Positions 1 to 49,356 of a stretch of DNA of 49,356 nucleotides are shown here, piece after piece (the first letter of the stretch is position 1; each line of letters begins with the position of its first letter). The stretch is from assembly GCA_944376335.1 (NCBI GenBank), contig CALWCH010000013.1, positions 1 to 49,356 on the forward strand. The letters run 5' to 3'. This stretch comes from an uncultured Clostridia bacterium (GTDB lineage Bacteria; Bacillota; Clostridia; Christensenellales; Borkfalkiaceae). The translations under genes and the position numbers were made by a program. Under the pieces are notes generated by a model. It saw only the letters and a list, made by a program, of their open reading frames with translations, searched no databases and was not told the DNA's origin.

Positions 1-317
1 TCGAGCATATAGAAGAGCTGCGCCATATCCTTGATGGCCTTGCCTGCGATGCGCGCCACGCCGTCGACATAGACGAACTCGTTGTCGTAGCTGCCCGCGA
101 TGACGCCCTTGATGAAGCCGCAGAGCGCATCCTCGCCCGCGATGGAATAATCGGAAACGTCGATGAAGCGCACCTCGCGCCTTAAATCGTACATGTAACG
201 CTTGGTATCGGTGATGAAGATCAAGTGGCCCTTCGCCGTATCGACCGCACCGTTGGCAGCGTCGATGATGCGCTTGGTTTTCCCGCTCCCCTTAGGGCCG
301 CAAATGATTTTGATCAT
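1..317 (-). CDS. P-loop ATP-binding protein (often labelled PilT-like), 3' part outside the window
   Basis: The first 105 residues are present; the gene runs off the left edge. The start is an ATG preceded by AGGAGGAGAAC, a strong ribosome binding site. Residues 7-14 read GPKGSGKT, a Walker A motif, so nucleotide binding is likely. The rest resembles a short protein family of Clostridia that databases often call twitching motility protein PilT, but no pilus gene is beside it and that name should not be taken as a function. It has its own promoter and a GCGCC/GGCGC hairpin in its leader (331-344). Substrate and role are unknown. Confidence 0.75.
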   Translation of the reverse strand, partial: MIKIICGPKGSGKTKRIIDAANGAVDTAKGHLIFITDTKRYMYDLRREVRFIDVSDYSIAGEDALCGFIKGVIAGSYDNEFVYVDGVARIAGKAIKDMAQLFYML

Positions 318-358
318 GTTCTCCTCCTGTGCGCCTCACGGCGCGTTTATTTGTCTCT

Positions 359-387
359 ATTCTATCAAGTTTTGCCGCGTTTTTCAA
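359..387 (-). promoter_or_regulatory. Promoter of the P-loop protein gene
   Basis: On the minus strand, TTGAAA (382-387) and TAGAAT (359-364) are separated by 17 nt, about 42 nt before the start codon. It fits a housekeeping sigma factor promoter. Confidence 0.7.
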
Positions 388-426
388 GGGGTTTTCCGAA
401 AAAAACTGTAAATTTTTTTCTTTTCC

Positions 427-1629
427 TCACTGAAGGCTCTGCACAAAGGCGTCGATGCGGTCCAGCCCCTCCAAAATGTCCTTCATGGAGAGCGAATAGG
501 AGATGCGCACGCAGTCGTCAGCGCCGAATGCCTTGCCGGGGACGACTGCCACTTTGGCGGCGTCGAGCAAAACATCGGAGAAGGAAACGGAGTCCGTGAT
601 CTTCTTGGAGCCGAAGCTCTTGCCGTAGGTGGAGCTCACAACGAGCATCGCATAGAAGGCGCCCTCGGGGATGATGCAGTAGATGTCCTTCATCTCGGAG
701 ACGCGCTCGATAAGGGCGAGGCGGCGGCGGGCAAAGCGGGCGACCATTTCCTCGACGGACGCCTCGGGCGAGTTGAGCGCCTTGATGGTCGCGTACTGGG
801 CGATGGAGTTGGGGTTGCTCGTCGCGTGGCTCTGGAAGGAAGAGATGGCCTTGGCGATCTCGAGGGGGGCGGCGAGGTACCCGATGCGCCAGCCCGTCAT
901 CGCGTACGTCTTGGAGACGCCGTTAACGGTGATGGTGTGCTCCTTCATGTAGGGGGAGACGGCTGCCATCGAGAAGGGCTTTTCCTCGCCGTAGACGAGC
1001 TTTTCGTAAATTTCATCGGCAAGGACATAGATGCCCGTTTCCTCGCAGACCTTGGCGAGGGCGCGCACTTCCGCCTCGGTATAGACGGCGCCCGTGGGGT
1101 TGCAGGGCGAATTGAAGATGAAGAGTTTGGTCTTGGGGGTGATCGCCGCGCGCAGTTCCTCGGGCGTAATTTTGAAGTTGTTCTTCTTCTTGGTGTTGAC
1201 GATGACAGGCACGCCGCCGCACACTTTGACGACTTCGGGATAGGTGAGCCAATAGGGTGCGGGGATGATGACTTCCTCCTTCTCATCGGGATCCAGAAGC
1301 GCGAAGCAGACGTTGAAGATGGAGTGCTTGGCGCCGTTGGAGACGATGATCTGCGAGGGCTCGTATTCGATGCCGTTGTCGCGCAAAAATTTGTCGCAGA
1401 TGGCACGGCGAAGCTCGGGAAGGCCCGCCGCGGGCGTATATTTGGTGCAGCCGCGCTCTAATGCGTCCTCTGCCGCCTGAATGATGTGTTCGGGCGTGTT
1501 GAAGTCGGGTTCGCCCGCGCCGAAGTTGACGACGCTCTCCCCCGCCTGCTTCATCGCCTTGGCCTTGGCGCTGATGGCGAGCGTGAGCGAGGGCGAGATG
1601 GCGCTGATCCTCTTGGAAAGTACCTGCAT
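427..1629 (-). CDS. aspB: Aspartate aminotransferase (class I, PLP-dependent)
   Basis: This 400-residue fold-type I aminotransferase moves the amino group between aspartate and 2-oxoglutarate in the cytoplasm, with pyridoxal phosphate as cofactor. The sequence shows NPTG near residue 177, and SKTYAMTGWRIGY near 238 holds the cofactor-binding lysine. Length is normal for the AspB subgroup (about 390-400). The start at 1629 was chosen over an upstream frame extension because GAGAGG lies 5 nt before this ATG and the family begins here (MQVLSKR). It follows prfA by 37 nt and is probably co-transcribed with it. Exact substrate preference within the subgroup cannot be read from sequence alone. Confidence 0.9.
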   Translation of the reverse strand: MQVLSKRISAISPSLTLAISAKAKAMKQAGESVVNFGAGEPDFNTPEHIIQAAEDALERGCTKYTPAAGLPELRRAICDKFLRDNGIEYEPSQIIVSNGAKHSIFNVCFALLDPDEKEEVIIPAPYWLTYPEVVKVCGGVPVIVNTKKKNNFKITPEELRAAITPKTKLFIFNSPCNPTGAVYTEAEVRALAKVCEETGIYVLADEIYEKLVYGEEKPFSMAAVSPYMKEHTITVNGVSKTYAMTGWRIGYLAAPLEIAKAISSFQSHATSNPNSIAQYATIKALNSPEASVEEMVARFARRRLALIERVSEMKDIYCIIPEGAFYAMLVVSSTYGKSFGSKKITDSVSFSDVLLDAAKVAVVPGKAFGADDCVRISYSLSMKDILEGLDRIDAFVQSLQ

Positions 1630-1666
1630 ATGATAACCTCTCTTGCGAAAAAATTGATTGCGAATG

Positions 1667-2731
1667 TTATTGGGGGGTGAGCTGCGCTTCCCGGTCCGCC
1701 CGTGCGAGCGCGTCGAGCATCTCATCGAGGTCGCCCGAGAGAAAGCTCTCCATCGAATGAAGGCTGAGCCCTATTCTGTGGTCGGTGATGCGGCTCTGGG
1801 GGAAGTTGTAGGTACGGATGCGCTCGCTCCTGTCCCCCGTGCCGACAAGGGAACGGCGGTTTGCCGCTTCCTCCCTGTCGCGCTTGCCGTTGTAGTAGTC
1901 GTAGAGGCGGGCACGCAGCACGCGGAACGCCTTTTCGCGGTTCTTGAGCTGGCTGCGCTCGTCCTGACAGGTGACGACGATGCCCGTGGGGAAGTGGGTG
2001 AGGCGGATGGCGGTCTCCGTTTTATTGACCTTCTGCCCGCCCGCGCCCGAGGAGCGGTACAAATCGATGCGGACGTCCTTTTCGTCGAGCTCGACGTCCA
2101 CTTCCTCCGCTTCGGGGAGGACGGCGACCGTGACCGTAGACGTGTGGATGCGCCCCTGCGATTCCGTTTCGGGAACGCGCTGGACGCGGTGCACGCCGCT
2201 CTCATATTTCAAGCGCCCGTAGGCGCCCTTTCCGCTGATGTTGACGATGGCCTCCTTGATGCCGCCGAGCTCGGTCTCGTTTGAATCGACGAGCTCGAAG
2301 CGGAGGCGGTGTTTATCGCAATAGCCCTGATACATGCGGTAGAGCTCATAGGCAAAGAGCGCCGCTTCCTCGCCGCCTGCGCCCGCGCGGATCTCGAGCG
2401 TGCAGCCCCGATCGTCCTTCTCGTCTTTCGGAAGAAGGAGCAGTTTGAGCTCGTTTTCGAGGGAAGCGAGCTGTTCTTTGAGGGCATAGCCCTCGTCGAT
2501 GAGAAGCTGCTTCATCTCGCCCGTCTCCCCTTCCGCCTCGGAAAAGGCGGCGTTCATCTCCCCTTCCGTCCTTTCGCACTCCAAAAATTTGAGGGCAATT
2601 TCCTCGATGGATGCCCGCTCCTTCGAATACTGCGCCCAAAGGGAAGGGTCCTGCGCCGTCTCGGGAGCGGAGAGAAGCTCCCCGAGCGTTTCGTAGCGCT
2701 CCGCAATGTCTTTGACTTTTTGATTCTGCAT
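1667..2731 (-). CDS. prfA: Peptide chain release factor 1
   Basis: This 354-residue class I release factor recognises UAA and UAG stop codons and triggers peptide release on the ribosome. The GGQ motif sits near residue 230 within RSSGAGGQKVNKTE. The codon-recognition tripeptide of the PxT type is PET, near residue 186 in RVPETESQGRIHTS. The start MQNQKV is typical of RF1. It lies 26 nt after the yqhQ-prmC fusion. PrmC methylates the glutamine of GGQ, so enzyme and substrate are encoded side by side. Confidence 0.96.
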   Translation of the reverse strand: MQNQKVKDIAERYETLGELLSAPETAQDPSLWAQYSKERASIEEIALKFLECERTEGEMNAAFSEAEGETGEMKQLLIDEGYALKEQLASLENELKLLLLPKDEKDDRGCTLEIRAGAGGEEAALFAYELYRMYQGYCDKHRLRFELVDSNETELGGIKEAIVNISGKGAYGRLKYESGVHRVQRVPETESQGRIHTSTVTVAVLPEAEEVDVELDEKDVRIDLYRSSGAGGQKVNKTETAIRLTHFPTGIVVTCQDERSQLKNREKAFRVLRARLYDYYNGKRDREEAANRRSLVGTGDRSERIRTYNFPQSRITDHRIGLSLHSMESFLSGDLDEMLDALARADREAQLTPQ

Positions 2732-2757
2732 AGTGATGCTTCCCGCAAAAGCGGAGC

Positions 2758-4590
2758 TTAAAACACGATCTTGACGATGCGCTCCTTGCCCGCGAGGTCC
2801 TTGACGACCATTGCGTAGTCGCAGTCGGAGAAGATCTTGAGGATGTCCTGCGCCTGGTCCTCGCCGCACTCCAAAATGAGCATGCCGCCGCGGGCGACGT
2901 GGCCCTTGACGTCCTTTGCGATGCGGCGGTAGAAGTCGAGGCCGTCCGCTCCCCCATCGAGGGCGAGGCGGGGCTCGAAGTCGCGCACCTCCCGCTGAAG
3001 GTCTGCCATTTCGGCGCTCTTTACATAGGGCGGGTTGCAGGTGATGAGGTTGAATTTCCCGGGGATGTTTTCGAAGAGGTCGCTCTTGACGACCACGACG
3101 TTGGCCTTGTTGCGGCGCACGTTGTTTCTGGCAACTTCGAGGGCGCCCTCGGAGATATCCGCCGCGACGACGGAGATGTTCTTATCCTTGGCTGCCTCGC
3201 AGGCGATGGCGACGGCGATGGCGCCGCTCCCCGTGCAAAGATCGAGCACGGTGTTGCCCTCCTGCACGGCGGCGATGGCCTGCTGGACGAGAATTTCCGT
3301 CTCGGGGCGGGGGATGAGCACGCGCTCGTCCACCTCGATGGGATAGCCGTAAAATTCCGTGGTGCCGATGATGTACCAAAGCGGCCTGCCCGTGAGGCGC
3401 TCTTCGAAGAGGGAGACGATCTTTTCGCACTCCGAACGGGTGACGATGCGCTCCTCCGAGAGCCCGCTCCGAGGGATATTCAGGGTGAGGGAGAGGATCC
3501 ACTCGGCATCCGACTCGTCGATGCCGTGCTTTTCGAAGGCAGAGGTCATCATCTCCTTCAATTTGGAGAGCTTGGTCTCGGTGATGAAGATCTTCTCGGG
3601 GGAATCGGGGTTTGCGTCCATATCGAGCACCTTCTCGAAGGCGAGGACGGCACATTCGATCATGTCGTCCGAAGGTTCCTTGGTGGTGAGTTTCTGAAGT
3701 AAATAGCCGGGGGCTTTGAGGGGCAATACGAGGGGGGACTGCGTCTTTGCGAGCAGCTTTAGTATCTCGTACGAGACGCCCGCGATGACGGGCAGGAGCG
3801 CAAGTTTTATAAGGAAGGTCAAAAGGAAGTCGAGCGCCGAAGAGCCCGTGTTGATGCCGCCGATCGCCCAGCTCACGAAGGCAAAGAGGATGATGGAGAC
3901 GATGAGCACGAAGAAGATGAAGGTGGTGCCGCACCTGTCGTGCATCCTGGAGCACTTTCTGACGTTTTCGACGGTGAGGGGGAGCCCTAACTCAAAGCAG
4001 TTGATGGTCTTGTGCTCCGCGCCGTGGTAGCGGTAGGTCTCCCTCAAGGACTTAAAGAGCAGCGTGAACAGGATATACGCCAAGAAGATGAAGAATCGGA
4101 AGCCGCCCTCAATTAAGTTATAGTAGAGCCCTGCAAGGCCGCGCGTATCGGCAATGACACCGTTTGAGACGCCCGCGATGAGCTCGGTAAAGTACATGGG
4201 AAGGAACAAAAAGAGGGCGAGGGCGATGCACACGCCGACGAGCATGGAGAAGGCGGTGAGGATGGATGAGGCGCTCACCTTCCACTTTTCCGCGACATAG
4301 CGGTTTATTTTGGGCTGTTCTTCTTCCTCTTCGGTGATGGCGACTTCGGAGCTTCGAAGGAGCGCCTGCATGCCGTCGACAAAGGACACGAAAAAATTGA
4401 CGACACCGCGCAGAAAGACGACGCGCGTCCACTTCTTCCGCTCCTCGGGTGGAGTGATGCGCTTCGCCTCCATGCACAGCTCGCCTTTATCGTTGCGGAC
4501 GACCGTCGCGATGCCGCGTTTGCCGCGCATCATGACGCCCTGAATGACTGCCTGCCCGCCGATGTAGGTATAATTCGTCTTTTTTTTCAT
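2758..4590 (-). CDS. prmC: Fusion of a YqhQ/DUF1385 membrane protein and PrmC release-factor glutamine methyltransferase
   Basis: One 610-residue frame joins two families that are usually separate. Residues 1 to about 325 match the YqhQ/DUF1385 membrane family (start MKKKTNYTYIGGQAVIQGVMM, central HGAEHK, about four hydrophobic segments between residues 110 and 275). Its function is not well defined. Residues about 330-610 are PrmC/HemK: an N-terminal helical part, SAM motif LDLCTGSGAIA near 450 and the catalytic NPPY near 519. PrmC methylates the GGQ glutamine of release factors using S-adenosylmethionine. The fusion would tether PrmC to the membrane. The frame is unbroken through the junction and there is no obvious internal start. 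The only upstream signal is a modest ribosome site, after the rpmE terminator. Confidence 0.93.
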   Translation of the reverse strand: MKKKTNYTYIGGQAVIQGVMMRGKRGIATVVRNDKGELCMEAKRITPPEERKKWTRVVFLRGVVNFFVSFVDGMQALLRSSEVAITEEEEEQPKINRYVAEKWKVSASSILTAFSMLVGVCIALALFLFLPMYFTELIAGVSNGVIADTRGLAGLYYNLIEGGFRFFIFLAYILFTLLFKSLRETYRYHGAEHKTINCFELGLPLTVENVRKCSRMHDRCGTTFIFFVLIVSIILFAFVSWAIGGINTGSSALDFLLTFLIKLALLPVIAGVSYEILKLLAKTQSPLVLPLKAPGYLLQKLTTKEPSDDMIECAVLAFEKVLDMDANPDSPEKIFITETKLSKLKEMMTSAFEKHGIDESDAEWILSLTLNIPRSGLSEERIVTRSECEKIVSLFEERLTGRPLWYIIGTTEFYGYPIEVDERVLIPRPETEILVQQAIAAVQEGNTVLDLCTGSGAIAVAIACEAAKDKNISVVAADISEGALEVARNNVRRNKANVVVVKSDLFENIPGKFNLITCNPPYVKSAEMADLQREVRDFEPRLALDGGADGLDFYRRIAKDVKGHVARGGMLILECGEDQAQDILKIFSDCDYAMVVKDLAGKERIVKIVF

Positions 4591-4634
4591 AGCACCCCCG
4601 CGGCCCTTATGCGTTCCAAGAAGTTCCGCCTAGC

Positions 4635-4659
4635 AAAACAGCCTCTTTTTAAGAGGCTG
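4635..4659 (-). terminator. Intrinsic terminator after rpmE
   Basis: A perfect 9-bp inverted repeat, CAGCCTCTT/AAGAGGCTG (4639-4659), is followed on the minus strand by TTTT. It lies 16 nt past the rpmE stop and before the yqhQ-prmC gene, so downstream transcription needs read-through or an unseen promoter. Confidence 0.85.
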
Positions 4660-4675
4660 TGGGTGATCCGGTCGA

Positions 4676-4879
4676 TCAAATGCCGTATCTTTTCTTGAAC
4701 TTATCGACCCGGCCGCCGGTATCCACGAGCTTCTGTCTGCCCGTGAAGAAGGGGTGGCACTTGCTGCAGATATCCACCTTTAAGACGTCGCCCTCTTTGG
4801 TAGAGCCCGTTTTGAAGGTTTCGCCGCAGGCGCAGACCACGGTCACTTCATGGTATTTGGGATGAATGCCGCTCTTCAT
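4676..4879 (-). CDS. rpmE: 50S ribosomal protein L31
   Basis: This 67-residue protein is the zinc-binding (C+) form of L31, with CACGE near residue 18 and [10 protein letters not shown] near residue 38. It begins MKSGIHP and ends KFKKRYGI, both typical. It belongs to the large ribosomal subunit near the central protuberance. The start at 4879 has AAGGAG upstream; a longer in-frame start is not supported. It has its own promoter and terminator. The rpmE, yqhQ/prmC, prfA order is a common arrangement in Firmicutes. Confidence 0.96.
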
Positions 4880-4948
4880 ATATTCACGCTCCTTCGCCGC
4901 TATGCGGACGGCTGCTTTGCGCCGCACTTTTCGGCTGTTTTCCTACAT

Positions 4949-4977
4949 ATTATACCCTCTTTGCCGCCTTCCGTCAA
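4949..4977 (-). promoter_or_regulatory. rpmE promoter
   Basis: TTGACG (4972-4977) and TATAAT (4949-4954) on the minus strand are 17 nt apart, about 70 nt before the rpmE start. Confidence 0.8.
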
Positions 4978-5053
4978 CTGTTTTTTCCCTTTAATCTGAA
5001 AATGCTCCCGCTATCGCACAATTTTCACCTTTGCTTTTTTGTTTGTAAAACAC

Positions 5054-5082
5054 TTGCAAATTATGTTCGGTTGCGGTATAAT
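5054..5082 (+). promoter_or_regulatory. Promoter of the dehydrogenase-like gene
   Basis: TTGCAA (5054-5059), a 17-nt spacer and TATAAT (5077-5082) lie about 50 nt before the coding start. The promoter is divergent from that of rpmE. Confidence 0.8.
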
Positions 5083-5133
5083 GGCGGTATAAAGTGCGTT
5101 TTTAAGGCAGAAATTGTTGTTTAGGAGCCTATG

Positions 5134-6141
5134 ATGAACGTTTGGAGACTGACGGCTGCAAATACCATGAGCTTGGAGCAGGTGGACCCCGTGCCCGAGG
5201 CGGGCAAAAGGAAGATCCGCATCACCAAGGTATTTTTGAACCGCAGCGACGCCCTGCTCTTTTCGGGCGCAAAGAAGATGAGATATCCCCGCATCCCCGG
5301 GCGGTTCGCCGTGGGGCTCATTTCCGATGAGGGCAGCGCACACTTCCCCAAGGGGGCGCGCGTGCTCGTGCATACCGCCTTCCCCGCCCCCTCCGACGGC
5401 GTGGAAAAGCGCGATTATACGGAAGAGGACATCCTCCTTCGCGGGTACACGGCGGACGGGTTTTTGCGCGACTTTATCTGGGTGCCCGAAGATGAGCTCA
5501 GCCTTCTCCCCGAATCGGTGAGCGACGAGAAGGCGCTCCTTATCCAGCACATCGCCCTCGCAAATGCCGCCGTGGAAAAGCTGGGCATCCAGCGCGGCGA
5601 GCACGTTGCCGTCATCGGCGGGAGCATGTTGGGCGTGTTCATCTGCAGGCTTTTGATCTACCGCCAGATCTCCCCCATCCTCATCGACTCCGACCGCCGC
5701 CGCGTGGAATTTGCAAAGAGCTGCGGCATCTACTACACTGCCCCCGAGGACGAGAACCTTTTGGAGACGGTGGGCACCATTACGGGCGGGCGGCTCACCG
5801 ACAATGCGGTGTGCATCATGACGGGCAATATGGAGACGCACTGCAAGACGGCGGTCTCCTGCTGCAAACCGGGGCGCGGCGTTGCCTTCTGCGGGCAGAT
5901 CGGCCATTCCCTTCCCATTGACTTGAACGAAATCTTAAAAAAGCGGCTCACCCTCTCGGGCGTGTCGGTGGGCACCGAGCACATCCCCGCCGCCATCAAC
6001 CTCGTTGCAAACGGCGCCATCGATCTCAACGTCTACCGCATGAACGTGAGAAGCGCGTTCGACGCGGAGGCGCTTCTGCGCGAACTGCTCTCTCGTGCGG
6101 ACATTCCCGTGGACGAAATAAACGTCCTCTCCCTCATCTGA
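5134..6141 (+). CDS. Zinc-less alcohol dehydrogenase-like (MDR superfamily) protein
   Basis: A protein of about 335 residues with the two-domain layout of medium-chain dehydrogenases. A GroES-like N-terminal half is followed by a Rossmann half with VIGGSMLGVFICRLL near residue 170 and an acidic strand end (ILIDSDRRR). The usual catalytic-zinc cysteine is replaced (LNRSDALLF where CGSD is common) and the structural-zinc cysteine loop is absent, so it is probably a zinc-free member. Substrate is unknown. Two ATG codons are adjacent (5131 and 5134); the second gives 6 nt from AGGAG instead of 3 and is preferred. It ends in a hairpin terminator. The opposite strand also has an open frame here but lacks family signatures. 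Confidence 0.82.
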   Translation: MNVWRLTAANTMSLEQVDPVPEAGKRKIRITKVFLNRSDALLFSGAKKMRYPRIPGRFAVGLISDEGSAHFPKGARVLVHTAFPAPSDGVEKRDYTEEDILLRGYTADGFLRDFIWVPEDELSLLPESVSDEKALLIQHIALANAAVEKLGIQRGEHVAVIGGSMLGVFICRLLIYRQISPILIDSDRRRVEFAKSCGIYYTAPEDENLLETVGTITGGRLTDNAVCIMTGNMETHCKTAVSCCKPGRGVAFCGQIGHSLPIDLNEILKKRLTLSGVSVGTEHIPAAINLVANGAIDLNVYRMNVRSAFDAEALLRELLSRADIPVDEINVLSLI

Positions 6142-6154
6142 AAAACGGCTGCAC

Positions 6155-6182
6155 GGCCGCCCCTTCGGGCGGTCTTGCTTTG
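6155..6182 (+). terminator. Hairpin terminator after the dehydrogenase-like gene
   Basis: An 8-bp stem (6155-6162 with 6167-6174, one G-U pair, CTTC loop) is followed by a weak TTGCTTTG tail. It may be leaky into the HAD gene 20 nt further on, for which no separate promoter was seen. Confidence 0.6.
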
Positions 6183-6202
6183 TATTTTTGAGATAAGCAT
6201 CC

Positions 6203-7009
6203 ATGATAAAATTTATTGCCTCCGACCTCGACGGCACCCTGCTCGACGACGAAAAGCGGCTGCCCGAAGAGATCTTTCCCCTCATCGAACAACTATATGC
6301 GCGCGGCATCCTCTTTGCCCCCGCGAGCGGGCGGCAGTACGCCAATTTGGAAAAGCTCTTTTTTCCCGTCAAGGACAAGGTGCTCTTTCTCTGCGAGAAC
6401 GGCGCGCTCGTAAAGTACCACGGCGAGACGCTCTACCTCGACCCCATCGACGATGACTGCTTGAAGGACGCGCTCGACGAAATACGGGCGCTCCCCGACC
6501 TTTACCCCATGCTGTGCGGGGCACGCTCCGCGTACATCGAAAACAGCGAGATGCCCTTCTTTCAGTATGCGATGCTCTCTTATACCAACTGCGAGAAGGT
6601 GGACAACCTGGACGACGTGATCGGAAGAGAGCCCGTGTGCAAGATCGCCGTCTATGACGCGATCGCCGCCGCCGAGCACTGCATCAAGGTGCTGCCGCAG
6701 CGGCTGCCCGCCCTCCGCACCATCATTTCGGGGTTTGACTGGTGCGACATCTCGTCGACGACCGCCAACAAGGGGCGTGCCATCCGCTTTATCCGCGAGA
6801 AGTTCGGCTTTCAGAAGGACGAGTGCATCGCCTTCGGCGACCACATGAACGACTATGAGATGCTGCTCGAATGCGGGCATGCGTACGTTCCCGAGAACGC
6901 CTATCCCCCCCTGAAGCGGCTCTTCCGCGCCACCATTCCCGCAAACGGCGAGGGCGGCGTGATCACAAAGCTCAAAGAGATACTAAAAGCAACGGAGGTT
7001 TCTGCATGA
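6203..7009 (+). CDS. Cof-type HAD-superfamily phosphatase
   Basis: A 268-residue HAD hydrolase. Motif I is DLDGTLL at residues 8-14, with the aspartate nucleophile and the general acid two residues later. Motif II lies in PASGRQ near 40. Motif IV is GDHMNDYEML near 215, with its acidic pair binding magnesium. Length and the C2-type cap between motifs II and III fit the Cof/YbjI group, which dephosphorylates sugar phosphates, FMN or similar small molecules. The substrate cannot be predicted. Its stop overlaps the start of the next gene as ATGA, so the two phosphoesterases are probably translationally coupled. Confidence 0.92.
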   Translation: MIKFIASDLDGTLLDDEKRLPEEIFPLIEQLYARGILFAPASGRQYANLEKLFFPVKDKVLFLCENGALVKYHGETLYLDPIDDDCLKDALDEIRALPDLYPMLCGARSAYIENSEMPFFQYAMLSYTNCEKVDNLDDVIGREPVCKIAVYDAIAAAEHCIKVLPQRLPALRTIISGFDWCDISSTTANKGRAIRFIREKFGFQKDECIAFGDHMNDYEMLLECGHAYVPENAYPPLKRLFRATIPANGEGGVITKLKEILKATEVSA

Positions 7010-7539
7010 AATACATGATCGCATCGGATATCCACGGCTCGGCATACTACTGCCGCCTCTTGAAGGAGCGCTTTGAAGCGGAACGACCCGATCTTCTCAT
7101 TCTTTTGGGCGATCTTTTATACCACGGGGCGAGAAACGCCCTCCCCCGCGACTATTCGACGTTGGAGACGGCAGCGGTGCTCAATTCCTTAAAAGACGAG
7201 CTCGTATGTGTGCGCGGCAACTGCGACAGCGAAGTGGACGAGCTTGTCCTTGAATTTCCCATCGGCGCGGAGTACTGCGTGCTCCCCTATGCGGGGCGTC
7301 GGCTCTTTTTAACGCACGGGCACAAGACGCCCAAGCACTTAAAGAAGGGCGACGTCCTCTTCAACGGGCACTTCCACGTTCCCGCGTTTGAGGAGCGGGA
7401 GAACTGCACCTACGTGAACTGCGGGTCGGTGTCTATCCCCAAGGAGAATTCCCCGCATTCCTATCTCATGCTCGAGGACGGCGCGCTCAGCTGGAAGGAT
7501 GTGGAGACGGGCGAGGTGTTCAAACAGGCGCATCTTTGA
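7006..7539 (+). CDS. YfcE-like metallophosphoesterase
   Basis: A 177-residue calcineurin-like phosphoesterase. Metal-binding motifs appear in order: DIHG (residue 8), GD (about 38), GNCD (about 74), the histidine of THGH (about 105) and GHFH (about 122). The YfcE family hydrolyses phosphodiesters with two metal ions, commonly manganese; the natural substrate is uncertain. The start is the ATG at 7006, overlapping the HAD stop and preceded by ACGGAGG. The tail SWKDVETGEVF is typical of the family. Confidence 0.9.
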   Translation: MKYMIASDIHGSAYYCRLLKERFEAERPDLLILLGDLLYHGARNALPRDYSTLETAAVLNSLKDELVCVRGNCDSEVDELVLEFPIGAEYCVLPYAGRRLFLTHGHKTPKHLKKGDVLFNGHFHVPAFEERENCTYVNCGSVSIPKENSPHSYLMLEDGALSWKDVETGEVFKQAHL

Positions 7540-7586
7540 GCGGAGAAAGATTTTTGCGTTTTTCTTAACGATTTTTCAAACAGGTG

Positions 7587-7615
7587 TTGACAAACCGCTC
7601 CTTTGCGTGTACAAT
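7587..7615 (+). promoter_or_regulatory. Strong promoter of the small membrane protein gene
   Basis: Consensus TTGACA (7587-7592) and TACAAT (7610-7615) with a 17-nt spacer, about 33 nt before the start codon. Confidence 0.85.
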
Positions 7616-7647
7616 AGAGGTATCTTAAAACTAAGGAGCGTGATCTT

Positions 7648-7878
7648 ATGGCTAAGTGGTTTAACAGACAGAGCAGGCTCATTCAGATCCTTCTGCTTTT
7701 GATCCCCGGTGTCAACTGGGTCGTGGAAATCTTGGTGAGATGGTCGGCTTTCTTCACAACGAAGAGCATTTTGCAGCTCATCGTCGCCATCCTCGTTACC
7801 TTCTTCGGGCTTGCGTTCGGGTGGTTGGACGTCATCTGGTGCCTGCTCTTCAAGCACATGATCTTTGCAAAGGCTTAA
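7648..7878 (+). CDS. Small two-helix membrane protein of unknown function
   Basis: A 76-residue protein with a short basic N-terminus (MAKWFNRQSR) and two hydrophobic helices at about residues 11-32 and 41-68, rich in Leu, Ile, Val and Trp. No family was recognised. The gene is clearly real: a near-consensus promoter, AAGGAG 9 nt before the ATG, and an immediate strong terminator make it a single-gene unit, probably well expressed. It lies between the phosphoesterase pair and the convergent PP2C gene, and neither suggests its job. It could be a small membrane stress protein; that is a guess. Confidence 0.8.
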   Translation: MAKWFNRQSRLIQILLLLIPGVNWVVEILVRWSAFFTTKSILQLIVAILVTFFGLAFGWLDVIWCLLFKHMIFAKA

Positions 7879-7888
7879 AAACCCAAAC

Positions 7889-7914
7889 GCCTGCCCCCTG
7901 CGGCAGGCTTTTTT
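7889..7914 (+). terminator. Intrinsic terminator of the small membrane protein gene
   Basis: A 7-bp perfect stem GCCTGCC/GGCAGGC (7889-7895 and 7902-7908) is followed by TTTTTT. It is back to back with the terminator of the convergent gene. Confidence 0.9.
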
Positions 7915-7918
7915 GTGC

Positions 7919-7946
7919 AAAAGAGAGGGCGCCCGTGCGTCCTCTC
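7919..7946 (-). terminator. Intrinsic terminator of the PAS/PP2C gene
   Basis: On the minus strand GAGAGGACGC pairs with GCGCCCTCTC (one mismatch), followed by TTTT. It begins just after the stop codon at 7952. Confidence 0.7.
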
Positions 7947-7951
7947 GTCGT

Positions 7952-9001
7952 TTATAAGTCAAATGCCATGGCGGTGATGTCGTCGTCGAACGTGCCGCAG
8001 AAGGCGGTGAGCGCCTTCTTTAATTCCTCGATGAAGTGGGCGGCGTTCTCGGCGCGGGCGAGCACTTCCTCGACGCGCTCCAAAGAGAACTGTTCGCCCG
8101 CATCGCTCTTGCTTTCGGTGACGCCGTCCGTTAAGAGGACGAGGATATCCCCCTTCTCGCAGGGCATCTCGCTGTCGTGATAGCAGAAGTCGGGGATCCA
8201 GGTGGAGACGGGCGGGGCGTTCATCTCGGCTTCGACGATGCCCTCCCTGCGCTTCATGAGGATGGGCGCGTTGTGCCCCGCCGCCGAGTAGATGATGCGC
8301 CCCCTCTCCCGCTCGATGCGGACGGCGGCGACCGTCACATAGGAGCGCTCGTCGAGATTGAGCTCCTGAAATTTGGCATTCAGCCCCATGATGGCCTTGG
8401 CGGGGGAGCGTTCGCCCCTGTCCCACCCCGCCTTGACGAAGGCGGAGAGCATGCCCGCCGAAATTCCCTTGCCCGAGACGTCGGCAAGAAGGCCCATCGT
8501 CTCCCCTTCCGCCTCGTAGACGTCGGGAAGGTCCCCGCCGATCTCACGGCAGGGCAAAAAGAGGAAGGAGTACGGGACATTCCCGCCCTTGCCCTCGGGA
8601 AGAAGGCGCTGCTGGATGTCCTGCGCGGAGTGCATCTCGCGGGCGATCTCGGCTTCATACGCGTTGTCGACGACGCCAAGATACAGGCCGCCCAAGGGCT
8701 GCACCTTGAAGGAGAGGGGCGTGGTGCCCTCCCCCGTGCGCAGCATGAGCCTGCGGAAGGCGAGCCCGCCGTTCTTTTCGGCATCCAGAAAGAGGTTTCT
8801 GAGCGGGCAGAACGCGCACGCCTCCCCCTTGCCGCAGGGAGCCGCCTCGCCGCAGCGGATGACGTCCTTTAAGCTCCCCCGCCCCGAGGAGGAGGGGAAG
8901 AAGGTGCGGAAGGCGCGGTTGGAATAGCGGACGCGCAGGTTTTCGTCCACGACGATGACCGCCGCGGGAATGTTGTTTAAGATTTCCTTATATAAGTTCA
9001 T
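7952..9001 (-). CDS. PAS domain-PP2C (SpoIIE-type) serine phosphatase with a four-cysteine motif
   Basis: A 349-residue protein. Residues about 5-110 form a PAS-like sensor beginning LNNIPAAVIVVDENL. Within it four cysteines lie at 50, 56, 62 and 65 (C-x5-C-x5-C-x2-C), which could bind an iron-sulfur cluster or zinc. Residues about 125-349 are the SpoIIE/RsbU PP2C domain: GGDLPD (155-160, usually GGDFYD), DVSGKG (174-179), DGVTE near 295 and the closing DDDITAM near 339. This family removes phosphate from serine of regulatory proteins such as anti-anti-sigma factors. No such partner is nearby. The gene follows the lipid-kinase-like gene by 6 nt, so they share a transcript. Redox sensing is an inference from the cysteines. 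Confidence 0.9.
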   Translation of the reverse strand: MNLYKEILNNIPAAVIVVDENLRVRYSNRAFRTFFPSSSGRGSLKDVIRCGEAAPCGKGEACAFCPLRNLFLDAEKNGGLAFRRLMLRTGEGTTPLSFKVQPLGGLYLGVVDNAYEAEIAREMHSAQDIQQRLLPEGKGGNVPYSFLFLPCREIGGDLPDVYEAEGETMGLLADVSGKGISAGMLSAFVKAGWDRGERSPAKAIMGLNAKFQELNLDERSYVTVAAVRIERERGRIIYSAAGHNAPILMKRREGIVEAEMNAPPVSTWIPDFCYHDSEMPCEKGDILVLLTDGVTESKSDAGEQFSLERVEEVLARAENAAHFIEELKKALTAFCGTFDDDITAMAFDL

Positions 9002-9007
9002 ATCGTC

Positions 9008-9871
9008 CTATTTGCGGTATAGAAGCAGCCCGCCCTTTTGAAGGGTCGCCTGCATAGAGGCCGTTTGATAGAGTTCGCCGTCGTACTGCGCCACGGCGGG
9101 AGAGGCGGGGGTGACGGCCGCCCGCTCGCAGAGAATATGCTTTGCAAAGGGAAGGGTGAGCACTTTGCCCTGCATGAGCTTTATGAGCGCGCCCAAATAT
9201 TGGCTGCGTTTGGGGCAGGAGATAAAGACGAGGTCCATTTTGCCGTCCGCAATGTCCGCTTTCGGGCACATGGGGATGCCGCCGCCCAGCTGCCTGCCGT
9301 TGCACAGCGCCGCGATGAGCACCTTCTCTTGGAACTCTTTCCCGTCCGCCTCGATTTGGAGAGTGACGCCCTCGTACTTTCGGAGGGAAGCGAGAAGGCT
9401 CAAAAAATATTTACTCTTGTCGTGGAAGCCCTTCATCTTTTCGCAGCGGAGAAGGATGTCGACGTCGATGCCCATGCCGGCGATGTTGAGGCTTCTTCTA
9501 CCGTCCGAAAAGTCGATGTAGTCGGTGGGCTTGGGTTCGCCCTTTAGGATGAGGCCGAGCGCCGCCTCGCCCGAAGGGATGCCCGCGCTCACGGCAAAGT
9601 CGTTGCCCGTGCCCGAGGGGATGAGCCCGAGGCGGCACTTTGAAGGGTCCTTCATGCCCGTTAAGACGTCATTCAAAGAGCCGTCGCCGCCGATGACGAC
9701 GAGGTCGCACCGCCCATTTTCGGTGAGGGTGCGGGCGATGCGCTGCGCATCCCCCTTGCCCTCGGTATAGTGCACTTCGTAGGAGACATTTGCCTCGCGG
9801 AGGCGCTTTTCCACCCTCTTCAGCGTGAGCTGCCCCTTGCGGTTCTGCGGTTTGATGATGAGATCGAGCAT
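9008..9871 (-). CDS. Diacylglycerol kinase-family (DagK/YegS-like) lipid kinase
   Basis: A 287-residue member of the DAGK catalytic superfamily. GGDGSLND at residues 61-68 and PSGTGNDFA at 85-93 are the nucleotide-binding signatures. ADIADGKMDLVFI near 210 is the conserved second-domain motif. Such enzymes phosphorylate diacylglycerol or related lipids to recycle phospholipid and lipoteichoic acid by-products at the inner face of the membrane. Exact substrate is uncertain (DagK, YegS and sphingosine-kinase-like members share these motifs). AAAGGGGAAAATT precedes the ATG. It is first in a two-gene operon with the PP2C protein and divergent from cca. Confidence 0.9.
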   Translation of the reverse strand: MLDLIIKPQNRKGQLTLKRVEKRLREANVSYEVHYTEGKGDAQRIARTLTENGRCDLVVIGGDGSLNDVLTGMKDPSKCRLGLIPSGTGNDFAVSAGIPSGEAALGLILKGEPKPTDYIDFSDGRRSLNIAGMGIDVDILLRCEKMKGFHDKSKYFLSLLASLRKYEGVTLQIEADGKEFQEKVLIAALCNGRQLGGGIPMCPKADIADGKMDLVFISCPKRSQYLGALIKLMQGKVLTLPFAKHILCERAAVTPASPAVAQYDGELYQTASMQATLQKGGLLLYRK

Positions 9872-9926
9872 AATTTTCCCCTTTGTACGCTCCCCGTCGC
9901 CTGCGGGGAAATTCTTTCACGCGATT

Positions 9927-9955
9927 ATTATACACGATAGCGACAGGAATTGCAA
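9927..9955 (-). promoter_or_regulatory. Promoter of the lipid kinase-PP2C operon, sharing its -35 box with cca
   Basis: Minus-strand TTGCAA (9950-9955), 17 nt, TATAAT (9927-9932). TTGCAA is its own reverse complement and is also the -35 of the opposite promoter. Confidence 0.75.
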
Positions 9956-9978
9956 ATTTTTTCGGAAAATGGTATAAT
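9950..9978 (+). promoter_or_regulatory. cca promoter, sharing its -35 box with the divergent operon
   Basis: Plus-strand TTGCAA (9950-9955), 17 nt, TATAAT (9973-9978), about 35 nt before the cca start. The same six bases serve the minus-strand promoter with the same spacing. Confidence 0.75.
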
Positions 9979-10012
9979 ACTTTCCGAGAAATTTCACGGG
10001 AGGGCGGCTCAA

Positions 10013-11371
10013 ATGCGCGAAAAACTGACAAAAGACCTCATTTTGCTCGCAGATGCGTGCCAAGAGCCCCTCTATTTGGTGGGCGGGAGCGTGAGAGACT
10101 ATCTTTCGGGGACGCTCTCCCCCGCGCCCGACTGGGACATTGCTTCCCCCATGTGCGAGGACGACTTCCTTGCTGCAGCCAAGAGATGCGGCTTTGAAGT
10201 GCGCGCCGTGTACCCCGCGACGGGGACGGTGAAATGTAAGGATACGACGGGCGCGGAGTATGAGTTTACGCGCTTTAGGAGCGATACCTATGTGCGCGGC
10301 ATGCACGTGCCCGCGGGCACCGAGTTTACGAAGGATATCAAAAAGGACGCCGTGCGGCGGGACTTCTGCGCCAACGCCGTGTATTACGACGTGAAGGCGG
10401 GCAAATTCGTTGACCCGTTGGGCGGCATCGGGGATATCAAGACGAAAACACTTCGCACCGTGGCGCCCGCAAAGAAGGTGTTCGGCGAGGACGGGCTGCG
10501 CCTCATGCGGCTTGCGCGCATCGCCGCCGAGACGGGCTTTGCGCCCGATGAGGAATGCCTTGCGGGGGCGAAGGAGAACTGCGCGCTCATCCGCGACATC
10601 GTGCCCGAGCGCATCTTTCAGGAGCTTTTCCGTATCCTTCATTCGGACGGAAAGGCGGGAGGGAAAGACGGGCCCTACCGCGGGCTTGCCCTTCTCCGTG
10701 AGACGGGCGTTTTGAAGGAAATTGCGCCCGAGCTTGCCCTCGGCGATGGCATGGACCAGCGGAAGGACTTCCATAAATATGACGTTTTGGAGCACTCCTT
10801 GCGGTGCGTGCGGTACTCCGCGCCCGACATCCGCTTTGCGGCGCTCCTGCACGACGTGGGAAAGCCCTTTTGCCTTCTCAGAGACGGCAACTTCCACGCC
10901 CACTCCGAGGAAGGGGCGTGGCTGGCTTCGGAGATGCTCACCCGTTGGAAGGCACCCAAGAAGCTCATCGAGGAGACGGGCGAACTCGTTCTTCTGCATA
11001 TGTGCGACTTTGACCTCAAAATGCGGGAGAGCAAGGTGCGGAAGGAGCTCGTAAAACACTATCCCCTTTTAGAAAAGCTCTTCGCGCTCAAACAGGCGGA
11101 CTTTTCTGCGTGCAGAGACGATTTTTCCCCCGCCCCCACCGTCGTCAAATGGAAGGAAATTCTTGAGAAGATGAAGAAAGAGGGTGCACCGCTCACGCTT
11201 GCAGAGCTTGCAGTCAACGGCAAGGACGCGCTTGAAGCGCACATCCCCCCGAAAGAAGTGGGAAATGTGCTGCACCTTCTGCTATTTGACTGCGCCCTCG
11301 GCATGGCGAAGAACGAGAGGGGCGTCCTCCTGAGACGCCTTGCAAACCTTTCCGAAAAATACAAACAATAG
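10013..11371 (+). CDS. cca: CCA tRNA nucleotidyltransferase with HD domain
   Basis: A 452-residue class II nucleotidyltransferase that adds or repairs the CCA end of tRNAs. Residues 24-29 read GGSVRD and the catalytic aspartates are in DWD (40-42). The tRNA-binding region GEDGLRLMRLARIAAETGF follows near 160. An HD domain (LLHDVGKPF near 280) is present, as in many Firmicute members, and may give phosphatase or phosphodiesterase activity. The start at 10013 has GGGAGGG 8 nt upstream; in-frame ATG codons further upstream overlap the promoter. rmuC follows by 8 nt. Confidence 0.93.
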   Translation: MREKLTKDLILLADACQEPLYLVGGSVRDYLSGTLSPAPDWDIASPMCEDDFLAAAKRCGFEVRAVYPATGTVKCKDTTGAEYEFTRFRSDTYVRGMHVPAGTEFTKDIKKDAVRRDFCANAVYYDVKAGKFVDPLGGIGDIKTKTLRTVAPAKKVFGEDGLRLMRLARIAAETGFAPDEECLAGAKENCALIRDIVPERIFQELFRILHSDGKAGGKDGPYRGLALLRETGVLKEIAPELALGDGMDQRKDFHKYDVLEHSLRCVRYSAPDIRFAALLHDVGKPFCLLRDGNFHAHSEEGAWLASEMLTRWKAPKKLIEETGELVLLHMCDFDLKMRESKVRKELVKHYPLLEKLFALKQADFSACRDDFSPAPTVVKWKEILEKMKKEGAPLTLAELAVNGKDALEAHIPPKEVGNVLHLLLFDCALGMAKNERGVLLRRLANLSEKYKQ

Positions 11372-11379
11372 GAGAACTT

Positions 11380-12546
11380 ATGCCTGAACTTTCCGAACTT
11401 TTGCTGTATATCAGCCTTGGCATCGGCGCCGTGTGCCTGCTGCTGCTCATCATCTTATTGGCACGCCCCAACAAGGGGGGCGACGGGGCGACATTAAAGC
11501 GCCTCGAGGACAAGACGGACGCCGCTTTGAAGTGCGCCGACTACACCGCGCATGCCGCCGATAATTTGAGCCGCAATACGGAGATGCGCCTCAACAACAT
11601 CGAGGCGCGGCTCGCCGAGGACATCAAATACATCTCCGACGTCAACGCGCATAATTTGGAAGTCATCCGCCGCACGGTGGACGAGAAGCTCACGAATTCG
11701 GACGGGAAGCTCTCCGAGAGCTACGCGCGCATTGCAGACCGCCTTGAAAAGATGCACAAGAGCGTGGGCGAGATGCAGGCGCTCTCCGAGAGCGTTTCGG
11801 ACATCCGCCGCGTGTTCACCAATGTGAAGCTGCGCGGCACGTGGGGGGAGATGCAGCTCTATTCCCTCCTTGAGCAGATGCTTGCGCCCGACCAGTTTGA
11901 GAGAAGTTTCAAGCTCGACCCGCAGGGCAATAACATCGTGGACTTTGCGATACGCCTCCCCTCGGTGAGCGGCACGACCTATCTCCCCGTGGACAGCAAG
12001 TTCCCCGTGGAGGAATACGAGCGGCTGTGCAATGCCTCCGAACAGGGCGACTGGGCGGGCACCGAGCTTGCGCGGAAAAATTTGGAGCGCGTCGTGCGCG
12101 TGCAGGCGGAGAGCATTGCAAAGAAGTACATCCTGCCGCCCATCACGACGGACTTTGCCATACTATATCTCCCCTCCGAGGCGCTGTATGCCGAAGTCTT
12201 GAAGATGACGGGGCTGCAGGATCTTTTGAACAGACGGCGAATTATTTTATGCGGGCCATCCAACTTCGCGGCGCTTCTCTCTCTTCTGCAGACGGGCTTC
12301 CGCACCGCCGCCATCGAGAAGCGTTCGGGCGAGCTTGTGAAGACGCTCGAGCAGTTCCGCCTCGAATTCGGGCGGTTCGCGGAGGGCCTCGAGAAGGCCA
12401 AAAGAAAGCTGCAGGAGGCGCAGGACAGCGTGGAAAATGCTGCCAAGCGCACGGACATCATCGGGCGGCAGCTCACACGGTTCTCCTTTACGGAGGGCGA
12501 GAAGCGGCTCGGCGAGGGCAGCGATGAACAGGGAGGCGAACAATGA
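11380..12546 (+). CDS. rmuC: RmuC family protein
   Basis: A 388-residue protein with an N-terminal membrane anchor (about residues 8-28), a coiled-coil stretch (about 45-150) and a C-terminal RmuC domain of nuclease-like fold with LRGTWGEMQLYSLLEQML near 150 and LPVDSKFPVEEYERL near 205. RmuC limits inversion at short inverted repeats in E. coli; the biochemical activity is not settled. AGGAG precedes the ATG. Its stop overlaps the next start as ATGA. Confidence 0.93.
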   Translation: MPELSELLLYISLGIGAVCLLLLIILLARPNKGGDGATLKRLEDKTDAALKCADYTAHAADNLSRNTEMRLNNIEARLAEDIKYISDVNAHNLEVIRRTVDEKLTNSDGKLSESYARIADRLEKMHKSVGEMQALSESVSDIRRVFTNVKLRGTWGEMQLYSLLEQMLAPDQFERSFKLDPQGNNIVDFAIRLPSVSGTTYLPVDSKFPVEEYERLCNASEQGDWAGTELARKNLERVVRVQAESIAKKYILPPITTDFAILYLPSEALYAEVLKMTGLQDLLNRRRIILCGPSNFAALLSLLQTGFRTAAIEKRSGELVKTLEQFRLEFGRFAEGLEKAKRKLQEAQDSVENAAKRTDIIGRQLTRFSFTEGEKRLGEGSDEQGGEQ

Positions 12547-12854
12547 AGATCGAAAAAGTGACGGAAGATATGTGGCCCGAGGCGCCCGTGTTTGACGAGA
12601 GCATCTTTCCCCCGCCCGTCAAGGTGCAGGGGAGCGAACTTCAGGCGCTCGACAATATGATGCTGTTAACTTCGCGCGGCAGATTCAAATTTTATACCGA
12701 GGGCTGTGACTATGTGCGCGTCCTTGCGGGGAGCGGGCACATCAAGTGGGCGCGCGGGGAATTCCCCTTCCGCGAGGGCGACCTTTTGAAGGTGGAGGGT
12801 GTAAAGGAGTATGAGCTCAACGGCAAGGGGCGGTTCTTTGTCGTAAGGCGATAA
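12543..12854 (+). CDS. Small cupin-like protein
   Basis: A 103-residue protein with a likely single cupin-type barrel in its second half (SRGRFKFYTEGCDYVRVLAGSG, then FPFREGDLLKVEGVKEYEL). Glycine turns and short strands alternate as in the mannose-6-phosphate isomerase-like cupins, but a clear metal-binding histidine set is missing. A ligand-binding or regulatory role is possible; function is unknown. It begins inside the rmuC stop codon (ATGA), so translation is coupled to rmuC. The rpsF promoter follows. Confidence 0.75.
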   Translation: MKIEKVTEDMWPEAPVFDESIFPPPVKVQGSELQALDNMMLLTSRGRFKFYTEGCDYVRVLAGSGHIKWARGEFPFREGDLLKVEGVKEYELNGKGRFFVVRR

Positions 12855-12912
12855 GAAGGCAAAATTGCGGGCGCGCTCTCCGCGAAAATCAAAAAATGCG
12901 CGTTGAAAGCAG

Positions 12913-12941
12913 TTGACTTTATGCACGTTTTCGTGTAGAAT
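12913..12941 (+). promoter_or_regulatory. Promoter of the rpsF-ssb-rpsR operon
   Basis: TTGACT (12913-12918), a 17-nt spacer and TAGAAT (12936-12941). Transcription should begin near 12948, giving a leader of about 55 nt. Confidence 0.85.
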
Positions 12942-12956
12942 AAGTGCATTAAAAAC

Positions 12957-12983
12957 CTTGCGCACAGCAAAAGTGCGCCGTAA
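12957..12983 (+). promoter_or_regulatory. Possible S6:S18-binding leader hairpin
   Basis: In the rpsF leader, CGCAC (12961-12965) pairs with GTGCG (12973-12977) around an AGCAAAA loop, followed on the 3' side by CCG and then AAG, which can pair with an upstream CTT. A hairpin with a bulged CCG is the known feature of the S6:S18 autoregulatory motif, which mimics 16S rRNA helix 22. The lower stem is short, so the match is tentative. Confidence 0.45.
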
Positions 12984-13002
12984 AGACCGGGAGGTGAAAA
13001 AC

Positions 13003-13287
13003 ATGCATAAGTACGAGATGCTCATTCTTCTCAACAGTGAGATGACGGATGAGGCGAGAGAGGCAGAACTTAAAAAGTATGCCGACATCGTCGTCAATGA
13101 CGGCGGCGCCGTCGAGTCCGTCGACAAGTGGGGCGTGAAGAAGCTTGCTTATCCCATCCGCTTTAAGACGGATGCGTTCGAAGCGCTCATGACGTTCACT
13201 GCGGAAGGAAGAGTCGTTGCCGAGCTTGACCGCGTTGCGGGCATTTCGAGCGACGTGCTCCGCCGCATGATCACGAAGATCGACTAA
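13003..13287 (+). CDS. rpsF: 30S ribosomal protein S6
   Basis: A 94-residue S6 protein that binds 16S rRNA as a heterodimer with S18 in the small-subunit platform. It begins MHKYEMLILLNSEM and contains VDKWGVKKLAYPI near residue 42, both diagnostic. The start has GGGAGGTG 6 nt upstream; longer in-frame starts overlap the leader. ssb follows after 18 nt in the standard rpsF-ssb-rpsR order. Confidence 0.97.
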   Translation: MHKYEMLILLNSEMTDEAREAELKKYADIVVNDGGAVESVDKWGVKKLAYPIRFKTDAFEALMTFTAEGRVVAELDRVAGISSDVLRRMITKID

Positions 13288-13305
13288 GGCAAAAGAGGAA
13301 AGCTC

Positions 13306-13746
13306 ATGAATAAGGTGTTTTTGATCGGAAACCTGACGCGCGACCCCGAGGTGAGCGAAACTTCGGGCGGCGTGAGCGTCTGCCACTTCGCAATCGCGGT
13401 GAATAGGTCCTATACCTCTGCCGACGGCGAGCGGCAGACCGACTTCTTTAATGTGACCGCCTGGCGCGGGCTTGCCGATACCGTCGGCCGCTACGCCAAG
13501 AAGGGCAACAAAGTCGCCGTGTCGGGCAGCATCCAGATGCGCACCTATGAGGACAACTCGGGCAACAAGCGCACGGCTGTGGACGTCATTGCGCAGGACG
13601 TGGAATTTTTGACGCCGAAGGGAGCCTCCAATCAGGGAGATGACTTCTACGACGCACCCGCTCCCCGCCGCGACAGCGCCCCCGCCCCTGCCCGCAAAAA
13701 GCCCACCCTCCAGTCGTTTGACGACGACGGAGACATCCCCTTCTGA
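13306..13746 (+). CDS. ssb: Single-stranded DNA-binding protein
   Basis: A 146-residue SSB. The OB fold spans about residues 1-105 (MNKVFLIGNLTRDPEV, TDFFNVTAWRGLAD, KGNKVAVSGSI). The tail is a disordered Pro/Ala/Arg stretch ending DDDGDIPF, the acidic tip that recruits replication and repair proteins. AGAGGAAAG lies before the start. It is co-transcribed with rpsF and rpsR. Confidence 0.97.
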   Translation: MNKVFLIGNLTRDPEVSETSGGVSVCHFAIAVNRSYTSADGERQTDFFNVTAWRGLADTVGRYAKKGNKVAVSGSIQMRTYEDNSGNKRTAVDVIAQDVEFLTPKGASNQGDDFYDAPAPRRDSAPAPARKKPTLQSFDDDGDIPF

Positions 13747-13775
13747 GAGAAGGACATATAATTTAAGGAGACATC

Positions 13776-14135
13776 ATGGAAGAGAACGTGATCGTGACGG
13801 AAACCGTCGAGACGGCTGCGCCCCAGGAAGCGGCAGCTCCCGCACAGCAGGAGCAGCAGCAGCCCGTCCGCGAGGCGCGTGAGCCCAGAGAGACGAGAGA
13901 GCGCCCCGCAAAGAGAAACTTCAAGAAGCAGAGCCGCAAGGTGTGCATCTTCTGCCAGGAAAAGACGGCGAAGATCGACTATAAGGACGTTGCAAAGCTG
14001 CGCAAGTTCATCGCAGAGGGCGGCAAAATTCTGCCCCGCCGCATGACGGGCACCTGCGCAAAGCATCAGAGAGAGCTTGCAGTCGCCATCAAGCGCGCCC
14101 GCGTTGCAGCCCTTCTGCCCTTCAAGGCTGACTAA
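13776..14135 (+). CDS. rpsR: 30S ribosomal protein S18 with a long N-terminal extension
   Basis: The C-terminal 72 residues are a normal S18 ([15 protein letters not shown], then [20 protein letters not shown] and [14 protein letters not shown]), with the cysteines of the zinc-binding form. Ahead lies an extension of about 45 residues: acidic first, then Ala/Pro/Gln-rich (PAQQEQQQP), then Arg/Glu-rich. Usual S18 is about 75-90 residues. The start at 13776 is supported by AAGGAG 8 nt upstream and there is no internal ATG before the core. The extension looks disordered. A strong terminator follows. Confidence 0.95.
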
Positions 14136-14143
14136 AAAACCAT

Positions 14144-14171
14144 GCCGCAGTCAAATGACTGCGGCTTTTTT
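14144..14171 (+). terminator. Intrinsic terminator of the rpsF-ssb-rpsR operon
   Basis: A near-perfect stem GCCGCAGTC/GACTGCGGC (14144-14165) is followed by TTTTTT, 9 nt past the rpsR stop. Confidence 0.93.
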
Positions 14172-14179
14172 GTGCAATG

Positions 14180-14209
14180 AAAAGACCGCAGCGGTTTGGC
14201 TGCGGTCTT
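14180..14209 (-). terminator. Intrinsic terminator of the cdaA-lysC operon
   Basis: Minus-strand AAGACCGCAG/CTGCGGTCTT (14182-14191 with 14200-14209) ends in TTTT, 15 nt after the lysC stop and convergent with the rpsR terminator. Confidence 0.85.
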
Positions 14210-14223
14210 GTGTTTTTGAAGGC

Positions 14224-15567
14224 TCAAGCGATTGTCTCCACCTCTTCCGCCCCCGTGAAGAACTCCTCGTACACGGCGCGGAGGGTGCGCTCGTAGTTCT
14301 CGTCGTCGACGCCGACGATGATGTTGAGCTCGGAGGAGCCCTGGTCGATCATGCGGACGTTGACGCCCGCGCCCGCAATGGCGGAGAAGACGCGCGCCGA
14401 AGTACCCACGTTGCGGCTCATGCCGTGGCCGACGACGGCGATGAGGGAGATGCGGTCGAACACGCGCATCTGGTCGGGATGGACGGCCTCTTTGATCTCG
14501 GAAATGATGCGCTCGAGGACGCCGCCCTCAAGGTGCGCGCCGTCGATGATGAAGGACATGGTGTCGATACCCGTGGGCATGTGCTCGAAGGAGACGCCGT
14601 GGTTTTCGAGCACGGTTAAAATTTTGCGGGCAAAGCCGATCTCGAGGTTCATGAGCGACTTTTCGACGAAGATGACGGTGAAGTTCTTCTTGCCCGCAAC
14701 GCCCGTGACCGTTCTGCCCGAGAAGCGGTACTTACTGGTGGGCATGATGAGGGTGCCCTCGTCCTCGGGGCGGAAGGTGTTCTTGATGCGGATGGGGATA
14801 TCCGCCTCGCGCACGGGGAAGATGGACTCGCTGTGCAGCACGTTCGCGCCCATGTAGGAGAGCTCGCGGAGCTCCTTATAGGAGAGCGAGCGGATGGGCA
14901 CGGGGTTTTCGACGATGCGGGGGTCGCAGGCTAAAAAGCCGCTGACGTCCGTCCAGTTTTCGTACAGCGCCGCCCCTGCCGCACGCGCGACGATGGCGCC
15001 CGAAATATCCGAGCCGCCGCGCGAAAACGTCTTGACTGCGCCGTCCGCGCCCTCGCCGTAGAAGCCAGAAACGAGCGCCTTGGGCTTGCCCGAAAGCGCA
15101 CGGGCGAGAAGCTCGAAGGAGCGGGGGCCGTCGAGCTTGCCCGAAGCGTCGAATTTGATGACGTCGCGCGCGTCGATGAAAGGAATGCCTAAAAGCGCTG
15201 CCATGATGCGGCCGGAGAGGTACTCCCCGCGGGAGGCGGCGAAGTCCTCCGTCTTTTCCGCTTCGATGGCATCCTGCGTCTCCTTTAAGACGGCGTCGAT
15301 GTCGAAATCGATGTTGAGTTCCGCCGCGATACCTTTGAAGCGCTGGCAAATTTTCTCGTATGCCTCGCCGCAGCGGCCCGTCTCCTTGACTTCCTTTGCC
15401 GTCTCGTAGAGAAGGTCGGTGACTTTGATGTCGCCGCTGAAGCGCTTGCCGGGCGCCGAGACGACGATGTATCTGCGCTCGGGGTCGCTCTCGAAGATGT
15501 CCTTGACGCGGCGCATGGTCATGCCGTCCGCCATGGACGTGCCGCCGAATTTGCAAACTTTAATCAT
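14224..15567 (-). CDS. lysC: Aspartate kinase
   Basis: A 447-residue monofunctional aspartokinase that phosphorylates aspartate, the first step toward lysine, threonine, methionine and diaminopimelate for the cell wall. KFGGTSMAD (residues 6-14) is the signature and WTDVSGFLACDPRIV near 215 is the substrate/ATP segment. Two ACT regulatory domains follow (TVTGVAGKKNFTVIFV near 310 and ISLIAVVGHGM near 390), so feedback control by end-product amino acids is expected. Its first codons overlap the end of the DUF1015 gene by 8 nt. It is the last gene of the cdaA operon. Confidence 0.96.
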   Translation of the reverse strand: MIKVCKFGGTSMADGMTMRRVKDIFESDPERRYIVVSAPGKRFSGDIKVTDLLYETAKEVKETGRCGEAYEKICQRFKGIAAELNIDFDIDAVLKETQDAIEAEKTEDFAASRGEYLSGRIMAALLGIPFIDARDVIKFDASGKLDGPRSFELLARALSGKPKALVSGFYGEGADGAVKTFSRGGSDISGAIVARAAGAALYENWTDVSGFLACDPRIVENPVPIRSLSYKELRELSYMGANVLHSESIFPVREADIPIRIKNTFRPEDEGTLIMPTSKYRFSGRTVTGVAGKKNFTVIFVEKSLMNLEIGFARKILTVLENHGVSFEHMPTGIDTMSFIIDGAHLEGGVLERIISEIKEAVHPDQMRVFDRISLIAVVGHGMSRNVGTSARVFSAIAGAGVNVRMIDQGSSELNIIVGVDDENYERTLRAVYEEFFTGAEEVETIA

Positions 15568-16717
15568 AGCTGATCTCCCTGCCCTCTAAGTAGTAGCGCT
15601 TGTCCTCCGCCTCGCCGATGGAGAACGTCTTGCGGGGGAAGCGCTTCCCCTTCTTGAGGGTCGTAAAAATTTCATCTCTGTCGAGAAGGGGCATGCAGAT
15701 GGCGACGCCCTCCCCGGGGTCTTTTAAGATATCGTCGCCGTGGACGTAGTCCACGCGGCCTTCGTTGTGTTTGAGGTAGTTCCCGATGACTTCGTCGGTG
15801 CGGGCAACGCACTCGGCGGCGGAAGCTATCTTGGGATAGAGCGTCCGCTCCTTCCGCGTGCAGGGCACCATCTGCTCGAAGTAGGCGCAAAATGCCTGCA
15901 GGTCGGTCTCATAGACATAGCGGTGGATGGGGTGAAAGGCGATGGCCTCGTCGAACACGTTGACCATCTCGACGAGCGTGAAGCGGGCGGGGTGGTTGCG
16001 GCGCTCGTTTTCGGGAAGGGTCGCCTTGACTTCCTCCCAATATGCCTTTGCCGCCGCGACGGAGTGGTTGCCGTCAGCGACCGCAAAGCAAGGGCCGGCG
16101 AGCCCCGAGAGCGTGTGCAGGACGTCGATGGAGAGATAGTCGGGGATAAAGTACCCCGTGATGTGCCCGCCGTGTTCCATGAGGTCGAAGTCGTAGAGCT
16201 TTTCGAGGTCCTCCCCTTCGAGGGAGCGAAGGAGCTTCCCCTTTTTATCGCGGTAAAAGACCATGGCGTGCGGAAATTCGACGAGCGCTCCCCTTCTTAC
16301 CGCCACGCGGGCGGGAAGGCGGGAGGGAACGACTTCCTCCGTCGCGCGGATGAGCGAAGAAGCGCCTTCCTCGTAGGAATATTCTTCCAAATCGATGCAG
16401 GCGAGGATACCCTTTCTGATGCCCGCCTTGGTCTGCCGCTCCACGAGGACGAGCCCGCGGGCAAGTTTGTGCATCCAGCCTTCCTCGAGCGCGAGGCGCA
16501 TGGTATTATGGATGGTTTGGATGCGTTCCTCGTCCTCCTCGCCCAAATAGACTTCGGGGAGGATCATATGAAATGCAGAGGGCGCGTCGCCCACTTCCCT
16601 TGCGACGCGCTCCCAATACCTCCTGTCGGAGGTGAATTGATCGCAGGCGATGACCGCCCACTTGCGAAATCCCTTGGCGGGAAGAAGTACCCGCGGGATC
16701 CTGAAACAGTTCTTCAT
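15560..16717 (-). CDS. DUF1015 family protein
   Basis: A 385-residue member of DUF1015, a broad bacterial family without an established reaction. Recognisable parts are FRKWAVIACDQFTSDRRYW near residue 20, PEVYLGEED near 50, VADGNHSVAAAKAYW near 210 and FTLVEMVNVFDEAI near 245. The DGNH core suggests a catalytic site, but nothing is proven. The start is one nt after the stop of the 35-residue upstream frame (TAATATG) and has no ribosome site of its own, so it should be translated by re-initiation. It overlaps lysC by 8 nt. Confidence 0.85.
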   Translation of the reverse strand: MKNCFRIPRVLLPAKGFRKWAVIACDQFTSDRRYWERVAREVGDAPSAFHMILPEVYLGEEDEERIQTIHNTMRLALEEGWMHKLARGLVLVERQTKAGIRKGILACIDLEEYSYEEGASSLIRATEEVVPSRLPARVAVRRGALVEFPHAMVFYRDKKGKLLRSLEGEDLEKLYDFDLMEHGGHITGYFIPDYLSIDVLHTLSGLAGPCFAVADGNHSVAAAKAYWEEVKATLPENERRNHPARFTLVEMVNVFDEAIAFHPIHRYVYETDLQAFCAYFEQMVPCTRKERTLYPKIASAAECVARTDEVIGNYLKHNEGRVDYVHGDDILKDPGEGVAICMPLLDRDEIFTTLKKGKRFPRKTFSIGEAEDKRYYLEGREISYD

Positions 16718-16718
16718 A

Positions 16719-16826
16719 TTAAATGATGTTGATGATGATGACGGTGACAAGGCTCAGCGCAAGCGCGGCGAGCTTTAATACGACATTCTTGGTGAAGAGG
16801 TCTTTGAAAAAATTGCTCCATCTCAT
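16719..16826 (-). CDS. 35-residue membrane peptide resembling the N-terminal anchor of CdaR (YbbR)
   Basis: The frame starts with an ATG that overlaps the cdaA stop (ATGA) and ends in TAA one nt before the DUF1015 start. It begins MRWSNFFKDLFTKNVVLKL and continues as one hydrophobic helix (LAALALSLVTVIIIN). In most Firmicutes cdaA is followed by cdaR, whose product starts with a similar single helix and then has YbbR domains that regulate CdaA. Here only the anchor is left. Position, coupling and composition support a real peptide. Homology to CdaR is an inference from place and style of sequence. Confidence 0.6.
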   Translation of the reverse strand: MRWSNFFKDLFTKNVVLKLAALALSLVTVIIINII

Positions 16827-17638
16827 GAACGTTTGCCCTCCGTGTTGAATTCCTTCCAGTAGTAGTCGCGCAAAAACTTCTTGAGCGATTCGGAGTCCGC
16901 ATAGCGGGTGATCTCCCCCCTTTTTACGACGGAGACGATACCCGTCTCTTCCGAGACGACGATGGCGGAGACGTCCGCCGCTTCCGTCACGCCGATGGCG
17001 GCGCGGTGACGGGTACCGTAGTCCTTGGGGAAGTCGCGCTGGGTGAGGGGCAGAAAGCACCCCGCCGCCTGAATTTTATCGCCGTAGATGATCATGGCGC
17101 CGTCGTGCAAGGGCGCTTTGGGGATGAAGATGCCCTCGATGAGCTGATTGGAAATTTTTGCCCCCAGCGAGACGCCGCTTTCGATGATCTCCTTGGGGAG
17201 ATTGCCGTTCGAAAGCACGATGAGCGCGCCGATGTTGGCCTTCGAAAGGCTCTGCACCGCCTTGACGATGGAGGCGATGTATTCCTCCGCGCGTGCGCCG
17301 ACGGCAGAAGTTGATTCCATCGTCGTTGCGGCGCTGCCGCGCTTGCCCGCCCAGATCTGGCGCTTGATTTCCGTGCTGAAGAGGAGCAGGAAGAACACGC
17401 TTAAGAGCATGAGGTAGATGACGTAGGTGTTGGAGTCGAGCCCCGGAGCGAGCACCATGACGACGCCCACGACGATGACGAGGGCGGCATACACGATGAT
17501 GAGATACTTGGCGTTGTTTTCCTTGAGCGTGCGGAAGACGTAGTACATCAGCACGAACAGGGCGAGCCATTCGAGAATGTAGAGCGGAATGGCGCCTGTG
17601 TTCTGAAACATTTCCTTGAGCGATTCCCAAATATCCAT
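16823..17638 (-). CDS. cdaA: Diadenylate cyclase (c-di-AMP synthase)
   Basis: A 271-residue membrane enzyme that joins two ATP into cyclic di-AMP, the messenger for potassium and osmotic balance and wall homeostasis. Three N-terminal helices (about residues 18-36, 43-63, 70-88) precede the DAC domain. The catalytic motifs are DGA at 179-181 (PLHDGAMIIY) and RHR at 210-212 (GTRHRAAIG). The start MDIWESL has AAGGAG upstream; a longer in-frame start runs into the promoter. It heads an operon with the 35-residue stub, DUF1015 and lysC. The usual cdaR and glmM partners are missing here. Confidence 0.96.
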   Translation of the reverse strand: MDIWESLKEMFQNTGAIPLYILEWLALFVLMYYVFRTLKENNAKYLIIVYAALVIVVGVVMVLAPGLDSNTYVIYLMLLSVFFLLLFSTEIKRQIWAGKRGSAATTMESTSAVGARAEEYIASIVKAVQSLSKANIGALIVLSNGNLPKEIIESGVSLGAKISNQLIEGIFIPKAPLHDGAMIIYGDKIQAAGCFLPLTQRDFPKDYGTRHRAAIGVTEAADVSAIVVSEETGIVSVVKRGEITRYADSESLKKFLRDYYWKEFNTEGKRS

Positions 17639-17681
17639 GGTTTCTCCTTCGGATGCACGGCTTTTTCTTGCTTTCTCATTT

Positions 17682-17710
17682 ATTATACCCGCATCGGGGC
17701 AAAAAAGCAA
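17682..17710 (-). promoter_or_regulatory. cdaA operon promoter
   Basis: TTGCTT (17705-17710) and TATAAT (17682-17687) on the minus strand with a 17-nt spacer, about 45 nt before cdaA. Confidence 0.7.
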
Positions 17711-17742
17711 AGTTTTTTTTGCGCATTTTGCGCGGAAATTTT

Positions 17743-18714
17743 TTACACAAAGAAGATTTTTTGCACTGCCGCAAGATAGGCGCCCGTTTTGGTGTACGCG
17801 CCCCCGCGCGAGGCGGCAAGCAGGGCAAAGAGCTCCTTATAGAGCGAAGTGACCCGCTCCTTCCCGAGCCTGTTTACGAGCTGGCGGTTTTTCTGCACGG
17901 CGTAGGGCTTGATATTAAGCAGCGCGGAGACTTCCTTGTCGCTCCCCGTAAGTTCGCTCACTTCCGTGAGCGTCTTGAAGTGGGAGACGAGGGCGGAGAG
18001 CACGGCGCTCTCGTCCATGCCCTTCAGCATGAGGTCGGAGGAGATTTCGTAGAAGTTCGTCGCATCCCCTCTCGACGCGGCCTGCGTGAGCTCGTAAATT
18101 TTATACTCGACGTCCTTTGCGACGTACTCCCGAACGAGCGCAGAAGTAATTCGCCCCTCAGCAAGCAGGGTGAGCTTTTCCACTTCGAGCTTCATGCGGG
18201 CGGCATCGCGCGCGCAATAGGAGACGAGAAGTTCGGCGGCGTCCGCATCGATCGCACCGCCCTGACGGCGCACGAGCCCGAACAGCCAGCGCGAGAGCAT
18301 CTCTTCGCTCTCCCTCCCGCAGTCGACAAAGGTGACGCCCGCCTTTTTTTTGAGGTCGGCTGTGCCCTTCTTGCCCGCGTTGACGATACAAAGCACCGTC
18401 GTTTGGCAGGGGTTTTCCATATACGGTTTTAAGAACTGCTCCCACTCGCGCTCGGAGGGGTAAAATTCGTAGACGCGCACGAGCCGCTTTTCGTCGAAAA
18501 AAGGCAGCGTAAAGAGGCTGTCGCGGAAGGAAGGTAAATTCCCCTTCAGGCTCTCCCCCTCGACGCGCACGTTGTTTAAGAGCGGCTGCGTGATGCCCGC
18601 CGCCCCCTCGATGGCCGAGACGGCGTGGTCGCGGAAGTATGCCTCCTCTCCCTCGATGAGGTAGACGGGCGCAATGTTCTCTTTGAGGCTCGCACTCAGC
18701 TGCGTGAATTTCAT
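17743..18714 (-). CDS. holA: DNA polymerase III subunit delta
   Basis: A 323-residue clamp-loader delta subunit, which opens the beta sliding clamp during replication. The start MKFTQLSASLKENIAPVYLI and IEGEEAYFRDHAV near residue 20 are typical, as are the AAA+-like first domains (RDSLFTLPFFDEKRLVRVY near 65, then LDxK-less KKKAGVTFVDC) and the C-terminal helical collar. Length is normal. The frame continues open upstream through comEC in another register, but the ATG at 18714 overlaps the comEC stop (ATGA), which fixes the start and couples the two genes. The comEC-holA pairing is common in Firmicutes. Confidence 0.93.
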   Translation of the reverse strand: MKFTQLSASLKENIAPVYLIEGEEAYFRDHAVSAIEGAAGITQPLLNNVRVEGESLKGNLPSFRDSLFTLPFFDEKRLVRVYEFYPSEREWEQFLKPYMENPCQTTVLCIVNAGKKGTADLKKKAGVTFVDCGRESEEMLSRWLFGLVRRQGGAIDADAAELLVSYCARDAARMKLEVEKLTLLAEGRITSALVREYVAKDVEYKIYELTQAASRGDATNFYEISSDLMLKGMDESAVLSALVSHFKTLTEVSELTGSDKEVSALLNIKPYAVQKNRQLVNRLGKERVTSLYKELFALLAASRGGAYTKTGAYLAAVQKIFFV

Positions 18715-20651
18715 AGCTCTTTGATTATACCATCTTCGAGCAAAAATTTCAAGCCCCCGCTGCCTGCGCCGATAAAGAAATCGGCGTTTCCCGCCTCTTT
18801 GTCGAGCGCAATTTCCACGGCGACTCCCTCGGTGACGAGCACGAGGCTCTCTGCAGAACAATAAAAGCTGAGTTCGCCGTAGGAAAAGCGCTTGCCGAAG
18901 AGAACTTGCGTCTCGTGAAAGCCCGTCTCTGCATAGTAGGGAAGGTGAATTTCCGTAGCGTTCAAAAAGGCTGCCGTGTTGAGGGCGTCCGCGGAGAGGC
19001 CGACGACGGCAGAAAGCTCCCCGCCGAAATTGCGGTCGAGAAATTCCTCGCACTCGGAGAGGGAGACGTCGCCGTCGATGACGAGGACGTTTTCCTCTCT
19101 TGTTTGGATGAGCAGGGCGGCGCTCTCCTCTTCCTCGTACACGATGAGGCGGCAGCCCGAAAAGACGATGTTTTCGAAGAGCAGCACGACGGCAAACAGC
19201 GCGCAGCCGAGGACGGCGGCGACAGCGCGGAAGAGGCGGCGCATCTGCAGGCGCGTGGAGAGATAGCCGCAGTAGAACAGCCATAGAATGGCGCCCGCGC
19301 CGATTGCAAAGCCCGAGAGGACGAGTGTCCACTCGGAAAAGGAGAGCAGGAGAATGAGAAGGGAGAAGAGCGCCTCGGGGAAGGCGAGAAGAAAATCCGC
19401 CGCGAAGGGCAGCATGAGCGCGAGCCCCGACATGATGAGCGAGCAGAAGAAGAACAGTGAGGAGAGCGGCACCAAGATGAGATTTAGTAGGGTGCCCATC
19501 ACCGAGAGATAGCCGAAGGACGCCATTAAGATGGGCGCGGTGACGATCTGTGCGCCGAGGGTGGAGGCGAGCGTTTCGACGAGGAATTTGGGAAGATGCA
19601 GGGGCTGAAGGAGGCGGGAGAAGCTGCCTGCAAAGAGGGAGAGCCCCAAACACGCCGCAAAGGTGAGCTGAAAGCCCGCCGAATACCACTGCGCGGGCGC
19701 AAAGAGAAGCAGCACGATGGCGGCAAAGGAAAGAGATTCCAAGTCGTCGGACTTCCTGCCCATCGAGCGCGACGCGCCGAACACGCCGCACATCACGAGC
19801 GAACGCAGCGAAGAGATGGTCATGCCGCAGAAGCCGCAATAGAGAAAGGAGAGGACGAGCGACGGCACCCACGCATAGCGGCCGAGCTTCTTTAAGATGA
19901 GCATCGCCGCCGAGAACAGCACGCCGATGTGCATGCCCGAGACGGCGAAGATGTGCGCGATGCCGCCCTTTCGCACCGTCTCGTGGAGGCCTTCCTCCAT
20001 CGCCCCCAGATTGCCCGATAAGAGGGCGTAGCAGAGGGAGGCCTCGTCGGGCTCCATGTGCTCGTATAAGACTTCGTAGAGGTGGCCGTTGAGGCGAAGG
20101 AGAAGGTCGGAGCTCTTGGCGGTGGTGATGACTTCGCGCGAGGTGCCCGTGTAGCGGATGTCGGAGGCGAAGTCGTTCTTTGCGTATGCGCTGTGCTCGA
20201 AGGGGTCCTTCTTTTCGAGGGGACCTTGAAAGACGATGAGATCGCCCGCGACGACGGTGTCGGCGGGGAGCATGACACGGCACTTGCCCGCCTGCGCTTC
20301 GCCGTCGAAAGAGAGCCCCTTTAAAACGGCGATGCTGTAGCCCTGCCGCTCGGAGACCTGCTGCACGGTCGCCGTCACCACATATTCGCCCGAGGGCGCG
20401 CCCTTGCCGTAATTGATAAAGGCGAGCTCCATGAGCCCCACTCCGAGCCCCGTAAAGACGGGCAAAATGACAAGGAGGGAAAGAAGCCGCTTTTGATTGA
20501 TGGGCACGAGCATGAGAAAGAAGGTGATGCAAAAGAAGAGGACGAGGGCGGGAGAGAAGTCGGAAAAGTTGATGCTCCCCCAGAGAGACAGCCCGAAACA
20601 GAGCGGAAGCGCGCAAAAGAGGCAGGGCCGGAAGTTGAGTATCTTCTTCAT
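18711..20651 (-). CDS. comEC: ComEC/Rec2-like DNA uptake channel with a degenerate C-terminal domain
   Basis: A 646-residue polytopic membrane protein. N-terminal helices are followed by an external OB-like domain (about 75-190) and the Competence domain (about 215-490: KGGIAHIFAVSGMHIGVL and GMTISSLRSLVMCGVFG). ComEC carries single-stranded DNA across the membrane in transformation. The C-terminal part (about 530-646) has the outline of the metallo-beta-lactamase domain (ALLIQTREENVLVIDGD), but the HxHxDH metal site is gone: LSADALNTAAF stands where LSHxDxDH is expected. Its nuclease function is therefore probably lost. The start has GGAG 8 nt before; no competence pilus genes are adjacent. 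Confidence 0.9.
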   Translation of the reverse strand: MKKILNFRPCLFCALPLCFGLSLWGSINFSDFSPALVLFFCITFFLMLVPINQKRLLSLLVILPVFTGLGVGLMELAFINYGKGAPSGEYVVTATVQQVSERQGYSIAVLKGLSFDGEAQAGKCRVMLPADTVVAGDLIVFQGPLEKKDPFEHSAYAKNDFASDIRYTGTSREVITTAKSSDLLLRLNGHLYEVLYEHMEPDEASLCYALLSGNLGAMEEGLHETVRKGGIAHIFAVSGMHIGVLFSAAMLILKKLGRYAWVPSLVLSFLYCGFCGMTISSLRSLVMCGVFGASRSMGRKSDDLESLSFAAIVLLLFAPAQWYSAGFQLTFAACLGLSLFAGSFSRLLQPLHLPKFLVETLASTLGAQIVTAPILMASFGYLSVMGTLLNLILVPLSSLFFFCSLIMSGLALMLPFAADFLLAFPEALFSLLILLLSFSEWTLVLSGFAIGAGAILWLFYCGYLSTRLQMRRLFRAVAAVLGCALFAVVLLFENIVFSGCRLIVYEEEESAALLIQTREENVLVIDGDVSLSECEEFLDRNFGGELSAVVGLSADALNTAAFLNATEIHLPYYAETGFHETQVLFGKRFSYGELSFYCSAESLVLVTEGVAVEIALDKEAGNADFFIGAGSGGLKFLLEDGIIKEL

Positions 20652-20757
20652 GCGTTCCTCCTTTACGGGTTTCTTCTGTATGCGGGCGCACTGCGCGGAA
20701 TGGGGCCGGTAATGGTCCGGGGCGCACTGCGGCGGCGCGCCCCCTTTCAAGCGGCTT
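20652..20757. other. Intergenic spacer between the giant helicase and comEC
   Basis: It contains a GC-rich inverted repeat (GGGGCGC/GCGCCCC on the plus strand, near 20718-20742) without a T-run, so it is not a convincing terminator. No promoter for comEC was seen, and transcription probably continues from the helicase gene. Confidence 0.4.
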
Positions 20758-23700
20758 TTAAGCGAGGGAGATGCGGTCGGAGACAGAGCGCACCAAGATG
20801 CCCTTCTGCTCGCCGAAGGCAATGCAGTCGCTCATATAAGAGACGAACGCCTCGGTGTAGCGGGGAAGGTGCAGCACTTCTGCGGCGATAGAGACGAGCT
20901 CATCGAAATACAGGCTCACGCGCTCACTGAGCACCCCCTTGATGAGAGAGACGACTTCAAAGGGCGTGGTGTCCGTCTCCCCGCGAAGGGCGGGCTCCCC
21001 TTCCGTGCGGAATCTGCCGATTTGAATGGCCTTGTCGGTCTTATAATAGTAGTCCTGCCCGAGGACGCGCTCCCTCTTGAATTTGCACTCGTCGATGAGG
21101 GCATTGAGGCGGCTTTCGACGCGCGCGCCCGTCTTGCGGATGCCGTACGTTTCGAGAAGGCGCACTTTTAAGAAATTGCGGGAGATGGGCTCTTCCGCGG
21201 CAATGAGAAGGGAGAGGCGGGCTTTGATCTCGCCGTCGTTGACGCCGCCCGTGATGTAAGCTGCGACCTCCGCGCCGCTTTGCTCCACGGCCTTATAGGG
21301 GCGGGAGAACTTCTCGAGCCAGGCGCCGCTCCGCTTTTCGGCGCCCGTGAGGCGGTCGAGCTTTTCCTTGATGCGCTTAACTTCCCGCTTGGGGTTCGCG
21401 TAGTAATTGACGCTGTTGACGCGCATGACGTTCCAATTGCCCCGCTTTAAGGACTGCACCTGCAAGATGTTCCTGTCCTTGACGGAGAACTGCTTTTCCC
21501 CGTCGGCGAGGATGGCGAGAAAGAAGGTCTTGTTGTCCTTCGGGTCGAGGACGGCGACGTCTATTTTAAATTCGGACGCGCCCACGTCGGTGCGGCACTC
21601 GTAGCCGAACGAAGAAAGGTCGTCTGCAATGAACTGCCCGATGCCCTTCTGCGGGCGGGAAGAGGACGGGGGTGCGGCGAGCATCGTCCTGCCCTTTTCG
21701 GCAAATTCGAGGAAGGCTTTGAGCCCCGCAACGCCCTTACTTGAAGTTTTATTTAAATCGATCTCCGAGGCGCGGAGGGTGGAAAAGACGAGCATTTCCT
21801 CCCTTGCGCGCGAGACGGCGACATTCAGGCGCCGCCAGCCGCCCGCCTGGTTGAGGGGGCCGAAGTTGAGGGAAACTCTGCCCGCGCCGTCGGGGCCGTA
21901 GCAGACGGAGAAGAGGATGACGTCGCGCTCGTCGCCCTGCACGTTCTCGAGGTTCTTGACAAAGAGCGGCTCTTCGCGCTCGTAGGCGACGGCGTCCAGC
22001 TTTTTTTGGGCAATTTCTTTGGTGAGGAGCTTTTCAACGGCTGTCCGCTGTGCGCTCGAGAAGGTGACGACGCCCATGCTCAGCCGCGAGAGCGCGGGGT
22101 CCTTGAGGCGGCGGATGACCTCTTGAACGAGCGCCTCCGCCTCCTTTTTGTTGACCTTGGTAAATCCCCTGTCGTACACGCCGTTGACGGGCACGAGGCG
22201 CACGCGGCTTTCCAGTGCGTCGGGCGAGGGGAAGGTGCAAAGCTTGCCGCCGTAGTACATGTTGTTGGAGAAGGCGATGAGCGATTCGTGGCGGCTCCTG
22301 TAGTGCCAGATGAGGTGGCGCTCGGGCATGCCGAGGGCGAGGCAGTCATCGAGGACGCTCTCCAAATCTTCGTTTTCGAGGTTCTCTTCGTCGACATACG
22401 CCGAATGGAAGAAGGCGGTGGGCGGAAGCTGTTTGGGGTCGCCCACGACGACCAAAGCCTTGGCGCGGGCGATGCAGCCGACGGCCTCGGCGGTGGTCAT
22501 CTGCGAGGCTTCGTCGAAGATGACGAGATCGAATAAATCGGCCTTCGGCTCTAAGTACTGCGCCGCGGTGATGGGGCTCATCAGCATACACGGGCAGATG
22601 CGGCGGAGAAGTTCGGGCACTTCGGAAAAGAGGGCTCTCAGGCCCGAGCCGCGCAGGTTGCTCTTTGCAAGGCGGGTGAAGGCGGAAAGTTCTAAAGAGA
22701 GGCTCCCCTCACCGTCCGCTTGGGGCAGGCGGGAGATGAGGTCGCTGCGGATGTGCGTGCGCGTTGCAAGCGAGAAGTCCTCCCACAGCGTGCGGAATTT
22801 TTCGACGGTATCCTCGAGCGTGCCCGCACTCAGGCGCGCAAGGTCGGGATCGGACGGGATAGTGAGCTCCAAAAAGTTCTTCGCGACGTTCTTTTCAAAG
22901 CCCGCAAGCACGTTCTCACCCGTAAGCCTGCCGCTCTCGAGGGCGTCCGAAATGAAGCTCAGCCCCAAAGAGCGCAGCTTTACGCAGGTGTTTTTATACA
23001 TGCACCAGTTGGCGAGCATGTCGATGTTGTCGATGAGCGCGCCCGCCTTGGTGGAGAAGTAATCTAAAACGTCCTCCTGCACAATTTTGGAGCGGTCGGC
23101 AGCGGTCGTTTTAAGATAGCTGTCCTCGGCGGCCTCGAAGGCGTCGAGCGCCTTTAGGTACCCCTCCAAAACGGGGCGGGTGTAGCCGCTCATCGCGCGG
23201 ACGCACATGCCGTTGAAGGCATCGGGGTTGTAGTCGAGGAAGGTCTGCTGTGCCTCCTTGTGCAAATCGTAGAGGCCCTCTAAATATTCCGCGCGCTTTT
23301 TATAGACAATGTTGCCGCCGCGGTCGAAGAAAGATTTAGAGAGCGGGCTCTCGCGGAGAAGGGCGATGGTCGTGTGCAGATCGACGAGGGTGCGGAGGAA
23401 TTTTTCCATGTCCTCGGGCGGAATGGGGTGAAGCGATTGCCGCATGAGGCGCTTGGCGGCCGTCATGCAGGGCTTGTTCATGCGCCAGTCGCCCTCACGG
23501 TCGAGAACGGCTTTGACGGCAGAATAGTCTCTCCCCAAGTCGACGACGGACTTGAAGTGCTTGAGGTAGCTGTTTAAGATGTCGTCGAGGCGGCGGTTTA
23601 AATGGAAGAAGGCGTTGAAGGTCTCCTCGCTGACGCCCGCAAAGTACTTATCGTACACGCCCGCATTGAGCTCGCGGGCCAAAAGGCGCAGGGCGTTGAG

Positions 23701-26352
23701 TTTGCGCTGGGTGATGGTGGAAATTTTCTGCCGATAAAATTCGAGATAGAGCGAGAGATAGGACTTTAGGTGCTTGATCTCGGTGAGCATGACCTCGGCG
23801 GCGCAGAACACCTTATCGCGCACTTCCTGCGAATATTCGGTAAGGCCGACGTTCTCGAAGGGCGAGCGGAACACCCCGCCGCACTCCTTGGCGGCTGCCG
23901 CCGCCGTTAAGATCATGCCGCGGCACTCGGAGAGAGAGCGCTCGGTGAGGGAATCGTAGAAGGAGCTCTCGATATCGAGGATGTCGGGCGCATGCTTGTT
24001 TTCAAGGTAGAGAAGGATGGCCTCGTAGACGGAGACGCCGAGGCGGCGCTTTTTATGCAGGGCGAGCATGGGCGCCTTTAAGTCGGCACGCAAGAGTTTT
24101 AGGGTGCGCGCCTTCTCTTCGAAGCCGCCCGCGGTTTCCTCCGCCTTTAAGGAGAGCGTATTTTCGAGACGCCTGAGAACGTCGGCCTTGTCCGTCTTGT
24201 TGGAATGGATCTCAAGGCAGAACTCGCCGATGCCGATGCCGTCGAGCCGCTTTTTGACGACGTCGAGCGCGGCCTTCTTTTCGGCGACGAAGAGTACGCG
24301 CTTGTTGTCCTCGACGGCGTTTGCGATAATGTTGGTGATCGTCTGGCTCTTGCCCGTGCCGGGCGGGCCGTGCAGGACAAAGCTCGCGCCCGTGCGGGAG
24401 AGCGCGACAGCGGCGTATTGCGAACTGTCGGCGGCGAGCGGAATGAGGGTGTCGTTTGGCTCGGCCTCGTCCTCGGAAGGGACGTCCGCTTCGATGCGCG
24501 GGAGCTTCTCCCCCAAAAATGCCGAGACGACGGCGTTCTTTTTGAGCTCATCGAAGTGGTTGCGGATGTCGTTCCACATGAGGTATCGCTGGAAGGAGAA
24601 GGTGGCAAGGTAGGCGTCCTTGGAGACCCCCCAGCCCTTCATGGCGGCCGTTTCGGCGAGGACCATCGCGAGAATTTCGGAAATTTTCAAGGCGGAGACG
24701 TCGCCGCCCAGCCCGCGGATATCGATGTTGAACTCCTGCTTTAAGTATTCGAGCAGCGTGGAATTGACGAAGTACTCCCCGTCTGCCTCGACGGCGAAGT
24801 CCTCATTCCCCTTGGCGCGCTTCATCATGACGGGAACTAAGACGAGCGGGGCAAAGCGCGTCTTATTATCTTCGCGGGAGATATACTTAAGAAAGCCGAG
24901 GGCGAGATAGAGAATTTTCGCGCCCGTCTCTTCGTCGGCCTCGCGGTTGCGGCGGACGAGCCGAAGGGCGGTCTCCGAAGTCGTTTTAGGGTCCTCAAAG
25001 GCGCGTAAAAGCCCCTTTTTGAGCTCGAGAGAAAAGAGCTCCCCCTGAAGCGCGGACTGCGTTTCGAAGAACTTCTCTTCGATGGGCGCACCGCCTTTGA
25101 GGCGCAAACTCCCCTTTTCGGTGAGTTTTTCGTATAGTTGGTCGCAATCGGCGCATTGAAGATGCAAAGCGCTCCTGCCCGTAAAGCTTAAGAGGGCGTT
25201 CTTCGTGGTGAGGTCTAAAAGGCGGCGCTCCCACTGGCGGTTCTTGGAGCGGAGCGCTTCGCCGCCCAGCTTATCAAATTCGGGCAGGGGTGCGGGGGCA
25301 GCGCTGTCCGTCATCTCCTCCTCGCGGATGAGTTCGTACCCCTTCCCGCTCTTGCCGCGTAAGGGGAGCGGCCTTCTCCCGCCGATGCGGCAGCGGGCGA
25401 TATCGACAAAGCACTCATATGCCCCTTCGGAAATTTTGCGTTTAAAGTGCGCCTCGGATGCGGTGTAGGCGGCGTTCCCGCCCGCGAAGATGTCCTCGAC
25501 GTCGAAAAAGCATAAGTTGTTGATGCCGTCCGAGCAGTACTTCGCGACGATGTCACAATCGTCCGTCACGGGGTCCAAAAAACAGCTGTCGTACAGCCAT
25601 GCGCCGACGCCAACTTCGCTCTTGCCAAGCGCCAAAACGGGATGCAGGCCCGCCGCCTCTAAGCAGGACGCCGCAAAGACGGCAAGCTCCAGGGCGTTGG
25701 CTTTCTTTGAGCGCAGGAGAGAGCCTTCCCTGACGGCGGAGAGGGGCTGAGAGAGATCGGCTTCGCCGTCCTTCTCGATGTCCTCGCCGCGGAGGGCGGC
25801 AAACACGGCGGCGGCGGCACGGCGCACGGCGTTTTTGTCTGCGCCTGCATAACCGTAAAATTCGGGGCTTAGTTTCCACTTTTTGAGGCGTTCGCCCGCC
25901 TCGCTCAAGATGCGCGAACAGTCGGCAAGTTTGGGGCGTACGAAGCCCGAGAGCCGCTCGGCAATGCCCGAGAGCCCCTCCCACCAGTCGTAGGGAAGGA
26001 CAGTGACGGACGAGGACGCCGAAGAGAGCTCCTTTTTGTTCAAAGAGAGGACGGCGGTGACTTCGACCTGGCGCAAAGCCTCCCCTTCCGAGAGGAAGGC
26101 GGGGCTGAATACCCCTTCCGCGGTGAGTTCGACGGCGCTCTCGAAAGGCACTTCCACTTCCTCTTCGAAGGGCACGAGAAGGCCGTCTTTATCCGAGACG
26201 GCGACGGAGACGGGCGCGTTTTCGCTTGATAGATTGCGCACCTGCACATAGGCGGGCGTCTCGTAAAAATAGTCGCTGTAGCCCACGAACTGAGGGAACC
26301 TCAGCTCTATTTTGACGGTATCCTTGCCGATGCGCTTTTTGCTCTCTGCCAT
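20758..26352 (-). CDS. DUF4011/DUF3320-type superfamily 1 helicase with a Vsr-like C-terminal fold
   Basis: An 1864-residue single frame. Approximate parts: a beta-rich N-terminus (1-120); a transglutaminase-like segment (200-300, with ANALELAVFAASCLEAAGL); DUF4011 (from about 370, NRQWERRLLDLTTKNALLSF); helicase core with Walker A GPPGTGKSQT near 660, FDEASQMTTAEA near 1280, GDPKQLPPT near 1305 and NVAVSRAREEM near 1510; a Vsr/MTES_1575-like nuclease fold (1570-1665); and a DUF3320-like C-terminus. In the nuclease fold IDVAVLDP is kept, but the usual IExDG strand reads ILADG, so the glutamate is missing. Relatives occur both as orphans and in phage-defence loci. Here the neighbours are housekeeping. 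It has its own promoter. Confidence 0.85.
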   Translation of the reverse strand: MAESKKRIGKDTVKIELRFPQFVGYSDYFYETPAYVQVRNLSSENAPVSVAVSDKDGLLVPFEEEVEVPFESAVELTAEGVFSPAFLSEGEALRQVEVTAVLSLNKKELSSASSSVTVLPYDWWEGLSGIAERLSGFVRPKLADCSRILSEAGERLKKWKLSPEFYGYAGADKNAVRRAAAAVFAALRGEDIEKDGEADLSQPLSAVREGSLLRSKKANALELAVFAASCLEAAGLHPVLALGKSEVGVGAWLYDSCFLDPVTDDCDIVAKYCSDGINNLCFFDVEDIFAGGNAAYTASEAHFKRKISEGAYECFVDIARCRIGGRRPLPLRGKSGKGYELIREEEMTDSAAPAPLPEFDKLGGEALRSKNRQWERRLLDLTTKNALLSFTGRSALHLQCADCDQLYEKLTEKGSLRLKGGAPIEEKFFETQSALQGELFSLELKKGLLRAFEDPKTTSETALRLVRRNREADEETGAKILYLALGFLKYISREDNKTRFAPLVLVPVMMKRAKGNEDFAVEADGEYFVNSTLLEYLKQEFNIDIRGLGGDVSALKISEILAMVLAETAAMKGWGVSKDAYLATFSFQRYLMWNDIRNHFDELKKNAVVSAFLGEKLPRIEADVPSEDEAEPNDTLIPLAADSSQYAAVALSRTGASFVLHGPPGTGKSQTITNIIANAVEDNKRVLFVAEKKAALDVVKKRLDGIGIGEFCLEIHSNKTDKADVLRRLENTLSLKAEETAGGFEEKARTLKLLRADLKAPMLALHKKRRLGVSVYEAILLYLENKHAPDILDIESSFYDSLTERSLSECRGMILTAAAAAKECGGVFRSPFENVGLTEYSQEVRDKVFCAAEVMLTEIKHLKSYLSLYLEFYRQKISTITQRKLNALRLLARELNAGVYDKYFAGVSEETFNAFFHLNRRLDDILNSYLKHFKSVVDLGRDYSAVKAVLDREGDWRMNKPCMTAAKRLMRQSLHPIPPEDMEKFLRTLVDLHTTIALLRESPLSKSFFDRGGNIVYKKRAEYLEGLYDLHKEAQQTFLDYNPDAFNGMCVRAMSGYTRPVLEGYLKALDAFEAAEDSYLKTTAADRSKIVQEDVLDYFSTKAGALIDNIDMLANWCMYKNTCVKLRSLGLSFISDALESGRLTGENVLAGFEKNVAKNFLELTIPSDPDLARLSAGTLEDTVEKFRTLWEDFSLATRTHIRSDLISRLPQADGEGSLSLELSAFTRLAKSNLRGSGLRALFSEVPELLRRICPCMLMSPITAAQYLEPKADLFDLVIFDEASQMTTAEAVGCIARAKALVVVGDPKQLPPTAFFHSAYVDEENLENEDLESVLDDCLALGMPERHLIWHYRSRHESLIAFSNNMYYGGKLCTFPSPDALESRVRLVPVNGVYDRGFTKVNKKEAEALVQEVIRRLKDPALSRLSMGVVTFSSAQRTAVEKLLTKEIAQKKLDAVAYEREEPLFVKNLENVQGDERDVILFSVCYGPDGAGRVSLNFGPLNQAGGWRRLNVAVSRAREEMLVFSTLRASEIDLNKTSSKGVAGLKAFLEFAEKGRTMLAAPPSSSRPQKGIGQFIADDLSSFGYECRTDVGASEFKIDVAVLDPKDNKTFFLAILADGEKQFSVKDRNILQVQSLKRGNWNVMRVNSVNYYANPKREVKRIKEKLDRLTGAEKRSGAWLEKFSRPYKAVEQSGAEVAAYITGGVNDGEIKARLSLLIAAEEPISRNFLKVRLLETYGIRKTGARVESRLNALIDECKFKRERVLGQDYYYKTDKAIQIGRFRTEGEPALRGETDTTPFEVVSLIKGVLSERVSLYFDELVSIAAEVLHLPRYTEAFVSYMSDCIAFGEQKGILVRSVSDRISLA

Positions 26353-26408
26353 GCTTGCTCCTTATCGCGTGACGCACGTTTTGGTGCGGGAATTTTGCTG
26401 TTCCCCTT

Positions 26409-26437
26409 ATTATACCATTTCCCAAAGGAAATTTCAA
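26409..26437 (-). promoter_or_regulatory. Promoter of the giant helicase gene
   Basis: TTGAAA (26432-26437), 17 nt, TATAAT (26409-26414) on the minus strand, about 55 nt before the start. The spacer contains TTTCC/GGAAA, a small inverted repeat. Confidence 0.8.
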
Positions 26438-26450
26438 CCCCTCGAAAAAC

Positions 26451-26476
26451 AAAAAAGGGCCGCTATAATGCGGTCC
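26451..26476 (-). terminator. Intrinsic terminator after yraN
   Basis: On the minus strand GGACCGC/GCGGCCC (one mismatch) is followed by TTTTTT, starting 4 nt after the yraN stop. It closes the tmk-to-yraN operon. Confidence 0.75.
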
Positions 26477-26480
26477 TCTC

Positions 26481-26840
26481 TCAGATAAATGCCCCTTCGA
26501 AGTATTCGAGCCCTTGCTCGGTGACGGAGGCGACGTCGAATCTTACGGGCACTTCCTCGCCCAGAAGGTCGCAAAGATACAGCGCCATCTTGCGGTAGCG
26601 CTCGCGCTTGCGCTTGTCTATCGCTTCGGACGGCAGCCCGAAGGCGTCCGTTGTCCTCGCCTTGACTTCGACAAGGCAGAAGGTATCCCCCTTCTTTGCG
26701 AGGATGTCCGTCTCGCCGAAGGGCGTTTTGAAGTTGCGCTTTAAGATCTTATAGCCGCGCTTTTTTAAGTATTTGGCGGTGAGAGCCTCTCCCTTCCGTC
26801 CCAAAACTTTGTTACGAAAGTCCTGCGGTGCATCGGGCAT
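26481..26840 (-). CDS. yraN: YraN/UPF0102 endonuclease-like protein
   Basis: A 119-residue UPF0102 protein with a restriction-endonuclease-like fold. D45 (GETDIL), E58 and K60 (LVEVKART) form the PD-(D/E)xK-type site. The start LGRKGEALTAKYLKKRGYKIL is diagnostic. The biological role is unclear. The ATG at 26840 lies inside rnhB, giving a 76-nt overlap; GGGAGGTGG 5 nt upstream strongly supports it. It is the last gene of its operon. Confidence 0.92.
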   Translation of the reverse strand: MPDAPQDFRNKVLGRKGEALTAKYLKKRGYKILKRNFKTPFGETDILAKKGDTFCLVEVKARTTDAFGLPSEAIDKRKRERYRKMALYLCDLLGEEVPVRFDVASVTEQGLEYFEGAFI

Positions 26841-27391
26841 ATGCCCACCTCCCGAATGGCTTGAATGTGCGCCGCCGTGCCGTAGCCCGCGTTGCGCTCG
26901 AAGGCGTACTCGGGATAGAGCGATGCGGCCCGCTCCATGAGTGCGTCCCTATAGACTTTTGCAAGGATGCTCGCCGCGCCGATGCTGCAGACGAGCGCAT
27001 CCCCCTTTATGATGCTCTTTTGCGGAAGGGCGATGTCGAGCGTCAGGTCGCCGTCGGTGAGGACGAGGGAAGGCGTGAGGGAGAGCCCTTCCACGGCGCC
27101 CTTCATGGCTTTGCGCGTCGCCTCGCGGATGTTGATCTTATCGATGGTCCGCTCATTCACCTCGAAGATACAACAGGCAAGGGCGTGCTCTTTTATGTAG
27201 GCGGCAAGCGCTTCCCGCTTCTTCTTTGAAAGCTTTTTGCTGTCGTTGACGCCCGTAAAATCGCAATCGAGCGGCAGAATGACCGCCGCCGCGACGACGG
27301 GCCCTGCAAGCGGCCCCCGCCCCACTTCGTCGACGCCCGCAATATAGGGATATTCCCCCGCGAGCGAACGCTCGTAATCAAGTTTATCCAT
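26765..27391 (-). CDS. rnhB: Ribonuclease HII
   Basis: A 208-residue RNase HII that cleaves RNA in RNA-DNA hybrids and single ribonucleotides in DNA. DEVGRGPLAGPV starts at residue 21, and D21 and E22 are metal ligands. NDSKKLSKKKRE near 49, GDALVCSIGAASILAKV near 130 and the last family motif NAGYGTAAHIQAI near 168 are present. It follows rbgA by 5 nt, the usual order. Its last 76 nt are shared with yraN in another frame. Confidence 0.96.
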   Translation of the reverse strand: MDKLDYERSLAGEYPYIAGVDEVGRGPLAGPVVAAAVILPLDCDFTGVNDSKKLSKKKREALAAYIKEHALACCIFEVNERTIDKINIREATRKAMKGAVEGLSLTPSLVLTDGDLTLDIALPQKSIIKGDALVCSIGAASILAKVYRDALMERAASLYPEYAFERNAGYGTAAHIQAIREVGICPMHRRTFVTKFWDGRERLSPPNT

Positions 27392-27396
27392 GGTGT

Positions 27397-28248
27397 TTAT
27401 ATAAGCCCTGCCTCTCTTGCGTCGTCGACGGTATCAAAGGTGATGCGGCAGAGCTTGCCCTTGCGGAAGTCGTCGATGACGGCGCGTTCGCCGCGCTCGT
27501 AGTCGAACTCCTTCCCCTTGAGCAAAAACCCGCGCTTGGTGCAGACTTGTTCGAGCATTTGAAGCGGGGTGCCTCCATCGATGCCGTACCGCTCTAAAAG
27601 GGCGGCGGGGGCGATTTCAAGAAGGTCCTGAAGGAGGGCGAGGGCGATCTCGTCGAGCTCTAAGATGTCATCGTTGACGCTGCCGATGTAGGCAAGGCGG
27701 CGGGCGAGCGTCTGGTTTGCAAACGAGGGCGGCATGGTGCCGGGGGTATCCATGAGGTCGAACGCGCCGCACTTCACCCACTGTTTGCTGCGCGTGACGC
27801 CCGCTTTATCGCCCGTAACGGCGCGTTTGGCACCCGAAAGGAGATTGATGACCGTGCTCTTGCCCGTGTTGGGAACGCCCGCGACGAGGAAGCGCAAGGG
27901 GCGTGCCATGTCCTTTTCCTTGAGGCGCTGCGCCTTTTCGGCGGCGACGGCGTTCATCGCGGAAACAAGCCCATTCTTGCCGCGCGGGGAGGTGGCATCG
28001 AGCGGATAGACATGCTTCCCCGCCCCCTTCACGGCAGAAAGGAGCGTGTCGGCATTGCCCAGATCCCACTTGTTGAGAAGATAGAGAACGGGCCGCGAGC
28101 CTGCGATGGCGGTGAGTTTTTCGTTATAGGTCGCGGCGGGGGCGCGCGCATCGAGCACGAACACCACCGCATCACTCAAATTGACGTTTTCCTCCATCAT
28201 GCGCATGGCCTTTGCCATGTGCCCGGGGAACCATTGAATGGGCTTCAT
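27397..28248 (-). CDS. rbgA: Ribosome biogenesis GTPase RbgA
   Basis: A 283-residue circularly permuted GTPase needed for late 50S assembly. The G motifs run in permuted order: NKWD (G4, 59-62), GVPNTGKST (G1, 124-132), then DTPG (G3, 167-170). It begins MKPIQWFPGHMAKAMR, typical of YlqF/RbgA. trmD ends one nt before its start region, so the genes are tightly linked. In many Firmicutes rplS lies between trmD and rbgA; it is absent here. Confidence 0.96.
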   Translation of the reverse strand: MKPIQWFPGHMAKAMRMMEENVNLSDAVVFVLDARAPAATYNEKLTAIAGSRPVLYLLNKWDLGNADTLLSAVKGAGKHVYPLDATSPRGKNGLVSAMNAVAAEKAQRLKEKDMARPLRFLVAGVPNTGKSTVINLLSGAKRAVTGDKAGVTRSKQWVKCGAFDLMDTPGTMPPSFANQTLARRLAYIGSVNDDILELDEIALALLQDLLEIAPAALLERYGIDGGTPLQMLEQVCTKRGFLLKGKEFDYERGERAVIDDFRKGKLCRITFDTVDDAREAGLI

Positions 28249-28249
28249 A

Positions 28250-28915
28250 CTATTTCAGAAGGTCGGGGCGCATCTTGCGGGTGACGGCCTCGGCTTGCGC
28301 ACGCCGCCACTTGTCGATCTCGGCGTGGTTGCCGCTTCTGAGCACCTCGGGCACGGTGAGGCCGCGGTACTCGACGGGGCGGGTATATTGAGGGTATTCG
28401 AGAAGGTTTTCGGAGAAGCTCTCCTGCACGAGGGATTCGGGCGAGAGAACGCCGTCGATATAGCGGGCGACGCAGTCGACAACGACCATGGCGGGCAGTT
28501 CCCCGCCCGTCAACACATAGTCGCCGATGCTGAGTTCCTCGTCGATGAAGAGGTCGATGGCGCGCTGGTCGACGCCCTCGTAGTGCCCGCAGAGAAGGAC
28601 GAGGTGGTCCTCTTCGACGAGCTCAAAGACTTTCTCCTGACGGAAGGTCTTTCCCTTGGGGGAAAGATAGATGCGGCGGGCCTTGTGCTCGGGGTCAACG
28701 GCCTCGATGGCAGAGCCGATGGGCTGTGCCATCATCACCATGCCCGCGCCCCCGCCGAAGGGGTAGTCGTCGCACTTCAAGTGCTTATCCTCGGTGTATT
28801 TTCTGATATCGACGACGTCGAGGGTGAGCTTCCCCTCCCGCTGGGCTCTCCCCAAAATGCTCTCGTTGAGCGCCGTAAACATCTCGGGAAAGAGCGTTAA
28901 AATGGTGATCTTCAT
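28250..28915 (-). CDS. trmD: tRNA (guanine-37-N1)-methyltransferase
   Basis: A 221-residue SPOUT methyltransferase that makes m1G37 next to the anticodon, which prevents +1 frameshifting. It starts MKITILTLFPEMF. The trefoil-knot SAM site is seen in LLCGHYEGVDQRAID near 110 and SIGDYVLTGGELPAMV near 130. Length is at the short end of the family (about 220-250). It sits between rimM (9 nt upstream) and rbgA. Confidence 0.96.
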   Translation of the reverse strand: MKITILTLFPEMFTALNESILGRAQREGKLTLDVVDIRKYTEDKHLKCDDYPFGGGAGMVMMAQPIGSAIEAVDPEHKARRIYLSPKGKTFRQEKVFELVEEDHLVLLCGHYEGVDQRAIDLFIDEELSIGDYVLTGGELPAMVVVDCVARYIDGVLSPESLVQESFSENLLEYPQYTRPVEYRGLTVPEVLRSGNHAEIDKWRRAQAEAVTRKMRPDLLK

Positions 28916-28924
28916 GGCATCTCC

Positions 28925-29425
28925 TTACAATACGGCGACTTCGAGAAAGCGCTTTTTGTTGACGGTGAGCTTTTTATGTTCGACGTCCACCTCGGTGACG
29001 ACGCCGCTGACGGCGGGGAAGAGTATCTCTTTGCCGCCGCTTTCGAGGGTGTAGATGTCGCTCGCGGCCTGCCTGATGTCGGTGAGGATGCCCAAGACTT
29101 CCCCTTCCTCGGTGACGACTTCGCTGCCCAATAGATCGACGATGTAGTACCGCCCCTCTTCGGGTTCGGGGGCTTCGTCGCGGTCTAGTTCCAAATTTTT
29201 GCCGCGGAGAAGTTCTGCGGCGTTGCGGTCGGGCACGCCCGAGAGGCCCAAAAAGACGGTGCCGTCGCCCACGCGCACGGAGAGGACGCGCCGCTTTTCG
29301 CCGTCTAAATATAAATTTTTGAACGCCTTGAAGTCCTCAGCGCTGTCGGTAAAGGGCTTGACTTTCAGCTCCCCGCGGATGCCCTGCGGCTTTAGGATGG
29401 TGCCGACGACAAGTCTTTCGCTCAT
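28925..29425 (-). CDS. rimM: 16S rRNA processing protein RimM
   Basis: A 166-residue RimM that aids maturation of the 30S head and binds S19. The N-terminal barrel begins LVVGTILKPQGIRGELKV, and the C-terminal PRC-barrel has GRYYIVDLLGSEV near 95 and ILFPAVSGVVTEVD near 135. Its ATG overlaps the tmk stop (ATGA), so translation is coupled. Confidence 0.95.
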   Translation of the reverse strand: MSERLVVGTILKPQGIRGELKVKPFTDSAEDFKAFKNLYLDGEKRRVLSVRVGDGTVFLGLSGVPDRNAAELLRGKNLELDRDEAPEPEEGRYYIVDLLGSEVVTEEGEVLGILTDIRQAASDIYTLESGGKEILFPAVSGVVTEVDVEHKKLTVNKKRFLEVAVL

Positions 29426-30060
29426 AAAATTTCTCCTTCGAAGAGTTGATCGACGGCGGCGCGGATTCGCATTTGCGTCACGTCCTTATTTTCGTCGCTC
29501 TCGATGACGGCGATATGGTCTCTCTCGCGGAATTTTTCGATGAGGGAGAAGTAGCGCTCGCGGATGAGGCGCTGTTTTTCGAGGGTCTCGTACCGCTCGG
29601 TCTCCCCTCGGCGGGCGACGCGGCGGAAGCTCTCCTCGGTGGAAAGGTCGATGAAGAGGGTAAGATCGGGCCGCACGGCTTTCATTGCAGGCTCGTTGAG
29701 GGCATACACCCATTCGCTCTCCACCATCCCCCCGTTGTAGGCGAGCGAGGAAAGATAGAAGCGGTCTGAAAGCACCGTTATGCCCTCGTCCAAAAGCTTT
29801 AAGATGCCGTTGTGGGTATTGAAGATGTGGTCGAGCCTGTCCGCCGCGAAGAGTGCCGCGACGGTGTGTTCGTTGGTCTCCAGCCGCCCCGTGAGGCAGG
29901 AGCGGAGCAGCGCCCCGAAGGGGCTGTCGGTGGGTTCGCGCGTAGAAACGCAGGGAATGCCCTTTGCCTTCAGATACTTAAAAAGCTGCTTTAACTGCGT
30001 ACTCTTTCCGCTGCCGTCTGCGCCTTCAAAGACGATAAATTTTCCTCTCGCTTGCGTCAT
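29422..30060 (-). CDS. tmk: Thymidylate kinase
   Basis: A 212-residue dTMP kinase that makes dTDP for DNA synthesis. The P-loop is GADGSGKST (13-21), followed by STREPTDSPFG near 42 (DR/E substrate motif) and LSDRFYLSSLAY near 100. The ATG at 30060 is exactly 6 nt after a TATAAT box and has no ribosome site, so the mRNA should start at or beside the A of the ATG. A longer in-frame start (30111) would overlap the promoter and also lacks a ribosome site. It is first of the tmk-rimM-trmD-rbgA-rnhB-yraN operon. Confidence 0.94.
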   Translation of the reverse strand: MTQARGKFIVFEGADGSGKSTQLKQLFKYLKAKGIPCVSTREPTDSPFGALLRSCLTGRLETNEHTVAALFAADRLDHIFNTHNGILKLLDEGITVLSDRFYLSSLAYNGGMVESEWVYALNEPAMKAVRPDLTLFIDLSTEESFRRVARRGETERYETLEKQRLIRERYFSLIEKFRERDHIAVIESDENKDVTQMRIRAAVDQLFEGEIL

Positions 30061-30066
30061 ATGCCC

Positions 30067-30103
30067 ATTATAACAGACGCCCGCGGGAAAGTCAACCGCG
30101 GGC
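30067..30103 (-). promoter_or_regulatory. tmk promoter with -35 box inside an inverted repeat
   Basis: TTGACT (30090-30095), 17 nt, TATAAT (30067-30072) on the minus strand. The perfect 8-bp inverted repeat GCCCGCGG/CCGCGGGC (30079-30086 and 30096-30103) encloses the -35 box and could be an operator or a hairpin ending degV transcription; it has no T-run. Confidence 0.8.
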
Positions 30104-30119
30104 GTGAGCATTTATTGTT

Positions 30120-31001
30120 TTAGTCCTTTTTGAGGGGGATGGGGCGCTTTTCCGCCGTGAAGATGACGCCCAAAGTTCCGGGGCCGCAGTGCGAGCCGAT
30201 GACGGGGCCGACGATCTGACGGACGATCTTGGCATTCGGCCTCTTTTCGAGGATGAGGTCTTTAAGTTTATCGCCTTCCTCCTTGCAGTCGGCATCGACG
30301 ATGTAGACGGGCTTTTCCTCGTCGGAGAGTTCCTCGATGACCTTATTTGCAAGCGTGGTGATCGCCTTCTTGCGGCCGTTGAGCTTGCCGATGACGGAGA
30401 GCCCGCCCGTCTCGTTGAAGGTGAGAAGGGGCTTGAGCCCAAGGAGGGTGCCCGCCACGGCGGCAATGCCCGAACATCTGCCGCCGCGCTTTAAGTGCAT
30501 GAGATCGTCGACGACGAAATACACGGCGACGTGGTCGGTGTAGTCCTTTAAGAAGTTTAAGATTTCCTCGTCGGACGCGCCCTTCTGCTTGAGAAGCGCC
30601 GCCTGCTCCGCCTGGATGCCCGCGCCCAAAGAGATGCTGTTGGTGTCAAACACCGTGCACTTTCTGTCGGGGAACTGCTCCTTGAGTTCGCGGAGGGCGA
30701 GCTCTAAAGACTGGAAGGTGCCGCTCATCGCGTGGGAGAAGGAGACATAGAGAACATCTTCGCCGCGCTCGAAGTAAGGCGTTAGGAACTTCTTATAATC
30801 TTCGGGGTTGAGGGCCTGCGTCTTGGGAATTTCGCCCGCGCGCACCTTTTCGTAGAAGCCCTTGAAGTCGGTCGCTTTACCCAAGTCGTAGAAGTACTCC
30901 TGCCCGCCCACATAGTAGGGCATGGAAATGTAGTCGAGCCCCAGCGCTTCGGCGCGCGTGTACCACAGCTCGCCGTTGGAATCAAAGATCAATACACTCA
31001 T
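30120..31001 (-). CDS. DegV family fatty-acid-binding protein
   Basis: A 293-residue DegV protein. Firmicute DegV/FakB proteins bind a fatty acid and present it to the kinase FakA for phosphorylation and lipid synthesis. Seen here are LIFDSNGELWYTRA at the start, SFSHAMSGTFQSLELA near 100 (serine of the fatty-acid head-group site), DTNSISLGAGIQ near 130 and GPVIGSHCGPGTLGVIF near 270. No FakA is adjacent, so the lipid partner is unknown. The start at 31001 overlaps the stop of a 12-codon upstream frame. It has its own promoter. Confidence 0.92.
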   Translation of the reverse strand: MSVLIFDSNGELWYTRAEALGLDYISMPYYVGGQEYFYDLGKATDFKGFYEKVRAGEIPKTQALNPEDYKKFLTPYFERGEDVLYVSFSHAMSGTFQSLELALRELKEQFPDRKCTVFDTNSISLGAGIQAEQAALLKQKGASDEEILNFLKDYTDHVAVYFVVDDLMHLKRGGRCSGIAAVAGTLLGLKPLLTFNETGGLSVIGKLNGRKKAITTLANKVIEELSDEEKPVYIVDADCKEEGDKLKDLILEKRPNAKIVRQIVGPVIGSHCGPGTLGVIFTAEKRPIPLKKD

Positions 31002-31036
31002 TTTATTATCTTCCCTTGTTGTTTTTTTAGAGACAT
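30998..31036 (-). CDS. Possible 12-residue leader peptide coupled to degV
   Basis: A short frame, MSLKKQQGKIIK, starts about 8 nt after the predicted transcription start, has AGGAG 3 nt upstream, and ends with a TGA that overlaps the degV ATG. Size alone cannot prove it, but placement between promoter and gene with an ATGA junction is suggestive. Confidence 0.3.
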   Translation of the reverse strand: MSLKKQQGKIIK

Positions 31037-31050
31037 ATTCTCCTGTCCTC

Positions 31051-31079
31051 ATTGTACGCTCTTTCGAGAGAACTGTCAA
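31051..31079 (-). promoter_or_regulatory. degV promoter
   Basis: TTGACA (31074-31079) and TACAAT (31051-31056) on the minus strand, 17 nt apart, located just downstream of the mutY stop. Confidence 0.85.
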
Positions 31080-31117
31080 GCGAATGGACAATTTTTCCAA
31101 GGGAAAGGGCAATAATT

Positions 31118-32113
<996 letters not shown>

Positions 32114-32115
32114 GC

Positions 32116-33780
32116 TTAAAAGAGACCGACGATCCTGCCCGAATCGTCCACGTCGATGTTCTCCGCCGCGGGACGCTTGGGAAGGCCGGGCATCGTGAGG
32201 ATATTGCCCGTTAAGACGACGACGAATCCCGCGCCTGCCGAGACCTTGACGGAGCGCACGGTGACGGTGAACCCTTCGGGCGCGCCGAGCTTTTTCGCGT
32301 CGTCCGAGAAGGAATACTGCGTCTTGGCGATGCAGACGGGGAGCTGAGAAAAGCCGAGCGAATTCAGCCGCTCGATCTCCGCCTCCGCCTCGGGGGTGTA
32401 GGCGACGCCGTCGCCGCCATACACGCGCGTGACGATGGCGTTGATTTTGTCCTTGAGGGGCAGTTTTTCGTCGTAGCAGAAGGAAAAATCGTTCCTCTCT
32501 TCGGTGAGGCGGATAACTTCGCGGGCGAGGTCCTCTCCCCCTTCGCCGCCCTTCGCCCAGACGTCGGAAAGGACGGCCTTGACGCCGAGAGAGGCGCACT
32601 TTTTTATGATAAGCGCAATTTCCGCGTCCGTATCGGTGGGGAAGCGGTTGACCGCGACGACGGCGGGAAGATGATAGACGTTTTGAATGTTGGCAACGTG
32701 GCGAAGAAGGTTGGGAAGGCCCTGTTCGAGGGCGGGGAGGTTTTCCTCTTTGAGTTCTTCTTTCGAAAGGCCGCCGTGCATCTTGAGGGCGCGCACCGTG
32801 GCAACGACGACGACTGCCGAGGGTTTGAGATGCGCGACGCGGCACTTGATGTCGAGAAATTTCTCCGCGCCGAGGTCTGCCCCGAACCCCGCCTCGGTGA
32901 CGACGTAGTCGCCGAGCTTTAAGGCCGTCTTCGTCGCAATGACGGAGTTGCAGCCGTGGGCGATGTTGGCAAACGGGCCGCCGTGGACGAGCGCGGGCGT
33001 GCCGCCCAGCGTCTGCACGAGGTTGGGCTTTAGCGCGTCTTTGAGGAGCGCCGTCATGGCGCCCGCCGCCTTGAGATCCCCCGCCGTGACGGGTGCGCCG
33101 TCGTAGGTATAGCCGACGACGATGCGCGAGAGCCGCGCCTTCAAATCCTTTAAAGAGGACGCGAGGCACAAAATTGCCATGACTTCGCTGGCAACGGTGA
33201 TGTCGTAGCCATCCTTGCGGGGAACGCCGTTTTTGGGGCCGCCGAGGCCGTCCTCGATGCAGCGAAGCTGGCGGTCGTTCATATCGACGCAGCGCTTTAA
33301 GACAATCTTTTCGGGGTCGATTCGAAGTTCGTTGCCCTGGAAGATGTGGTTGTCCAGCATGGCGCAGAGAAGGTTATTGGCAGCGCCGATGGCGTGGAAG
33401 TCGCCCGTGAAGTGGAGGTTGATGTCCTCCATCGGGACGACCTGCGCATAGCCGCCGCCCGCGGCGCCCCCCTTGACGCCGAATACCGGCCCCAAAGAAG
33501 GCTCCCTGAGCGCCACGACGACGTTCTTGCCGAGACGCTGAAGAGCGTCCGCAAGGCCGATGGTGGTCGTCGTCTTGCCCTCGCCCGCAGGCGTGGGGGT
33601 GATGGCGGTGACAAGGATGAGCTTGCCCTCCTTCCCCGCCCTCTCCATGACGGAGAGGTCAATTTTCGCCTTGTACTTGCCGTAGTACTCGATGTCGTCC
33701 TCCGAAAGGCCGACGCGCGCCGCAACCAAAGAGATGTGCTTTAATTTCGCTTCCTGTGCGATCTCAATATCCGTCTTCAT
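32116..33780 (-). CDS. fhs: Formate-tetrahydrofolate ligase
   Basis: A 554-residue enzyme that makes 10-formyl-tetrahydrofolate from formate, THF and ATP. The P-loop-like [12 protein letters not shown] is at 61-72 and [21 protein letters not shown] near 95 is diagnostic. Length is normal. It lies 19 nt after purL. Its product is the formyl donor for PurN and AICAR transformylase in the same operon, which explains the placement. It is also a step of the folate branch of acetogenesis, but no other such gene is in view. Confidence 0.97.
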
Positions 33781-33799
33781 CTTTCCTGTTATCCCCTTT

Positions 33800-36700
33800 T
33801 TAACCTTTGAAGTACTTCACGGCGCTCTCGAAGAGCTTCATGTCGTACTCGCCCAAAACGTTCTTGTAGAGGCCGAAGCCCTTGCGCTCGGAGTGGCCCA
33901 TCTTGCCGAACACCCTTCCGTCGGGAGAGAGGATGCCTTCGATGGCCTCCGCGCTGCCGTTGGGGTTGAAGTGAATGTCCATGGTGGGCTCGCCTGAAAG
34001 GTCGACGTACTGCGTCATGATCTGCCCGCTCATGGCAAGCTTTTGAATGAGTTCGGGAGATGCTACGAACTTGCCCTCGCCGTGGGAGATGGGCACATTG
34101 AACACATCACCCGCGTTGACGCCCGAGAGCCAAGGAGACTTGACGGAGGCGACTCTCACGCGCACGATGCGCGACTGGTGGCGGCCGATGTCGTTATAGG
34201 TGAGCGTGGGGCAAGTTTCGTCCGTCTCGATGATCTTGCCGAAGGGCACGAGCCCCAGCTTGATGAGCGCCTGGAAGCCGTTGCAGATGCCGCCCATGAG
34301 GCCGTCGCGCCGTTCGAGAAGCGCCGTCACCTGTTCCTTAACCTCTGCATTCCTGAAGAATGCCGTGATGAACTTGCCCGAACCGTCCGGCTCGTCGCCG
34401 CCCGAGAAGCCGCCCGGGATAAAGACGATGTTGGCATTTTTGATGCGAGAAGCGAACTCTTCGACGGAGCGGGCGACTTCGTCCGCCGTGTGGTTGCGGA
34501 TGACGAAAATTTCGGGCTCTGCGCCTGCGTCTGAAAACGCCTTGGCGGTATCATACTCGCAGTTGGTGCCGGGGAACACGGGAATGAGCACCTTCGGGCT
34601 CGCCGACTTCACCGCGGGGGCGAGCGTGCTGTGCTCTTCAAAGGTGAATTTCTGCGCGCTGCCCGCCGTTTTGATATTGCACGAATACACCGATTCGAGC
34701 TTGTTCTCGTAAATTTCCTGAAGCGTTTCGAGGGAGAGCTCCTCTTCGCCCATGGCGATGGCGGGATCTTCCGTCGTTTCGCCGAGCAAGACGCCGACCT
34801 CTTCCTCTTCCGCAAGCTCCAAAACGAACGCGCCGTAGTGGTAGGAGAAGAGCGCTTCAAGCGGGAGTTTTTCGAAGCGGAAGCCGATGCGGTTGCCGAG
34901 TGACATCTTTAAGACTGCCTCTGCAATGCCGCCGAAGCCGAGGGTATAGGCGCTGACGGCCTTTTTGGTATGCAGAAGCTTTGTGACGAGCGCGAAGTTG
35001 TTGAGAAGCGACGAAGGAACGGGCAGGCCGTCTTTATAGTCGGGCTTTAAGAGGACGACTTTATGCCCCGCCGCCTTGAACTCGGGCGAGACGACCTCCC
35101 CCACCTTCCCCGTGGTGACGGCGAAGGAGACGAGCGTGGGCGGGACGTCGATGTGTTCGAAGGTGCCGCTCATGGAGTCCTTTCCGCCGATGGCAGCGAC
35201 GCCCAAATCGAGCTGCGCCTTGAATGCGCCTAAAAGCGCCGAGAGCGGCTGACCCCAGCGCTTGGGATCGCGCCCGGGCTTTAAGAAGTATTCCTGGAAG
35301 GAGAGGTAGACGTCCTCGAACGTCGCGCCCGAGGCGATGAGCTTACCAATGCTCTCCACGACGGCGAGGTATGCACCGTGATAGGGGCTCTTTTCCGTGA
35401 CATAGGGGTTGCCGCCCCATGCCATGTAGGAGACGGTGTCTGTATGGCCCTTCTCGACGGAGACGAGGTGCACCATCGCCTGCGGCGGGGTCTCTTGATA
35501 CTTGCCGCCGAAGGGCATGAGGACGGTGCCTGCGCCGATGGTGGAGTCGAACCGCTCGGAAAGCCCGCGCTTGGAGCAGACGTTTAAATCGCCCGCAAGG
35601 GCTTTGTAGCCTTCCGCAAAATCGGCGGGAACGGGGCGGGCATAGTCCTTCGCGCCCTCCGCCTCGACGGTGATGTGCTTTTCCGCGCCGTTGGAATTTA
35701 AAAATTCGCGCGAGATATCGACGATGGTCTTATTGTTCCACGTCATGACGAGGCGAGGCTCTTCGGTGACTTCCGCGACGACGGTCGCCTCCAAATTTTC
35801 CCTTGCGGCGAGCTCGATGAAGTGCGCCGCCATCTCTTTTTCGACGACGACAGCCATGCGCTCCTGCGATTCGGAGATGGCGAGCTCGGTGCCGTCGAGG
35901 CCGTCGTACTTCTTGGGCACGGCGTTGAGGTCTATTTTGAGGCCGTCGGCAAGTTCGCCGATGGCGACGGACACGCCGCCCGCGCCGAAGTCGTTGCAGC
36001 GCTTGATGAGCAGCATCGCCTCTTTGTTGCGGAAGAGGCGCTGGAGTTTGCGCTCTTCGGGCGCGTTGCCCTTCTGCACTTCCGCGCCGCAGTGGGTGAG
36101 CGATTCGAGGGTGTGAGACTTGCTCGAACCCGTTGCGCCGCCGCAGCCGTCCCGCCCCGTTCTGCCGCCCAAGAGAATGACGAGATCGCCCGCCGCGGGC
36201 ACTTCGCGCCGCACGTTCTCGGCGGGGGTCGCCGCGATGACCGCGCCGATCTCCAGCCGCTTGGCAACATAGCCGCTGTGGTAGAGCTCATCGACCTGCC
36301 CTGTGGCAAGCCCGATCTGGTTGCCATAAGAAGAATAGCCCGCCGCGGCCGTCGTGACGATCTTGCGCTGGGGGAGCTTGCCCTTCATCGTGTCCTTGAC
36401 GGGAAGGAGCGGATCGCCCGCGCCCGTGACGCGCATGGCGGCATAGACGTAGCTTCTGCCCGAGAGCGGGTCGCGGATGGCGCCGCCGATGCAGGTCGCC
36501 GCGCCGCCGAAGGGCTCGATCTCCGTGGGGTGGTTGTGCGTCTCGTTCTTGAAGAGGAGCAGCCAATCCTCGTCCTTGCCGTCCACATTCACTTTGATTT
36601 TGACGGTGCAGGCGTTGATCTCTTCCGACTCGTCGAGCTTTTCGAGCATGCCGCGCTTCTTTAAAACCTTCGCAGCGAGCGTGCCGATGTCCATCAGATT

Positions 36701-37483
36701 GATGGGTTTCGTGCGATCAAGCTCTTTGCGCGCCGCGAGGTACTCTTTGTAGGCGGACTCCAGGAGCGGGTCGTCGAACGTGACACCGTCCACCGTCGTC
36801 AAAAAGGTGGTGTGGCGGCAGTGGTCGGACCAGTAGGTGTCGATCATGCGGATCTCGGTGAGGGTGGGATCGCGCCCCTCTTTGCGGAAGTAGTCGCGGC
36901 AGAAGGCGATGTCGTCCTCGTCCATCGCGAGGGCGTACTTCTTGACAAAATCTTTGAGTTCCTCCCCTTCCATCTTGGTGAAGCCGTGAAGGGTCTCCAC
37001 CTCCGAGGGAACGGGGTGGGAAATGTGCAGCGTCTCGGGGAGCGAAAGGCTCGCCTCGCGGCTCTCGACGGGGTTGATGACGTACTTTTTGAGGGCGGTG
37101 AGTGCCTCGTCCGTCACATTGCCGTAGACGGCATACACCTTTGCCGTGCGCACGAGGGGGCGTTTCCCCTTCGAGACGAGCTGGATGCACTGCGCGGCGG
37201 AGTCGGCACGCTGGTCGAACTGACCGGGGAGGTACTCCACCGCGAACACCTTCGCGCCCGCAAGGTCAATGTCCTCCGTCGCCCTGTCCATCTGCGGCTC
37301 GGAGAACACCGTCTTGACGCACGCGTCGAAGAGCGATTTTTCGATGTCCTCGGCGTCGTAGCGGTTGATGATGCGGATGCGCTCGATGCCGCCAAGCTCC
37401 AAGAGTTCTTTTGCGTCCGAAAGGAGGCTTTGCGCCTCGTGGTCGAACCCGTCCTTCTTTTCCACATAGATCCTGTAAACCAT
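33800..37483 (-). CDS. purL: Phosphoribosylformylglycinamidine synthase, single chain
   Basis: A 1227-residue PurL that converts FGAR, glutamine and ATP to FGAM. The synthetase part has [20 protein letters not shown] near 310. The C-terminal glutaminase has [13 protein letters not shown] near 970, [13 protein letters not shown] near 1025 and the nucleophile cysteine in GGICNGFQ near 1063. This single-chain form is found in many Clostridia, unlike the PurS-PurQ-PurL complex of Bacillus. The start is 1 nt after the purD stop. Confidence 0.96.
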
Positions 37484-37484
37484 G

Positions 37485-38768
<1,284 letters not shown>

Positions 38769-38786
38769 GGTAAATTTCCTCTTTTA

Positions 38787-38841
38787 TAAAATGCTAACGC
38801 GCAAACCCGCGAAAGAGAGGCGGGTCTGCGCCGTAAAATGC
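38787..38841. repeat. Hairpin flanked by an 8-bp direct repeat in the purH-purD gap
   Basis: A 12-bp stem (38799-38810 with 38820-38831, one G-U pair) has no T-run on either strand, so it is more likely an RNA-processing or stability hairpin than a terminator. TAAAATGC occurs on both sides (38787-38794 and 38834-38841), the arrangement expected of a tiny inserted element with a target duplication, or chance. Confidence 0.45.
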
Positions 38842-38849
38842 CGAAAAAA

Positions 38850-40034
38850 TCAGTGGTGGAAGAGCCTCATGCCCGTGAATGCCATCACCATGCCGTGTGC
38901 GTCTGCCGCCTCGATGACGAGATCGTCGCGCACCGAACCGCCCGGCTCCGCCACATAGGTGACGCCGCTGCGATAAGCCCTTTCGATGTTGTCGGAGAAC
39001 GGGAAGAAGGCGTCGCTGCCCAGGGAAACTCCCTTGATGGTGGAAAGGTATGCCTTCTGTTCCTCCTTGGTGAAGGGTGCGGGGCGCACTTTGAAGTTCT
39101 TCTGCCATGCGCCGTCTGCAAGGACGTCGTCTGCGTCCTCGGAGAGGTAGATATCGATGATGTTGTTCATCTCGGGGCGGCCGACGCCCTCTGCAAACTG
39201 CAGAGAGAGCACCTTTTCGTGCTGGCGGAGATGCCACAGATCGGCCTTCTGCGCCGCGAGGCGGGTGCAATGGATGCGCGACTGCTGGCCTGCACCCACA
39301 CCGATGGCCTGCCCGTCCGCCGCGAAGCAGACGGAATTGCTCTGCGTGTATTTGAGCGTGATGAGAGAGATGATGAGGTCGATGGCCTTGTCCTCGGGAA
39401 GCTCCTTGTTCTTCGTAACGATATTGTTGAGAAGTTCGCGGTCGATCTTAAAGTTGTTGCGGCCCTGCTCGAAGGTGACGCCGAATACCTGCTTCCTCTC
39501 GATGGGCTCGGGCACATAGTCCTTGTCGATTTGGACGATGTTATAGCCGCCCTTGCGCTTGCCCTTTAAAATTTCGAGCGCCTTCGGGGTATAGCCGGGG
39601 GCGATGATGCCGTCCGAGACTTCGCGCTTGATGATGTTGGCGGTCACCTCGTCGCACACGTCGGAGAGGGCGATCCAATCGCCGAAGGAGGACATGCGGT
39701 CGGTGCCGCGCGCACGCGCATAGGCGCAGGCGAGCGGGGAATCGTCGAGCCCCTCGATATCCGAAACAAAGCAGCTCTTTTTGAGTGCCTCGGAGAGCGG
39801 CTTGCCGACGGCCGCCGACGTCGGGGAGACGTGCTTGAAGCTGGTCGCAGAGACCATGCCCGTGCTCTCCTTGAGCTCTTTGACGAGCTGCCAGGAGTTG
39901 AAGGCGTCTAAAAAGTTGATGTAGCCGGGGCGGCCGTTTAAGATTTCGACGGGGAGCTCCGCATCGTTTGCCATGTAGATGCGGGCGGGCTTTTGGTTGG
40001 GGTTGCAGCCGTACTTTAAGGAAAATTCTTTCAT
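38850..40034 (-). CDS. purH: Stand-alone AICAR transformylase (PurH formyltransferase half)
   Basis: A 394-residue protein that matches only the formyltransferase part of PurH. It begins KYGCNPNQKPARIY and has the catalytic Lys-His in ATSFKHVSPTSAA near 65 and GSDAFFPFSDNIERA near 345. It transfers a formyl group from 10-formyl-THF to AICAR. The IMP cyclohydrolase half (usually about 200 residues at the N-terminus) is absent; that reaction is supplied by the upstream purO gene, which overlaps this start by 4 nt. Confidence 0.94.
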   Translation of the reverse strand: MKEFSLKYGCNPNQKPARIYMANDAELPVEILNGRPGYINFLDAFNSWQLVKELKESTGMVSATSFKHVSPTSAAVGKPLSEALKKSCFVSDIEGLDDSPLACAYARARGTDRMSSFGDWIALSDVCDEVTANIIKREVSDGIIAPGYTPKALEILKGKRKGGYNIVQIDKDYVPEPIERKQVFGVTFEQGRNNFKIDRELLNNIVTKNKELPEDKAIDLIISLITLKYTQSNSVCFAADGQAIGVGAGQQSRIHCTRLAAQKADLWHLRQHEKVLSLQFAEGVGRPEMNNIIDIYLSEDADDVLADGAWQKNFKVRPAPFTKEEQKAYLSTIKGVSLGSDAFFPFSDNIERAYRSGVTYVAEPGGSVRDDLVIEAADAHGMVMAFTGMRLFHH

Positions 40035-40756
40035 GCGTTCACCTCTTTCTCAAAGCGGTTGTAAAGGACGTTCTCGTACGCGCCCGTCTCTAAATCGTAG
40101 GCGCGGCAATAGAGCGAAATTTTGTTGTTTGCATCGAGATTTTCCCAAATCTCCTTGGCAAATGCCTGAAGGTCGTTGGGGATACGGACGCGCTCGGGCT
40201 CGCCTTCGAAGGTGGGAAGCGGGTTCCCGTCCGTTACATAGGTGTGAATGAAGTGCCCGAGGCCGTTTATAGGCTCGTAGTCGAAGAAATAGCGGTTGCA
40301 GGCAGAGCCGTTCTCATCCGCACTCTTCAAGATGGAGAGGGAGTACTTGAAATCTTTCAAATCGAAGATGCCGCTGATGCGGGGGGTGAAGTTGGGCGCA
40401 TCCGGCTCGAAACAGCGCGATTTCAGCGCATGGCGGAAGCACTTGCCGCTTAAAATCGCCTCCTCGATGGTGTCAGTCTGGTCGCCGTTGGTGACGATGA
40501 CCTTATCCTTCACCCGCTTGACGGGCGAGTAGATGATGAGGGAAGGATCCTTTACCTTGCTCTCGTCGAAGGGATAGATGGTGACTTCCTCTCCCCTCTC
40601 GACGAACACGCGGTTGCGGCTGTTCTCGCTCCTGCCCATGATGAAATAGGCAAAGACCGCCTTCTTGCCGTCCTCGCTCTTTCCGATGACGATGCCCCGC
40701 CCCACATAGGGGTTGCCTTGGATGGCTTCCTTCATGCTCTTGACTTGATAACTCAT
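40031..40756 (-). CDS. purO: IMP cyclohydrolase, archaeal PurO type
   Basis: A 241-residue protein of the PurO/COG3363 family, unrelated to the PurH cyclohydrolase domain. Seen here are NPYVGRGIVIGKSEDGKK, GRSENSRNRVF near 42 and TNGDQTDTIEEAI near 90, which match the family. It closes the ring of FAICAR to give IMP. The next gene encodes the transformylase, so the two last steps are split over adjacent, overlapping genes. Confidence 0.9.
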   Translation of the reverse strand: MSYQVKSMKEAIQGNPYVGRGIVIGKSEDGKKAVFAYFIMGRSENSRNRVFVERGEEVTIYPFDESKVKDPSLIIYSPVKRVKDKVIVTNGDQTDTIEEAILSGKCFRHALKSRCFEPDAPNFTPRISGIFDLKDFKYSLSILKSADENGSACNRYFFDYEPINGLGHFIHTYVTDGNPLPTFEGEPERVRIPNDLQAFAKEIWENLDANNKISLYCRAYDLETGAYENVLYNRFEKEVNA

Positions 40757-40780
40757 ATCTCTCCTCCTGATGTATTTTTC

Positions 40781-41386
40781 TTATTCGCCCGAGAGCTGTT
40801 TGCAGACGAGCTCGACGGCTTCGGGCAGAATGACCCACTCCGCCTCGCGCATGACGCGCTTTTGCAGCGTCTCGGGGGTGTCGCCCTCTTTGACTTCCAC
40901 GGCCTTCTGCAAGATGATGGGTCCGCCGTCACATTCCTCGTTGACGAAGTGGACGGTGGCACCCGTCACCTTGACGCCGCGGCGAAGTGCCGCCTCGTGG
41001 ACGTGCAGGCCGTAGTACCCCTTCCCGCAGAAGCTGGGAATGAGCGAGGGATGCACGTTGATGATGCGGCCCTCGTAGGCGCGAATGAAGCGCTCCGACA
41101 AAATGGACATGAAGCCCGCAAAGACGACGAAGCCGATGCCCTTCTCGCGCAAGATTTCGAGGATACGCTCCTCGCGCGCATGGCGGTCGGGCACTTCCTT
41201 CAAATCGACGACGGCGCTCTCCACGCCGCACATGGCGGCGCGCTTGAGGACGTATGCCTCTTTATGGTCGGAGACGACGAGGACGACTTCGCCGTGGGGG
41301 ATCATGCCCGCCTGCTGGGCGCTCATGATGGCCTGAAAGTTGGTGCCGCCGCCCGAACACAGCACGGCTATGCGCACTTTTTTCAT
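40781..41386 (-). CDS. purN: Phosphoribosylglycinamide formyltransferase
   Basis: A 201-residue PurN that transfers formyl from 10-formyl-THF to GAR. It starts KVRIAVLCSGGGTNFQAI. The active-site set is N and H in INVHPSLIPSFCGKGYYG near 105 and the aspartate of EECDGGPII near 143. It overlaps purM by 4 nt. Confidence 0.96.
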   Translation of the reverse strand: MKKVRIAVLCSGGGTNFQAIMSAQQAGMIPHGEVVLVVSDHKEAYVLKRAAMCGVESAVVDLKEVPDRHAREERILEILREKGIGFVVFAGFMSILSERFIRAYEGRIINVHPSLIPSFCGKGYYGLHVHEAALRRGVKVTGATVHFVNEECDGGPIILQKAVEVKEGDTPETLQKRVMREAEWVILPEAVELVCKQLSGE

Positions 41387-42420
41387 ACCAAGATGACCCC
41401 GTCGTCGCTTCTCACGATCTCGCCGAGGACGTATGCCTCTTCGCCGTTTGCCTTGAAGAGGGAAATTGCCCGCTCGGCATCCTCTTTATTAACGACGACT
41501 GCCATGCCGACACCCATGTTGAAGGTGTTGAACATATCGTGTTCGGAAATATTGCCCCTCTTCTGAATGAGGCGGAAGATGGGCGGCACTTTGACCGCGG
41601 ACTTTTCAATTTTGACGCCCAGACCTTTCGGAATGGAGCGGGGCATATTCTCGTAGAAGCCGCCGCCCGTGATGTGCGAAATGCCCTTTACCGTCACTTT
41701 TTCGAGGGCGGCGAGCACGGGTTTTACATAGATGCGGGTGGGCGTTAAGAGCGTCTCCCCGAGGGAGGCGCCATGGAGTTCTTCGACGGGGGCAGTCAAA
41801 TCACAGTGCTCGACGTCGAACACCTTCCTCACGAGCGAGAAGCCGTTGCTGTGCACGCCCGAGGAAGGAAGCGCGAGCATAATATCGCCCTCCTGCATCG
41901 AAGAATTGTCGATGACCTTGCACTTATCGACGACGCCGACAGAGAAGCCGGCGAGGTCGTAGTCGTCCTCCGCCATCGTGCCGGGGTGCTCGGCAGTCTC
42001 GCCGCCGATGAGCGCACAGCCCGCCTGCACGCAGCCCTCCGCGACGCCGCCGACGATCTCGGCGATGCGCTCGGGAACGTTTCTCCCGCAGGCGATGTAG
42101 TCGAGGAAGAAGAGCGGCTTGGCGCCGCAGCAGATGATGTCGTTGACGCACATGGCGACGCAGTCGATGCCGATGGTGTCGTGCTTACCCATAAGCTGGG
42201 CGATGCGCAGCTTGGTGCCGACGCCGTCCGTGCCCGAGACGAGCACGGGCTCCTGCATGCCCGCAATGTCGAGCGGGAAGAGGCCGCCGAAGCCGCCGAT
42301 GTCCGCCTTGCCGCCCGGCATGGTGCGCGCGACGTGCTTTTTCATGAGCTCCACCGCCTTATAGCCTGCGGTGATGTCGACGCCCGCCTCCTTGTAGCTT
42401 TCCGAATAACTCTTTTCCAT
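41383..42420 (-). CDS. purM: Phosphoribosylformylglycinamidine cyclo-ligase (AIR synthase)
   Basis: A 345-residue AIR synthase that uses ATP to close FGAM to AIR. It begins SYKEAGVDITAGYKAVELM. VSGTDGVGTKLRIA near 60, GAKPLFFLDYIACG near 95 and HITGGGFYENMPRSIP near 245 are diagnostic. GGAGCACC precedes the start. Confidence 0.97.
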   Translation of the reverse strand: MEKSYSESYKEAGVDITAGYKAVELMKKHVARTMPGGKADIGGFGGLFPLDIAGMQEPVLVSGTDGVGTKLRIAQLMGKHDTIGIDCVAMCVNDIICCGAKPLFFLDYIACGRNVPERIAEIVGGVAEGCVQAGCALIGGETAEHPGTMAEDDYDLAGFSVGVVDKCKVIDNSSMQEGDIMLALPSSGVHSNGFSLVRKVFDVEHCDLTAPVEELHGASLGETLLTPTRIYVKPVLAALEKVTVKGISHITGGGFYENMPRSIPKGLGVKIEKSAVKVPPIFRLIQKRGNISEHDMFNTFNMGVGMAVVVNKEDAERAISLFKANGEEAYVLGEIVRSDDGVILV

Positions 42421-42429
42421 GGTGCTCCT

Positions 42430-43875
42430 TTATGCGTCCTTGCGAAATTTGGGGTTGTCGCTGATGTGCCGCTCGAAGCGGGACTTGTCCGTCTCGACGG
42501 GCTCCTCGGTGGGATAGACGCCGTCGAAACACGCCATGCAGAACTCCGAACCGTCCGTGCCTGCGATGCGCTTGGCGTGCTCGAGGCTCAAATACCCCAC
42601 GGAATCAGCGCCGATGATCTTGGCGATCTCCTCCGTCGTGTGGTGGCAGGCGATGAGGTTATCGCGCGAGGCGATGTCCGTGCCGTAGTAGCAGGGGTTG
42701 AGGAACTTGGGCGCGGACGAGAGGAAATGCACTTCGGTCGCGCCCGCGTCGCGCAGCTGCTTGACGATGGGAATGCTCGTGGTGCCGCGGACGATGCTGT
42801 CGTCGACGAGGATGACGCGCTTGCCCCTGACTTCGGACGCAATGACGTTGAGCTTGATGCGCACCCTGTCCTCTCTCATCTTCTGATCGGGAGCGATGAA
42901 CGTTCTCCCAATATACTTGTTTTTCAAAAAGCCGATGCCGTAGGGAATGCCCGACGCCTGCGCGTAGCCCATGGCGGCATCGAGGCCCGAATCGGGCACG
43001 CCGACGACGACGTCGGCATCGATCTTATATTCCTCTGCAAGGAATCTTCCCGCCTGCAGGCGCGCATCGTGCACATAGCAGCCGTCGATCTCGGAATCGG
43101 GGCGGGCGGTGTAGAAGTACTCAAAGACGCAGAACGCCTTCTTCTGGCCGCAGTAGTCGCGGCAGCTCTTGATGCCGTCCTTGGTGAAGACGAGCATTTC
43201 GCCCGGCTCCACCTCGCGGATCTTGTGGCCGCCGACGGCGCTGATAGCGCAGGACTCGGAGGCGATCAAATAGCTGCCGTCCTCTCTCTGCCCGTAGCAG
43301 AGGGGGCGGAAGCCCTGCGGGTCGCGCGCGGCGATGAGCTTGGAGGGCGACATGACGACGAGCGAATACGCGCCCTTGATGCGCCCCATCGCGGCGAGGA
43401 CCGCCTCCTCGATGGAACGGGTGCGCACGCGCTCCTTGGTGATCATGTAGGAGATGACCTCGGTGTCCGACGTCGTGTGGAAGATGCTGCCCTCGTTCTC
43501 GAGCTCCGTCCTCAGTTCGTAGGAATTGATGAGGTTGCCGTTGTGGGCGAGCGCCATGTTTCCCTTCAGGTGGTTGACGACGATGGGCTGCGCGTTCTCT
43601 CTGCCGCCCGTGCCCGTCGTGCCGTAGCGGACGTGGCCGATCGCCATGTTGCCCTCGCCGAGCTTTTCGAGCGTCTCCTGTGAGAAGACGTCGTTGACGA
43701 GCCCAACGTCCTTATGGGTGTTGAACACGCCGTCGTCGTTGACGACGATGCCCGCGGACTCCTGCCCGCGGTGCTGGAGGGCAAAGAGCGCGTAGTACGC
43801 CGTCGAGGCGACCTTCTGACGCTCCTTGGCGAAGATACCGAACACGCCGCACTCTTCGTGAATGTGTCCCGTCAT
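42430..43875 (-). CDS. purF: Amidophosphoribosyltransferase
   Basis: A 481-residue PurF, the first committed step (PRPP to phosphoribosylamine). After a short propeptide, C9 in EECGVFGIF becomes the N-terminal glutaminase nucleophile. The PRPP loop is VILVDDSIVRGTTS near 345. Cysteines in LNPCYYGTD near 380 and FCMACF near 450 match those that hold a 4Fe-4S cluster in the Bacillus-type enzyme, so it is expected to be oxygen-sensitive. It ends 9 nt before purM. Confidence 0.97.
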   Translation of the reverse strand: MTGHIHEECGVFGIFAKERQKVASTAYYALFALQHRGQESAGIVVNDDGVFNTHKDVGLVNDVFSQETLEKLGEGNMAIGHVRYGTTGTGGRENAQPIVVNHLKGNMALAHNGNLINSYELRTELENEGSIFHTTSDTEVISYMITKERVRTRSIEEAVLAAMGRIKGAYSLVVMSPSKLIAARDPQGFRPLCYGQREDGSYLIASESCAISAVGGHKIREVEPGEMLVFTKDGIKSCRDYCGQKKAFCVFEYFYTARPDSEIDGCYVHDARLQAGRFLAEEYKIDADVVVGVPDSGLDAAMGYAQASGIPYGIGFLKNKYIGRTFIAPDQKMREDRVRIKLNVIASEVRGKRVILVDDSIVRGTTSIPIVKQLRDAGATEVHFLSSAPKFLNPCYYGTDIASRDNLIACHHTTEEIAKIIGADSVGYLSLEHAKRIAGTDGSEFCMACFDGVYPTEEPVETDKSRFERHISDNPKFRKDA

Positions 43876-43876
43876 A

Positions 43877-44587
43877 TCACTCCCCCATCAGACGCTTGAA
43901 GACTTCCTTGTAGGCGTCCTCGACGCCGCCCATGTCGCGGCGGAAGCGGTCTTTGTCCAGCTTCTCGTTGGTCTTGATGTCCCAAAGGCGGCAGGTATCG
44001 GGGGAAATTTCGTCGGCAAGCACGATGGTGCCGTCCGTGAGCCTACCGAACTCGAGCTTGAAGTCGACGAGGCGGATGCCAAGCGTCTTGAAGTACTCGG
44101 TGAGGACTTCGTTGACCTTGAACGCCATCTTCTTGATGGTCTCGATCTCCTCCTTCGTCGCAAGCTTTAAGGCGAGCGCGTGATAGGAGTTGAGAAGCGG
44201 GTCGCCCAGCTCGTCGTTCTTGTAGGAGAACTCGATGGTGGGCTCATCGAACACGATGCCCTCCTCGACGCCGTAGTGCTTGGCGAAGGAGCCCGCGGAG
44301 ACGTTGCGGATGATGACCTCGAGGGGAACGATCTGTACCTTTTTGACGAGGGTGTCTCTCTCGGAGAGTTCTTCAACGAAGTGCGTCTTGACGCCGCTCT
44401 TTTCGAGCAGCTGCATCAAAAGGTTGGACATGCGGTTGTTGACGACGCCCTTGCCCGCGATGGTGCCCTTCTTGAGGCCGTTGAACGCCGTTGCGTCGTC
44501 CTTATACGAGACGATGCAGAGCGCGGGGTCCTCGGTCGCATACACCTTCTTTGCCTTGCCTTCATAGAGCTGAACAGTCTTTTCCAT
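43877..44587 (-). CDS. purC: SAICAR synthetase
   Basis: A 236-residue PurC that joins aspartate to CAIR. It begins [16 protein letters not shown], and [20 protein letters not shown] near 85 and [20 protein letters not shown] near 180 are diagnostic. CAGGAG precedes the start. The gap to purE holds a tandem repeat of TTGCCCGTGT (about 44635-44654) and a small CGGGCA/TGCCCG hairpin, but no T-run. Confidence 0.97.
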
Positions 44588-44667
44588 AGTATGTTATCTC
44601 CTGAAAAATGATATCTTGATGGATCGCGGGCACTTGCCCGTGTTTGCCCGTGTTTGAGGGCGGGCGA

Positions 44668-45162
44668 TCATGCGTTGTACTTCGCCTCGACGGCGGCGTT
44701 CTTTTGAAGCACCTTCTCCTTGGAGGCCCTTCTCGCCGAGACGAGCTTTTCGCGGAGCGCCTCGTCGGAGACGGCTAAAATTTCCACGGCAAGGAGCGCG
44801 GCGTTCTCCGCGCCGTCGATGGCGACCGTCGCGACGGGAATGCCCGAGGGCATCTGCACGGTGGAAAGGAGCGCGTCGAGCCCGTCGAGCGTGGAGCTCT
44901 TGACAGGGATGCCGATGACGGGCAGCACGGTGTTTGCCGCAAGCGCACCCGCAAGGTGGGCGGCCTTGCCTGCCGCCGCGATGATGGCGCCGAAGCCGTT
45001 TGCGGCTGCGTTTTCGGAGAAGGACTTTGCCTCCTCGGGCGTGCGATGCGCCGAGTAGACGTGCACCTCGAAGGGAACGCCGTATTCGCGGAACACGCCG
45101 AACGCCTTCTCGACGACGGGGAGATCGCTGTCGCTCCCCATAATGACTGCAACTTTCTTCAT
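44668..45162 (-). CDS. purE: N5-carboxyaminoimidazole ribonucleotide mutase (PurE)
   Basis: A 164-residue PurE, first gene of the operon. VIMGSDSDLPVVEKA is at residues 6-20, SAHRTPEEA near 42 and PVIGIPVKSSTLDGLD near 85 form the active site. Class I PurE acts on N5-CAIR from PurK; no purK is in this window, so either purK is elsewhere or this enzyme uses AIR and CO2. The start MKKVAV has AAAAGGAG upstream; a longer in-frame start would read through the leader hairpins. Confidence 0.95.
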   Translation of the reverse strand: MKKVAVIMGSDSDLPVVEKAFGVFREYGVPFEVHVYSAHRTPEEAKSFSENAAANGFGAIIAAAGKAAHLAGALAANTVLPVIGIPVKSSTLDGLDALLSTVQMPSGIPVATVAIDGAENAALLAVEILAVSDEALREKLVSARRASKEKVLQKNAAVEAKYNA

Positions 45163-45229
45163 AGAACACTCCTTTTGAGCCGCGCACGGCGTTGTTTTTG
45201 CCTGAGAGAAAGCAGGAAAAAGCCCCGAG

Positions 45230-45278
45230 AAAAAAATTGACAAGGGGCAACTCTACCCAAAAAGGATAGAATTGCCCC
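45230..45278 (-). promoter_or_regulatory. Intrinsic terminator (attenuator) in the purE leader
   Basis: A 15-bp stem with two G-U pairs (45264-45278 with 45244-45258, loop TTTTT) is followed by TTGTCAA and then seven T on the minus strand. It lies between the purE promoter and purE, with no gene end before it, so it must act on the operon's own transcript. A second hairpin, CTGCGG/CCGCAG (45308-45330), precedes it. No known riboswitch core was recognised in the leader. Confidence 0.75.
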
Positions 45279-45285
45279 CGAGCAC

Positions 45286-45354
45286 TCATATGTTTTTTTC
45301 TTTTCCTCTGCGGAAGCGACCGCCCCGCAGCGAGACACAAATAACCGCTTTCAT
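45286..45354 (-). CDS. Possible 22-residue leaderless leader peptide of the purine operon
   Basis: The frame begins MKAVICV, contains RGGRFRRG, and ends in TGA only 7 nt before the terminator stem. Its ATG is exactly 6 nt after the -10 box, so the mRNA should begin at the A of the ATG, the same geometry as tmk. A ribosome finishing here would cover the 5' arm of the terminator hairpin. Existence of the peptide is an inference from position. Confidence 0.4.
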   Translation of the reverse strand: MKAVICVSLRGGRFRRGKEKNI

Positions 45355-45360
45355 GACGCC

Positions 45361-45389
45361 ATTATATCAAGTTCCTTCACTTAAGTCAA
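45361..45389 (-). promoter_or_regulatory. Purine operon promoter
   Basis: TTGACT (45384-45389) and TATAAT (45361-45366) on the minus strand, 17 nt apart, about 190 nt before purE. Confidence 0.85.
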
Positions 45390-45483
45390 GCAGAATATGT
45401 GCATTTTATCCCCTTTCCGCGTGAAAGCCGAATGAAATTTTGTGCAAGATTTTGAATGGATGTCACACTTCCCGCCCGAAGAG

Positions 45484-45511
45484 GGAAAGGGAGAGGCGGT
45501 GTGCCTCTCCC
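45484..45511 (-). terminator. Intrinsic terminator of the perR-rubrerythrin operon
   Basis: On the minus strand GGGAGAGGC/GCCTCTCCC (9 bp, 45489-45511, loop ACACC) is followed by TTTCCCTCTT, about 33 nt after the rubrerythrin stop. Confidence 0.8.
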
Positions 45512-45544
45512 CCTGCGTTTCTTGTGCCCCGAAAGCGGTGCGGC

Positions 45545-46720
45545 TCAATAGTTCTCGGCGTGGATCTCGAAGTAGCTCTGCGGATGCGCGCAGGTCGGGC
45601 AAATTTCGGGCGCCTTTTCGCCCACGACGATGTGCCCGCAGTTACGGCACTCCCAGACTTTGACGGAGCTCTTCTTGAATACTTCCTGTGCCTCCACGTT
45701 GTGGAGAAGGGCGCGGTAGCGTTCCTCGTGGTGCTTCTCGATCGCCGCGACGAGGCGGAATTTTGCGGCGAGCTCGGGGAAACCTTCCTCTTCGGCGGTC
45801 TTTGCAAACCCTTCATACATGTCCGTCCACTCATAGTTTTCGCCCGCGGCGGCGGCGGCAAGGTTCTCGGCAGTATTGCCGATGCCTTTGAGCTCTTTAA
45901 ACCACATCTTGGCGTGCTCTTTCTCGTTGTCGGCCGTCTTTAAGAAGAGTGCGGAAATTTGCTCGTACCCTTCCTTCTTCGCGACGGATGCAAAATAGGT
46001 GTACTTGTTTCTTGCCTGCGATTCGCCCGCAAAAGCCGCCTCGAGATTTTTCTCGGTCTGCGTACCCGCATAGGGGTTGCGTTTTTCTTCGATGAGCTGC
46101 AGTTTGTCGCCCTTCGCCTTGCAGACGGGGCAGACGGGCTCGACGCCCTCTTCGACGGCGAACTCTGCGCCGCATACCAAACATTTGTAGTTCTTCATGC
46201 TGTTATCCTCGCTATTTTTATTATTTTCGTTGTTTTTGATGGTTGTTAAGAGCGTTTGGGCGGCCTCGGCGGGAAAATCTTGCGTCGGAGGCGCATCCAA
46301 AAGGTCTTTTAAAAGTGCGTGCGCGTTTTCGCTCTGCGGGAGCATATAGCCCGCCTCCCGCCAGATATCCTCGGCGACCAGCCGCGAACTCTTCGCCGCT
46401 GCCCGCATCAGGCGGCACAGCCCGTCCTTTTCGGTGCTTTCGGCAAGGGCGAGCGCGATGGCCTCCTCCCCGCTCTTGGAGCGCGCCATGCCTTTAAGGG
46501 CGGCTTTGACGCTCTCTTTCTTGGGCTGCTGCGGGGGATATTCCTCTGGCACCAAAGAGATCGCCTTGCTCGGGCAGGCGTCCGCACACGCGCCGCAGCC
46601 GACGCACTTTTGGGCATCGATGATGCTGTTTTCGGTGTCCGTCGCGCCCGTCGGACAGACGTAGAGGCACAGGCAGTCCTTGGTGCATAGGCGCAAATTT
46701 CTTACGGCATAACGCTTCAT
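45545..46720 (-). CDS. Ferredoxin-rubrerythrin fusion protein
   Basis: A 391-residue frame. Residues 1-60 form a two-cluster ferredoxin domain: C12, C16, C18, C22 ([12 protein letters not shown], a compressed first motif) and C39, C42, C45, C49 ([12 protein letters not shown]). A helical region (about 65-155) and an Asn-rich linker ([12 protein letters not shown]) follow. From residue 175 comes a rubrerythrin: N-terminal rubredoxin-like knot (CLVCG, CPVC), di-iron four-helix bundle ([32 protein letters not shown]) and C-terminal rubredoxin knot (CRNCG, CPTC). It should reduce peroxide with electrons passed inside one chain. An internal ATG at 46198, with GAGG upstream, could also give a separate 217-residue rubrerythrin. 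The start overlaps the previous stop. Confidence 0.85.
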
Positions 46721-47370
46721 ACGGCTGCCCTCCCCGAGACCTTCTCGAACTTCCACGCGGGTACCTTGCAGACGGGGCACAGCTCGGGCGGCGTTTCCCC
46801 GATGTAGACGAACCCGCACACGCTGCACACCCAGATCTCCGTGCCTTCGAGCATGCGTTCGCCCTCGACGAGATAGCGCTTGACGAGGGAAGAGAGCATC
46901 CTTGTCACCTTTTCGCCCCAGACGCACACGCGCGCCGCACCGCGGTCCTTTGCCTCATCGGCAGCGGCGCGGACGTCCGCATACGCCTCGATGTCGGAGA
47001 GCAGCGACGAAGAGAGCGCCTCCGCCGTCGCATTTTCGGCGGGCGGGGCGATGCTTTCGAAGTAGTTGGAAAGCTCCAAAAAGAGCGCCTGCTCCTCGGG
47101 GCGGTACTGCTTTTCGCACCCCCTTGCAAGGTTGGAGCACACCGCCGCAAGTTCTCCGGGGGTGAGGGGGGTGAGCGTTTCGCCTTCCAACGCCTCCGCC
47201 CTTGCCGCACGAGGTGCGCCTTTGCGCGCCTCCTTTGCCCCTTCCGCGCGGAACTCCGACTTGGGAGCGCCGCACCACGGGCATTTCCAGTCCGACGGGA
47301 GCGCATCGAAGGGCACGCCCTCCTTCTCCTCGTCGTAGACGTAGCCGCAGATGCCGCATACGACCTTCAT
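46717..47370 (-). CDS. Two-headed rubredoxin protein
   Basis: A 217-residue protein. The N-terminal 45 residues are a full rubredoxin (C5, C8, C30, C33: [15 protein letters not shown] and WKCPWCGAP). A charged linker and a helical middle of about 120 residues follow. The C-terminus has a second rubredoxin-like iron knot ([22 protein letters not shown]). It probably carries electrons to the rubrerythrin encoded next, with which it overlaps by 4 nt (ATGA). AGGAGG lies before the start. It is the second gene after perR. Confidence 0.85.
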
Positions 47371-47434
47371 CCGACCTTTCCTCCTGTTATCTTTGCCGAC
47401 GACGCGGCATTATCCATAGATCTTGAGCTGCTCC

Positions 47435-47821
47435 TCAGCCCTTCTTCTGACAATCCGGGCAGACGCCCGTAAACATGATGGTGTGCCCCGTGAGGAGAAA
47501 CCCGTGCTTGTCGCCGATCTTATCGGCAAGGTTTGGCTCGTAGGGCATGTCCACATCGAAGACGCGCCCGCACTTTGTGCACTTGACGTGGTAGTGCTTG
47601 TAGGTGAGATGGTCGTACCTGTCCGCGCCGCCGGGGACCTCCACCTTTAAGATGTCGCCCGCCTCGGCAAGCTTTTGCAGGTTGCGATAGACCGTTCCCC
47701 GCCCGATGTGCGGGTGTTCGCGCGCGATCGCCTCGTAAATTTCGTCGGCCGTCGCGTGGTCGTGCAGACGATTGACGGCCTCCAGCACCAAGGCGCATTG
47801 AATGGTATGGCGTTGTATCAT
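47435..47821 (-). CDS. perR: PerR-type peroxide-responsive repressor (Fur family)
   Basis: A 128-residue Fur-family regulator. A winged-helix N-terminus (ATADEIYEAI, GRGTVYRNLQKLAEAG) is followed by the dimer domain with RYDHLTYKHYHVKCTKCG and the second zinc pair CPDC. The His and Asp in RYDH...HYH and the Asp of VFDVD fit the PerR metal site better than Fur. The genes downstream are for peroxide removal, as expected of a PerR target. GAGAGGTG precedes the ATG. Its own promoter is overlapped by a palindrome. Confidence 0.88.
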   Translation of the reverse strand: MIQRHTIQCALVLEAVNRLHDHATADEIYEAIAREHPHIGRGTVYRNLQKLAEAGDILKVEVPGGADRYDHLTYKHYHVKCTKCGRVFDVDMPYEPNLADKIGDKHGFLLTGHTIMFTGVCPDCQKKG

Positions 47822-47854
47822 TCCGCACCTCTCTTTTCGATATCAGTTTCTTAA

Positions 47855-47869
47855 TGAGATTATATCTCA
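47855..47869. promoter_or_regulatory. Candidate PerR operator over the perR -10 box
   Basis: TGAGATTATATCTCA has perfect 6-bp arms around a 3-nt centre and includes the -10 box. As a 7-1-7 Fur/PerR-type site it has one mismatch. Autoregulation is inferred. Confidence 0.6.
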
Positions 47870-47887
47870 ATAATGCGGTTTTGTCAA
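47859..47887 (-). promoter_or_regulatory. perR operon promoter
   Basis: Fully consensus TTGACA (47882-47887) and TATAAT (47859-47864), 17 nt apart, on the minus strand, about 37 nt before perR. Confidence 0.9.
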
Positions 47888-47938
47888 GCCTTTCGGGGAA
47901 TATTTTTTTCTCAACCTTCTATCATTCACTCAGCGCCC

Positions 47939-48481
47939 CTACAGGAGCGTGAGGACCGCCGCGGCGGCCGCAGCCAGCGAGAGCGCGGGCGCAAAGGGCA
48001 GGCGGCGCACCCTGAGAATGAGCGCCGCGATGACGCAGAGAAGGCTCCCTGCAATGAGCGTGAAGAGGATGCCATCTGCGCCCAGAAGGAGCCCGAGGGC
48101 GAAGAGATAGCAAACATCGCCCATGCCGAGGACTTCCCTCCCCCGCCCCATCAGAACACACTTTGCAAGGAGCGGCAGCAGGGTGCCGAGAAGCAGGCCG
48201 AAAAGGCGGGATACGGGCATCGGCGGAACAGCAAAAAGCACCGCCGCAAAGGACAGCAGTGCAAGCAAAATACAGACGGGAACGGGGATCACGCCGAAGG
48301 TGTGGTCATATACCGATGCGGAGAGGAAGAGAAGGAGCGCCGCAAACAGAATGAGCGCCTCTGCGGCCGTGCGCGAAAGGAGGAAGCCGAGAATAGAGAA
48401 GAGGAGCGCCGACGCGCCCGCAAGGAGCACAAAGGGACGCTCGGTTGAAATGGCACGATCATTCTGCCGGGTATGATCCAT
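47939..48481 (-). CDS. Type IV prepilin peptidase-like membrane protease (A24 family)
   Basis: A 180-residue protein of six or so hydrophobic helices. The two catalytic aspartates of A24 peptidases are present: D59 in SVYDHTFGVIPV and D122 in LGMGDVCYLFALG (GxGD motif). It lacks the N-terminal methylase domain of PilD, like the short TadV/CpaA and archaeal forms. Such enzymes cut leader peptides from pilin-like proteins at the membrane. No pilin or assembly gene is nearby; comEC is 27 kb away. GAGGAGG precedes the ATG. Confidence 0.82.
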   Translation of the reverse strand: MDHTRQNDRAISTERPFVLLAGASALLFSILGFLLSRTAAEALILFAALLLFLSASVYDHTFGVIPVPVCILLALLSFAAVLFAVPPMPVSRLFGLLLGTLLPLLAKCVLMGRGREVLGMGDVCYLFALGLLLGADGILFTLIAGSLLCVIAALILRVRRLPFAPALSLAAAAAAVLTLL

Positions 48482-48576
48482 GGCTCCTCCTCACAAACCG
48501 CGATGCAGCCGCTCCCATTCGGCGGGCCGCTCCCCATCGACAGGGGAGATGACATCACGCAAATTCTGCTAAAATG

Positions 48577-48605
48577 ATTATAGCACACGCGGGATAAAAT
48601 TTCAA
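48577..48605 (-). promoter_or_regulatory. Promoter of the prepilin peptidase-like gene
   Basis: TTGAAA (48600-48605), 17 nt, TATAAT (48577-48582) on the minus strand. The roughly 90-nt leader contains a CTCCCC/GGGGAG hairpin. Confidence 0.75.
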
Positions 48606-48748
48606 CCGCCAAATGCAAAGCGGAGGATAAAATCTTGTAGGGTTACAATAGATGTGAGACAAGGGGCATAATAAAGAGTAACAAGTTCTGATTTTGTGAT
48701 ATAGTTTAATCGCTGCAAAAAACAATACCAAAAAGAGGACTGTTACTC
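48606..48748. other. AT-richer non-coding stretch, probable left end of an insertion-sequence remnant
   Basis: No gene is seen. An 8-bp inverted repeat GAGTAACA/TGTTACTC (48676-48683 and 48741-48748) brackets the leader of the transposase fragment and could fold so as to hide its start. The base composition drops in G+C compared with the genes to the left. Confidence 0.4.
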
Positions 48749-48868
48749 ATGAATTCGATATTACAAATCGCCCGCTTCCGTCGATCTGTTGTGACCTATT
48801 CCTTCCATTTCGGTGTTCCAGCTGCCGTCCGCCGCTTCAATGTCTTGCACACCATTCCCGCACTTTGA
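48749..48868 (+). pseudogene. N-terminal fragment of an insertion-sequence transposase
   Basis: A 39-codon frame beginning MNSILQIARFRRSVVTYSFH and continuing FGVPAAVRRFNV before an early stop. This looks like the start of an integrase-core (IS481/IS3-like) transposase, where a helix-turn-helix of the type YSFxxGVxxAxxRxxV is expected, followed by several hundred residues that are missing. GAGG lies upstream of the ATG. It overlaps, on the other strand, the end of the fragment below. Confidence 0.45.
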
Positions 48869-49126
48869 AGAGTTCTCAAAAGAATGCAGACAGACGTTCT
48901 CCTCCATATACTCGTTGCGCTCGTCTGCCGTCATGCCGTCTAAAACGTGCCTGTCGAAGGGCTGCTTGGTCTCCTTATCCCGAAGCTCGAAATATTCGAT
49001 CGTCACCCCCGCGTTCTTGCCGAGGCTCTTGCCTTCCTCGTTTCGCTTGAAGCTCCAGCCCTTATCCGTCATCTGCTTGAACGTCATCCAGCGGTGATCG
49101 GAATATTTACCGCTATTTCGGCAACA
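48761..49126 (-). pseudogene. Fragment of an ArdC/LtrC-like protein of a conjugative element
   Basis: The open frame is bounded upstream by a TAA near 49125. It reads RNSGKYSDHRWMTFKQMTDK and then GVTIEYFELRDKETKQPF, resembling the N-terminal single-strand-DNA-binding domain of ArdC/LtrC-type antirestriction or transfer proteins. The first half of that domain and everything after about 80 residues are missing or unrecognisable. The first ATG (49087) falls inside the domain, so no normal start exists. The last 25 residues overlap the transposase fragment and are probably not ArdC-derived. Family assignment is by motif recognition only. Confidence 0.4.
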
Positions 49127-49167
49127 TGTTTACACTATATCAATCCGCATTCCAGGGGTCTTGTTCC

Positions 49168-49194
49168 ATTTTTTTGGAAAAATTCCAAAAAAAT
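49168..49194. repeat. Perfect 12-bp inverted repeat
   Basis: ATTTTTTTGGAA (49168-49179) and TTCCAAAAAAAT (49183-49194) are separated by AAA. Its right arm overlaps the start of the next inverted repeat. Confidence 0.7.
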
Positions 49195-49226
49195 CACAGT
49201 TTGTCTAATTTACAAACTGTGATTTT
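49190..49226 (-). terminator. 15-bp inverted repeat, probable terminator
   Basis: A perfect stem of 15 bp (49190-49204 with 49212-49226, loop of 7) is followed on the minus strand by further T. It could work in both directions. It lies downstream of another terminator, so what it ends is unclear. Confidence 0.6.
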
Positions 49227-49264
49227 CGCAAATCTAAAAAATGAAACCATAAAATTACAAAAAT

Positions 49265-49291
49265 AAAAATCGGAGAAATTCTCCGATTTTT
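49265..49291 (-). terminator. Intrinsic terminator of the gene at the right edge
   Basis: An 11-bp stem AAAAATCGGAG/CTCCGATTTTT with a 5-nt loop is followed by ATTTTTG on the minus strand, 9 nt past a stop codon at 49300-49302. Confidence 0.75.
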
Positions 49292-49299
49292 AAAATGAC

Positions 49300-49356
49300 T
49301 TATATGTTTAAGTACTCCAACAATTTCGCAGATGACATATTATATAGATTCTGATG
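49300..49356 (-). CDS. C-terminal end of an unidentified gene cut by the window edge
   Basis: The minus-strand frame reads HQNLYNMSSAKLLEYLNI and ends in TAA, followed directly by a good terminator, which supports a real gene end. Eighteen residues are too few to name it. Its AT-rich codons differ from the rest of the window, so it may belong to a mobile element. Confidence 0.45.
   Translation of the reverse strand, partial: HQNLYNMSSAKLLEYLNI

Follow-up and report, generated by a model that had tools for sequence, protein, structure and literature searches.

A putatively leaderless mini-ORF running into a terminator suggests a translation-dependent attenuator before purE in a genus of Clostridia

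Introduction

Attenuators that rely on a translating ribosome are known to respond to amino acids, to pyrimidines (pyrBI) and, in the mgtC leader, to ATP. In pyrBI, low UTP slows RNA polymerase and the ribosome then blocks the terminator. Sinorhizobium trpL is a leaderless leader peptide whose attenuator ORF lies at the very 5' end of the transcript, a likeness to the element described here; it senses charged tRNA-Trp by means of Trp codons and alternative hairpins. On the side of purine metabolism, ZMP and ZTP build up when 10-formyl-tetrahydrofolate is short. A literature search over titles and abstract openings, with most subscription journals outside its coverage, returned no ribosome-mediated attenuator of a purine operon.

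When a stop codon lies a few bases in front of a hairpin, the ribosome on it can block that hairpin. According to passages of one study in Escherichia coli (PMC4824070), termination fell from about 90% to less than 10% when the stop, at first 28 bp ahead of a terminator, was moved to 5 bp from it, and uncoupling or removing translation abolished this effect of stop proximity. Here we analysed a purE leader in a 49,356-nucleotide stretch of DNA from an uncultured Clostridia bacterium (the window), for which ribosome-mediated attenuation had been proposed from the letters alone, and compared it with the leaders of related genomes.

Results

Layout of the purE leader

The original prediction had set out, in a row before purE, a promoter, an ATG at the predicted transcription start, a 22-codon frame and a hairpin, and both the scan and the coordinates confirmed this order (Table 1). 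The genes, which we take to be purE, purC, purF and purM, were named by recognition of their sequences. The promoter, TTGACT-17-TATAAT at 45389-45361, matched the consensus at 11 of 12 positions in the scan, and the A of the mini-ORF's ATG is the seventh base 3' of the -10 hexamer, which is the usual start distance. If the predicted start is right, there is no room for a Shine-Dalgarno sequence in front of the mini-ORF. The pattern TATAATN6ATG occurred twice in the window against 0.01 expected.

We found that a hairpin does follow soon after the stop codon, with 16 pairs and a 6-nt gap where 15 pairs and 7 nt had been given. The description of the terminator as strong holds for the stem, at -28.3 kcal/mol, and less surely for the tail, in which 6 nt displace the U7 tract. 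Folding of the whole window leader beat that of 200 shuffles (z -3.4). An Rfam search of the whole window returned no match at the gathering threshold, purine, PRPP and other riboswitches included, and a search around the leader with E up to 10 gave two noise matches and nothing else. Rfam at both settings thus agrees with the earlier statement that the window leader holds no known purine, ZTP or PRPP riboswitch core.

Table 1. Features of the purE leader in the window
Feature	Position	Strand	Basis and remarks
-35 hexamer, TTGACT	45384..45389	-	Promoter scan; GC adjoins upstream (45391-45390)
-10 hexamer, TATAAT, TG in front	45361..45366	-	Promoter scan
Predicted +1	45354	-	Inferred from spacing to the -10 hexamer
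Mini-ORF, 22 codons plus stop, MKAVICVSLRGGRFRRGKEKNI	45286..45354	-	ATG at predicted +1
Hairpin H1, CTGCGGGG/TTCCGCAG	45308..45330	-	Possible RNA polymerase pause hairpin
Run of 17 purines, AGAGGAAAAGAAAAAAA, end of H1 and beyond	45293..45309	-	Read from sequence; possible ATP/GTP-sensitive pause tract
Terminator hairpin, 16 pairs	45243..45279	-	Scan; 6 nt 3' of mini-ORF stop
Terminator U7 tract	45230..45236	-	Read from sequence; UGUCAA between called hairpin and U7
Shine-Dalgarno of purE, AAAGGAG	45169..45175	-	By eye
purE, first gene of the operon	44668..45162	-	Followed by purC, purF, purM on the same strand

Conservation of the promoter and of the ATG at +1

A PurE search of 103 genomes of the window's genus found purE in 75, of which 74 had a readable leader; in the remaining one (G078) the contig start cuts the leader off. 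Weak matches in two genomes (G008 and G047, E 2.7e-4 and 7e-4) were not counted as purE, and L115, L120 and L121 are repeats of other loci. The promoter TTGAC-17/18-TATAAT was present in 74/74 leaders. In one of them, L081, the usual promoter site is degraded and this promoter stands 354 nt ahead of purE. The +1 triplet was ATG in 71/74, the exceptions being L012, L080 and L081, and the arrangement is conserved in relatives. Each base of this ATG is 96-97% conserved over the 74 leaders, against 32-80% for the commonest base at positions -6 to -1. Together, the excess of TATAATN6ATG in the window and the conservation across the genus indicate that the arrangement is more than chance. By eye, L012 and L080 have an ATG further in, within the H1 3' arm, and in L080 the frame that begins at this ATG stops in the terminator loop.

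The bases next to the promoter are conserved as well. G and C stand just 5' of the -35 hexamer in 69/73 and 71/73 genus leaders, and GCTTGAC and the longer AACGCTTGAC occur in 69/74 and 38/74 purE upstream regions, compared with GC before TTGAC in 9/49 other promoters. A GAACGC- or ATTCGC-like motif touches the -35 hexamer of purE promoters and is a possible operator of a purine regulator. The operon could then be controlled at its promoter, by a repressor on this element, with the terminator as a constant brake and the frame protecting the 5' end or loading ribosomes. We regard this as unlikely in place of attenuation: it leaves a frame that ends at the terminator unexplained, and the window itself has TTCTGC (45390-45395, minus strand) where GAACGC would be expected. 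Such control may act in addition to an attenuator.

Apparent leaderless starts in the genome

Leaderless starts look common in the window's genome. There, TATAATN6ATG was found at 29 sites (L164-L192) and the pattern in reverse at 4. A frame at least 133 aa long begins at 24 of the 29 sites, although at least one of these 24, L192, is doubtful by eye. One example lies within the window, where a tmk-like gene (29422-30060, minus strand) has a leaderless-type start at 30060; if the gene began in frame at 30111, it would be longer and would overlap the promoter. In two genomes, the distance from perfect promoters to an ATG peaked at 6 nt, with 19 cases against 0-11 at other distances. An ATG kept at +1, a predicted position, in nearly all leaders and starts of this kind that look usual here both fit a leaderless mini-ORF.

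An ATG at +1 is not a general property of regulated leaders in the genus. It was seen in 0/22 ZTP leaders not before purE and in 1/28 T-box leaders, in a check that was less strict about the -10 hexamer than the purE count. The ZTP figure comes from 30 of 36 matches; five of these stand before purE, and for three of the remaining 25 no promoter was identified. The T-box figure comes from 30 of 46 matches, 12 of them above the Rfam cut-off and two lacking an identified promoter.

The exact placement of the ATG at the predicted +1 would also suit a sensor that acts at leaderless initiation itself. Low 10-formyl-tetrahydrofolate, through poorly formylated initiator tRNA, or a choice of start site that depends on ATP as first nucleotide, would alter loading of the mini-ORF, and the riboswitch that seems to have been replaced in this genus (see below) reads ZMP/ZTP. 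We consider this improbable, since A is the first base at many promoters in any case, the other leaderless genes should be affected as well, and a relic leader before an fhs-like gene has no ATG.

Reading frame, stop position and peptide

Using the 71 leaders with a +1 ATG (L012, L080 and L081 being left out), we scored the first stop of each frame relative to a terminator zone that runs from 20 nt before the hairpin through its end. Because the terminators were called automatically, a hairpin start may be misplaced by some bases; for L003 it was chosen by hand. The first stop of frame 0 fell in the zone in 67/71 leaders, after it in 1, nowhere before purE in 3 and early in 0. Frame 1 stopped in the zone in 12 leaders and early in 17, frame 2 in 17 and 10, respectively, and dinucleotide shuffles averaged 20.5 stops within the zone (range 9-33) and 23 early ones. 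Because related species are not independent, the leaders were dereplicated to 36 that are less than 60% alike over the first 60 nt, and the result was the same: frame 0 stopped in the zone in 32/36 against 9 and 7 in the other frames, with no early stop. Most stops fall at one of two sites: at or in front of the foot of the 5' arm, which is where the window has its own, or inside the hairpin loop. In 12/71 leaders the stop codon starts 11-17 nt before the called hairpin, and masking of the terminator should be weaker there.

The peptide itself appears to be under little constraint. The substitution ratio over 18 pairs was 0.77 in frame compared with 0.85 and 0.95 in the other frames, indicating weak peptide constraint, and codon-like conservation was visible by eye only in the window's own subclade (VSLRG..FRG). 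The comparison of leaders suggests that what is kept is the start, the openness of the frame and the place of its stop, while the amino acids are hardly constrained.

The window peptide holds RGGRFRRG, and the earlier reading had drawn attention to this richness in Arg and Gly codons. Stalling at such codons would make the leader a classical amino-acid attenuator, and glycine is a purine precursor, which counts for Gly codons as the signal. By eye, the mini-ORF peptides of relatives share no regulatory codon run and do not keep the Arg and Gly codons, MKKAALSCRIRQMND being one example, which makes codon-specific stalling unlikely; the idea was dropped for want of a shared run, and the leaders have no co-evolved antiterminator pairing either. 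We rate this reading as very improbable, the least probable of those considered.

H1, the purine stretch and pairing with the terminator

Between the start and the terminator most leaders hold a small hairpin, H1, with its centre near +28.5. From known footprints, H1 would lie just beyond a ribosome sitting on the ATG. As MAFFT alignment of these regions misplaced some clades, H1 was scored per sequence. Its hairpin-score z was 1.57 +- 0.15 over the 36 dereplicated leaders, of which 30 passed a score of our own choosing, and the mean folding z of the region was -1.1 over 67 leaders. The stem sequences vary between leaders while the structure persists, and a few leaders (for example L020, L026 and L088) have a weak H1 or none.

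The 5' arm of H1 is rich in pyrimidines, and the 3' arm with the next bases is rich in purines. Purines make up 20% of positions +21 to +25 and 72-78% of +31 to +40 in purE leaders, the respective values for 26 leaderless gene starts from a single genome being 56% and 48-52%. The best 15-nt window held 12.2 purines against 10.2 (p 5.6e-5; dereplicated p 8e-4). The enrichment is confined to the H1 3' arm and just beyond, the whole gap between H1 and the terminator being only 52% purine. A role of this stretch as a polymerase pause tract is suggestive only.

The persistence of H1 in most leaders raises the question of whether the RNA acts on its own. The 5' leader might pair with the terminator 3' arm or bind a ligand or protein, with the frame being incidental or a decaying remnant. 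Two leaders, L012 and L080, lack the +1 ATG, yet keep the promoter, H1 and the terminator, and in some subclades the 5' end carries GAAAAAGGCAG, a match by eye to the 3' arm of the terminator. This pairing, striking by eye in some species, failed a swap test: a leader paired with its own terminator 3' arm no better than the leaders of other species did (own versus swapped, z -0.19 +- 0.14; dereplicated +0.11 +- 0.17), and the test found no co-evolved pairing that would form an antiterminator excluding the terminator. The window leader has no Rfam match, and an RNA-only device leaves both the +1 ATG and the in-frame stops at the terminator unexplained. We therefore hold an RNA-only attenuator to have only a small probability.

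A ZTP riboswitch at the same place

Rfam detected the ZTP aptamer (RF01750) in six purE leaders of the genus, L006, L007, L014, L016, L077 and L089, four of them at 56-59 bits and two at 60.7 and 61.5 bits. A ZTP search of all 103 genus genomes, under filters that may drop weak matches, gave no further aptamer at purE, and the window leader contains no such (pfl) aptamer by Rfam. All six leaders have the +1 ATG, and their frame crosses the aptamer and stops in the terminator zone. An aptamer conserved without the frame had been named in advance as evidence against the proposal; what we found is that the six aptamers sit inside leaders that start with the ATG. The window's genome keeps a ZTP aptamer (L305, G000:C8:29040-29122, plus strand) before a pyruvate formate-lyase activating enzyme (pflA)-like gene; downstream genes were viewed for five of the other ZTP leaders.

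In the family, 158 genomes had a match, genus members included, and 55 loci outside the genus were looked at. Rfam, applied to 35 of these 55 that were chosen in part for a visible aptamer, reported the ZTP aptamer in 24/35, and a motif check of all 55 counted 29 as ZTP-like. Among the 24 ZTP leaders only L139 has a +1 ATG. L143 has one too, its aptamer being recognised by eye only and lying below the cut-off. In both, the frame crosses the aptamer and stops in the apparent 3' arm of the terminator. In another genus of the family, four purE leaders without a ZTP match (L107, L113, L114 and L116) have a GGGGGAA-like stretch and a U-rich end.

A PurE tree places the genus members that have the aptamer in each of the two large subclades, beside members without it. 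On the simplest reading, the ancestor of the genus would have had both the ORF and the aptamer and the aptamer would have been lost several times, although gain is also possible; as the tree is weakly resolved (18/90 inner branches well supported), the number of losses is not fixed. The ORF seems to have outlived a lost aptamer. In a tentative scenario, possible though rather doubtful as a whole, the riboswitch was handed over to the ribosome: a ZTP leader of the purine operon gained a leaderless ORF that crossed the aptamer and entered the terminator, most species of the genus then lost the aptamer, and leaderless initiation and coupling were left to sense purine NTPs, or 10-formyl-tetrahydrofolate by way of formyl-Met.

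Leaders before other genes

One genome, 99% complete and with no purE detected, has the same kind of leader before purL. In a 79% complete genome, with neither purE nor this purL detected, a relic leader (L274, about 1665-1870, plus strand) precedes an apparent formate-THF ligase gene (fhs-like); it has the purE-type promoter, the hairpins and the terminator, and no +1 ATG. The terminator sequence of many relatives, used as a pattern, gave 23 matches in 61 genomes. The idea that it is a common repeat did not hold, as 20 of the 23 fell at purE leader coordinates; the other three were at the purL leader, at the fhs-like leader and in an apparent coding sequence. The window's own terminator does not match this pattern.

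Terminators and coupling of transcription to translation

We also examined the terminators of ordinary genes. In sequence of the window's own genome, a permissive rule called 28 gene-end terminators. Their median distance from the stop was 13.5 nt, and ten were no more than 6 nt away. Part of a review (PMC7858274) takes short distances between stop and terminator as a sign of uncoupled transcription, as in Bacillus subtilis. These distances call for caution about the attenuation reading: ribosomes might not mask terminators here if transcription is uncoupled, and if uncoupling does hold, masking would work only when the polymerase is slowed.

Discussion

A conserved frame from the predicted +1 to the terminator, leaderless starts that look usual in the genome and a leader without a known riboswitch all fit ribosome-mediated attenuation. 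We therefore favour, with moderate confidence, the view that the purine operon leader is a translation-dependent transcription attenuator working like pyrBI, which perhaps senses purine NTPs. The pyrBI-like layout and the effect of stop proximity in E. coli suggest the direction, with translation favouring expression and low purine NTPs helping it.

On the framework given by the comparison of leaders, that is, the start position, the frame, the place of its stop and the hairpins, we infer how translation, pausing, signal and direction could work. The polymerase would start at the A of the mini-ORF's ATG, and the nascent RNA would begin with AUG; by the same comparison, a 70S ribosome would load directly at this end, independently of Shine-Dalgarno pairing. 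H1 and the purine-rich stretch, which spans roughly +31 to +45 (+46 to +62 in the window), would slow the polymerase, more strongly so at low ATP and GTP. A ribosome that keeps up would open H1 and reach the stop at the base of the terminator, or in its loop in other species. By analogy with E. coli pyrBI, the ribosome at the stop would occupy the 5' arm of the terminator and the operon would be transcribed. When purine NTPs are plentiful and the polymerase runs ahead, or when translation fails, the terminator would form and transcription would end. The peptide itself would be of little importance. Against this reading, a shortage of GTP would be expected to slow translation and transcription alike. 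The element seems to derive from a leader whose +1-ATG ORF crossed a ZTP riboswitch, most species of the genus being now without the aptamer but retaining the ORF and the terminator.

If this reading is true, the leader would be a purine counterpart of pyrBI. It would also be a case in which a riboswitch has been replaced by ribosome-based sensing within one genus, with the intermediates still present, and it would give leaderless initiation a use in Clostridia, relatives of B. subtilis, where coupling is held to be mostly absent.

Among described systems, the ZMP/ZTP riboswitch RF01750 shares the gene and the position, a terminator follows it too, and in six genus members it sits between the +1 ATG and the terminator; the window leader differs in having no aptamer, the one in its genome standing before the pflA-like gene. 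Compared with Sinorhizobium trpL, purE leaders showed neither a regulatory codon run nor an alternative-hairpin pairing. Salmonella mgtM, the leader frame of mgtCBR, is alike in being a short frame with adenines, in a coupling set by ATP and in amino acids that are not conserved, as described in parts of PMC3641672; there, according to the same parts, high ATP promotes expression through alternative stem-loops and the genes are not those of purine synthesis. E. coli pyrBI, described in a passage of PMC3641672, shares a nucleotide-synthesis operon, a short leader frame read up to the terminator and a nucleotide-rich stretch. The element described here differs from it in belonging to a purine operon, in its apparent leaderless start and in a purine stretch in place of the U stretch. 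The best reading of the layout, offered as an analogy and not as membership of a class, is that it works like pyrBI with purines for uridines.
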